Positions 1 to 41,013 of a stretch of 41,013 nt of DNA are shown here, in pieces (the stretch's first letter is position 1; every line of letters begins with the position of its first letter). The notes beneath the pieces are model-generated. The model saw nothing but the letters and a program-made list of their open reading frames with translations, searched no databases and was not told where the DNA came from. The stretch comes from Actinomycetota bacterium (lineage in GTDB: Bacteria; Actinomycetota; Actinomycetes; S36-B12; CAIYMF01): contig CANGPO010000017.1 in NCBI GenBank assembly GCA_947455705.1, forward strand, positions 1-41,013. Reading direction: 5' to 3'. The translations under genes and the position numbers were made by a program.

Positions 1-92
1 CCCCGAAGGTTCAAGTCCTGCTGACCGTTATCTCAATCGGACTCTTGGTCATCGGTTTGATCCGTATGTTCATGATTCCGCCGCTCTTCTAA
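1..92 (+). CDS. C-terminus of an unknown membrane protein (partial)
   Basis: The reading frame that starts at base 3 is open to a TAA at 90-92 and encodes about 29 residues that are mostly Leu, Ile, Val and Met, followed by a short Arg-containing turn and the ending MIPPLF. This looks like a last transmembrane helix. The 5' part lies outside the window, so family and function cannot be named. The next gene is convergent and ends 28 bases later. Confidence 0.55.
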   Translation, partial: PKVQVLLTVISIGLLVIGLIRMFMIPPLF

Positions 93-120
93 CTCGCGGC
101 CAAGGCGCACATCGTCGATG

Positions 121-843
121 TCATGCCGCCGTTGACGTTCGTCGGCGCATGATCAGCCGATCGATACCCATGTAGATGAAGGCGAGTATCAGGCCAAACA
201 CGGCAATGGCTACGACGTTAATCAGCACTGCCGTGTAACCGTACTTTGCAACATTGAAAAAGCTGTATGGGTAGGCGCCGATGACGGCACCACGGAGCAA
301 TGTGTAGATCACGTAGACGATCGGGATGATGAGTGCAGCGAGGATCTTCTTGGGTTCGAACCATCCGCGTGGTCCGGCCACGACGAAGACAATGATCGTC
401 AGGACGGGCGTGATCTGGTGCAGTAGGGCGTTGCTGACATGCTCCCATCCACGATTCGTCACATAAGGAGCGATGATCGCTGCATACACGATTCCGGTGA
501 TCGAAATCATCATGAGGGTATCGATGCGCAGTACGCGCAAACGAGGTGAATCCCGACGAGGGTTGATTGCCAGGAGTGTGAGGACGACTCCGACAATGAT
601 GTTGCTCCAGATAGTGAAGTAGCCCAACCAATCGATCGTGCGGCCGAGCACGCCAGCCACACCTGCTGCGTTGGCGTAACCGATCTGGCTGGCATCGGTT
701 GACTGGCTTGGGTACATGCCGCTAGTGGTGAGAATGAACGAGACGGCAAGGCCGAGCCAAGCAGACGCAGCGTTGAGCGTGAACCAGGTCTTTGACCGGT
801 TCGTTGTCGCGCTTTGCGTGCCCTGGGATCGTGTCGTTGTCAT
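121..843 (-). CDS. Pr6Pr-like multi-pass membrane protein
   Basis: The 240-residue protein has about six hydrophobic segments joined by short loops, and no signal peptide apart from the first helix. Helix spacing and the short motifs WSNI, HQITP and YPYSF resemble the Pr6Pr / FAR-17a-AIG1-like membrane family, whose bacterial members have no established biochemical role. An in-frame GTG at 852 gives a form three residues longer. I prefer the ATG at 843 because a TACTGT box ends eight bases upstream, which fits a leaderless transcript. Gene presence is near certain; the family call is by recognition only. Confidence 0.8.
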   Translation of the reverse strand: MTTTRSQGTQSATTNRSKTWFTLNAASAWLGLAVSFILTTSGMYPSQSTDASQIGYANAAGVAGVLGRTIDWLGYFTIWSNIIVGVVLTLLAINPRRDSPRLRVLRIDTLMMISITGIVYAAIIAPYVTNRGWEHVSNALLHQITPVLTIIVFVVAGPRGWFEPKKILAALIIPIVYVIYTLLRGAVIGAYPYSFFNVAKYGYTAVLINVVAIAVFGLILAFIYMGIDRLIMRRRTSTAA

Positions 844-850
844 GGCTGGC

Positions 851-856
851 ACAGTA
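851..856 (-). promoter_or_regulatory. -10 box (TACTGT) for the Pr6Pr gene
   Basis: TACTGT fits the TANNNT -10 pattern and lies seven bases before the ATG at 843, so transcription would begin at or next to the start codon. No clear -35 is visible. Confidence 0.4.
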
Positions 857-907
857 GTGGTTTACGCGCGGTCCAGGGGCGTAAATCGGGTAGATGTGCC
901 CCGGTAC

Positions 908-1981
908 TTACGCTGCAGGTGGCTCGCTCACCGTGAGTCGCTTCGCAGCAGTTCGGCTCCATCCGAGTAGGCAGATGATGCCAACGGCGATTTGCGGAAT
1001 GAACGATGCTGCCCGCCATACGAGAACCGCTGCCGTGGCATCTCCGGTTTTCACGCCCATGGCGGTGAGCAGGGTGAGCATGAATGCGTCGACCGTTCCG
1101 AGGCCTCCGGGGGTAATCGGAATCATGAGTCCAATCTGAGCAACCGCGAACCCACCGAATGCGACCAGCAGGGGAGTGACATCTGTGTCTGCCTCCACTC
1201 CACGCAGCGCGGCAAAGAAGATTAGGAATTGCATGAGCGATACGCCTACCTGAGCCAGCGTGATCTTCCACCACCGCGTCTGCACCAAATCGACTGTGTC
1301 ACTGCGGAATTTCAAGATTTGCTCGACGGCATCGAACGACGCGCCCTTACCGAACTTCGCGATGAGCGGCGCCGAAATCTTGTTGACGAATGCGCCAATT
1401 GACCGCGCAAGATTCTCACTGCGCATGATCAGGCCGAAGATCAAAATCATTCCAACGAGGACAGCGAGTCCGATGATCCCGATGTAGATGTAGGGGCCGA
1501 TGTCGATCGTGTTGGATGCCTTGATTGCCAAGAGCCCGAGCACCGGCAGCCCGAGAGTTACGAAGATGCTCCAGACCCCTACCGCTGCTATCGCTGCTGT
1601 GGCGGCCGTCGCGGCAATGTTGTAGGTGGAGAGCATGGCGTACTGAACGCCGAGGCCGAAGGCGCCTCCGGCAGGAACGCCGTTGCTAATGGTGAAGGCC
1701 ACCTGGTTGAGGCTGAACGAGTGGGGATACGACAGTCCAGGGGTGGCAGCCATGAAGGGCAGGCCGTAGACCAGGTTGTAGATGACCACCATGGCCACGA
1801 TCAGAGCAATAGACGGCGCAGTCATTGCCTTCAACGCCGTAAGTGCCTCGCTGTACGAGCCGATTTGCGGAATCACTTTCCAGAAGATGAGCACGAGTAC
1901 TGCGAGCCCGAGAAGCCCCGCGATGATTGACTTCTTCTTGTCTATAGCGGGGCGCTGAGCTGCTGCCGGTGCCGAGTCCAT
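908..1981 (-). CDS. Flippase-like membrane protein (LPG synthase TM / UPF0104 family)
   Basis: The protein has 357 residues and about eight membrane helices. It matches the integral membrane half of lysylphosphatidylglycerol synthases (PF03706, YbhN/UPF0104): a Gly-rich GVPAGGAFGLG stretch near residue 100, and PITPGGLGTVDAF near residue 290, which is the family's PGGLG signature. Family members are proposed lipid flippases or accessory proteins of envelope glycolipid synthesis. No aminoacyl-transferase domain is present, so it is not a complete MprF. The N-terminus (DSAPAAAQRPAIDKKK) is soluble and basic before helix one. Transcription probably starts at the ATG (box at 1988-1993). Substrate unknown. 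Confidence 0.85.
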   Translation of the reverse strand: MDSAPAAAQRPAIDKKKSIIAGLLGLAVLVLIFWKVIPQIGSYSEALTALKAMTAPSIALIVAMVVIYNLVYGLPFMAATPGLSYPHSFSLNQVAFTISNGVPAGGAFGLGVQYAMLSTYNIAATAATAAIAAVGVWSIFVTLGLPVLGLLAIKASNTIDIGPYIYIGIIGLAVLVGMILIFGLIMRSENLARSIGAFVNKISAPLIAKFGKGASFDAVEQILKFRSDTVDLVQTRWWKITLAQVGVSLMQFLIFFAALRGVEADTDVTPLLVAFGGFAVAQIGLMIPITPGGLGTVDAFMLTLLTAMGVKTGDATAAVLVWRAASFIPQIAVGIICLLGWSRTAAKRLTVSEPPAA

Positions 1982-1987
1982 GAACCC

Positions 1988-1993
1988 ACCCTA
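1988..1993 (-). promoter_or_regulatory. -10 box (TAGGGT) for the flippase-like gene, leaderless
   Basis: TAGGGT is followed by six bases and then the ATG at 1981, the same geometry as four other genes and rnpB in this window. This suggests a transcript whose first base is the A of the start codon. Confidence 0.55.
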
Positions 1994-2072
1994 GGCCATT
2001 CATAACTGTTGCGAATGGTGTGCAACAACTCACCACAGCGTTGACCTAGTGGTTAGTCGGCCGGTTTGTAAA

Positions 2073-2078
2073 TAGGGT
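2073..2078 (+). promoter_or_regulatory. -10 box (TAGGGT) for the peptide-binding lipoprotein gene
   Basis: TAGGGT lies 38 bases before the GTG start at 2116. A start site near 2085 would give a leader of about 30 bases carrying an AAGGA ribosome-binding site at 2101-2105. A TTGACC at 2041-2046 is too far upstream to be its -35. Confidence 0.4.
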
Positions 2079-2115
2079 GTAACCACGCTCCATACACATT
2101 AAGGATTGGCCTACC

Positions 2116-3927
2116 GTGAACAAGTCAAAGGTTATTGCCGCGTTGGGATTTGCTGCTGTTGTGCTTGCGGCTTGTTCTTCGACTCCAGCGCCAACACCAA
2201 GCGGATCCACGGGCGGCAGTTCCGCGCCCGCGAAGACCTCCGCGATCATCGCCGAACCAGCGAATGCTCCGGCTTACTACATCTTCCCGTTGACGCCGAT
2301 GGACAACTACAACGGTCTCAATGATGCGTACTTCCAAGACTTGATCTACCGCCCGGTGTATTGGATTGGTGACCACGGTGCGGTGAAGGTAAACGATCAA
2401 ATTTCATTGGCGGATGCCCCGACGTACACCGATGGTGGCAAGACCGCGGTTCTGAAGTTGCGTCCCTACAATTGGTCCGACGGCAAGCCCGTCACAAGTC
2501 GCGATGTGCTGTTCTTCTGGAATCTGTTGAAGTCAGCCAAGGAGAATTGGGCCGGTTACGTACCAGGTGAATTCCCCGACAACGTAACCAACGTTGCAAC
2601 TCCCGATGCGCAGACAATCACGTTTACCTTCGACAAGGTCTACAACCCTGATTGGATTCTCTACAACGAGCTCAGCCAGCTCAGCCCGATCCCGCAGCAT
2701 GCGTGGGATATTGACGCGACTGGTCAGACCCCAAGCGACCTAGACTCCACGCCGGCGGGTGCCAAAAAGGTCTACGACTATCTCATCAAGCAGGCAAGCG
2801 ACGCGGCTACCTATGCGACGAACCCGCTGTGGCAGGTAGTGAGCGGTCCATGGAAGGTGCAAAGCTTCGCCAACGGCAATGAGGTGACGTTCGCAGCAAA
2901 TGCCGATTACAGCGGTCCGATCAAGCCGACTCTCCAGACCGTCACTCTTAAGCCATTCACGAGTGATACGGCAGAATTCAATGTTCTTGCTGCCAACGGC
3001 GATATCGATTACGGATACATTCCGCCACAGCAGGGCACGCAGATCGATCGCATCAAGGGCTTGGGTTTCGATACCACGCAGGCAACGACGTGGTCGATCA
3101 ACTACATGGTGCCGAACTTCAACAATCCGACCGTTGGCCCAATTTTCCAGCAGCTCTACGTGCGTCAGGCAATGGCGCACCTGATCGATCAAGATGGCTG
3201 GGTCAAGGGGCCACTGAGTGGATTCGGTAAGCCGACGTTCGGCCCGGTTCCGACTTTCCCAGACAACCCGTTCGTTGATGCCAATGGCAAGGCCAATGCC
3301 TTCCCTTACGACGTCCAGAAGGCCAGCGACCTGCTTACCCAGAATGGCTGGACGGTCAAGCCAGACGGAGTGAGCACGTGTACGTCGCCTGGCACCGGTG
3401 CCGGTCAATGTGGTGCCGGGATTGCCGCTGGTGCCCCGTTGAAGATGAAGGTCGAATACGCAAGTGGTCTTGGTGCTCTAGACAAGGCCATGCAGGCTGA
3501 GAAGTCGGCCTTTGCCCAGGCAGGTATCGAACTGGACCTCGTGCCAGAGCCACTAGACACGGTTAATGCCAACGAAACCAAGTGTGTTCCAACAGATAAG
3601 TCATGCTCATGGCAGTTGGTTCAGGGTGATCTTGCATGGACGTTCCAGCCGAATTACTACCCAGAGGGTTCGCTGATGTTCGGTAAAGATGGCTGCTGTA
3701 ATGCGGGTAGCTATGACGATCCGAAGGCAGATGCACTGATCGCTGCGACGCACACCAGCACGTCACCTGACGCAATGGTTGCGTATCAGGATTACCTGCA
3801 GACGCAGTTGCCGGTGATCTGGACGCCGAAGGCAGAGACCATCGTGGCTGCTCGATCGAATCTGAACGGCACTCAGCCAAACGATCCGTTCAGCAACCTT
3901 TACCCCGAAGAATGGCGCTGGAGTTAA
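2116..3927 (+). CDS. ABC transporter substrate-binding lipoprotein, family 5 (peptide/nickel type)
   Basis: The 603-residue protein begins with a lipoprotein signal (NKSK, hydrophobic stretch, LAAC; lipid-anchored Cys20) and a Ser/Thr/Pro-rich tether. The mature part is an SBP_bac_5 solute-binding fold of the DppA/OppA type, with the usual RPYNWSDGKPVTSRDV segment near residue 118 and a two-lobed architecture of normal length. It would capture oligopeptides or a similar solute outside the membrane and deliver it to the permeases encoded next. Several Cys residues in the C-terminal lobe (for example GCCNAG) could form disulfides. Start is GTG with AAGGA ten bases upstream. The ligand cannot be read from sequence. 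Confidence 0.92.
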   Translation: MNKSKVIAALGFAAVVLAACSSTPAPTPSGSTGGSSAPAKTSAIIAEPANAPAYYIFPLTPMDNYNGLNDAYFQDLIYRPVYWIGDHGAVKVNDQISLADAPTYTDGGKTAVLKLRPYNWSDGKPVTSRDVLFFWNLLKSAKENWAGYVPGEFPDNVTNVATPDAQTITFTFDKVYNPDWILYNELSQLSPIPQHAWDIDATGQTPSDLDSTPAGAKKVYDYLIKQASDAATYATNPLWQVVSGPWKVQSFANGNEVTFAANADYSGPIKPTLQTVTLKPFTSDTAEFNVLAANGDIDYGYIPPQQGTQIDRIKGLGFDTTQATTWSINYMVPNFNNPTVGPIFQQLYVRQAMAHLIDQDGWVKGPLSGFGKPTFGPVPTFPDNPFVDANGKANAFPYDVQKASDLLTQNGWTVKPDGVSTCTSPGTGAGQCGAGIAAGAPLKMKVEYASGLGALDKAMQAEKSAFAQAGIELDLVPEPLDTVNANETKCVPTDKSCSWQLVQGDLAWTFQPNYYPEGSLMFGKDGCCNAGSYDDPKADALIAATHTSTSPDAMVAYQDYLQTQLPVIWTPKAETIVAARSNLNGTQPNDPFSNLYPEEWRWS

Positions 3928-3972
3928 TTAGCCGCTCGGTTCTGACGCCGCGAAGGTAGGCTCACGTACGTT

Positions 3973-4929
3973 ATGGCCGCATTCCTTCTTCGGCGGACGC
4001 TTCAGGCAATCGCTGTGCTGTTCATCGTCACGGTGATTGTGTTTGCGCTGCTTCATGCTCTGCCGGGTGGTCCCGCGCGTGCCATTTTGGGCCCGCGGGC
4101 CACTCCGGCGGCAATAGCGGCGTTCAATCATGAGAATGGTTTCGACCTGCCGCTGCTACAGCAGTACGTACGCTGGTTAGGCAATGCCCTTCGCGGGAAT
4201 TTGGGCTTTTCGTATAAGCGCAATCAGTCAGTGTCGTCTCTGCTCGCCACGGCTGTTCCGCGCACGCTGTTGCTGGTTGGGCTCGGGACGCTGATCGCGG
4301 TCGCTGTTGCGATCCCGGTGGGATTGGCTCAGGCCGTTCGTCGTAACAAGCCGGTCGATCACGTGCTGACAGCCATTACGTTCACCCTGTATTCGATGCC
4401 GGCCTTCTGGCTTGGCCTCCTGCTCGTCGACATTTTCGCGGTCAAACTGCATTGGTTTCCGCCGGAAGCGCCATCTGGTGGACCGCTAGAGATGTTGCAA
4501 CATCCGGCTGGTCTCGTGCTACCGCTTCTGACATTGAGTTTGGTGACCATTGCATCGTTCAGCCGGTACGTCCGTGGCTCAGCTATTGAACAGTTGGAAC
4601 AGGATTACGTCCGCACCGCCCGTGCCAAAGGTTTGGAATCCGATGAACTAGTGCGCAAACATGTTGTGCGCAATGCGCTCTCACCCGTGATCACCCTTCT
4701 TGGTCTGAGCCTGCCATGGATTCTTGGCGGATCTCTGGTCGTTGAGGCTGTGTTCAATTTTCCGGGTACGGGCTTCCTGTTTTGGAATGCGGCCCAGGGT
4801 GCCGATTACCCCGTGATGCTTGGAGTCGTTCTCGTCGTCGCTCTCGGCACCGTGGTTGGTTCGCTCGCGGCCGATCTTGGCTATGCCGCACTTGATCCCC
4901 GGGTCCGCGATCAGGTGCGTGGTTCGTGA
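3973..4929 (+). CDS. ABC transporter permease, DppB/OppB type
   Basis: 318 residues with about six transmembrane helices (BPD_transp_1). The N-terminus LLRRTLQAIAVLFIVTVIVFALLHALPG is typical of DppB-like permeases. The cytoplasmic EAA-type coupling loop is visible as DYVRTARAKGLESDELVRKH around residues 212-231. It would form the membrane channel with the next gene product. It starts 45 bases after the lipoprotein gene and overlaps the next gene by four bases, so all three are probably one transcript. Confidence 0.92.
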   Translation: MAAFLLRRTLQAIAVLFIVTVIVFALLHALPGGPARAILGPRATPAAIAAFNHENGFDLPLLQQYVRWLGNALRGNLGFSYKRNQSVSSLLATAVPRTLLLVGLGTLIAVAVAIPVGLAQAVRRNKPVDHVLTAITFTLYSMPAFWLGLLLVDIFAVKLHWFPPEAPSGGPLEMLQHPAGLVLPLLTLSLVTIASFSRYVRGSAIEQLEQDYVRTARAKGLESDELVRKHVVRNALSPVITLLGLSLPWILGGSLVVEAVFNFPGTGFLFWNAAQGADYPVMLGVVLVVALGTVVGSLAADLGYAALDPRVRDQVRGS

Positions 4930-5771
4930 ACACCAGAACGCGTGATGCAGTCAGTGCATTTCGAGAAAACCGACTTGCCGTGATCGGCGCGGTGATGCTG
5001 CTTGCGATGGCTGTGTTTTGTTTTATCGGGCCGCTGTTTTGGAAAACCGACCAAGTCCACACCAATCTGATGGACACGTTCCTGCCCCCAGGGGACGGAC
5101 ATCCACTTGGTACAGATGACCTTGGTCGTGATGTTCTCGGCCGCCTCATGGCTGGTGGGCAGATCTCTCTCATTGTGGGCATCTGCGCAGCGCTGATTGC
5201 GACCTCAATTGGTGCCCTGTACGGATCCCTCGCAGGGTATCTCGGTGGTCCAGTCGACAGTGTTCTGATGAGGGTTGTTGATGCCGTCATCTCTATTCCG
5301 ACGATCTTCCTGATTCTGTTCGTGGCAAGTTTGGCTCCACCAACCACCGTTACGTTGATTCTTGCCGTAGCTCTGACGTCGTGGCTAGTGCCCGCCCGCA
5401 TCATCCGCGGTGAGGCACTCACGCTGCGAAGCTTTGAATTCGTGAAGATGGTTAAGGTACTCGGCGGTGGATCAACTCGTGCAGTCACCAAACACGTTCT
5501 CCCGAATACGGTTTCCACACTCGCTGTCAACGCCACCTTTCAGGTGGCGGACGCGATTTTGATCGTTGCGACTTTGAGTTTCTTGGGTCTTGGTCCGCCG
5601 CCACCGACGGCCAACTGGGGCGGAATGCTCTCCGGTGGCTTGGACTACGAGTACAGCGGTTACTGGTGGATGATCTATCCCGCCGGTATCGCCATCATCA
5701 TCACCGTCGTCGCCATTAACCTCGTCGGTGATGGTTTGCGCGATGCGTTAAGCCCACGGTCTGCTCGTTAG
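4926..5771 (+). CDS. ABC transporter permease, DppC/OppC type
   Basis: 281 residues. The N-terminal FRENRLAVIGAVMLLAMAVF helix and the following LGTDDLGRDVLGRLMAGGQISL segment are characteristic of DppC/OppC permeases (OppC_N plus BPD_transp_1). The EAA loop appears around residues 155-180 (RGEALTLRSFEFVKMVKVLG). Its GTG start overlaps the dppB-type stop (GTGA), which implies translational coupling. It ends only nine bases before the stop of the convergent ATPase gene, with no obvious terminator in between. Confidence 0.92.
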   Translation: MNTRTRDAVSAFRENRLAVIGAVMLLAMAVFCFIGPLFWKTDQVHTNLMDTFLPPGDGHPLGTDDLGRDVLGRLMAGGQISLIVGICAALIATSIGALYGSLAGYLGGPVDSVLMRVVDAVISIPTIFLILFVASLAPPTTVTLILAVALTSWLVPARIIRGEALTLRSFEFVKMVKVLGGGSTRAVTKHVLPNTVSTLAVNATFQVADAILIVATLSFLGLGPPPPTANWGGMLSGGLDYEYSGYWWMIYPAGIAIIITVVAINLVGDGLRDALSPRSAR

Positions 5772-5780
5772 AGCCTGTGC

Positions 5781-6761
5781 CTACGAGCTCTGTGCGGGTG
5801 TCAATGGATGCAGGCAGGCGGTGTTTGGCGCTGCCGGCTGCACGCCAATGAGCGGGTCCGTCACGAGGCAATCGTCTTTCACCACGGGACATCTCCCGGC
5901 GAATGAACATCCGCGCGGCAGGTTCACTGCTGATGGCACCTCACCGAGCGGGGCAGCGCGACGCGAGCGAGTTGCGGGGTTGGGATCGGGGAAGGCAGCC
6001 ACCAAGGCGGCGGTGTACGGGTGGGCTGGTGAATCAATAACTGCCGCAGTATCGCCTGACTCGACGATACGGCCGAGGTACATGACATCGATTCGCGTTG
6101 TGATTGTCCGAACCACGGCGAGGTCGTGGGAAATCACCAGTAGTGCAAGTGAGCGTTGTCGTTGAATATCGCGCAGCAGGTTCAATACTTGGGCTCGAAC
6201 ACTGACATCGAGTGCAGACACCGGCTCGTCGGCAATGAGCATTCGCGGTTCCAGAGCAAGTGCGCGGGCAATGACGACCCGTTGGCGTTGGCCGCCGCTG
6301 AGTTGATGTGGATATCGGTCTGCCAACGATGAGTCCAACCCAACCTCATCGAGCAGTGATGCGACCCTTGTCTGACGGTCTGCCGAGGTGCCGCGTCGAT
6401 GAATAACGAGTGGTTCGGCAATGCTGGTCCCAATGGTCACTCGTGGATCGAGAGCCGCTGCCGCATCTTGGGGCACTAACTGAATCTGACTCGTCTGCTC
6501 TCGACGTTCACGGTGGCTTAGCGAGCTTATTGAGCGACCCTCAATCAAGACCTCGCCCGAGTCTGGTTCCTCTAAGCGTACGGCCATGCGCGCGAGGGTT
6601 GACTTGCCACAACCCGATTCACCAACAAGGGCAACGGATTGACCTTCATGTACGGACAGACAGACACCTCTCACGGCGTGCAACTTCGTGCCCCGTCCGG
6701 CACGACCAGGAGCTCGAAAATCTCTGGTGACGTCGCGCCATTCCAGGAGTGGCTCAGACAT
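5781..6761 (-). CDS. ABC transporter ATP-binding protein, DppF/OppF type
   Basis: 326 residues. It has a Walker A GESGCGKST near residue 46, a signature LSGGQRQRV near residue 154, a Walker B LIADEPVSALD, an H-loop ISHD, and the C-terminal oligopeptide/dipeptide extension with Cys residues (CSFAGRCPV, CLVTD) that in this family can hold an iron-sulfur cluster or metal. It would hydrolyse ATP on the cytoplasmic face together with the DppD-type partner. The start ATG at 6761 (MSEPLLEW) overlaps the upstream gene by eight bases. The frame stays open upstream, but that part reads like shadow sequence of the upstream gene and was discarded. Confidence 0.92.
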   Translation of the reverse strand: MSEPLLEWRDVTRDFRAPGRAGRGTKLHAVRGVCLSVHEGQSVALVGESGCGKSTLARMAVRLEEPDSGEVLIEGRSISSLSHRERREQTSQIQLVPQDAAAALDPRVTIGTSIAEPLVIHRRGTSADRQTRVASLLDEVGLDSSLADRYPHQLSGGQRQRVVIARALALEPRMLIADEPVSALDVSVRAQVLNLLRDIQRQRSLALLVISHDLAVVRTITTRIDVMYLGRIVESGDTAAVIDSPAHPYTAALVAAFPDPNPATRSRRAAPLGEVPSAVNLPRGCSFAGRCPVVKDDCLVTDPLIGVQPAAPNTACLHPLTPAQSS

Positions 6762-7737
6762 GATGACCCACCGGGTTGTAACAGGCCAAGGAGCGGTCTT
6801 CGTTGATGACGATGGGAGGTGGTGCTGTGACGCAGATGTCGATCGGTTGGGAGCAGCGTGGCGCGAATGGGCAGCCGGGTTCGGGTTTGGTGGGATCAGG
6901 TGGTGAACCGGCAATGCCTCGAAGAACAACCTCGGCCGAGTCAGACAGCGTCGGCGCACTGGCCACGAGTGCCTGCGTGTAGGGGTGACGCATTGCGTCG
7001 AAGGCGTCCGTGACCGAGCAATCTTCGACCGTTCGTCCGCCGTACATGACGTTGACTCGGTCGGCTGTTGTAGCGATGACGCCCAGGTCGTGGGTAATGA
7101 GGAGAACTCCCATAGCAAGTTCATCGACCAAGGAGCGTAGGAGTTCGAGGATCTGTGCCTGAACGGTGACATCGAGGGCCGTGGTGGGTTCGTCAGCGAT
7201 CAGAAGTGCAGGACGGTTCACAATCGCCATCGCGATTGCTACACGTTGGCGTAGGCCTCCAGAGAGTTGGTGTGGGTACGAGTCGAATCGTTGTTTCACC
7301 GCTGGGAAGCCGACCTGTTCGAGTGCGTCCTTCGCCAGCCGTTCAGTCGTACCCCGGTCAAGCTTTTGATGAATGGTGGCTGCCTCGGCAACTTGCTTGC
7401 CGATCGTCATTGTCGGATTCAGCGAACTGAGCGAGTCTTGGAAGACCATTGAGGCTGCGGTGCCGCGTAACCCAGCGAGCTCATGCTCATTCATGGCGCT
7501 GATATCGCGGCCCACCACCTCTATCCGTCCGGTCGTGCGCACGATGTTGGGTGGTAGGAGCGACAGGGTGGCCAATGCGGTCAGAGTTTTTCCACTTCCT
7601 GATTCCCCAACTAGGCCAACGATTTCACCGGCTCGTACGGTGATGTTGGCATCTGCGACGGGGCTGGCCGTGCCATGCCGCAGGCTGGCTTCGAGCGCGA
7701 GGCCACGAATCGACAGCACCGGGGAGGCATCGGACAT
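6754..7737 (-). CDS. ABC transporter ATP-binding protein, DppD/OppD type
   Basis: 327 residues. Walker A is GESGSGKT near residue 43, the signature is LSGGLRQRV near residue 156, Walker B is LIADEPTTALD, and the C-terminal oligo_HPY extension holds the usual CPFAPRC motif. Together with the next gene it gives the two different ATPases of a peptide-type importer. The lipoprotein and both permeases are encoded on the other strand and converge on this pair, so the five genes are two facing transcripts. The promoter at 7744-7749 predicts a leaderless mRNA. Confidence 0.92.
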   Translation of the reverse strand: MSDASPVLSIRGLALEASLRHGTASPVADANITVRAGEIVGLVGESGSGKTLTALATLSLLPPNIVRTTGRIEVVGRDISAMNEHELAGLRGTAASMVFQDSLSSLNPTMTIGKQVAEAATIHQKLDRGTTERLAKDALEQVGFPAVKQRFDSYPHQLSGGLRQRVAIAMAIVNRPALLIADEPTTALDVTVQAQILELLRSLVDELAMGVLLITHDLGVIATTADRVNVMYGGRTVEDCSVTDAFDAMRHPYTQALVASAPTLSDSAEVVLRGIAGSPPDPTKPEPGCPFAPRCSQPIDICVTAPPPIVINEDRSLACYNPVGHHV

Positions 7738-7743
7738 GGCTTG

Positions 7744-7749
7744 ACGCTA
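7744..7749 (-). promoter_or_regulatory. -10 box (TAGCGT) for the dppD-type gene, leaderless
   Basis: TAGCGT, six bases (CAAGCC), then ATG at 7737. The spacing equals that of other leaderless candidates here. The 60-base gap also has to hold the promoter of the divergent gene at 7798. Confidence 0.5.
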
Positions 7750-7797
7750 GCAAGGAAGTCACTGCACCGTGCACTCGACTCGTGCGACAGTAGGAGG

Positions 7798-8259
7798 ATG
7801 AGTCACGACATCGGCCGCACTCTCACCCAGCGGTTCGCAGCTGAACCATTCCTTGATCTGGTGACTTTTCGCGTCGATGGAACCGCAGCACATACTCCCG
7901 TGTGGGTGAGCGGTACCGAGGATCAGCTTTTTGTTTCGACATTTGCCGACAGCTACAAGGTCGCCAGGGTGCGCAATAACTCTCTGGTTGCGATCGCCGT
8001 CTGCGATGGACCAGGAACTGTGGCCGCTGACGAAAACTATGTGGCGGGCAGAGCGCGAGTCTTGGATTCGTCGGAGTTTAAAGTCGGGGTTCGGGCTCAC
8101 CGGGAGAAGTACGGCCGACACTTCGCGATGATGTGGCCGGCCCGATGGCCCCTTCGACTCATCGGCAAACGGCGGGTGTGGTTAATCATCGAGGTCGATC
8201 CGGAGCGGTCGTTACCCCCCATAGATCGGCCGGTCGTACAGCCACCCCGAACCACGTGA
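7798..8259 (+). CDS. PPOX-class (split-barrel) flavin/F420-dependent protein
   Basis: 153 residues with the split-barrel pattern of the pyridoxamine 5'-phosphate oxidase superfamily: FLDLVTFRVDGTAAHTPVW near the N-terminus, LFVSTFADSYKVARVRNN for the cofactor phosphate region, and a central VAGRARVLD strand. Such small actinobacterial proteins often use F420 or FMN and reduce unknown substrates. The start is fixed by a strong TAGGAGG ribosome site directly upstream of the ATG; an upstream in-frame extension over the dppD promoter is not credible. Cofactor choice is not decidable by eye. Confidence 0.82.
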   Translation: MSHDIGRTLTQRFAAEPFLDLVTFRVDGTAAHTPVWVSGTEDQLFVSTFADSYKVARVRNNSLVAIAVCDGPGTVAADENYVAGRARVLDSSEFKVGVRAHREKYGRHFAMMWPARWPLRLIGKRRVWLIIEVDPERSLPPIDRPVVQPPRTT

Positions 8260-8279
8260 TCCGCTGACCTGTGCGAGCG

Positions 8280-9914
8280 TTAATCGTTCGTGCTGTTTGC
8301 GGCGTGCATCGAGGCTGATATGGGTGACTCGTTCGCCAATGCGGAGGTACCCCCGGGATATGGGGAGGGCTCAACATGAAGTGCCTGACCGTCAAAGCGA
8401 TCATCGATGGCCGATTCGTCGAACTCGTCGTCCCATGTCTCGTCAATTTCAAGCATCGGAATCTGAACGCGAATGACCGCACCAATACCTGTGCCAGCCG
8501 CACCATTGGCGAGGTCGATTGTTCCATCGTGCGCTTCGACGATCCCCTTAACAATGGCCAAGCCGAGACCAGTTCCACCTGTGGTGCGAGCGCGACTGGC
8601 GTCGCCACGGGCAAATCGTTCGGTCGCTCGGGGGAGTAGGTCGGCGGGGAAACCCGGGCCATCGTCGCGCACTTCAATGATGGCGGTGTTATCGACGACA
8701 GAAAGCGTTGTCGTGATTGTCGTGCCAATGGGGGTGTAGTTGCGCGCGTTGACGTAAAGATTACTTAACGCTTGATGCAGTCGCAGTGCATCACCTTCGA
8801 CGAATACCTCGCCCTTGGCGGCATCTTCGACATGCCATATGTGGTCTGGACCGGTGGTCACAGCCTCGACGCAGGTGTCATCGATGATGGTGCGCATATC
8901 AATCGGATTCTTGGCCAGGGGTCGCTCTTCGTCCAGGGATGCCAAGAGCAAGAGATCCTCGACGAGCATGCCCATGCGACTGGCCGCCCCCTCGATCCGG
9001 CTTGCGGCCAACTTGGCAGCCTCGGGATCTTGGGCGACTCCGCGGCGCAGAAGCTCGGAATAGCCACGGACGGCGGCCAATGGAGTACGCAATTCATGGC
9101 CGGCGTCGGATACGAACTGGCGTAGCCGATCCTCAGTTTCGGCACGCGTCTGCAGAGACTCTTCGACGTGGTCGAGCATCGCGTTGACCGCCAGGCCAAC
9201 CTGGCCAACCTCAGTGGTGGGAATGGGATTAGCCACCCGGGCCGGAATGATGACATCGCCACGGCCCAATGGCAGTTGCGCCACTTCGCTGGCTGTCTCC
9301 GCGACTTCTTGCAGCGGTCTGAATGAACGTCGAATGAACCACCAACTCAACAGGCCGCTGAGTAGCAGCGCCAGTCCGATTGTGACGACTTCGACGAAGA
9401 GCAGTCGGCCGGCCAAAGCGTTCACACGAGAGATGGGCATGGCTGCAACAACCGAAATTTGGCCAAGCACCGAATCGGGGTACGCGACCGCTACCGCCTG
9501 GCCATGGCCGAGATCGGTCAGGGTCAATCCGACGGGTCGCGCGGTTGGATTAGTGGGTACAGACCGCAAGGCGATTGCATCTGATTCGGGAAGGGGTTTC
9601 TCATCGTCGGCGCCTAGGCCTGGCTTGAGCGGAACAGCCTGGCCATCTGGTCGCACGATGTAAACGGTGGCTCCAGCAGATGACCAGCCTTGAATCGTTT
9701 CGTTTATGCGACGCGGATCACCGGTGTCTGCATACAGGTGCGCCTTCGGCTGCATGAGACTGTTGTCGACTTGCTCGATCATCCATGCGCGAAGTGCAAG
9801 AAAAGTTGCGAGGCCGACGACTATCAGGGCTGAGGAAACTACCGCCAGCAAGCCAACGATAAGTCGCGTGCTCAGCGGCAACGCGGACCATCGGGAGGTA
9901 GCGGTGTTAGTCAC
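8280..9914 (-). CDS. Two-component sensor histidine kinase
   Basis: 544 residues. Transmembrane helix one spans about 17-42, an extracytoplasmic sensor about 43-168, and helix two about 169-194. It is followed by a HAMP-like linker, a HisKA domain with phospho-acceptor His273 in HELRTPLAAV, and an HATPase_c domain with an N box (NLYVNARNYTP), a G1 box (DDGPGFP) and a G2 box (GTGLGLAIV). The acidic C-terminal tail (about 470-544) is low-complexity. Architecture resembles the PhoR/TrcS kinases of actinomycetes. GTG start; eight-base overlap with the regulator gene shows they are coupled. The stimulus is unknown. Confidence 0.92.
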   Translation of the reverse strand: MTNTATSRWSALPLSTRLIVGLLAVVSSALIVVGLATFLALRAWMIEQVDNSLMQPKAHLYADTGDPRRINETIQGWSSAGATVYIVRPDGQAVPLKPGLGADDEKPLPESDAIALRSVPTNPTARPVGLTLTDLGHGQAVAVAYPDSVLGQISVVAAMPISRVNALAGRLLFVEVVTIGLALLLSGLLSWWFIRRSFRPLQEVAETASEVAQLPLGRGDVIIPARVANPIPTTEVGQVGLAVNAMLDHVEESLQTRAETEDRLRQFVSDAGHELRTPLAAVRGYSELLRRGVAQDPEAAKLAASRIEGAASRMGMLVEDLLLLASLDEERPLAKNPIDMRTIIDDTCVEAVTTGPDHIWHVEDAAKGEVFVEGDALRLHQALSNLYVNARNYTPIGTTITTTLSVVDNTAIIEVRDDGPGFPADLLPRATERFARGDASRARTTGGTGLGLAIVKGIVEAHDGTIDLANGAAGTGIGAVIRVQIPMLEIDETWDDEFDESAIDDRFDGQALHVEPSPYPGGTSALANESPISASMHAANSTND

Positions 9915-10677
9915 TGGTATCGCCGGGTCGTGGTGCGCGCAGGACGTAACCGACCCCTCGGACAGTGTGAATCAGCGGATCGCGATCGGCGTCAACCTTA
10001 CGTCGCAAATAGCCGACGTACTGCTCCACGATGTTCGATCGGCCAGCGAAGTCGTAATGCCACACGCGATCAAGAATCTGAGACTTACTGACAACGGTGC
10101 GGGCGTTCTGCATCAGGAATCGAAGCAGGTCGAACTCTGTGGGGGTGAGGTCGATGAGTTCGCCGTCCCGGCGGACTTCGCGCGTCTCTTCATCCAGAGT
10201 CAGATCGGAAACTCGCAGAACCGCACCCTGCTCATCGAGACGGCCAGTGCGTCGAAGCACCGCTTGAAGTCGGGCCAGAAGCTCTTCAAGGCTGAATGGT
10301 TTGGCGATGTAGTCATCTGCCCCTGCGCGCAGGCCTGCGATCCGATCGCGGGTGTCACCGCGGGCCGTGAGGAATACGGCCGGCAGATCGGGGTGCTCGG
10401 CGCGAAGGCGGGAGAGTAGGCGCACCCCGTCGTCGCCCGGAAGCATCATGTCCAGGACGGCGATGTCAGGACGAAGTTCGCGCGCTACCCGCATCGCTTC
10501 ATCTGCGTCACCTGCAGTTGCGGTGCGGCAGCCATCGAACCGAAGTGCGGTTGACACCAAGTCGGCGAGATCAGACTCATCGTCTACGACCAACACGCGG
10601 ACCGGCGGAACTCCGTCGGCGGCCCGGAGGTAACTCTGCGGCTGGTCAGCCTCTTTGTTATGCGTCATCGTCATCAT
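9907..10677 (-). CDS. OmpR/PhoP-family response regulator
   Basis: 256 residues. The receiver domain has the acidic pair Asp32-Asp33, phospho-acceptor Asp76 (VLDMMLPG) and Lys in DDYIAKPFS. The C-terminal winged helix (Trans_reg_C) has SDLTLDEETREVRRDGELIDLTP and ends VGYVLRAPR. It closely resembles mycobacterial PhoP/TrcR-type regulators. It would be phosphorylated by the kinase encoded immediately downstream. Start codon choice is uncertain, since ATG occurs three times within the first four codons. Because the flavoprotein pair lies just upstream on the same strand, read-through from it or control of it is possible, but neither is shown by sequence. Confidence 0.92.
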   Translation of the reverse strand: MMTMTHNKEADQPQSYLRAADGVPPVRVLVVDDESDLADLVSTALRFDGCRTATAGDADEAMRVARELRPDIAVLDMMLPGDDGVRLLSRLRAEHPDLPAVFLTARGDTRDRIAGLRAGADDYIAKPFSLEELLARLQAVLRRTGRLDEQGAVLRVSDLTLDEETREVRRDGELIDLTPTEFDLLRFLMQNARTVVSKSQILDRVWHYDFAGRSNIVEQYVGYLRRKVDADRDPLIHTVRGVGYVLRAPRPGDTSD

Positions 10678-10735
10678 CCCGCTGGGTTCCCTTCACGAGT
10701 CCATCTTGACACCGTTAGCGTGCAATGTGGGTTTC

Positions 10736-11287
10736 TTAACCCTTGAATCCTGCATCTGTGAGTGCAGCGGACAGTGACTGTTGGAATCCATACGAGGTGT
10801 ATGAAGCCCCGCCGATCCCTGAGATGTTCGCGCTCTGCGCGGCGATCGCCTGTTTGACGAGCATGGGGAACGCCTGCGACGAGATGCGAGCACTGTGACC
10901 GTCATTGTTAGGCAGGGAAAGTGCTTGCACGTCAACCAGTTTGCCGCCCTTGATGACGGCCTCGACCTGAACGATTCCGTAGCCCACATCAACCGCCGAG
11001 CCCTGCGTGGTCTTGGACGCGGTAGAGGTTGAGTTGGCGGTCGACCCAGTGTTCGACGACGAATTGGGCGTGGTCGCCGCGTTACTTGATGAAGAACCTG
11101 CTGAATTCGATGACGAGCCGGTATTGGACGTAGAGCTGGAGTTCGAGGTTGACGAACTACCCGTTGACGTCGACGGCGTGATCGGTGGGAAGTTACCGGA
11201 TGCAGCAGCGCCACCATCTGGATTGAGAGCTAGGACGGCGGCAACACCCATGACGGTGCCGGTACCGATGACAAGTGCTCGCTTCAT
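10736..11287 (-). CDS. Secreted FMN-binding (flavinylated) domain protein
   Basis: 183 residues. A basic N-terminus and hydrophobic stretch (RALVIGTGTVMGVAAVLAL) act as signal or anchor. A Ser/Thr/Asn-rich linker of about 60 residues follows, then an FMN_bind domain (about 97-180) that ends with ISGIGGASYTSYGFQQSL. In this family ApbE attaches FMN through a phosphoester to the last residue of an [ST]GA[TS]-type motif; here the motif is GGAS, so Ser162 would be the acceptor rather than the usual Thr. It is encoded with a four-base overlap after a ferric-reductase-like membrane protein, which makes it a likely extracellular electron acceptor. No apbE is in the window. Confidence 0.85.
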   Translation of the reverse strand: MKRALVIGTGTVMGVAAVLALNPDGGAAASGNFPPITPSTSTGSSSTSNSSSTSNTGSSSNSAGSSSSNAATTPNSSSNTGSTANSTSTASKTTQGSAVDVGYGIVQVEAVIKGGKLVDVQALSLPNNDGHSARISSQAFPMLVKQAIAAQSANISGIGGASYTSYGFQQSLSAALTDAGFKG

Positions 11288-12807
11288 GACTGGTTCTCCT
11301 TGGTGCGCGATGCGTTACGTGACGTGGTCTTGGTCGTGCCGTAGGTGTCGGGGGAGTGGAATGAAAAGGCCTCATCGTGAATGCGACTGTCCGGAATCCC
11401 AACGACCTCGGCAGCATGCCGAACGGATGCCACGAGTTGCTCAGGGCCACAGGTGTACACATCCGCTGTGCTGAAGTCAGGAATCAAATGCGTCAGTGAC
11501 TTCGCATTGATCGGGTAACTGCGGCGATTTCCCACGAGATAGCGAACTCGAGTATTGGGTCGTGATCGTGCGATCGCGTCGAGTTCGTCGTGTAGGACAA
11601 GGGCTTCTGGCTTCGGTGCCCGGTAGAGCAGATCAACTCGAACCTGCTTCGGCATGTCATCGAGAAGGGCGCGGATCGGGGTGATACCGACACCGCCGGC
11701 GACGAGGACCACGTGATCTCCACTGCGGGCGTCTGCGGTGAAGATTCCATACGGCCCTTCTGCGATCACACGCACACCTGGCTTGAGATCAGACAGCGAT
11801 CGGCTGTGGTCGCCGAGGTCCTTGACCGTGATACGTAGGTATTTGTTGTCAGGTCCGGCCGACAAGGAATACGGGTGCGACTGCCACCAGTGGTTCGGGG
11901 TCATGAAGCGCCAGCCGAAGAATTGACCGCCGCGCGCGCCGATTTTGTCGAGGTTTTTACCGGTGATCCAGACGCTGTACGTGTCGTGCGACTCGCGTTC
12001 GACTGAGTGGACCTTCAATCCGTGCCGCGAGCTCATCATGATTGGCTTGATGATCCGATAAAGGATCAATGCGCCGAAGGTGATGACGTAAAGCGCAATC
12101 CAAATCCAGCGGGCCCAGGCATGTGTGACAAAGGCCTGTCCGATCGTGATCGCGTGCATGTATGCCAATGCGATCGCGAGGTACAGGTAGAGGTGAGTAA
12201 CCCACCAGGTCTCGTACGACATCCGTCGACGGGCTACGCGCCACGAGCTGATACCGGCCATCATCATCAAGATGAATCCGGCGAAGGCAGGAAGGATCCA
12301 GCGGTACGTCGAAAGCAGAGTCCACGTTTCGGACAGGTATCCGATCGCCTCACTCGCGGCGTAGCCGGCGATGATGAGGGCAACGTGCAGAGCGATCAGG
12401 ATCAGGGCAATCGGGCCGAGTTTGCGGTGCCACGACACCATGCGGTCGTGGCCGACACCGCGTTCGATGACGGGTACGCGAGCGATCAAGAAAATAACCA
12501 GCAGTGAGCCGTAGGTGCCTAGGAGTGCTGCCCAGCGTGACATTTCGATCAGGATGGCGCCGTCGCCAGAAAGGGACGAACGCGTGGCCAGTTGAATTCC
12601 TACGACAAGGCCAAGGCCGAGCCCGGCAAGCCAGAGCGCCACAGTCGGGGTCTTCGGCTTGCCGTTTGGCTTCGAGACCTCTGTGCGCTTAGGCGATGGG
12701 GAGTTGCTGGTGCCCGCGGTGCTGCGCGCTTTGTTCGACTTCGTCGGCTGCGACTTTGGGTTCTTGCCAGCCGACGAAGACCGTGGGCGGGTTGCTGCGC
12801 TGCTCAT
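11284..12807 (-). CDS. Ferric-reductase-like transmembrane flavoprotein (cytochrome b plus FAD/NAD module)
   Basis: 507 residues. A Lys/Ser/Pro-rich cytoplasmic N-terminus of about 50 residues precedes six helices of a ferric-reductase-like domain. His residues in MVSWHRKLG, ALHVALI, WWVTHLYLYL and AYMHAI are suitably placed to ligate two b-type hemes. The C-terminal half is an oxidoreductase module with the FAD-binding HPYSLS, the NAD(P)-binding GGVGITP and the CGPEQ motif. It would take electrons from cytoplasmic NAD(P)H through FAD and heme to the outer face, where the coupled FMN_bind protein is the expected recipient. The physiological acceptor (iron, oxygen, quinone or other) is unknown. 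Confidence 0.9.
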   Translation of the reverse strand: MSSAATRPRSSSAGKNPKSQPTKSNKARSTAGTSNSPSPKRTEVSKPNGKPKTPTVALWLAGLGLGLVVGIQLATRSSLSGDGAILIEMSRWAALLGTYGSLLVIFLIARVPVIERGVGHDRMVSWHRKLGPIALILIALHVALIIAGYAASEAIGYLSETWTLLSTYRWILPAFAGFILMMMAGISSWRVARRRMSYETWWVTHLYLYLAIALAYMHAITIGQAFVTHAWARWIWIALYVITFGALILYRIIKPIMMSSRHGLKVHSVERESHDTYSVWITGKNLDKIGARGGQFFGWRFMTPNHWWQSHPYSLSAGPDNKYLRITVKDLGDHSRSLSDLKPGVRVIAEGPYGIFTADARSGDHVVLVAGGVGITPIRALLDDMPKQVRVDLLYRAPKPEALVLHDELDAIARSRPNTRVRYLVGNRRSYPINAKSLTHLIPDFSTADVYTCGPEQLVASVRHAAEVVGIPDSRIHDEAFSFHSPDTYGTTKTTSRNASRTKENQS

Positions 12808-12826
12808 GTACCTAAGGTGGCCGAGA

Positions 12827-12832
12827 ATTATG
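12827..12832 (-). promoter_or_regulatory. Possible -10 box (CATAAT) for the membrane flavoprotein operon
   Basis: CATAAT differs from TATAAT at one base and would start a short leader of about 13 bases before the ATG at 12807. No -35 match is seen. Confidence 0.3.
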
Positions 12833-12942
12833 TGAGAGTCCTGTGAGACGCACGATCTCTACGTGTGAGTTGCTCCACCCGCGTAAACGTCACCCATATG
12901 CATCACCTGGGCGTGCCTGCGGGGGAGATCACGCCGCGAGGA

Positions 12943-13374
12943 TCAGAACGTGAAGGGCTTGGGTGGAGCTGACAGGGATGCGCGAGGACACGTGGCCAAA
13001 TTGAGGCCGCCGAATCCGAGTGCCTCATCACATAGTCGTGCGACCGTCCAGCCCATATGAGTTCCACGACGGGTAATCGTGGCCCGATAGATCGTGATCT
13101 CGTATTTGGTGGGAGTGCCGTAGGCCACTTGAATGGTGCCGATCAGTTGGGATTCGCCGGGCTGATTCTGAGCGTTCCATGGGGTGTCGTACAGCGCCCA
13201 CCGGGACGGGTCAGATAGCCACACTCCGCCGTTGAGAACGTCACGAAGGGCCAACTCAACAAGGACCTGACGGGCAGCTACCTCGGGGACGATGGCAGCC
13301 GGCCGGATCACTTCGGTGACCACACCGTCGTCGTACATCTCAGTCATGAAGATCTCCGCGGTCGAATCCGACAT
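12943..13374 (-). CDS. Conserved-looking hypothetical protein, 143 residues
   Basis: I do not recognise a family. The protein is soluble, with an acidic N-terminal 20 residues, a mixed alpha/beta middle (RQVLVELALRDVLNGGVWLSDPSRWALYDTPW) and a C-terminal half with VARLCDEALGFGGL and a Pro-rich end. No signal peptide, membrane helix or metal motif is visible. A strong AAGGGGG site lies eight bases before the ATG, which supports the start and that it is a real gene. It stands alone and is divergent from DUF3145. Confidence 0.7.
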   Translation of the reverse strand: MSDSTAEIFMTEMYDDGVVTEVIRPAAIVPEVAARQVLVELALRDVLNGGVWLSDPSRWALYDTPWNAQNQPGESQLIGTIQVAYGTPTKYEITIYRATITRRGTHMGWTVARLCDEALGFGGLNLATCPRASLSAPPKPFTF

Positions 13375-13672
13375 TTTCGATCCCCCTTGACATATCCAAG
13401 GTTCGGCGTTGACACCGAACCTACCCCCGGTTGTTCCTTCGTTCTCTAACTGAATCGGCGCGGCGGATCACCAAACGCAGGGCCCAAGTGGGTGAATGGC
13501 CGCCTCGATCGGCTCGATAACCCCTGCTTTCGGTGTCCACGAGCGCGTGTTTTCCCGGTCAGGGGTGGTGCTGGTGGGGTATTTGGGGTTATTGTGATGT
13601 CACATCACGAATGTGCTCCTGGAGTACGAGAGGTCGCTGGGGAAGGCGTCCCTCACGTAAGGAGGTTCGGTG
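13375..13672. other. Divergent intergenic region before DUF3145
   Basis: Nearly 300 bases without a credible gene. It must hold promoters for the hypothetical gene to the left and DUF3145 to the right. A 15-base palindrome GTGATGT-C-ACATCAC lies at 13594-13608 with a TATTGT at 13590-13595 next to it. The palindrome is short enough to occur by chance a few times in this window, so it is noted rather than called an operator. Confidence 0.4.
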
Positions 13673-14209
13673 ATGGCCGATAGGCACGCGTCTACAGTGC
13701 CCACAGGCGCGCGGGTCATGACCCGTGGCGTCGTCTTTGTGCATTCCTGCCCACGAGCGATCACCTCACATGTTGAGTGGGTACTCAGCGACGTTTTCGA
13801 TTCCCGTGTTCATCTGGAGTGGACCGAGCAGTCCGTTGCTGCCGGGTGCTATCGCACCGAGTTGGCGTGGACGGGTCCGGTAGGTTCCGCCGCGCGCGTG
13901 GTCTCGGATTTACATGCCTGGGGTCGACTCCGGATTGAAGTCACCGAAGAGCCCACATCGAGTACCGAAGGTGAACGGTTTGCGGCCACTCCGTCGCTCG
14001 GGATCCATCGAGCAACCATCGGGGCCTACGGCGACATCATGATCAGCGAGGAGCGATTACGGGCTGCGATGACCCGTGCGCGGATCTCCGGTAGATCGCT
14101 AGAGGTCGAACTCGACGAACTGCTCGGGGGACCTTGGGATCAAGAGCTCGAACCATTCCGCTATGCGGGTGAAAACAACTCCGTCCGCTGGCTTCATCAC
14201 GTCGGTTAG
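13673..14209 (+). CDS. DUF3145 family protein
   Basis: 178 residues. The opening TRGVVFVHSCPRAITSHVEWVL, the central RIEVTEEPT region and the ending EPFRYAGENNSVRWLHHVG match DUF3145, an actinobacterial family of unknown function regularly found next to the fab/acc locus, as here. No transmembrane or catalytic motif stands out. An in-frame GTG one codon earlier (13670) is possible, but the TAAGGAGG site at 13658-13665 is better spaced for the ATG. Convergent with accD; both likely end at the shared hairpin at 14265-14301. Confidence 0.88.
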   Translation: MADRHASTVPTGARVMTRGVVFVHSCPRAITSHVEWVLSDVFDSRVHLEWTEQSVAAGCYRTELAWTGPVGSAARVVSDLHAWGRLRIEVTEEPTSSTEGERFAATPSLGIHRATIGAYGDIMISEERLRAAMTRARISGRSLEVELDELLGGPWDQELEPFRYAGENNSVRWLHHVG

Positions 14210-14264
14210 TCGATACCCACCGCAACGTAAGTGAAAGACAGCCCTCACCCATGAGGGATGACGA

Positions 14265-14301
14265 TGGCCCCGATCGGTTCCTTCCAACCGAGTCGGGGCC
14301 A
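14265..14301. terminator. Bidirectional hairpin between DUF3145 and accD
   Basis: Nine-base arms (TGGCCCCGA / TCGGGGCCA) extend into a second six-base stem (TCGGTT / AACCGA) across one bulged G, with the loop CCTTCC. A smaller hairpin CCCTCA-CCCA-TGAGGG lies just before it at 14242-14257. Both sit in the gap between two convergent genes. There is no clear U tract, as is common in actinobacteria. Confidence 0.6.
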
Positions 14302-14362
14302 ACGCATGTCGTGGTCGCAGTTCGCAGTTCGATGCGCGAGCAGTAGTTTCTTCGCTCAGTAG

Positions 14363-15793
14363 TTACAGCGGGATGTTGCCGTGCTGACCGCGGATTCCCG
14401 GGTTGACCGCAAGTGCATCTGCAACAGCGTGCGCGAGCACCGAACGGGTTTGCGTTGGAGCCACCACCTCGTCGACGACTCCAATCGCTACAGCCTTGTC
14501 GACTCCGCCTGCGATCCGGGTGTGCTCGTCGGCAAGCTCGATTTCTACTTGGGCGCGCGCATCTTCAGGTACCTCGGCGAGTTTGCGTCGATGGAGAATC
14601 CGAATCGCGGCAACTGCACCCATGACGGCGACTTCCGCGCCAGGCCACGCGATGACTTTCGTGGCACCAAGTGCGCGCGAGTTCATCGCGATGTACGCCC
14701 CGCCGTAGGCCTTGCGAGTGATGACGGTGACACGCGGTACGACTGCCTCGGCGAACGCGTGCAGTAATTTGGCGCCGCGACGAACGACTCCATCCCATTC
14801 CTGCCCAACACCGGGCAGGTATCCGGGAACGTCGACAACCACGACGAGAGGTAGACCGAAAGCGTCACACATGCGAACGAAGCGTGCAGCCTTCTCTGCA
14901 CTCGTCGCATCAAGGCAACCACCGAGACGTAGGGGGTTGTTCGCGATCACACCCACCGAACGTCCGCCCAGCCTGCCAAGAGTGGTGATGATGTTGGGCG
15001 CCCACTTGGGATGAAGTTCAAGGGCTGAACCCTCATCGAGGATTCCGTCGACCAGCGGGTGCGCGTCGTAGGCTCGCTTTGGATTCTCCGGTAGCAGAGC
15101 CTCGAGATTTGAATCGGTGACGGCCGATACGTCTAAGTCACGCAGATCGCCCAAGAGCGAGGCAAGACGTGCACCCTCATCGAGGGCATGTCGCTCACTG
15201 GTAGCCACAACGTGGACAACACCGCTACGTCGGCCATGTGGCTCGGGGCCACCGAGGCGCAACATGTCGACGTCTTCACCCGTTACGGAGCGGACGACAT
15301 CTGGACCCGTAACGAAAACCCGGCCCTCCGGCCCAAGGACAACAACGTCCGTGAGCGCTGGTCCGTAGGCGGCACCACCTGCTGCCGGGCCGAGCACGAC
15401 TGAGATCTGCGGGATCTTGCCCGAGACGCGCGTCATGATGGCGAAAACTTCACCGACGGCATGCAGACTCTCGACGCCTTCACGGAGTCGTGCACCACCG
15501 GAGTGCCATAGGCCAACGATGGGTACACCATCTGCGGCCGCCCGGTGATAGGCCACCATGATCGCCTTACAGCCGGCGATTCCCATTGCCCCACCCTGAA
15601 CGGTTGGGTCGGTGCAGAAAACGACGACTGGAGTGCCAAGGGCGGTGCCGGTCGCGGCAATGACCCCGCTGTCATCTACCTCGGTGATGAGCTCCATCGT
15701 GCCCTCGTCGAGGAAGGCTGGCATGCGCACCAGGGGATGGCGAGGATCGAGATCTACAACCTGCACATCATCGTTAGCCACCATGGACATCAC
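14363..15793 (-). CDS. accD: Acyl-CoA carboxylase carboxyltransferase (beta) subunit
   Basis: 476 residues covering both carboxyltransferase halves, as in AccD/PccB proteins. The N-terminal half has GLWHSGGARLREGVESL and GPAAGGAAYGPALTD, the first acyl-CoA/oxyanion region. The C-terminal half has VVVVDVPGYLPGVGQEWDGVVRRGAKLLHAFAEA and the second Gly-rich KAYGGAYIAMNSRALGA. It transfers carboxyl from biotin to acetyl- or propionyl-CoA to make malonyl- or methylmalonyl-CoA. The biotin-bearing alpha subunit must be encoded elsewhere. GTG start overlaps the fabF stop by four bases (GTGA), so it is the last gene of the fab operon. Acyl specificity is not readable by eye. Confidence 0.9.
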   Translation of the reverse strand: MMSMVANDDVQVVDLDPRHPLVRMPAFLDEGTMELITEVDDSGVIAATGTALGTPVVVFCTDPTVQGGAMGIAGCKAIMVAYHRAAADGVPIVGLWHSGGARLREGVESLHAVGEVFAIMTRVSGKIPQISVVLGPAAGGAAYGPALTDVVVLGPEGRVFVTGPDVVRSVTGEDVDMLRLGGPEPHGRRSGVVHVVATSERHALDEGARLASLLGDLRDLDVSAVTDSNLEALLPENPKRAYDAHPLVDGILDEGSALELHPKWAPNIITTLGRLGGRSVGVIANNPLRLGGCLDATSAEKAARFVRMCDAFGLPLVVVVDVPGYLPGVGQEWDGVVRRGAKLLHAFAEAVVPRVTVITRKAYGGAYIAMNSRALGATKVIAWPGAEVAVMGAVAAIRILHRRKLAEVPEDARAQVEIELADEHTRIAGGVDKAVAIGVVDEVVAPTQTRSVLAHAVADALAVNPGIRGQHGNIPL

Positions 15794-17031
15794 ACACTCC
15801 GGAAGATCAGAGCCACGTTGTGGCCACCAAAGCCGAACGAATTGTTCAGCACGACTGCATCCCCATCGCGGAGTTTGCGGGGTTCGCCGCTGACGACATT
15901 AAGACCGATCTCGGGATCGGGATTTTCCAGATTTGCGGTGACGGGGGCAATCCGGTTGTGCAGCGCCAAGATGGCGGCCACTGATTCCACCGCCCCAGCT
16001 CCACCGAGTAGATGGCCCGTCATCGACTTGGTGCCGCTGACTGCGACATCGTCGACGGAGGTTCCGAGGACGGACTTGATGGCCGTGGCCTCAGCGATAT
16101 CACCCTGAGGGGTTGAGGTCGCATGGGCATTGATGTGGATGACATCCGTCGGGCTTGCTCCTGCGCCTTCCAGAGCCAGCCGCATGGCGCGAGCCGCACC
16201 AGCACCTTCGGGATCAGGCTGAGCGATGTGATGTCCATCGGCGGTCATTCCCACCGATGCAACCTCGGCATAGATGCGTGCTCCGCGAGCCGCGGCGTGC
16301 TCGGCTGATTCGAGCACAAGGGCGCCAGCACCCTCACCCATGACGAATCCGTCACGGCCAAGATCGTAGGGACGAGACGCATGCGTCGGATCTTCGTTGC
16401 GGGTGGAGAGTGCGCGCATCGCTGCGAAGGCAGCAATCGTGATGGGGTGAATACAGGCTTCGGTACCACCGGCGACGACGACGTCAGCCCGGCCGCTGCG
16501 GATCATCTCGAGTGCGTAGCCGATTGCTTCGGCTCCCGAGGCGCACGCGCTGACTGGGGTGTGAATACCCGCCTTGGCGCCGAGGTCTAGGCCTACCCAC
16601 GCGGCTGCACCGTTGGGCATGAGTTGCGGGACGGACATGGGTGAAACGCGCGACCAGCCGCGGGCAAGCAGGGTGTCGTAGTTGTCGAGCAGGCTGACGA
16701 TTCCGCCAATACCTGTCGCGAACGCGATGCCGAGGCGTTCAGGGTCGAGGTCGGGTTGTGCTGAATCTGCCCACGCCTCGCGAGCGGCGATGAGGGCGAG
16801 CTGCTGGCAGCGATCAAGTTTGCGAGCTTCAACGCGATCCATGACCTCGAGCGGCTCGACCGCCACCTGACCGGCAAAACGTACCGGTAGGTCGGTGTAG
16901 CGCTCATCTTCAAGCATGCGCACACCTGAGCGACCGCGCAGTAGGCCGGCCCACGTGGTGGCAACATCGCCGCCAACCGGAGTGGTTGCACCCAATCCGG
17001 TGACAACAACTCGACGGGTCGAATCAGTCAT
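15790..17031 (-). CDS. fabF: 3-oxoacyl-[ACP] synthase II
   Basis: 413 residues, the normal KAS II length. The catalytic triad is Cys163 (SACASGAEAIG), His303 (NAHATSTPQGD) and His340 (SMTGHLLGGAGA), and the GGTEACIHP and MGEGAGALVLE segments are intact. It condenses malonyl-ACP with acyl-ACP in fatty-acid elongation. An AAGGGAG site precedes the ATG. It lies between acpP and accD and is separated from acpP by a 13-bp hairpin. Confidence 0.96.
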   Translation of the reverse strand: MTDSTRRVVVTGLGATTPVGGDVATTWAGLLRGRSGVRMLEDERYTDLPVRFAGQVAVEPLEVMDRVEARKLDRCQQLALIAAREAWADSAQPDLDPERLGIAFATGIGGIVSLLDNYDTLLARGWSRVSPMSVPQLMPNGAAAWVGLDLGAKAGIHTPVSACASGAEAIGYALEMIRSGRADVVVAGGTEACIHPITIAAFAAMRALSTRNEDPTHASRPYDLGRDGFVMGEGAGALVLESAEHAAARGARIYAEVASVGMTADGHHIAQPDPEGAGAARAMRLALEGAGASPTDVIHINAHATSTPQGDIAEATAIKSVLGTSVDDVAVSGTKSMTGHLLGGAGAVESVAAILALHNRIAPVTANLENPDPEIGLNVVSGEPRKLRDGDAVVLNNSFGFGGHNVALIFRSV

Positions 17032-17070
17032 TACAAGACTCCCTTGAGTGGATCTAATCGCGAGAAGGGG

Positions 17071-17101
17071 TTGGGACGGCGAGGGTTACTCGCCGTCCCA
17101 A
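17071..17101 (-). terminator. Intra-operon hairpin between acpP and fabF
   Basis: A perfect 13-bp stem (TTGGGACGGCGAG paired with CTCGCCGTCCCAA) with a five-base loop lies five bases after the acpP stop codon and about 40 bases before fabF. It can act as a partial terminator or RNA-end stabiliser, giving more acpP than fabF message. There is no U tract. Confidence 0.6.
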
Positions 17102-17106
17102 CGCAA

Positions 17107-17340
17107 TCAGGACTGCGCGTCGATGTAAGCAACGGCGTCGCCGACGGTGCGAAGGTTCTTGACCTCGCCGTCGGGGATGCTTACGCCGAACTTGTCTTCA
17201 CATGCCATGACGACCTCGACCATCGACAGCGAGTCGATGTCCAGGTCGTCGACGAAAGACTTCTCAGCGGTGATGTCTTCGATGGGGGTTCCGGCGACCT
17301 CGTTGACGATTGCGGCGAGGCCCTCGAGTGTCTGCGACAC
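17107..17340 (-). CDS. acpP: Acyl carrier protein
   Basis: 77 residues and strongly acidic. Ser37 in DLDIDSLSMVEV is the 4'-phosphopantetheine attachment site. It carries growing acyl chains between FabD, FabH and FabF. GTG start with an AAGGAG site six bases upstream. It is preceded by an unusual repeat-containing spacer after fabH and followed by a hairpin, so its expression may be set apart from that of its neighbours. Confidence 0.97.
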   Translation of the reverse strand: MSQTLEGLAAIVNEVAGTPIEDITAEKSFVDDLDIDSLSMVEVVMACEDKFGVSIPDGEVKNLRTVGDAVAYIDAQS

Positions 17341-17423
17341 AGTTTCTCCTTGATTGTGCGTGCGCTACGTCGGGTGACGAAGCGAGGTATCAGTTGTGTT
17401 CTGGCCGAGCGGTGGTGCGATTG

Positions 17424-17478
17424 TGGTGCGCTGGTGCGCTGGTGCGCTGGTGCGGTCGAGCGGTCGAGCGGTCGAGCG
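17424..17478 (-). repeat. Two adjacent 8-bp tandem-repeat blocks between fabH and acpP
   Basis: On the + strand, four copies of TGGTGCGC (17424-17455, the last base of the last copy differing) run directly into three copies of GTCGAGCG (17455-17478). A further near copy, TGGTGCGA, is at 17413-17420. On the operon strand the order is CGCTCGAC x3 and then GCGCACCA x4. The block sits in the 188-base spacer before acpP. Its AT-richer left neighbour (on the + strand, right side) also holds degenerate AACAGTC repeats near 17487-17515. Confidence 0.85.
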
Positions 17479-17528
17479 GAAAGTCCAACAGTCGATAGGT
17501 CAAACAGTCAAAACAGCCATAAGGGTGC

Positions 17529-18530
17529 CTACGGAAGTTCGATAACTTGGGATGCGTAAACCAAGCCAGCGCCAAAACCGATCAGTAGTGCTAGGCCACC
17601 GCTGGGAAGTTGGTCGGCCTGGCGCAGACGATCCAACGCCAGTGGGATGGAAGCCGCAGAGGTGTTGCCGGTTGTCTCGATATCGCGACCAACTACCACG
17701 TGCTCGGGAAGTTTAAGTGCCCGAACCACCGCATCGGTTATGCGCATGTTGGCCTGATGCGGAATGAAGGCCGTCAGGTCGTTCACCGTGACCCCGCTGG
17801 CCTCCAGGGTGCGCATCGCGATCTTCGGAACCTCGCTGACTGCCCAACGGAAAACCTGCTGGCCTGACATCTGCACATAGGGAAACTCGTCGCGAGGCTC
17901 AAGTCGATATTCAGACCACGACTGCGACATCGTGATCAAATCTTTTTGCTCGCCATCGGCACCCCACAGCGTTGGGCCAACACCGGTGTGATCACTCGGG
18001 CCAACCAACGCGGCGCCGGCGCCATCACCGAAGATGAACGCAGTGCCACGATCAGTCGGTGAAACGAAGTCGGTAAATTTCTCAACACCGATCACCAATA
18101 CGTACTCTGCAGCACCTGATCGGATCATCGAATCTGCAAGTCCAAGTGAGTAACAAAAGCCCGCACAAGCTGCGCCGAGATCGGCGCCGGCGGCGTTTAT
18201 GGCTCCGAGTCGGAAGGCAACTTCAGGTGCGGCGGCGGGGGTTTGGTAGGGGTGGGTAACCGTCGCGACCAAGACCATGGAGATGAGTTCCGGGGCAATC
18301 CCGGATTTGGCGATCGCTTTGGCGCCAGCCGCTACTGCCATATCGGTAACGCTTTCACCGGGTGCGCAACGTCGCCGCTCGACAATGCCGCTCCGCTCGC
18401 GAATCCACTCATCTGAGGAGTCGATCAATCCCGCCACGTCGTCATTGGTGACGATCTGGTCAGGCCGATAGGAGCCAGTGCTCAGTACACGACTGCCGAC
18501 CCGGACCGGTACGGAATTCAGCGTTGGCAC
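17529..18530 (-). CDS. fabH: 3-oxoacyl-[ACP] synthase III
   Basis: 333 residues from the GTG at 18530, whose G is also the last base of the fabD stop region (TAGTG overlap). The catalytic triad is Cys122 (GAACAGFCYSLG), His258 (IPHQANMRI) and Asn289 (TTGNTSAASIP). It starts fatty-acid synthesis by condensing acyl-CoA with malonyl-ACP. The frame is open a further 25 codons upstream, but those lie inside fabD and do not resemble FabH. Primer preference (acetyl or branched) cannot be judged by eye. Confidence 0.95.
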   Translation of the reverse strand: MPTLNSVPVRVGSRVLSTGSYRPDQIVTNDDVAGLIDSSDEWIRERSGIVERRRCAPGESVTDMAVAAGAKAIAKSGIAPELISMVLVATVTHPYQTPAAAPEVAFRLGAINAAGADLGAACAGFCYSLGLADSMIRSGAAEYVLVIGVEKFTDFVSPTDRGTAFIFGDGAGAALVGPSDHTGVGPTLWGADGEQKDLITMSQSWSEYRLEPRDEFPYVQMSGQQVFRWAVSEVPKIAMRTLEASGVTVNDLTAFIPHQANMRITDAVVRALKLPEHVVVGRDIETTGNTSAASIPLALDRLRQADQLPSGGLALLIGFGAGLVYASQVIELP

Positions 18531-19714
18531 TAGTTCACCGCAATCGGGTGGAGACGAACAATGGGCTGGCCAGGTGAAACGGGATCGCCATCTTCGACGA
18601 GCCACTCGACGATCGTGCCGCCGTGTGGCGCCAAGATCTGCTGTTCATCACGCAGGTTCACCACAGACCCAATGGGTGCGCCAGCGACCAAGGCATCACC
18701 GGACTCTGAATCAACAGCCAGTTTGAAGGTGCCCTTGCTCGGTGAAACGAGCAGTCGCCACGTTGGTGATTGTGCGGTCGGGCTCAGCGTCCTGTGGCGA
18801 TCGATCAAATCCCATGCCGCTTCGAGGTCATCGGGGGTGTTGAGTGCCAACGTTTCGATGCCGGGGAGCCCGCGCTTGGCCAAGCCCGTGAGGGTGCCGC
18901 CCGGAACAAGTTCGATAAGTGCCGTGACGCCCAAGTCAGCCATCGTGTTCATACAAAGGTCCCAGCGGACCGGGCTACTAACCTGCGTCACAAGACGGGT
19001 CAGCACCTCGCGGCCACTGTGCACGACTGCTCCGTCGGCGTTACTCAGAAGGCGCATGCGGGTGTCGTGAACGTAGATGGAGCGAGCGAGCGCACCGAGG
19101 GTTTGGACGGCAGGTGCCATATGTGAGGTGTGGAACGCGCCGGCGACCTGAAGCGGGCGCAGGCGGGCCTTCTCCGGTGGGTTGGCAGCGAACGCCTCGA
19201 GTTGTTCGAGGGTGCCGGCGACGACGATCTGGCCAGCGCCGTTTTCGTTTGCGGCGGTGAGGCCTACGCGTTCGGCAGCGGCCACGACCTCATCGCGATC
19301 CCCGCCGAGAACTGCCGTCATGCCGGTGGCCGTGACGGCCGACGCGGCAGCCATCGCGTTACCGCGCTCGCGAACGAAGACCATGGCCTGCTCAGCAGTC
19401 ATGACACCGGCACCGACAGCCGCGGTAATCTCGCCGACGCTGTGCCCAGCGCCGACGCCGACCTTGCCGTATGCCTCGGCGGGGTGGGGGAACAGTGACA
19501 GCAAAGTGACCAAGCCAGCTCCGACGAGGAGTGGTTGTGCAACCGCTGTGTCGCGAATCGTGTCCGCGTCACTCTCGGTGCCGTGCTTGACCAGATCGAT
19601 CCCCGCGACCGTGGATAGCCAGCGCAGGCGCTCGTGGAATCCGGGCAATTCCAGCCATGGGGTGATGAATCCTGGGGTCTGTGATCCCTGTCCGGGAGCG
19701 ACTACTGCAAGCAC
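18530..19714 (-). CDS. fabD: Malonyl-CoA:ACP transacylase with C-terminal biotinyl/lipoyl-like domain
   Basis: 394 residues, whereas a usual FabD has about 310. The transacylase part (about 1-305) has PGQGSQTPGF, the active Ser92 in GHSVGE, Arg115 in RERG and His195 in FHTSHM. After a linker, residues about 317-394 (TWRLLVSPSKGTF to VRLHP) look like a biotin/lipoyl-carrier beta-sandwich. The second half (APHGGTIVEWLVEDGDPVSPGQP) is very BCCP-like, but the carrier Lys position holds Arg355, so it is unlikely to be biotinylated. The start is chosen as GTG at 19714 (VLAVVAPGQG) because GGAGAGG lies eight bases upstream; a TTG at 19735 would add seven residues. First gene of the fab operon. Confidence 0.92.
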   Translation of the reverse strand: MLAVVAPGQGSQTPGFITPWLELPGFHERLRWLSTVAGIDLVKHGTESDADTIRDTAVAQPLLVGAGLVTLLSLFPHPAEAYGKVGVGAGHSVGEITAAVGAGVMTAEQAMVFVRERGNAMAAASAVTATGMTAVLGGDRDEVVAAAERVGLTAANENGAGQIVVAGTLEQLEAFAANPPEKARLRPLQVAGAFHTSHMAPAVQTLGALARSIYVHDTRMRLLSNADGAVVHSGREVLTRLVTQVSSPVRWDLCMNTMADLGVTALIELVPGGTLTGLAKRGLPGIETLALNTPDDLEAAWDLIDRHRTLSPTAQSPTWRLLVSPSKGTFKLAVDSESGDALVAGAPIGSVVNLRDEQQILAPHGGTIVEWLVEDGDPVSPGQPIVRLHPIAVN

Positions 19715-19755
19715 CCCTTTACCCTCTCCGGTCAATGGCGAACCTGACGTTCACG

Positions 19756-19761
19756 ACCCTA
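19756..19761 (-). promoter_or_regulatory. -10 box (TAGGGT) of the fabD operon
   Basis: TAGGGT on the operon strand predicts a start site near 19749, using the seven-base spacing seen elsewhere here, and a leader of about 35 bases that contains the GGAGAGG ribosome site. No -35 match is seen at the expected place, which fits an activator-dependent promoter. Confidence 0.5.
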
Positions 19762-19780
19762 CCAAGGTCGTCCAAGGAAA

Positions 19781-19799
19781 TTTGTAGGAATCCTACAAA
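19781..19799. promoter_or_regulatory. Perfect 19-bp palindrome, candidate FasR operator
   Basis: Nine-base arms TTTGTAGGA and TCCTACAAA flank a single A. The centre at 19790 is about 41 bases upstream of the inferred fabD start site, the position typical of activator sites that overlap the -35 region. It overlaps the fasR stop codon. FasR of Streptomyces coelicolor is known to activate the fabD operon; assigning this palindrome to FasR is inference. Confidence 0.5.
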
Positions 19800-20959
19800 G
19801 GCACATCGCGCCCATGTAGTCGTCCGAGGGTCATCGCGACCTGTAACGTCCACGCATCGCGCGGCATCGTGGGGGTATAGCCGGTCACATCGGCGACCCG
19901 GCGCAGTCGGTAGCGCACAGTGTTGGGGTGAACGAACAAATCACGGGCGGCACCCTCAAGTGATCCTGCCCGTTCCAGGTAGCAGGACAGTGTCTCAAGC
20001 AGGGTCGGATCCTCGGCCACCAACGATGCGTACGCCCCGTCAACGAGGCGATGGGTAGCGGCCTCGTCACCGGCCAAGGCGCGCTCGGGCAGCAAGTCGT
20101 CAGCGCTCACCGGTCGCGGGGCATCAGGCCAGCCGCGGGCGGCGCGCAGACCCGACATTGCTTCTTGAGCACTGAGGGCAGCCTCGTGAAGGCCTTCCAC
20201 GCGGCGACCTACGACGATGGGTCCAGCGGCAAACTGGGTGGCCAATACCTTGGCCGCAGCGGCTTCATCTTTCACGTTGCCTGCGACGAGGATCATCCCC
20301 GTGCCCTGCACGCGGGTCAGTGCGTCCAACCGATTGTGACGGGCCACGCGCTTGATGGATTCGCTAATCGCATCGGGGTCACCCTGGGGCGCGGAGCCAG
20401 CCATGACGCATACGCCTGTCACGTTGCCCCAGCCAAGGGCTGCCCCTCGCGAGAGCACAGCATCGTCAACTTCTCCGCGCAAAAGTGCGTCCAACACAAG
20501 GGATTCCAGTCGTGCATCCCATGCGCCACGTGATTCAGCGGCCCGCGCGTACACCTGCGCGGCGGCGAACGCGATCTCACGCGAGTACAACAGAATCGCC
20601 TCGCGGAACCAGACGCGATCGTCATCTCCCACCAGATTGGCCAGATGTTCTTCCACTACAGCGATGGTGGTTCGGACGAGCTCAACGGTTTGTTGCAGTG
20701 ATACGGCTCGAACGAGTTCTCTGGGGGCGGTGGCGAAAACATCCGCGGTGATCGCATTGGCGGCATCTGGATCGCGTACCCATTGAACGAATGCGGCGAT
20801 ACCGGCTTGGGCGACGAGATTCACCCACGACCTATCGCCCGCTGACATGGCTGCGTACCACGGAAGCTCTGCGTCCATGCGTACTGATGCGGCCGTGGCG
20901 AGGTCGCCCGTCGCACGTTCAAGCCGACGGACAGTGGCAGCGCGGCGGCGTGAATTCAC
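19793..20959 (-). CDS. fasR: PucR-family transcriptional regulator, FasR-like activator of fatty-acid genes
   Basis: 388 residues from the GTG at 20959, or 407 from an ATG at 21016. I prefer 20959 because similarity to Streptomyces FasR, as I remember it, begins just after it (RRLERATGDLA, MDAELPWYAAM) and a TATCGT box lies seven bases upstream. The C-terminal 60 residues are a PucR-type helix-turn-helix (HTH_30): SLEGAARDLFVHPNTVRYRLRRVADVTGY. The middle is a GGDEF-like PucR regulatory region with no catalytic motif. Position and orientation just before fabD are those of FasR in Streptomyces. It probably senses fatty-acid status and activates the fab operon. Confidence 0.88.
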   Translation of the reverse strand: MNSRRRAATVRRLERATGDLATAASVRMDAELPWYAAMSAGDRSWVNLVAQAGIAAFVQWVRDPDAANAITADVFATAPRELVRAVSLQQTVELVRTTIAVVEEHLANLVGDDDRVWFREAILLYSREIAFAAAQVYARAAESRGAWDARLESLVLDALLRGEVDDAVLSRGAALGWGNVTGVCVMAGSAPQGDPDAISESIKRVARHNRLDALTRVQGTGMILVAGNVKDEAAAAKVLATQFAAGPIVVGRRVEGLHEAALSAQEAMSGLRAARGWPDAPRPVSADDLLPERALAGDEAATHRLVDGAYASLVAEDPTLLETLSCYLERAGSLEGAARDLFVHPNTVRYRLRRVADVTGYTPTMPRDAWTLQVAMTLGRLHGRDVPL

Positions 20960-21064
20960 GTGGCCAACGATAGTGCCGCCGGGCCGAGTTCCGGCAGTTG
21001 CGTGCTGGCTCGGCATTGGTGGAACTCAACAATCCACGGTGCCTTTGCCGGGTGGGTACTCGCG

Positions 21065-21070
21065 TACGCT
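21065..21070 (+). promoter_or_regulatory. -10 box (TACGCT) for the pirin gene, leaderless
   Basis: TACGCT, six bases (GGGGTT), then ATG at 21077. The spacing matches other leaderless candidates in the window. Confidence 0.5.
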
Positions 21071-21076
21071 GGGGTT

Positions 21077-21844
21077 ATGACGAATCTTGCCCAGCCGGAG
21101 GTAGATATCCGGCGATCTGGACAGCGCTTTGCCACCGATATCGATTGGCTCGACAGCCACCACTGTTTCTCATTTGGACGTCATTACGATCCGTCCAATA
21201 CGCACTTTGGGCTGCTGCTGGTGTCGAATGATGATGTCGTTGCTCCCGGAAGTGGGTTTGAGACCCATCCTCACCGCGACATGGAGATTGTGACCTGGGT
21301 GCTCGATGGTGAACTCGTTCATCAGGACAGTGAAGGTCACAACGGGGTGATCCATCCGGGGTTGGCTCAGCGAATGAGTGCTGGGACGGGCATCTTGCAC
21401 TCAGAGAAAAACGACTCATGGCGGGTTCTCGGTGGGCCCGAGCATCTGGATCCCGTTCATTTCATCCAAATGTGGGTAGTTCCTGACACACCTGGCATCG
21501 CGCCCGGTTATGAGCAACTCGATATCTCCGACGAACTCGCCCGCGGTGGTTTGGTTGTGGTCGCGTCTGGGATGGACAAGCATCGCGATGAGCGAGCAAT
21601 TCACATCAACAATAAATACGCGGCCCTTCAGGTAGCCAAGTTGGTGCCGGCCCAGTCTGTTGAGATCCCGCCGGCACCATTCGTGCACCTATTCGTCGCA
21701 CGTGGTGAGGTAGAACTCGAAGGGGTCGGTGTGCTGACAACCGGTGATTCGGCTCGCATAACAGCATCAGATGGCCGTCGCATCACCGCTGCGGGTGCCG
21801 CCGCCGAGGTTTTGATCTGGGAGATGCACGCAACCCTTGGCTAG
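21077..21844 (+). CDS. Pirin family protein
   Basis: 255 residues with a two-cupin pirin fold. The N-terminal cupin has the metal-binding set FETHPHRDMEIVTWVLDGELVHQDS and the following MSAGTGILHSEKN, giving His, His, His and Glu ligands as in bacterial pirins. The C-terminal half (LFVARGEVELEGVGVL, LIWEMHATLG) is the second, metal-free cupin. Pirins act as redox-sensing or quercetinase-like proteins; the role here is unknown. The frame is open 39 codons upstream, but those run through fasR promoter DNA; the ATG at 21077 has its own -10 box. Last codons lie inside the left arm of the terminator at 21817. Confidence 0.9.
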   Translation: MTNLAQPEVDIRRSGQRFATDIDWLDSHHCFSFGRHYDPSNTHFGLLLVSNDDVVAPGSGFETHPHRDMEIVTWVLDGELVHQDSEGHNGVIHPGLAQRMSAGTGILHSEKNDSWRVLGGPEHLDPVHFIQMWVVPDTPGIAPGYEQLDISDELARGGLVVVASGMDKHRDERAIHINNKYAALQVAKLVPAQSVEIPPAPFVHLFVARGEVELEGVGVLTTGDSARITASDGRRITAAGAAAEVLIWEMHATLG

Positions 21845-21863
21845 GGTCGTGAGCATCTCCCAG
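21817..21863. terminator. Hairpin shared by convergent pirin and aceE genes, overlapping pirin coding end
   Basis: Eleven-base arms CTGGGAGATGC and GCATCTCCCAG enclose a symmetric internal loop, then an inner stem ACCCT / AGGGT with loop TGGCT. The left arm encodes the last residues of pirin (LIWEMH). It lies 25 bases beyond the aceE stop on the other strand, so it can serve both transcripts. Confidence 0.7.
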
Positions 21864-21888
21864 AACGTGAAGGAACCGAGTCTGTGAC

Positions 21889-24624
21889 TCAGCCAGAACC
21901 TTCAGTGTTGCCTGCGTCAGCCGCAGCCGGATCGTTCAGTTGGTAGCGCTCGATGGCCTCGGCCACCCGCGCGCGATCGAACTCACCGCGGTCGGCAAGT
22001 GAGGCCAGTGTGCGAACAGTGATGCTTTGGGCGTCGACAAGGAAGTAACGACGTAGGGCTCCACGGGTATCGGACATACCCCAGCCGTCGGTACCTAGGC
22101 TTGCGTAATCCGTTGGAACATAGGGTCGAATCATGTCCTGTAGTTCGCGCATGTAATCGCTGACGGCCACCACTGGCCCAGGCCGACCTGACAGCCTTTG
22201 TGTCACGTACGGTACGCGTCGCTCCGTCGTTGGGTTGAGTAAGTTATGTCGATCTGACTCGAGGCCATCTCGACGCAACTCACCCCAGGATGTGACCGAC
22301 CAGACGTCGGCATGCACGCCCCAGTCTTCGCGAAGGAGGCGCTGCGCGTCGAGCGCCCAGTTAACGCCGACACCAGAGGCGAGGATTTGTGCACGTGGGC
22401 TATCACCTTCTCCGGCGTTGGAGATGACGTGCATTCCGCGCAAGATTCCGTCGACATCAACCTCTGCCGGCTCTTCTGGCTGGACGTACGGCTCGTTATA
22501 CAAGGTGAGGTAGTAGAAGATGTTTTCCGGATCCTCGCCGTACATGCGTCGTAAGCCATCGCGAACGATGTGGCCGACCTCGTAGCCGTAGGCGGGGTCG
22601 TAGGCGACAACGCCAGGGTTGGTTGCGGCCAGGATCGGCGAATGGCCGTCCTCGTGCTGCAAGCCCTCACCGTTCAACGTTGTACGGCCAGCGGTGGCTC
22701 CGAGGACGAACCCACGAGCCATCTGATCCATCGCGGCCCAGAAGGCATCACCTGTGCGCTGGAATCCGAACATTGAATAGAAGATGTAAATCGGAATCAT
22801 TGGCTCGCCATGAGTGGCGTATGCCGATCCTGCGGCAGTGAACGATGCGACTGAGCCCGCTTCGTTGATTCCCTCGTGCAGGAGTTGACCGCTCGTCGAT
22901 TCCTTATAGGCCAGAACCAAATCGCGATCGACCGAGAGATACGTCTGACCATGCGGTGAGTAGATCTTCGCCGTTGGGAAGAGTGAATCCATGCCGAATG
23001 TGCGCGCTTCGTCAGGGATGATCGGAACGATGCGATGACCGATGTTCTCGTCGCGAATGAGATCTTTGAGTAGACGAACGAAGGCCATGGTGGTTGCGAC
23101 AGCTTGCTTGCCACTACCGCGACGCATGACGTCGTAGACCGGATCGCCCGGCAGGACAAGTGGCTTTGCCGCGTGGCGACGGGTCGGGATCGAGCCGCCG
23201 AGGGCCCGACGACGTTCCATCATGTATTGCATGTGTTCGTGTTCGGCCGCTGGACGGTAGTAGGGCGGCAACTTCTCGTCGAGCTCGGAATCTGGGATCG
23301 GAATCTGAAGGCGATCGCGGAATCCCTTGAGATCGTCGAGAGTCAGTTTCTTCATTTGGTGTGTGGCGTTCCGACCCTCGAAATGGCTTCCGAGTGTCCA
23401 GCCCTTGATGGTCTTGGCAAGGATCACCGTTGGTTGACCCTTATGCTCGGTGGCCGCGCGATAAGCCGCATACAACTTGCGGTAGTCGTGACCACCTCGG
23501 CTCAGTGACCAAATCTCATCGTCAGTCCAGGCCTCAACCATCTTGCGGGTGCGTGGATCGCGGCCGAAGAAGTTCTCGCGGATGAAGCCGCCGTTTTCGG
23601 CCTTATACGTCTGGAAGTCACCATCGGGGGTGCGGTTCATCAGGTTAACGAGGGCACCGTCGTTGTCGAGGGCGAGTAGATCGTCCCACTTGCGGCCCCA
23701 CACAACCTTGATGACATTCCAGCCCGCACCACGGAAGAACGATTCAAGTTCTTGAATGATTTTCCCGTTACCGCGGACCGGGCCATCGAGCCTTTGTAGG
23801 TTGCAGTTAACGACGAACGTGAGATTGTCGAGTTCTTCTCGGGCCGCAAGCCCAAGTGCGCCAAGGCTTTCAACTTCGTCCATCTCGCCGTCACCGAGAT
23901 AGGCCCAGACCCGCTGCTGGGTGGTGTCTTTGATTCCGCGATCGTTGAGGTAACGATTGAAGCGAGCTTGGTAGATCGCGTTGAGTGGACCCAAGCCCAT
24001 GGAAACGGTTGGGAATTCCCAGAAGTCAGGCATGAGGCGTGGGTGCGGATACGACGAGAGCCCGCCGCCGGGATGTGAAAGCTCCTGACGGAAACCATCG
24101 AGTTGATGTTCGTCCAGTCGGCCTTCTAGGTAGGCACGGGCGTAGATACCGGGGGAGCCGTGGCCCTGGAAAAAGATCTGATCTCCGCCGCCTGGATGGT
24201 CCTTACCTCGGAAGAAGTGGTTAAAGCCGACTTCATACAGCGATGCGGTTGATGCGTACGTCGAGATGTGGCCACCGACGCTAATGCCGGGACGCTGTGC
24301 GCGATGCACCATAATCGCGGCGTTCCAACGAGCGTACGCGCGGATGCGGCGTTCGAGGGCCTCGTCGCCAGGGAACCATGGCTCACGCTCTGGCGGGATC
24401 GTATTGATGTAGTCAGTGCTGCGAAGGCTCGGTACGCCAACGTTTTGTTCGGCCGCTCGTCGAAGCAGCGAGAGCATGATGTACCGGGCACGGTAGGCGC
24501 CTGCGTTGGCGACCAACGCGTCGAATGACTCAAGCCATTCCGAGGTCTCGTTAGGGTCAACATCGACGTACTGGGTGGGCAAGCCACCAGCAATCAGTGG
24601 ATCACGATCACGTCCGACAGACAC
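21889..24624 (-). CDS. aceE: Pyruvate dehydrogenase E1 component, homodimeric
   Basis: 911 residues from the GTG at 24624. This matches the usual actinobacterial AceE length and N-terminus ([31 protein letters not shown]). The thiamine diphosphate motif begins at [10 protein letters not shown] (about residue 244) and ends at FVVNCN (about 274), and the C-terminal transketolase-like part is complete. It decarboxylates pyruvate and acetylates the lipoyl E2 to make acetyl-CoA. A TTGAGG site lies five bases before the GTG. An ATG at 24696 would add 24 Arg-rich residues that look unrelated to AceE. Lipoyl E2 and E3 genes are not nearby. Confidence 0.95.
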
Positions 24625-25001
24625 GTAAACCTCAATTCCTTCGCCGGTGGTTACCGGGCGCCATATGCGATGGGACTGCGGGCGCCTTGTGGGCATGCCA
24701 GCCGGTCATCATCGACTACTGCGTGCCTATCCTGCCGTGTCTTTGATCTCGACGGGTACTCGGGCGCCGGTGTGTTGAGTGGATCACCCCACACGCGCCG
24801 TCGTTTCCACATCGGCGGCGCGGGCGATCTGACGACCGAAATTGACCAGATTTCATCGCCCGGCGTCGGCAATTGGTCACTTTTGTACGAAACGCCACGT
24901 ATTAGCATGGGCAAAATGCTTGCGTCGCGAGTTCTTGTCCGGTGGACTACGTACATGGCCCACCTACATGGCCCGGTTGATACCCCGGAAATCGACTTAG
25001 C
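24625..25001. other. Divergent intergenic region, aceE / DUF3052
   Basis: About 377 bases without a credible gene. It contains a TTGTAC (24883-24888) and a TAGCAT (24903-24908) that could be a weak + strand promoter with a 14-base spacer, and a direct repeat of TACATGGCCC at 24952-24961 and 24965-24974 close to the DUF3052 start. I see no convincing -10 for aceE and no riboswitch-like fold. Confidence 0.4.
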
Positions 25002-25451
25002 ATGACCACTACGACTCGCACTCAGGACGCGTCTCACGGCGACGATCCCGTTCGCGCATTAGCAACTCGACTTGGTTTCACTGCCGGTCAGGTTGTTCAG
25101 GAAGTCGGATACGACGATGACTGTGATGACGAACTGCGCGAAAGCATCGAGGTCGTCACTGGATCGTCGCTCGTGGACTTGGAGTATGACGATGTCGTTG
25201 ACGTCGTTCTGCTTTGGTGGCGAGATGAGGATGGCGACCTGGTCGATGTCCTTGTGGACGCACTTGAGTTCTTGGCCGATCAGGGCGTCATCTGGTTGAT
25301 GACCCCAAAGCCGGGACGTGACGGGCATGTTGAGGCGTCGGATATCTCCGATGCGGCTCCAACAGCTGGGTTGCAGTCGACGAGCACGATTTCTGCCTCT
25401 CGTGACTGGCAGGGCACCCGACTTGTCGCCCCGAAAGCCGGCCGTCGATAA
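25002..25451 (+). CDS. DUF3052 family protein
   Basis: 149 residues. ALATRLGFTAGQVVQEVGYDDDCDDELRESIEVVTGSSLVD followed by the Asp-rich DVVLLWWRDEDGDLVDVLVDAL and VIWLMTPKPGRDG is the DUF3052 signature, an actinobacterial family of unknown function habitually next to aceE. The last 40 residues (ISDAAPTAGLQST to the end) resemble the family's C-terminal tail. No catalytic or membrane feature. The ATG at 25002 is the only reasonable start. Confidence 0.9.
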   Translation: MTTTTRTQDASHGDDPVRALATRLGFTAGQVVQEVGYDDDCDDELRESIEVVTGSSLVDLEYDDVVDVVLLWWRDEDGDLVDVLVDALEFLADQGVIWLMTPKPGRDGHVEASDISDAAPTAGLQSTSTISASRDWQGTRLVAPKAGRR

Positions 25452-25540
25452 ATCGTTCACCTGTGTGAGTACCCGGCACTGCGGGACGGGGGTACTTATG
25501 CCACGATCTCGTTGTCCATTCGTGCGCAGAGAGGTTTGTC

Positions 25541-25999
25541 ATGTCGTTAGAAGTCGGTCAAGAAGCACCAGATTTTGAGTTGGATAATCAGTTCGGCGAA
25601 AAGGTGCGCTTGTCGTCATACCGCGGATCGAAGAATGTCGTTGTCGTTTTTTATCCGTTGGCATTTACCAACATCTGTACGGGTGAACTGTGTGAGATCC
25701 GCGATCTTGGCTCGGTCTTCGAAAACGATGAAACCGTCGTGCTCGGTGTTTCCTGCGATAGCGCACCAACGCTGAAAGTCTTTGCAGAGCAAGAGAAGTA
25801 CGACTTCCAGCTGCTCAGTGACTTCTGGCCACACGGCGAGGTTTCTAAGGCCTACGGAACGTTCTTTGAGCGTGGCGGCTTTCCGAACCGCGGAACGTTC
25901 ATCATCGACACCTCAGGTGTGATCCGCTGGATGGTTGTGAACGGGCCGGGCGATGCTCGTCGCACTCAGGACTACCGTGAGGCTCTCGCAGCCCTCTAA
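25541..25999 (+). CDS. AhpE/BCP-type peroxiredoxin
   Basis: 152 residues with a thioredoxin-like peroxiredoxin fold. The peroxidatic Cys46 is in PLAFTNICTGEL. A second Cys51 lies five residues later, as in BCP/PrxQ two-Cys enzymes; mycobacterial AhpE has the same PLAFT context but, from memory, no Cys there. A third Cys is in GVSCDS. The enzyme reduces hydrogen or organic peroxides in the cytoplasm. An AGAGAGG site precedes the ATG. It follows DUF3052 by 90 bases in the order known from other actinomycetes. Confidence 0.93.
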   Translation: MSLEVGQEAPDFELDNQFGEKVRLSSYRGSKNVVVVFYPLAFTNICTGELCEIRDLGSVFENDETVVLGVSCDSAPTLKVFAEQEKYDFQLLSDFWPHGEVSKAYGTFFERGGFPNRGTFIIDTSGVIRWMVVNGPGDARRTQDYREALAAL

Positions 26000-26015
26000 G
26001 GCTGGGCTAATCCTC

Positions 26016-26336
26016 GTGGGATGTTTTGCGTGTGGTCGCCGACAGGACGATCCGAGTCATGGTCAGGTTTCGGACTGGAAACGAGCCGTTGTCGACGGCG
26101 AACAAGTCCTGATCTGTCCGGAGTGCTTTCCCACAGTTTCCGGGCTTGATGCCTGTACGACCTGTTCATCGACGATGTTGGTCAAACGGCTCGGTGAGGT
26201 TTCCTGCCGGTCGTGCGGGGCTACGTGGTTTTCCGCGCAGCTTGCAGCCTCTGCGCGGGGGGATCGTTCTGCGCTCGCCGATGAGGTGGCTGCGGCGATC
26301 GATCGTCTTCTTGGTGGCAGCTCACCTCTTGGGTGA
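26016..26336 (+). CDS. Small zinc-ribbon protein with four CXXC motifs
   Basis: 106 residues from the GTG at 26016. The CXXC pairs are CFAC, CPEC, CTTC and CRSC, spaced as two zinc ribbons: one around WKRAVVDGEQVLICPECFP, the other in the middle of the protein with VKRLGEVSCRSCGATWF. A short Ala-rich helix with LADEVAAAIDRLL ends it. Four intact knuckles are hard to explain by chance, so the gene is real, though I cannot name a family and no good ribosome site is seen. An ATG at 25953 would overlap the peroxiredoxin by 47 bases. It may bind nucleic acid or be an accessory protein. Confidence 0.65.
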   Translation: MGCFACGRRQDDPSHGQVSDWKRAVVDGEQVLICPECFPTVSGLDACTTCSSTMLVKRLGEVSCRSCGATWFSAQLAASARGDRSALADEVAAAIDRLLGGSSPLG

Positions 26337-26420
26337 GGGAGCCGCATTCGGAGGTTCGGCCTTGGACAGGGTAATCTCACTCGGCGGGCTTGTGACGACC
26401 TCATGGTCGCCAGTGAGCAC

Positions 26421-26494
26421 GGGCGCATAGCTCAGTTGGTTAGAGCACCTGCCTTACAAGCAGGGGGTCAGGGGTTCGAGTCCCTTTGCGCCCA
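26421..26494 (+). tRNA. tRNA-Val (anticodon UAC)
   Basis: The acceptor stem GGGCGCA / TGCGCCC, D arm GCTC-AGTTGGTTA-GAGC, anticodon arm CCTGC-CTTACAA-GCAGG (anticodon TAC) and T arm with TTCGAGT all form. The discriminator base is A and CCA is not encoded. Length is 74 bases. Confidence 0.97.
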
Positions 26495-26536
26495 CTAAAA
26501 ACAAGAAGCCACCTTCGGGTGGCTTCTTGTTTTTAG
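26495..26536 (+). terminator. Strong intrinsic terminator after tRNA-Val
   Basis: A perfect 19-bp stem capped by a TTCG tetraloop begins one base after the tRNA. The GC core is GAAGCCACC / GGTGGCTTC, and flanking A and T runs give a U tract on either strand. It is one of the few terminators here with a classical U tail. Confidence 0.93.
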
Positions 26537-26553
26537 TGTTCATGCAAAGTGGA

Positions 26554-26613
26554 CTCGTGGGCCCCCGCTAGTCGCGCAGCGGCTAGTAGGGGACTTGCGC
26601 CCACATTCACGAG
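26554..26613. terminator. Large imperfect hairpin downstream of the 26618-27028 gene
   Basis: Nested inverted arms CTCGTG / CACGAG, GTGGGC / GCCCAC and CCCCGCTAG / CTAGTAGGGG fill the gap between the tRNA terminator and the stop of the convergent gene. It probably ends the minus-strand transcript. There is no U tract. Confidence 0.4.
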
Positions 26614-26617
26614 GCGC

Positions 26618-27028
26618 CTAGCGGACGGCGCGCAGTTCAGTCACCCATGATGCGAATCGAGTGATTCCCGATTCGGGGTCCGTGCCTTGGTCGGTGCCGA
26701 GCCCCATCATGCTGTCACCGGTGATCGTAAATTGGGCGCTGGACGTATCACGCGCCACCACCATGACGCTGCTGTCAGGAGTCAACGTCCCCACGGCGCG
26801 GGATTCATGGTCGTTGGTGATGAAGACCAATTCTAGGTTCCGACCGTCCTGGGCGATCACCTTCATGATGACGTGCAGGTTGTGCAGACTGTGCCACTCC
26901 AACGCATCGTCGTTTTCGGCGTGAAAACCGGGATGGTGCTGGTTGATGGCTCCCCACGTCGAGGAGTTGGCTGTGCCCTCCCAGAGTGTAGGAAGAAGCC
27001 GAACTTCGTTATCGGACCGATTGGACAT
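26618..27028 (-). CDS. Hypothetical protein, 136 residues
   Basis: I do not recognise the family. The sequence is soluble and beta-rich, with alternating hydrophobics (NLHVIMKVIAQDGRNLELVFITND, SSVMVVARDTSSAQFTITGD) and several His residues near the N-terminal third (NQHHPGFHAENDDALEWHSLHNLH). No signal peptide or membrane segment. The ATG at 27028 has GAGGA five bases upstream and is preferred over an ATG at 27091 that overlaps the toxin gene. It follows the toxin gene by about 50 bases on the same strand and may be its operon partner or unrelated. Confidence 0.6.
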   Translation of the reverse strand: MSNRSDNEVRLLPTLWEGTANSSTWGAINQHHPGFHAENDDALEWHSLHNLHVIMKVIAQDGRNLELVFITNDHESRAVGTLTPDSSVMVVARDTSSAQFTITGDSMMGLGTDQGTDPESGITRFASWVTELRAVR

Positions 27029-27077
27029 GGCGTTCCTCAGGCGTAGTTGAAGTGTCTGCCCTATGGTACGAGCGTCG

Positions 27078-27356
27078 TCATCGATACGCATCGTTCCGAT
27101 GCGCCACGGCCGTGACTGTTACGGTTCTGGACTCATCGTCGATGAGGTAGAGAACCCGAAAGGCGCCGCGTCGAGCGGAGTAAGCAGGTTCCAATGGGGG
27201 ACGCAGAGGCTTACCTACTTTGCGGGGGTTCGTGAGCAGGTTCCCCGTTAGAAACGCAACGCACGCCGAGGCAATTTTGTCAGGCAATCGCTCGGATATC
27301 GTTGCCGCGGCTGATCTGGTCACTTTGAGTTCGTAGCGAGTTTCATTGTGGTGCAA
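27078..27356 (-). CDS. RelE/ParE-family toxin
   Basis: 92 residues from a TTG at 27356. The pattern YELKVTRSAAATISERLPDKIASACVAFLTG, followed by NPRKVGKPLRPPLEPAYSARRGAFRVLYLIDDESRTVTVTAVAHRNDAYR, is that of RelE/ParE-type mRNA-interferase or gyrase toxins. Basic residues sit before the RVLYLID strand and the C-terminal HRNDAYR matches the family ending. It overlaps by 14 bases the end of a frame that looks like an antitoxin tail. In the open frame upstream, residues such as PTPEPWSTPRHCGCSWLC are not RelE-like. Whether the toxin is active is unknown. Confidence 0.75.
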   Translation of the reverse strand: MHHNETRYELKVTRSAAATISERLPDKIASACVAFLTGNLLTNPRKVGKPLRPPLEPAYSARRGAFRVLYLIDDESRTVTVTAVAHRNDAYR

Positions 27357-27468
27357 CGTCGCGACCCCGCATAGCCATGAGCATCCGCAGTGTCTCGGCG
27401 TCGACCACGGCTCCGGCGTCGGCTTGAGTCCGCTCGATAGGATCATCGAGTGACCCCGTCAGTAAAGT
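27343..27468 (-). pseudogene. Possible antitoxin C-terminal remnant
   Basis: The frame between stop codons at 27469-27471 and 27343-27345 encodes natural-looking sequence, from LDDPIERTQADAGAVVDAE to RDVAPQ, and ends overlapping the toxin start, as an antitoxin would. It has no ATG, GTG or TTG before a GTG at 27408 and lacks an N-terminal DNA-binding part. That place is taken by the divergent lipoprotein gene at 27450. It may be a remnant, or a mini-antitoxin translated from the GTG (21 residues). Confidence 0.35.
27438..27443 (+). promoter_or_regulatory. -10 box (TAGGAT) for the NMT1-type importer operon, leaderless
   Basis: TAGGAT, six bases, then GTG at 27450. An inverted repeat CTCGAT-N6-ATCGAG (27433-27450) surrounds it and could be a regulator site. 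The same bases lie inside the antitoxin-like frame on the other strand. Confidence 0.55.
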
Positions 27469-28517
27469 TCAATGCCCTGTTTGTCGCTGCGATCGCGCTG
27501 GGCCTGGCAGCCTGCTCAAGTTCGTCGACCCCCGTTGCGATAGGTGGCTCGCCGACGGTGTCGGCCACGGCGATAGTCACCCCCGCTACGGTGTCGGTTG
27601 CGTTGAGTTGGACGCCTAACACTGACTACACGGGCCTGTACGTGGCTCAGGCAAAGGGGTACTTCGCGGACGAGGCCATCACGGTCAAAGTCTTGCCCTA
27701 CGGCTCAACCGCTCCTGAAACCCTCATCTCACGAGGCCTAGCGGACTTCGGATTTTCCTATCAGGCCGGCACTGCATATGCCCACGCATCGGGTGCGGAT
27801 GTTGTATCGGTCTTTGCACCTGACCAGAAGGGGACCTACGCGATCGGTGTGCGCGCAGACCGTGCCGATATCGCCAGCCCTAAAGATCTCGACGGCAAGA
27901 TCTACGCGGGATTCGGCACACCCGACGAGGGGCCAGAACTGCAGTACGTGATTAAGCATGATGGCGGCACGGGTGAATTCCGCACCGTCACTCTCAACAC
28001 GTCGGCGTATCAAGCGTTATACGCCGGCAAGGCTGACTTCACGATTCCTGTCGTGACGTGGGAGGGGGTTGAGGCCAAGCTTGCGGGCAAGCCCATGAAG
28101 ACCTTTGCCTTCACCGATTACGGATTCCCCGAGCAATACTCAATCCTGCTGGCGAGTAGCAACACATACTTAAAAGCTAACCCTGCTGTTGCGAAGCGCT
28201 TCATCGCCGCACTCACTAAGGGATACGCATATGCGGCCGATAACCCTGCCGATGCGGCCAAGATCGTGATCGATACGAATCCGGGAGTCTTCACTAATCC
28301 GCAGTTGGTCACGCAGAGCCAAGAGTTACTCGCCTCTGGCGGATATCTCAAGGATGCCAACGGCAATGTAGGACATCAGGATCCTGCGTTGTGGGCCACG
28401 TATGGCTCCTTCCTATTCACCAATGGATTGCTCGCCGATGGTGACGGAAAGACGTTGGCTGCAGAGCCTGATTGGACGACGTACTACACCAATGACTATC
28501 TACCAGCGGGCAGTTGA
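27450..28517 (+). CDS. ABC transporter substrate-binding lipoprotein, NMT1/THI5-like
   Basis: 355 residues. Lipoprotein signal with Cys22 (LGLAAC), a Ser/Thr tether, then an NMT1/THI5-like fold. It starts with LSWTPNTDYTGLYVAQAKGYFADEAI, the opening typical of ThiY and RibY binding proteins for the thiamine pyrimidine precursor or riboflavin. It continues with GLADFGFSYQAGTAYAHASGADV and ASPKDLDGKIYAGFGTPDEGPELQ. It would bind a small aromatic vitamin precursor or similar ligand outside the membrane; ligand identity is not decidable here. First gene of a coupled operon with kinase, permease and ATPase. Confidence 0.9.
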   Translation: MTPSVKFNALFVAAIALGLAACSSSSTPVAIGGSPTVSATAIVTPATVSVALSWTPNTDYTGLYVAQAKGYFADEAITVKVLPYGSTAPETLISRGLADFGFSYQAGTAYAHASGADVVSVFAPDQKGTYAIGVRADRADIASPKDLDGKIYAGFGTPDEGPELQYVIKHDGGTGEFRTVTLNTSAYQALYAGKADFTIPVVTWEGVEAKLAGKPMKTFAFTDYGFPEQYSILLASSNTYLKANPAVAKRFIAALTKGYAYAADNPADAAKIVIDTNPGVFTNPQLVTQSQELLASGGYLKDANGNVGHQDPALWATYGSFLFTNGLLADGDGKTLAAEPDWTTYYTNDYLPAGS

Positions 28518-28521
28518 GTAG

Positions 28522-29112
28522 ATGAATCCGGATTTTCATGAGCTCAATTCGAGCTCCGTTGCCCAGATTGTTACTCGAATTGCCACCCTCGAGCCGCGGC
28601 TCGGCGGATGCGTGCTCATTGCGATTGACGGCCGTTCGTGCTCAGGAAAGACCACCTTGGCCCATGAACTCTACGAGGCGTTGGGTGCAACGGTCGTTCA
28701 TCTTGAGTACCTTTACCACGGTTGGGACGGCCTGGAGGCAGGCATCGAAACTGCGGTTGCGCAGGTTCTTGAGCCGATGTCACGTGGTGAGAACGCCGTC
28801 GTTCCGCAGTGGGATTGGTATTCCGGCGGTTGGGGTGAACCATTGCCTGTTTCGGTTCCAGCTGTCCTGATCGTGGAAGGCGTAGGAGCAGGCAGTGCCA
28901 GCGTCCGTACGTATGCGAGTCTGACGATCTGGCTCGAGCTTCCCGAAGCGGATCGCCGGGCCCGCGCTCAAGTGCGCGATTGGGAGACGTTCGCTGAGCA
29001 TTGGGACGATTGGGCTGCGCAAGAGGATCAACTCTTTGCGCGTGAACGACTCCCAGATCATGCCGATCTGGTGCTGGTTGGAGAGAATGCGACGGTGAGT
29101 GATTCGTCGTGA
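28522..29112 (+). CDS. P-loop kinase, uridine-kinase-like, inside the importer operon
   Basis: 196 residues. The Walker A is GRSCSGKTTLA (about residues 35-45), the substrate-side motif is HLEYLYHGWDGLEAGI, a Walker-B-like VLIVEGVGAGS follows, and a lid region has Arg-rich DRRARAQVRDWETF. It belongs to the uridine kinase / nucleoside-nucleotide kinase-like P-loop group common in actinomycetes. From memory, that group more often has Asp-Asp where this protein has Glu-Tyr (HLEYLY). It starts four bases after the binding-protein gene and overlaps the permease gene by GTGA, so it is embedded in the importer operon. It may phosphorylate the imported compound; that is inference. Confidence 0.82.
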   Translation: MNPDFHELNSSSVAQIVTRIATLEPRLGGCVLIAIDGRSCSGKTTLAHELYEALGATVVHLEYLYHGWDGLEAGIETAVAQVLEPMSRGENAVVPQWDWYSGGWGEPLPVSVPAVLIVEGVGAGSASVRTYASLTIWLELPEADRRARAQVRDWETFAEHWDDWAAQEDQLFARERLPDHADLVLVGENATVSDSS

Positions 29113-29900
29113 CGCGAACGACTGCTACGGACAAGGTTGCGGGCATCCTGGGCCCGGTGGTCGTGATTGCCATGATCCTCATCGTCTGGCAGTGGTACGC
29201 CACGCAAAGCGGCCTCGGAGCTGACGTTCTTCCGTCTCCGTCTCGGGTATGGGAGCAGGGTTGGGCCGCGCGTGCTGACCTATGGGCGAACGCGATCCCC
29301 ACATTGCGTGCAACGCTGATCGGTTTTGCACTGTCACTGCTCGTTGGTTTCTTACTCTCGGTTCTGCTTGATACGTCGAATATTGTTCGACGCAGTGTCA
29401 TGCCCGTGCTCGTCGTCACGCAGACACTCCCGTTGATCGTTATAGCGCCGTTGATGATTTTGTGGTTTGGATTCGAACTACTGCCGAAGGTTTTGCTGGT
29501 CGCATTCGTCACGTTCTTTCCGATCACGGTGAGTTTGGTGGAGGGCTATGCCTCCGCCGACCGTGATGCGGAAACGTTGTTACGCAGTATGGGCGCGGGC
29601 TCGGCGCGCATCTTTCGTTCGTTGCGGTTTCCGTCAGCGATGCCGTATTTCTTTGCAGGGCTTCGGATTGCGATTACTTACGCCGTCGTTGCTGCAATCT
29701 TCGCGGAGTACGCGGGTGCATCAGAGGGTCTCGGCATCTACATGCAGTTGGCGAAGAACTCGTTCCGCACGGATCTGGTGTTGGCTGCGGTGGCGGTGAG
29801 CGCCCTGCTCACGTTGATTCTCTTCGGCTTTACGTATGTCGTTGAGCGTCTGACGATTCCGTGGTTGCGTTTATACCGCCGAGCGCAGGTCAGTCCATGA
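29109..29900 (+). CDS. ABC transporter permease, NMT1/SsuC/ThiX type
   Basis: 263 residues with about six helices (BPD_transp_1). The segments ADVLPSPSRVWEQG near the N-terminus and the EAA loop DRDAETLLRSMGAGSARIFRSLRFPSAMPYFFAGLRIA near residue 150 are typical of SsuC/ThiX/TauC permeases. GTG start overlaps the kinase stop, and its own stop overlaps the ATPase start (ATGA). It would form a homodimeric channel for the ligand bound by the upstream lipoprotein. Confidence 0.92.
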   Translation: MTRTTATDKVAGILGPVVVIAMILIVWQWYATQSGLGADVLPSPSRVWEQGWAARADLWANAIPTLRATLIGFALSLLVGFLLSVLLDTSNIVRRSVMPVLVVTQTLPLIVIAPLMILWFGFELLPKVLLVAFVTFFPITVSLVEGYASADRDAETLLRSMGAGSARIFRSLRFPSAMPYFFAGLRIAITYAVVAAIFAEYAGASEGLGIYMQLAKNSFRTDLVLAAVAVSALLTLILFGFTYVVERLTIPWLRLYRRAQVSP

Positions 29901-30670
29901 GCGCAGAAGAGAACTCGATCGTCACGCCGAGAGTTGCGGTTAACGATCTCAACCAATCGTTTGGCGAACTCGAGGTGCTGCGCGGGTTATCGCTACATGC
30001 GAATAAGGGGGAGTTTGTCACCATTCTTGGACCCAGTGGCAGTGGCAAATCGACATTCTTTTCCGTTCTTACGGGAGCCACGACGCCAACGTCCGGTGAC
30101 ATATTGGTTGACGGTTCACCGCTTTCGGCCAGTGGGGATCACTTGGCTTTCATGCCTCAGAAGGATGCGCTCTTTCCATGGCGTCGGGTTCTCGACAACC
30201 TAACCCTTGGCCTTGAAGTACAAGGGGTCAAGCGTGCTCAGGCGCGCGAGCGCGTGCGACCGCTGGTTCCGGTTTTCGGGCTGGAAGGGTTTGAAGATGC
30301 GTATCCGTTCGAGTTGTCTGGCGGTATGCGCCAGCGAGCGGCCTTGCTACGGACTGTCGTCCAAGAGCGAGACGTCCTGCTGCTAGACGAACCATTTGGT
30401 GCACTTGATGCCCTCACCCGTACTCAGATGCAGGCATGGCTCGAGAAGATGTGGGAAGAGTTCCGATGGACCGTGCTGCTGATCACCCATGACGTGCGTG
30501 AAGCTGTTTTTCTTTCCGATCGGATCTATGTGTTCTCGCAACGGCCGGCAACAGTGGTGGCAGAAATCGACGTTCCGCTACCGCGTCCCCGGACGATAGA
30601 TATGGTTGCCGATCCAGTGTTCTCTGGTATCGAGGCGACGCTGTTGAAGATCCTGCTAGAGGGATCCTGA
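29897..30670 (+). CDS. ABC transporter ATP-binding protein, SsuB/ThiZ type
   Basis: 257 residues. Walker A GPSGSGKST near residue 45, Q-loop FMPQKDALFPWRRVLDN, signature LSGGMRQRAAL, Walker B LLLDEPFGALDALTR, and H-loop ITHDVREAV. The FPWRRVLDN segment after the Q-loop is characteristic of the nitrate/sulfonate/pyrimidine-precursor importer ATPases. The ATG overlaps the permease stop. It energises the importer encoded by this operon. Confidence 0.93.
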   Translation: MSAEENSIVTPRVAVNDLNQSFGELEVLRGLSLHANKGEFVTILGPSGSGKSTFFSVLTGATTPTSGDILVDGSPLSASGDHLAFMPQKDALFPWRRVLDNLTLGLEVQGVKRAQARERVRPLVPVFGLEGFEDAYPFELSGGMRQRAALLRTVVQERDVLLLDEPFGALDALTRTQMQAWLEKMWEEFRWTVLLITHDVREAVFLSDRIYVFSQRPATVVAEIDVPLPRPRTIDMVADPVFSGIEATLLKILLEGS

Positions 30671-30688
30671 CGTGAGTGGAGACATGCC

Positions 30689-31552
30689 ATGACGCAACCA
30701 CAAGTGATCGACGCGCAGACCCTGGCTGCTCGGCTTGGCACAGACGATCTCGTCATCATTGATTGCTCTGTTGTGCTGCATCGCCCTGAGGGGGGAGGGC
30801 CGTATCGCGTTGAAGCGCAGTGGGATGCCTACCAAGAGGCACATATTCCTGGTGCGAACTTTGCTGACCTCGTCTCGGTTTTCGCTGATCCGGCAGCGCA
30901 GTTCCCATTCGCCATTCCGACTCCACAGGCTTTCGCCGCGGCGGCATCCCAGTTCGGCATCGGTGCTGGTGCCAGTGTCGTTGTGTATTCACAAGCCAGC
31001 CCGATGTGGGCGACCAGGATGTGGTGGTTGCTGCGATATCACGGGTTCGATGACGTGGCTGTTCTCGATGGTGGGCTGACGACATGGCGCGCCGAAGGGT
31101 ATCCCGTCGAATCAGGTACAGGCGCGCTGCCGAAACCGCGTCCCTTCACAGTCAAGCTCCGTCCTGAACTCCTTGCCACGCAGGCAGATGTGCACGCTGC
31201 ACTGGAGGATGGTCAGACCTGTCTGGTGAATGCGCTCACCCCGGAGGCTTTCCGAGGAGATGGAGTGACGTCCTATTCCCGACCTGGCCGAATTCCGGGC
31301 AGCTTCAGTGTGCCAGCTGGCTCACTGGTCGATCCGGAGACGTGGATGTACCAACCGATCGATTCCCTGCGTGACGTGCTGGGACGCTTCGTGGAGGCTG
31401 ACATCACGCCGGTGTTTTATTGCGGTGGCGGGATCTCAGCAACAGTAGACATCTTTGCGATGTCACTTTTGGGTCGAGATGACGTGCGGCTCTACGACGG
31501 CTCGCTGACCGAGTGGTCCGCGAACCCAGACTTACCGCTAGAAATCGGCTAG
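30689..31552 (+). CDS. Sulfurtransferase (tandem rhodanese domains)
   Basis: 287 residues in two rhodanese domains (about 5-140 and 160-285). The inactive first domain lacks the Cys; the second holds the active Cys245 in the loop CGGGISA. AHIPGANFADL and RIPGSFSVPAGSLVDPE are the usual domain signatures. The loop is closer to the CGxGxT type of mercaptopyruvate sulfurtransferases than to CRKGVT rhodaneses. The gene follows the importer ATPase by 18 bases with a GGAG site, so it may be co-transcribed. The last four coding bases (CTAG) also contain the stop codon of the convergent YCII gene. Confidence 0.92.
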   Translation: MTQPQVIDAQTLAARLGTDDLVIIDCSVVLHRPEGGGPYRVEAQWDAYQEAHIPGANFADLVSVFADPAAQFPFAIPTPQAFAAAASQFGIGAGASVVVYSQASPMWATRMWWLLRYHGFDDVAVLDGGLTTWRAEGYPVESGTGALPKPRPFTVKLRPELLATQADVHAALEDGQTCLVNALTPEAFRGDGVTSYSRPGRIPGSFSVPAGSLVDPETWMYQPIDSLRDVLGRFVEADITPVFYCGGGISATVDIFAMSLLGRDDVRLYDGSLTEWSANPDLPLEIG

Positions 31553-31875
31553 CGAAGGAACGGCCGCACTTCTACCCGGCGGTTGCAGGCCTTAGATCCG
31601 GCGGAGGCGAGTTCGAGCGCTTCCTGATCGTTAACAGCCTCAATGATCCAAAAGCCGTTGTAGAAATCGTCTGAATCGAAAAGTGATCCGCTGGCAACCA
31701 GCGCGGCATCGTTACGGTTGTCGACGACTGTGGCCAGGGCGGGCGCAGCGATTCCCGCTGCAAGCACCCACTGGCCGTTGTCCTGTAGACCCTGATTGAA
31801 GACGTCTATCGCCGCCATCTCATCAGAGTCAGCGGTGCGCGACTGCTGATTAATCACGAAGAGGATGTATCGCAT
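31549..31875 (-). CDS. YCII-related (DGPF) domain protein
   Basis: 108 residues with the small alpha/beta barrel pattern of the YCII family: MRYILFVINQQ, GQWVLAAGIA, ASGSLFDSDDFYNGFWIIEA, RRVEVRPF. The family has some members with dioxygenase-like or chlorohydrolase-like activities but mostly no known function. The His/Asp pair of YciI-type enzymes is not obvious here. Starts nine bases after the thioredoxin stop on the same strand, so the two probably share a transcript. It shares a CTAG with the sulfurtransferase stop. Confidence 0.8.
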   Translation of the reverse strand: MRYILFVINQQSRTADSDEMAAIDVFNQGLQDNGQWVLAAGIAAPALATVVDNRNDAALVASGSLFDSDDFYNGFWIIEAVNDQEALELASAGSKACNRRVEVRPFLR

Positions 31876-31884
31876 GTGCGTCGG

Positions 31885-32280
31885 TTAGCCTTGCGCTTGC
31901 GTGGCAGATTGAGCGGCAATTTCGGCGTGAACGATGGCCATGTCGACGCCGCGCAGTGCGGTAATCAATTCCTCGAGCTGTGTTCCGGCTAGTGCGCCGG
32001 GCTGTGAGAAGAGCAGTACACCCTCGCGGAATGCCATCAGTGTGGGGATCGAGGTGATGTTGGCTGCGCCTGCAAGTGCCTGCTCTGCATCAGTGTCGAT
32101 TTTGGCAAAGACGATGTCCGCGTGAGCCTGGGATGCAGCCTCGAACACCGGTGCAAAATTGCGGCACGGTCCACACCACGCGGCCCAGAAGTCGACGAGA
32201 ACGAAATCACTTTCGGAGATCGTCTGTTCGAAGGTTTCGGCAGTGAGATTCACGGTGGACACATCTGCCTCCAAAGGCAT
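31885..32280 (-). CDS. Thioredoxin-like protein (CGPC)
   Basis: 131 residues. Active-site Cys36 and Cys39 in FWAAWCGPCRNFAP, cis-Pro in ITSIPTLMAF, and the FREGVLLFSQPGAL strand-turn are intact, so the redox function should be too. The N-terminal 10 residues and the C-terminal 20 (MAIVHAEIAAQSATQAQG) exceed a minimal 105-residue TrxA and form a helical tail. It would reduce disulfides in the cytoplasm; perhaps the peroxiredoxin upstream in the chromosome is a client, though nothing in the sequence shows this. Confidence 0.92.
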   Translation of the reverse strand: MPLEADVSTVNLTAETFEQTISESDFVLVDFWAAWCGPCRNFAPVFEAASQAHADIVFAKIDTDAEQALAGAANITSIPTLMAFREGVLLFSQPGALAGTQLEELITALRGVDMAIVHAEIAAQSATQAQG

Positions 32281-32491
32281 CGTTGGCTGCCCTGCATCTG
32301 GTGATGCGAGGACGTCATGAGCAACATTGGATCACCCCCGAGGTATTCCCGCCTGCCGCGGGATCTGTGCGTGGCTACGCCGTTAAGGCAGATGGCCGAT
32401 GTGATGCACCCTCGCCGAGGCCTTGCCACTACGGTTAGATCTGTGAGCATCGCTCGATGGCCACATTGAAAACTCGATGAAAGGGGTCCAC

Positions 32492-33235
32492 GTGAAGATT
32501 GAACCTGCCGTCCAAATGCGACTGCTGGATCTACAAGCGGTGGACTCACGTCTCGATCAAATCGCCCACCAGCGGCGCACATTGCCCGCATTAACTGTGA
32601 TCGCGGAGCTTGACGCCAAGCTCACTGTGCTCAGTGACCGGATCGTCGCAGCGCAGACTGAGGTTACTGATTTGCAGCGTGCGCAAACCAAGGCCGAGAC
32701 CGATGTCGAGCAGGTCCGAGCCCGATCCGATCGTGATCAGGAACTACTTAACTCTGGACGGATCACCGTGCCGAAGGAGCTTGAAAACCTTCAGCATGAG
32801 GTTGAGTCGCTTGCCCGTCGCCAGAGTGAGCTTGAGGATGTTGAGCTCGAGGTTATGGAGCAGCTTGAAGGCGCGCGCGAGTATCTTGGCGGCCTTACCG
32901 TTGAGCGTGATGCGTTAGTGGCACAGCGGGACGTTGCGGTTGCAGAGCGCGATGCTGCCTTCGAGAAAGCCGACGCGGAAGCCGAGAACCTCAAGGCAGA
33001 TCGTGCAGATCTCGCACCGCAGATTACCCCGGAGCTCGGAACCCTTTACGAAAAACTGCGTGCCGATAACAACGGTGTGGGGGCAGCGGCGATACGTCAG
33101 CGTCGTTGCGAGGGTTGCCGGATGGAGCTCACGCCGATCGATATCGGCCGCATTCGTGAAGCAGCCGAGGATGAGGTTCTTCGCTGCGAGGAATGTCGGC
33201 GAATTCTGATCAGAACCGCTGAGTCCGGCCTGTGA
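32492..33235 (+). CDS. Coiled-coil protein with C-terminal C4 zinc ribbon
   Basis: 247 residues. Residues about 20-170 are a long heptad-rich coiled coil (MRLLDLQAVDSRLDQIAHQRR, many Glu/Leu/Arg repeats). The C-terminus is a zinc ribbon with CEGC and CEEC knuckles (RRCEGCRMELTPIDI, RCEECRRILIR). This is the conserved actinobacterial CT398-like family, always next to the RNase H-phosphatase gene, as here. GTG at 32492 has AAAGGGG five bases upstream; an ATG at 32477 lacks a site. Probably a nucleic-acid- or protein-binding partner of the downstream gene, with GTGA overlap. Confidence 0.92.
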   Translation: MKIEPAVQMRLLDLQAVDSRLDQIAHQRRTLPALTVIAELDAKLTVLSDRIVAAQTEVTDLQRAQTKAETDVEQVRARSDRDQELLNSGRITVPKELENLQHEVESLARRQSELEDVELEVMEQLEGAREYLGGLTVERDALVAQRDVAVAERDAAFEKADAEAENLKADRADLAPQITPELGTLYEKLRADNNGVGAAAIRQRRCEGCRMELTPIDIGRIREAAEDEVLRCEECRRILIRTAESGL

Positions 33236-34404
33236 GCCGCAGACTCATCGTCGAAGCGGACGGCGGGTCGCGCGGCAACCCCGGCCCAGCCGCTTACGGG
33301 TCTGTCGTGCGCGAAGCTGTCACGGGTGATGTTCTCATCGAACTTGCTGGGCATCTTGGTGTTGCCACGAACAATGTCGCCGAATACACCGGCTTGCTCG
33401 AAGGACTGCGGGCAGCGGTAGAGATCGATCCGGCTGCTCTCGTCGAAGCACGACTTGACTCGAAGCTTGTTGTCGAGCAAATGAGTGGTCGCTGGGCGAT
33501 CAAGAATGATGCCCTCCGTCGGATCGCACTTGAGGCTCGCGATGTTCTACCGCGTGATCAAGTGACGTACACCTGGGTTCCGCGTGAGCAGAATGCGGCC
33601 GCCGACAAACTTGCGAACGAATCAATGGATGCGGTCGAAACGGGTCGATCGGGGACGATCCGGCGTACCCGATCGGACGCTTTCGAAGTTGAGTCCGAAG
33701 CACAGGTGCTCCCGGATACCCCTGAAGTGGCTATCCCCGGCGGAGCACCGGACCTTGGCCCGCCAACCGTCACAATCCTTGTCCGCCACGGAGTTACACA
33801 GCATTCAATTGAGCGTCGCTTCTCCGGCTCAGGTGGATCACACGATCCGATGCTGACCGAACTTGGCCGCGAACAGATGACGGCGGCTGGACGTGAATTG
33901 CTGCGCCGCGGGGGAGCGGATGTCCTCGTCTGTTCGCCGATGCTCCGGACACGTGAGTCAGCCGAGCTAATGGGAGAGATACTCGGGTTGGAGCCGGTCG
34001 TAGTTGACGGCCTTCAGGAAGTTAAGTTCGGTGATTGGGATGGACTCACGTTCACCGAAATAATGGAAAAGTGGCCCGCGCAGCTCTCCGGCTGGTTGGG
34101 ATCTTCGGAGATTTCGCCGCCACGCGGCGAATCAGTTCATCAGGTCTATGAGCGTGTCGGCGAGGCACTGACCAAGATTCAAGCCGCCTATCCAGGTAAG
34201 CGGGTGATCGTTGCCTGCCACTCCGGGACGATCCGCTCTCTGACCGTACGGGCCCTCGGCGCACCGCTCACATCCGTCAACAAGATGGAGATCGCGCCAG
34301 CTTCGTTAACAACAATCACGTGGTACGACGATGGACACTCCTCGCTTCGTTCATTTTCCGAAGCAGCACACCTCGATGAACTGCAGCAGACCTGGGTCCC
34401 GTAA
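33232..34404 (+). CDS. Bifunctional RNase H / histidine acid phosphatase
   Basis: 390 residues. Residues 1-130 are an RNase HI-like domain with Asp10 (VEADGGSRGNPG), Glu in NVAEYTGLLEGL, Asp in DSKLVVEQMSG and Asp in AAADKLANE. An acidic linker follows. Residues about 180-390 are a histidine phosphatase (phosphoglycerate-mutase-like) domain with the RHG motif in VRHGVTQHSIERRFSG and the second His in VACHSGTIRS. This matches the mycobacterial Rv2228c type, which acts on RNA/DNA hybrids and has acid or alpha-ribazole phosphatase activity. Coupled to both neighbours (GTGA before, TAATG after). Confidence 0.94.
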   Translation: MSRRLIVEADGGSRGNPGPAAYGSVVREAVTGDVLIELAGHLGVATNNVAEYTGLLEGLRAAVEIDPAALVEARLDSKLVVEQMSGRWAIKNDALRRIALEARDVLPRDQVTYTWVPREQNAAADKLANESMDAVETGRSGTIRRTRSDAFEVESEAQVLPDTPEVAIPGGAPDLGPPTVTILVRHGVTQHSIERRFSGSGGSHDPMLTELGREQMTAAGRELLRRGGADVLVCSPMLRTRESAELMGEILGLEPVVVDGLQEVKFGDWDGLTFTEIMEKWPAQLSGWLGSSEISPPRGESVHQVYERVGEALTKIQAAYPGKRVIVACHSGTIRSLTVRALGAPLTSVNKMEIAPASLTTITWYDDGHSSLRSFSEAAHLDELQQTWVP

Positions 34405-35384
34405 TGAATGAGCGCGACCGTTGGCTCTCGCGCGCAAGATGGTCGTGGGATGTGCTAGATCGTGTTGGCATTCGTCGTCGTTCTGAACGCCTGACGGTTA
34501 AGGAGCCTCGGGGAGTGCGTGCGGTTCCGCTGTGGCCGTATAGCCAGGTGTTTCATACTGCGACTGCGATGTCGAATGTGGACGCACCTGTACGCGGCAC
34601 CGCGCATGGTCTTCTTGTGACGTTGGAGTCGTACCGCTCGGGTCAGGCCTACGGTGAACGCCCGATGAGTCGTAGGCGCTACTTCGATGACAATGCTTGG
34701 ATCGCGCTCGCCGCTATCGACTACGGTACGCAGGAATCACTGGTCACGTCGCGACGCATCCTTCGTTTCTTACGGGAAGGAGCCGAACAGCTCGACGGGG
34801 AAACTGTCGGCATACGTTGGATTGAAGGTGGTGCCAATTTTCACGCATGCTCAACTGGCTCAACGGGTTTGGTAGCCGCACGGCTAGTCCACCGAGGGGT
34901 GATTGATGCAGACGCTGGGCTCAAGCTAGCTGCTGGTTGTGCCGCCTTCATGGTGCGACTTCAAGGCGCCGACGGTCTTGTGCGCGACCATATGCGGCCG
35001 GATGGTGGCATAGATCAGGCGATCTTCAGCTACAACCAAGGACTCGGCATTGGCTTGTTCGCCGAATTGGGCTGGTTAGACGAAGCCGTGGACCTAGCTC
35101 ATCGCACCATCGGTGTTTTTGACGACGAGGCGTTGTGGAAGCAACCGCCCGTTTTCAACTCGATCCTCATTCGCGAACTCATGAACCTGCACGAAGTCAC
35201 ACCACATGTGTCGTGGCTGACGTATTGCAGAAACTACCTTCAACGCGTGTGGGATGAGGCACGTCACCCAACCACGGGAATGCTTCGCGGCGGCGGGATC
35301 GGCTCGTACGACAAAGATGTGTTGCTGGACCACGCCGGCCTGGTACATGCAATGGTCGCTCTCGCCAAGGCCATTGACGCGTAG
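34404..35384 (+). CDS. GH76-like (alpha/alpha)6 glycosidase-fold protein
   Basis: 326 residues, no signal peptide. YFDDNAWIALAAIDYG near residue 95, GIRWIEGGANFHACSTGSTGLVAARLVH near residue 140, and FSYNQGLGIGLFAELG near residue 210 match the six-hairpin glycoside hydrolase family 76 pattern (alpha-1,6-mannanases). The acidic pair in FDDN is kept. Cytoplasmic location and translational coupling (TAATG) to the RNase H-phosphatase gene are unusual for a mannanase, so it may act on an intracellular glycan or not be an enzyme. Convergent with yaaA, eight bases apart. Confidence 0.75.
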   Translation: MNERDRWLSRARWSWDVLDRVGIRRRSERLTVKEPRGVRAVPLWPYSQVFHTATAMSNVDAPVRGTAHGLLVTLESYRSGQAYGERPMSRRRYFDDNAWIALAAIDYGTQESLVTSRRILRFLREGAEQLDGETVGIRWIEGGANFHACSTGSTGLVAARLVHRGVIDADAGLKLAAGCAAFMVRLQGADGLVRDHMRPDGGIDQAIFSYNQGLGIGLFAELGWLDEAVDLAHRTIGVFDDEALWKQPPVFNSILIRELMNLHEVTPHVSWLTYCRNYLQRVWDEARHPTTGMLRGGGIGSYDKDVLLDHAGLVHAMVALAKAIDA

Positions 35385-35392
35385 TTAGTTTC

Positions 35393-36181
35393 CTAAAGGT
35401 CGCGCACTATCACGTCGAGTTGACGGATCTGACCCTTCTTGGGTTTCGCCGCGAGTTCAACCTCGACGCCATCAGACACACATGCCTCGGCAAGAGCGTC
35501 TGCGTTCTTGGCTTTGATTCCCTCACTGAGCCAGCGACGAACCAATCGACCCTTCGTCGCCTTGTTGAAGTGGCTCACCACCGACCTCGATCCATCTGAT
35601 CGTTGCTGAAGCACCCGGATGGCAACGGTGCGATCAGCAACAGCGCCGATGGGCTTCCACATCGACGCATACACACCCGATCGGAGATCGACGATCAGGC
35701 CCTTGGCGGTGACGGATTCCATGGCGATAGCGAGCGGATCGCGCCAGTAGACATTCATCGCACCGAGGCCGGGCAAAACGCAGTCACCGGACAGTCGATA
35801 CGCAGGGATGCGATCAGCAAATCCAACAGCACCAAATAGGGCCGACGACACGATGAGCGTTTTGGCAGCGCGGCGCTGCGCGTGGGCGTCCAACGTCGCG
35901 ACGTCGAGTGCGTCGTACAAGACACCGGTGTAGATCTGACTGGCCGGAGCGGACCGCGCAGTGTCGAGGCTTTGGTTGCGGATGACCTCGTCGATCTGAT
36001 TGACGGATAACCCCAACGCAAGGCGGGCCTGGTCAGGCGAGGCGGTGCACAGGGAGATGAGTTCGTCCAAAACCTGTGAGCGGGTGGCGGTTAACTCGGG
36101 AAAGCTGAGTCGATCAAGATCAAGGGGTTTACCTCGGCGAGGGGTTTGCTTGGATTCTGAGGGGGGAAGGAGTACGAGCAC
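35393..36181 (-). CDS. yaaA: Peroxide stress protein YaaA / DUF328
   Basis: 262 residues. The N-terminal LVLLPPSESKQTPRRGKPLDLDRLSFPEL is the DUF328/UPF0246 signature, and the middle YTGVLYDALD, VSSALFGAVGFADRIPAYRLSGDC and C-terminal RSVVSHFNKATKGRLVRRWL agree. In Escherichia coli YaaA limits iron-driven damage during peroxide stress. GTG start with a GGGGGAAGGAG site upstream. Isolated on this strand. Confidence 0.92.
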   Translation of the reverse strand: MLVLLPPSESKQTPRRGKPLDLDRLSFPELTATRSQVLDELISLCTASPDQARLALGLSVNQIDEVIRNQSLDTARSAPASQIYTGVLYDALDVATLDAHAQRRAAKTLIVSSALFGAVGFADRIPAYRLSGDCVLPGLGAMNVYWRDPLAIAMESVTAKGLIVDLRSGVYASMWKPIGAVADRTVAIRVLQQRSDGSRSVVSHFNKATKGRLVRRWLSEGIKAKNADALAEACVSDGVEVELAAKPKKGQIRQLDVIVRDL

Positions 36182-36296
36182 AGGCTAGATCTTGGCCTAT
36201 CTGCTCAAAGTCTGCTCTAACTGAGCCAAGAAACGTCAAGGTTCGGCGTGGCGCGGCGACAAGTTATGTACCGTCACCGCAGGGGAGGTGGGGATT

Positions 36297-37226
36297 GTGT
36301 TTACTCGGGGCGACTCAACGTTTAAGGCGTTAGTGGCTGCTGCGTGCGTAATTGTGCTCGGATGCACCGGTGTTGGTGTGGCTCAGGCGTCGTCCGCGTC
36401 GTCCGCGTCGTCCATGGCGGCCGTGCAGGGGCGCGGTGCCGTGGCGATTTCGGCATCTCAACCCAAGCCCGCTGCGGCATCCACCCCTTCTTTCGATACC
36501 CAGTTGCTCACACTCGTTAATCGTTTTCGTATTGCCTATGGACGCCAACCGCTCACGTTATTGGCGGATCTGTCCGAAAGAGCCATCGCCTGGTCAGGGC
36601 ACCTACGTCAGGTTGGATCGCTGAGCCACGATCGCAATCTTGGTGCTCAAGCAGCAGCGGTGTGTTCGGTGCGTTCCGTGCGCGAGAACGTCGCTTATGC
36701 CGACTCGGTGGCGCCGGCCGCGTTACTTACCGACTACATCAACTCTGCTCCGCATAGGGCAAATCTGCTCGCAACTGACGTGCGCTACATCGGACTAGGG
36801 ACGGTTACGGGTGTATCGCCGCAGAATCCTTCCGCTACTCGCTACTGGAATACGATCAAGTTTGTTGGTGGTCGCTGTCCGACATCGGTAGCCAAGACGC
36901 AGTATCGGCCATCAACAACATCAATTAAGGCCGTCTCGGTCGTACCGCGTACGCACTTGATCACGATGTCGATTGATGTTCAGACAGCCACAACACATGC
37001 ATCGTGGGTTGCGGTGTACTTCACCTCGAGGGTCACTCACCTCACTCGATTGATCACCGTCATTGAGGTGCGCGCGACGTCGACGACGGGGCGGGCCGTG
37101 GCGCGGTTCGCCACCCACGCCACCACGTCTGGCACGTACACAGCGGTGTACGGCGGCTCGCGCGTTACGGCGTCGTCTGCTGATCTCGGATCGGTTGCTC
37201 GGCACGACATTAGGGTGACCGGCTGA
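36297..37226 (+). CDS. Secreted CAP/SCP domain protein
   Basis: 309 residues. A signal peptide (FKALVAAACVIVLGCTGVGVAQA) is followed by a short Ser/Ala spacer encoded by three 9-base repeats (36387-36413). A CAP domain spans about 65-185, with LVNRFRIAYGRQPL, the Cys-free SHDRNL His, RENVAY Glu and HRANLLATDVRYIGLG as family hallmarks. A beta-rich C-terminal domain (about 190-309) is of unknown type. CAP proteins act outside the cell; bacterial ones may bind lipids or cell wall. Start is GTG at 36297 with AGGGGAGG eight bases upstream, although a GTG at 36288 is also in frame. Confidence 0.88.
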   Translation: MFTRGDSTFKALVAAACVIVLGCTGVGVAQASSASSASSMAAVQGRGAVAISASQPKPAAASTPSFDTQLLTLVNRFRIAYGRQPLTLLADLSERAIAWSGHLRQVGSLSHDRNLGAQAAAVCSVRSVRENVAYADSVAPAALLTDYINSAPHRANLLATDVRYIGLGTVTGVSPQNPSATRYWNTIKFVGGRCPTSVAKTQYRPSTTSIKAVSVVPRTHLITMSIDVQTATTHASWVAVYFTSRVTHLTRLITVIEVRATSTTGRAVARFATHATTSGTYTAVYGGSRVTASSADLGSVARHDIRVTG

Positions 37227-37252
37227 TGAAGGTTTCGCTGGCCCGAATGTCC

Positions 37253-37258
37253 TAGGTT
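37253..37258 (+). promoter_or_regulatory. -10 box (TAGGTT) for the RNB gene, leaderless
   Basis: TAGGTT, six bases (GAGTCC), then GTG at 37265. Spacing matches other leaderless candidates in this window. Confidence 0.5.
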
Positions 37259-37264
37259 GAGTCC

Positions 37265-38722
37265 GTGACTCGACGTCGATTGCTCGCTAAAGCCCGTCAG
37301 GGTGACCAACTGCGCGAAGGCTTTCAGAAGATTCGTGACGAGCAAGGGCTGCCGAAGGATTTCCCTGCCGATGTTCTGACTCAGGCACAACAGATTGCCG
37401 AAGCGCCGCAACCACCCCCGGCAAGGTCCGGCGTGGAGCGCCTCGACCTGAGATCACTTCCGTTCGTGACGATTGACCCAGCTGAGTCGATGGATCTCGA
37501 TCAGGCTGTGTACATCGAACGTCGTGGCAAGGGATACCGCGTCTACTACGCGATCGCAGATGTTGCGTCCTTTGTGGAACCGGGTTCGGTTCTTGATGTA
37601 GAAACCCACAATCGCGGGGTCACCATGTACAGCCCTGACATGCGAACCCCGCTACATCCCCGCGTGGTGTCTGAGGATGTTGCGAGCCTGTTCGCGGACG
37701 TCGATCGCCCAGCAGTTGTCTGGCAGATCGACCTGAACTCGCGTGGCCAGCAGATTGAGGTTGACGTTGCACGAGCGATGGTCCGCAGTGTTGGCAAACT
37801 GAGTTACGAGCAGGTTCAGAAGGACCTTGACGACGGTACAGCGAATGACTCACTCGTCTGCCTGCGCGACGTCGGTCTGCTCCGTCAGGCACGTGAAGTA
37901 GAACGTGGCGGTATTGACGTGCGAGTACCCGATCAGGAGATCGAGGATGACGGGCCCGGCTATCGGCTCGTCATGCGCACTCCACTTCCTGTTGAGGGAT
38001 GGAACGCGCAAATCTCTTTGCTGACAGGCATTTGTGCGGCTCGCATGATGCTAGACGCAGGTGTCGGGATTCTTCGCACCATGAAGGCTCCATCGGAAGC
38101 TGACTACGAGCAGGTGCGTCTGACCGCACAAAGTCTCGGTATTGATTGGCCGCCCGAACAGCCATACGCGGAGTTGGTTCGCGAACTTGATCCGCGGGTT
38201 CCGGCCAACGCCGCCTTCCTCAATCTGGTTACGGTGTTGTTGCGTTCGGCTGAGTACACAGTCCTCACGCATGCAGTGGGCAACGATGAGCCGGCATCCC
38301 TTCGTCACGCGGCGGTCGCCTCGGCGTACGCGCACGTCACCGCACCCCTGCGACGTTTGGTTGATCGATACGGAACGGAATGTTGTTTAGCAATTGCGGC
38401 CGGCGAACCCGTGCCGCAGTGGGTTGTAGACGCTCTGCCAGAGTTGCCGTCGGAAATGAAGCGGGCAGATTCACGAGCTCGCGCGATGGAGCGAGCCCAG
38501 CTCGACCTCGTTGAAGCCGTGCTGATGGTTGATCACATTGGCGAGCGCTACTCGGCGATTGTGGTTGAGCGCAAACGCGATTATGTGGTTGTGCAATTGC
38601 ATTGGCCTGCAGTGCGTACCCGGGTTGCGGATCCCAACCTTGAGTTGGGGACCCGGGTTACGTTGGAACTGACGGCGGTGGATGTGGACGCTCGAACGGT
38701 GACATTCCAACCTTCGACGTAA
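37265..38722 (+). CDS. RNB-domain exoribonuclease (RNase II/R family)
   Basis: 485 residues, shorter than E. coli RNase II or R because N-terminal cold-shock domains are missing. The RNB core begins at FVTIDPAESMDLDQAVYIE: Asp71, Asp77 and Asp79 match three of the four catalytic acids, but the fourth position is Gln80 instead of Asp. PLHPRVVSEDVASLFA, TAPLRRLVDRYGTE (metal/RNA-clamp region) and a short S1-like C-terminus (YSAIVVERKRDYVVVQLH) follow. It degrades RNA from the 3' end if active. I believe DLDQ is usual in actinobacterial members but cannot confirm it here. GTG start, probably leaderless. Confidence 0.9.
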   Translation: MTRRRLLAKARQGDQLREGFQKIRDEQGLPKDFPADVLTQAQQIAEAPQPPPARSGVERLDLRSLPFVTIDPAESMDLDQAVYIERRGKGYRVYYAIADVASFVEPGSVLDVETHNRGVTMYSPDMRTPLHPRVVSEDVASLFADVDRPAVVWQIDLNSRGQQIEVDVARAMVRSVGKLSYEQVQKDLDDGTANDSLVCLRDVGLLRQAREVERGGIDVRVPDQEIEDDGPGYRLVMRTPLPVEGWNAQISLLTGICAARMMLDAGVGILRTMKAPSEADYEQVRLTAQSLGIDWPPEQPYAELVRELDPRVPANAAFLNLVTVLLRSAEYTVLTHAVGNDEPASLRHAAVASAYAHVTAPLRRLVDRYGTECCLAIAAGEPVPQWVVDALPELPSEMKRADSRARAMERAQLDLVEAVLMVDHIGERYSAIVVERKRDYVVVQLHWPAVRTRVADPNLELGTRVTLELTAVDVDARTVTFQPST

Positions 38723-38728
38723 CTGGGC

Positions 38729-38734
38729 TATCCT
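38729..38734 (+). promoter_or_regulatory. -10 box (TATCCT) for rnpB
   Basis: TATCCT ends seven bases before 38741, the first base of the predicted P1 stem of RNase P RNA. This gives a non-coding reference for the start-site spacing used for the other boxes. Confidence 0.6.
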
Positions 38735-38740
38735 TCGTAA

Positions 38741-39143
38741 GCAGGCGAGTTGACCGGGCGGCCGCGACATAGCAGGTGACTGTGTATGTCGAGGAAAGTC
38801 CGGGCTCCATACGGCAGGGTGGTGGGTAACGCCCACCCGGGGAAACCCGCGGGACAGTGCCACAGAGAACAGACCGCTGCCGGTGTTTACACCGGTGGTA
38901 AGGGTGAAACGGTGGTGTAAGAGACCACCAGCGCGTTGGGTGACCTTCGCGGCTTGGTAAACCCCACCTGGAGCAAGGTCAAGAGGTGCCGTCTTCGGAT
39001 TGCACTGCGCAGACGTTCGAGGACTGCCCGTCCGAGTCTGCGGGTAGACCGCATGAGGCCATCGGCAACGGTGGTCCTAGAGGGATGGTCGCCGCCGATC
39101 TTCGGATCGGCACAGAACCCGGCTTATAGGTCGGCTCGCCTGC
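38741..39143 (+). ncRNA. rnpB: RNase P RNA, class A
   Basis: About 403 bases. The ends GCAGGCGAG and CTCGCCTGC pair as the outer P1 stem. The universally conserved P4 strand GAGGAAAGTCCGGGCTCC is at 38791-38808, and its partner ACAGAACCCGGCTTATAG is at 39112-39129. GC-rich hairpins with TTCG loops and the GGGTGAAACGGTGG segment lie between, as in other actinobacterial rnpB genes. It is the catalytic RNA that trims tRNA 5' ends. It follows the RNB gene by 18 bases but has its own -10 box. Confidence 0.95.
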
Positions 39144-39222
39144 ACTAAGCCTCTGACCTGTGGATGTATCTTTCGTCTCGCCAGCAATGCCCGCGAAAAG
39201 CCCGCAGTAGTTCGCGCTGGCG

Positions 39223-40191
39223 CTACGTCAGCGGGATCACGACGTTGGCGATCTCGCGCACATGACTGGCATCCGTACCGCAGCAACCGCCAAAGACGGT
39301 GAGGTTTGGCAGCAGAGCCGTTAGTTTGCTGTAGCCCGATGCCAGTTCCATGGGGTCACCAGCGTCGATCGTGCCCAAGGCATCCAATTCAGCGTGGCTG
39401 AGTTTGGACGCATTGGCACGCAGTGCGCCGATCCGTCTGGTCCACGTGCCTGCGTCGACGACGGCCGGGGTGATGTGATCTGGGTGGGCGCAATTGAGAC
39501 CGTAGAAACTGACGTATCCATCGGTCTGGTCGTCAATAACAGCGATCGCATCTGCCAACGTCGACCCATCGGGAAGAGCCCCATCGGTTTCGACCGTGAA
39601 CGACAAAATCACCGGGCTACCTGCATCTTTCGCGGCCTGTGCGATTCCAAGGCCCTCGGCCGCGTAGTTGAGGGTGAGCGCAGTGATCACATCCGCGCCA
39701 CTGTCGATGAGCGACTGAATCTGCCTGGTGTGATAAGCGCGCGCTTCGGCCGCGGGCATGGTGGTGGACGCAACATAGCCATCGCCACGTGGCCCGAGAT
39801 TGCCACTGATGCTGGCGTAGGTCAGTGATGGGCTGGCATCTCGGACCTGGGCTAGGAGTCGAACAGCGTCACCATTTAGTTGGTCGAGTTGCACGGCGTC
39901 GTAGCCAAGTCGTTGACCCCAGTCACGGCTGGCGCGCCAGGTGGGTGTTTCGAACACGAAACCTGCTCCGTGCTTGAGCGCGATGTCAAGGTGGTCTTGG
40001 TAGTACGCGAGCAGGGTGGCGCGCCCCTCGTCGGAGTGGAGCAACGGGAACGATGCGAACTCAGGAAGATCCCAACCACGGCTGAAGATGAGATCTGTCT
40101 CAAGGCCTGAGTCCGTGAGGAGTACCGGACCGTCAAGCTCGGGCGCACCGTGCGTGGTCATGGGGCTCCAACCGTCCTTGCCGAGACTCAT
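39223..40191 (-). CDS. Homocysteine S-methyltransferase family protein
   Basis: 322 residues. The zinc ligands are Cys234 in GLNCAHP and Cys303-Cys304 in FGGCCGTD, as in MmuM/BHMT-type enzymes. The opening LTDSGLETDLIFSRGWDLPEFASFPLL and the barrel motifs ETPTWRAS and SISGNLGPRGDGY agree. It would move a methyl group from a sulfonium or betaine donor to a thiol such as homocysteine. Some actinobacterial members are of unsettled specificity. ATG at 40191 is taken as start; ATG at 40161 is an in-frame alternative. A possible 5-codon leader ORF overlaps the start (40188-40205). Confidence 0.9.
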   Translation of the reverse strand: MSLGKDGWSPMTTHGAPELDGPVLLTDSGLETDLIFSRGWDLPEFASFPLLHSDEGRATLLAYYQDHLDIALKHGAGFVFETPTWRASRDWGQRLGYDAVQLDQLNGDAVRLLAQVRDASPSLTYASISGNLGPRGDGYVASTTMPAAEARAYHTRQIQSLIDSGADVITALTLNYAAEGLGIAQAAKDAGSPVILSFTVETDGALPDGSTLADAIAVIDDQTDGYVSFYGLNCAHPDHITPAVVDAGTWTRRIGALRANASKLSHAELDALGTIDAGDPMELASGYSKLTALLPNLTVFGGCCGTDASHVREIANVVIPLT

Positions 40192-40205
40192 CGCTGCTCG
40201 GACAT
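40188..40205 (-). CDS. Possible leaderless 5-codon leader ORF (MSEQR)
   Basis: On the minus strand a CATAAT box (40212-40217) is followed after six bases by an ATG, then TCC GAG CAG CGA TGA. The TGA overlaps the ATG of the methyltransferase gene (ATGA), so translation of the short ORF would end exactly where the gene begins. This may be chance; the alternative is a short untranslated leader of 14 bases. Confidence 0.25.
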   Translation of the reverse strand: MSEQR

Positions 40206-40211
40206 GAGGCG

Positions 40212-40217
40212 ATTATG
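40212..40217 (-). promoter_or_regulatory. Possible -10 box (CATAAT) for the methyltransferase gene
   Basis: CATAAT differs by one base from TATAAT and places the start site at 40205. No -35 element is recognised at the usual distance. Confidence 0.35.
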
Positions 40218-40283
40218 TGGATCATGCTAGGGCAGTGGCAGTGGTGCTGGATCCGCCGTTTGGCCAGGATCTTTCTGGAACGT

Positions 40284-40332
40284 AGCGAAGGGTTCTGCGT
40301 CGACCGTGATAGTCGATGCAGAACCCTTCGCT
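40284..40332 (-). terminator. Long hairpin after the multicopper oxidase gene
   Basis: Fifteen-base perfect arms (AGCGAAGGGTTCTGC / GCAGAACCCTTCGCT) continue, after one mismatch, into TCGAC / GTCGA with a seven-base loop. It lies nine bases after the oxidase stop codon on the minus strand. There is no U tract, so it may be a terminator without U-tail or an RNA-stabilising end. Confidence 0.65.
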
Positions 40333-40341
40333 GAAGAGCCG

Positions 40342-41013
40342 TTAATTCACTTGGTACTGAGAGATCATTCCAGCGGCGATGTGGTCGTTGACATGGCAGT
40401 GCATGAGCCACAGTCCGGGCGCGTCCGGCACCATGTTGAGGGTCTGCATTTCACCAGGCAGTTCCCCGAACATGTCCATGTTCATACCCATGCTGTTCGT
40501 CCACACATTGCCATGGACGTGCGGGGTGTGAAGATCGACCTCAGTTCCCATACTGAAGACGTACCAACGAACCTTCGTCTTCGCCTTCATCGCGGGCTTG
40601 GGGCCATTGGTGTAGACGTAGCCGTTGATGGCGTGCATGAGATTCGACTCCTCGAAGCCCGGATCTGCCTTCAGGTCAGCATTGGCCAAAGTTGCATCCG
40701 GTGTCATCGCAGCCATGTTTTGGTCGAGGTACAGACTCTTGTTCTCGTTCCATACCTGGTAGAGGTTGATGATCTCGCGATCAACATCGAGTGGGTGACC
40801 ATCAGCTGCCGCACAACCGGCCTTGGTGATGATCATCGGACCGATGAGTCCTGCGTAGGTGTCGCCAACCTGCGCGCGGATTGTCGGCCCCAGGATTCCA
40901 AGGTACGCATCCTCGACGGGACGTGGCTTCAATGTCGTGAACGTCGCGTCGGTGTACTCGCGGTACAGCGCCTTGGTGTAGGTACTACCGATTCGGCCCG
41001 CTCCAGAACCGAC
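40342..41013 (-). CDS. Multicopper oxidase, C-terminal part (5' end outside window)
   Basis: 224 residues are visible and the frame runs off the window edge. YTKALYREYTDATFTTLKPRPVEDAYLGILGPTIRAQVGDT is the domain start seen in ceruloplasmin/hephaestin-like bacterial oxidases. HTPHVHGN supplies trinuclear copper ligands. HCHVNDHIAAGM near the C-terminus is the type 1 site, with Cys, then His five residues on and Met five further. It is probably secreted and oxidises metal ions or phenolics with oxygen as acceptor. The substrate is unknown, and a start cannot be given. Confidence 0.92.
   Translation of the reverse strand, partial: VGSGAGRIGSTYTKALYREYTDATFTTLKPRPVEDAYLGILGPTIRAQVGDTYAGLIGPMIITKAGCAAADGHPLDVDREIINLYQVWNENKSLYLDQNMAAMTPDATLANADLKADPGFEESNLMHAINGYVYTNGPKPAMKAKTKVRWYVFSMGTEVDLHTPHVHGNVWTNSMGMNMDMFGELPGEMQTLNMVPDAPGLWLMHCHVNDHIAAGMISQYQVN

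Follow-up and report, generated by a model that had tools for sequence, protein, structure and literature searches.

Organization of the fab operon

The window, that is, the whole 41,013-nucleotide stretch of DNA that was analyzed, carries a fatty-acid synthesis operon in the order fasR-fabD-fabH-acpP-fabF-accD (Table 1), and the regulator upstream of fabD is the one that we take to be FasR. The fabD gene has a GTG start and encodes 394 amino acids; the true start of fabH probably lies near position 18530, directly after fabD. Just downstream of accD (14250-14380), a GC-rich inverted repeat was seen by eye and is perhaps the operon terminator. Frames of 811-822 amino acids in three genomes (G003, G006, and G008) looked like FasR-FabD fusions and were rejected, as inspection of loci L072 (G006) and L074 (G008) showed that the upstream portion is GC-rich DNA read in the wrong frame, which yields an Arg-rich sequence.

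Table 1. Features of the fab operon, with positions in the window
Feature	Position	Strand	Basis
PucR/FasR-like regulator gene, upstream of fabD	19793..21016	-	Pfam HTH_30, E 1e-19
fabD	18530..19714	-	
FabD core, residues 1-310, malonyl-CoA:ACP transacylase, GHSVGE motif	18785..19714	-	Pfam/NCBIfam/PDB/Foldseek matches
Variable linker part, residues 311-316, core/tail junction	18767..18784	-	low pLDDT, poor conservation
Pseudo-carrier tail, residues 317-390, biotinyl/lipoyl-type beta sandwich	18545..18766	-	Pfam, PDB sequence search, AlphaFold fold match
Arg355 codon, at place of biotinyl/lipoyl Lys	18650..18652	-	alignments
fabH, longest ORF	17529..18605	-	Pfam
acpP, acyl carrier protein	17107..17340	-	Pfam PF00550, E 6e-15
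fabF, beta-ketoacyl-ACP synthase II	15790..17031	-	Pfam
accD, AccD6-type acyl-CoA carboxyltransferase, overlaps fabF end; proposed tail partner	14363..15793	-	phmmer, start/stop overlap

In a phmmer comparison, the operon AccD matched M. tuberculosis AccD6 at E 2.8e-186 (623 bits) and the next family, PccB, at E 3.2e-118 (399 bits); accD is therefore of the AccD6 type rather than the PccB/AccD5 type. Mycobacterial AccD6 is reported as an acetyl-CoA carboxyltransferase (PMC5311964, PMC4949712), and by analogy acetyl-CoA is a putative substrate of the operon AccD.

Structure of the FabD core and tail

The FabD core possesses the acyl transferase fold and the GHSxG active-site motif of the FabD class, as judged by profile and structure. 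Its best NCBIfam match is fabD (TIGR00128; E 1.8e-51, 175 bits against an equivalog cut-off of 261 bits for this model), and it also matches Pfam Acyl_transf_1 (E 4.3e-12). The nearest PDB relative by sequence search is the Streptomyces-type FabD 1nm2, over residues 2-308, and the predicted model superimposes on 1nm2 with a Foldseek E of 8e-44 and an rmsd of 1.3 over 308 columns. By these matches the core is an ordinary malonyl-CoA:ACP transacylase, with malonyl transfer as its predicted activity. The full-length, single-chain AlphaFold model has a mean pLDDT of 91.6 and a pTM of 0.79; the pLDDT drops to 57 in residues 311-320, which fits a flexible linker between the core and the tail in the model. 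In an AlphaFold model of the tail, the body blocks have a pLDDT of 90-96.

The tail alone matches PF00364 (Biotin_lipoyl) with an E of 2.8e-5 and 24.3 bits, above the cut-off of 22.1, and within the whole FabD protein the same match scores 20.4, slightly under the cut-off. A scan of 40 homologous tails gave a PF00364 match at E <= 0.01 for every one, with a best value of 1.3e-13. In a PDB sequence search of the tail, biotin carriers rank first (best 1dcz, E 1.1e-4). The best fold match of the tail model is the biotinyl domain of E. coli BCCP (1bdo; Z 12.7, rmsd 2.3, 74 residues), closely followed by the lipoyl domains 9a5h (Z 11.4) and 1iyu (Z 10.7); because the lipoyl scores lie so near the biotinyl ones, the fold alone does not settle a BCCP or a lipoyl ancestry. 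The preliminary description of a complete FabD followed by about 75 residues resembling a biotin/lipoyl domain is thus borne out by the match of the core to 1nm2 and by the beta sandwich of residues 317-390, and the Pfam and AlphaFold checks both place the tail with PF00364 and its fold.

Arg355 replaces the carrier Lys

Carrier domains are modified at the hairpin. The genome of the window holds four other PF00364 matches, which comprise a biotin carboxylase-BCCP protein, a 102-residue carrier, and two lipoyl domains in one frame; alignment shows Lys at the hairpin residue in all four and Arg355 in FabD, in agreement with the position first assigned to this Arg by ungapped alignment with BCCP. 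A stand-alone 102-residue biotin/lipoyl carrier of this genome (L004, contig C3) contains an LESMKME motif, and its neighboring frames resemble, by eye, an HD-domain protein and a PilT/GspE-like ATPase.

We aligned the tails of 156 proteins, which gave 136 distinct tails. At the carrier position, Arg is found in 126, Ser in three, Gln and Asp in two each, Thr, Gly, and Leu in one each, and Lys in none; four of the ten tails without Arg at this position (L150, L169, L170, and L171) have an Arg at the preceding residue. The loss of Lys extends to the homologues, a point that the preliminary description had raised for checking, with Arg being usual at this position and not obligatory. Since the modified Lys is absent from the hairpin tip, the tail is related to carriers without being a typical one. 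It is extremely improbable that the tail is still modified on a different Lys: Lys327, in a PxKGTF motif, is common enough among the tails (87%) to be considered, but it lies away from the hairpin, and the carrier position itself holds Lys in 0/136.

Nine residues of the tail (Trp319, Arg320, Gly328, Glu370, Trp371, Asp377, Gly382, Arg387, and Pro390) are kept in 96-100% of the 136 tails, which suggests selection, and the most constant residues are situated outside the hairpin. One locus (L203, genome G252) has a shrunken tail, which keeps its start and second half but has lost the segment bearing the carrier hairpin; this locus still has accD.

Distribution of the tail

A tail-profile scan of genome contigs was used to collect relatives, and the best 80 of 447 were kept. 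The FabD start motif is present in 77 of these 80 loci, the other three (L075, L100, and L101) being cut by a contig end. The best 80 of 447 include loci from Nanopelagicales MAGs, Nocardioides, Kribbella, Actinopolymorpha, and a Jiangellales MAG, together with two congeners of the window (L070 and L073, Candidatus Nanopelagicales). In the order of the window, the profile matched at E <= 1e-3 in 137/166 genomes; many of the weaker matches listed there lie in other frames (e.g., of 588-747 amino acids) and look like ordinary carrier domains. On the spread of such transacylase fusions, a question raised in the preliminary description, we examined 79 genomes of the class picked for diversity and not for estimating a frequency, of which 27 carry a tailed FabD, 51 a tail-less one, and one the shrunken form. 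The tail is widespread but patchy within one actinobacterial class. In a phylum-wide sample in which 16 candidates per genome were scored, the profile matched at E <= 1e-12 in 5/346 genomes, all of the window's class, which suggests that the tail is rare outside it.

Several loci and genomes deserve separate mention. Four contigs titled Bifidobacterium breve (L088, L096, L137, and L145; metagenome bins) carry a tailed fab operon resembling those of freshwater actinobacterial MAGs, and this label looks wrong. In Kribbella jiaozuonensis, the fab operon occurs on two scaffolds (L133 and L135) with equal gene positions and rounded identities, as after a recent duplication or an assembly repeat. 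In two genomes of the window's family (G012 and G015, with completeness of 85% and 78%), an ordinary FabD was not seen, and an acyltransferase-like match lies in frames of 1863 and 1884 amino acids, perhaps type I synthases.

Co-occurrence of the tail and operonic accD

In 71 of the 80 named tailed loci accD follows fabF, and in the other nine the contig stops before a complete fabF. The operon regions compared came from the 79 diversity-picked genomes and from a second set, in which 60 genomes of three families were chosen by tail state when their accD state was not known. In every row scored as lacking accD, the sequence extends at least 2.3 kb past fabF. The accD and fabH labels were typed from tables and then derived anew by script, which gave the same accD state throughout and the same eight rows lacking fabH. 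In the family-chosen set, none of the 34 tail-less regions shows accD (L273 ends early and is unscored) and 24 of the 26 tailed regions have it. Altogether, 149 rows were scored: 63 with both tail and accD, 67 with neither, 15 with accD only, and four with the tail only. Eleven of the 160 tree rows are unscored, namely seven tailed and three tail-less rows in which accD is not visible and the shrunken tail of L203; the tree omits the 5'-truncated L225 (tail and accD), a second stretch of G028 (L224) was unused, and one operon is counted twice (as L147 and L107).

The same contrast recurs at shallow taxonomic levels. Rows with both and with neither number 7 and 8 in family f28, 12 and 14 in f32, and 1 and 2 in f30; family f37 has 10 with both, 19 with neither, and two with the tail only, and f27 has two of each of both, neither, and accD only. 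Within genus g106, G339 and G575 have both and G496 and G624 neither, and genera such as g152, g159, g203, g124, g224, and g71 contain the contrast as well.

We counted independent contrasts on the supported branches of a tree built from FabD cores, leaving out the tail. Of eight such contrasts, a mean of 6.8 changed in the same way, 0.0 in the opposite way, and 1.2 showed no difference, with a median p of 0.0156 (range 0.008-0.07) and the same result without the L147/L107 duplicate. An earlier test on a smaller tree (90 rows) did not reach significance (median p 0.125), and the sample was enlarged after it with rows picked by tail state. As a control, fabH gave 0.4 same, 0.1 opposite, and 7.5 without difference on the same contrasts, at low power because fabH is absent in only eight rows. 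The tree is unrooted, so that gain and loss of the tail are not formally distinguished.

It could be argued that the tail merely stabilizes or orients FabD or aids ACP binding, and that tail and accD change together because whole operons are replaced or reshuffled. The location of both within one operon and the long branches of some tail-less FabDs speak for this explanation. However, tail-less cores are nested inside tailed clades (G391, G202, and G496/G383), the joint change holds on the tree of FabD cores, the low-power fabH control does not track the tail, and none of the 22 tail-less genomes described below carries an AccD6-type gene at another site in its assembly; we regard this explanation as unlikely.

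The tail follows the AccD6-type gene

A genome-wide search with the window AccD was carried out in 35 genomes (22 tail-less and 13 tailed). None of the 22 tail-less genomes, which were picked from those without operonic accD, has an AccD6-type gene elsewhere in the assembly, as the best matches reach <= 48% identity; for comparison, an AccD paralogue on contig C40 is 48% identical, and AccD6-type genes adjoining tail-less FabDs in other genomes are 54-66% identical to the window AccD. Nine of the 13 tailed genomes have a carboxyltransferase at 69-100% identity. G242, with a tail and no operonic accD, has a 58% AccD at another place in its genome. No AccD6-type gene is present in the tailed genomes G539 and G556, and both of their tails have lost the hairpin Arg; G181 (98% complete) retains an intact-looking tail without such a gene and is a clean exception. 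It is thus the AccD6 gene itself, and not its place, that the tail follows, with one clear exception (G181).

The dependence is one-sided, as AccD6-type genes occur without the tail in 15/149 rows. M. tuberculosis likewise combines AccD6 with a tail-less FabD of about 300 residues (2qc3), and together these cases indicate that AccD6 does not need the tail. For the tie to the operon accD that was originally proposed, the repeated joint presence and absence supports a functional link, of which docking and channeling would be the putative mechanism; the tail-less accD rows, G181, and M. tuberculosis speak against a strict need. We also looked for a docking site on AccD among residues that differ between tailed and tail-less sequences (Arg179, Arg188, Arg189, and others), and we propose no site from these, since the 63 and 15 sequences are split by kinship.

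The co-distribution points to a gene and not to a contact, and the partner of the tail might accordingly be another part lost together with AccD6, such as a biotin carboxylase/BCCP subunit, an epsilon subunit, or a biotin ligase. AccD6 is, however, the sole carboxylase gene of the operon, and we hold such a partner to be highly unlikely. A brake is conceivable as well, in which the pseudo-carrier, with Arg for the biotinyl-Lys, would act as a decoy in the seat where AccD6 receives BCCP and throttle carboxylation according to the FabD level. The shared fold, the link to AccD6, and the Arg at the Lys position in 126/136 tails agree with it, as does the absence of this Arg in 3/4 tailed rows without operonic accD versus 4/63 with it (Fisher p 0.003; hand-counted, kinship ignored). 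Yet an Arg stands one residue earlier in one of those three and three of those four, the Arg is replaced in some tails despite the presence of accD, and the strongest conservation of the tail lies outside the hairpin; a brake therefore appears quite unlikely.

A proposed FabD-AccD6 coupling module

We consider it fairly probable that the tail is a retired domain of the biotin-carrier type without its carrier Lys, kept as a module that couples FabD to AccD6. This reading follows from the combination of a kept carrier fold, an absent modified residue, conservation of other faces, and absence of the tail where AccD6 is absent. In such an arrangement, the tail would hang from FabD on the flexible linker and bind AccD6, either as the oligomer or within the AccA-AccD6 holoenzyme. 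The contact would probably lie on or close to the surface where the true BCCP is received, and malonyl-CoA might then be made beside the enzyme that loads ACP. More tentatively, and with somewhat less than even confidence, the two enzymes may form an ACC-FabD metabolon, in which the pseudo-BCCP takes up the BCCP seat of the AccD6 oligomer, or a place next to it, and malonyl-CoA passes directly from carboxyltransferase to transacylase.

Bacterial type II fatty-acid synthesis is not known to couple the committed carboxylation step physically to malonyl loading. A lysine-less FabD domain that tracks one carboxyltransferase offers a defined, removable part for probing this coupling and, if the reading is correct, would clearly exemplify how a swinging-arm domain can become a module for docking or regulation.

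Comparison with known systems

Among the literature matches listed, judged by title and the start of the abstract, we found no published description of a FabD fused to a lysine-less pseudo-carrier. The FabDs of Streptomyces (1nm2) and M. tuberculosis (2qc3) share the core fold and are 59% and 48% identical to the window FabD when matched by structure, but these proteins, of 317 and 303 residues, cover it only over residues 2-308 and 2-299, respectively, and have no tail. The mycobacterial FAS-II locus encodes the AccD6 carboxyltransferase (PMC5311964, PMC4949712), and the window operon encodes one of this type, whereas the FabD of M. tuberculosis is tail-less; the f9 operons, taken as mycobacterial from their layout, lack both the tail and fabH. 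Mycobacterial FAS-II complexes are described with a FabD-containing core, and the parts of these reports considered do not mention a FabD-AccD6 contact (PMC4949712, PMC3245277). The multidomain ACC of Saccharopolyspora (PMC6491548) is likewise an actinobacterial rearrangement of malonyl-CoA supply, but there the carboxylase parts are joined to one another and not to FabD. Compared with the BCCP biotinyl domain (1bdo; PF00364), the FabD tail adopts the same beta sandwich and matches in sequence above the cut-off when taken alone; in contrast to BCCP, its carrier Lys is replaced, the EAMKM-type motif is gone, and the domain is fused to FabD.
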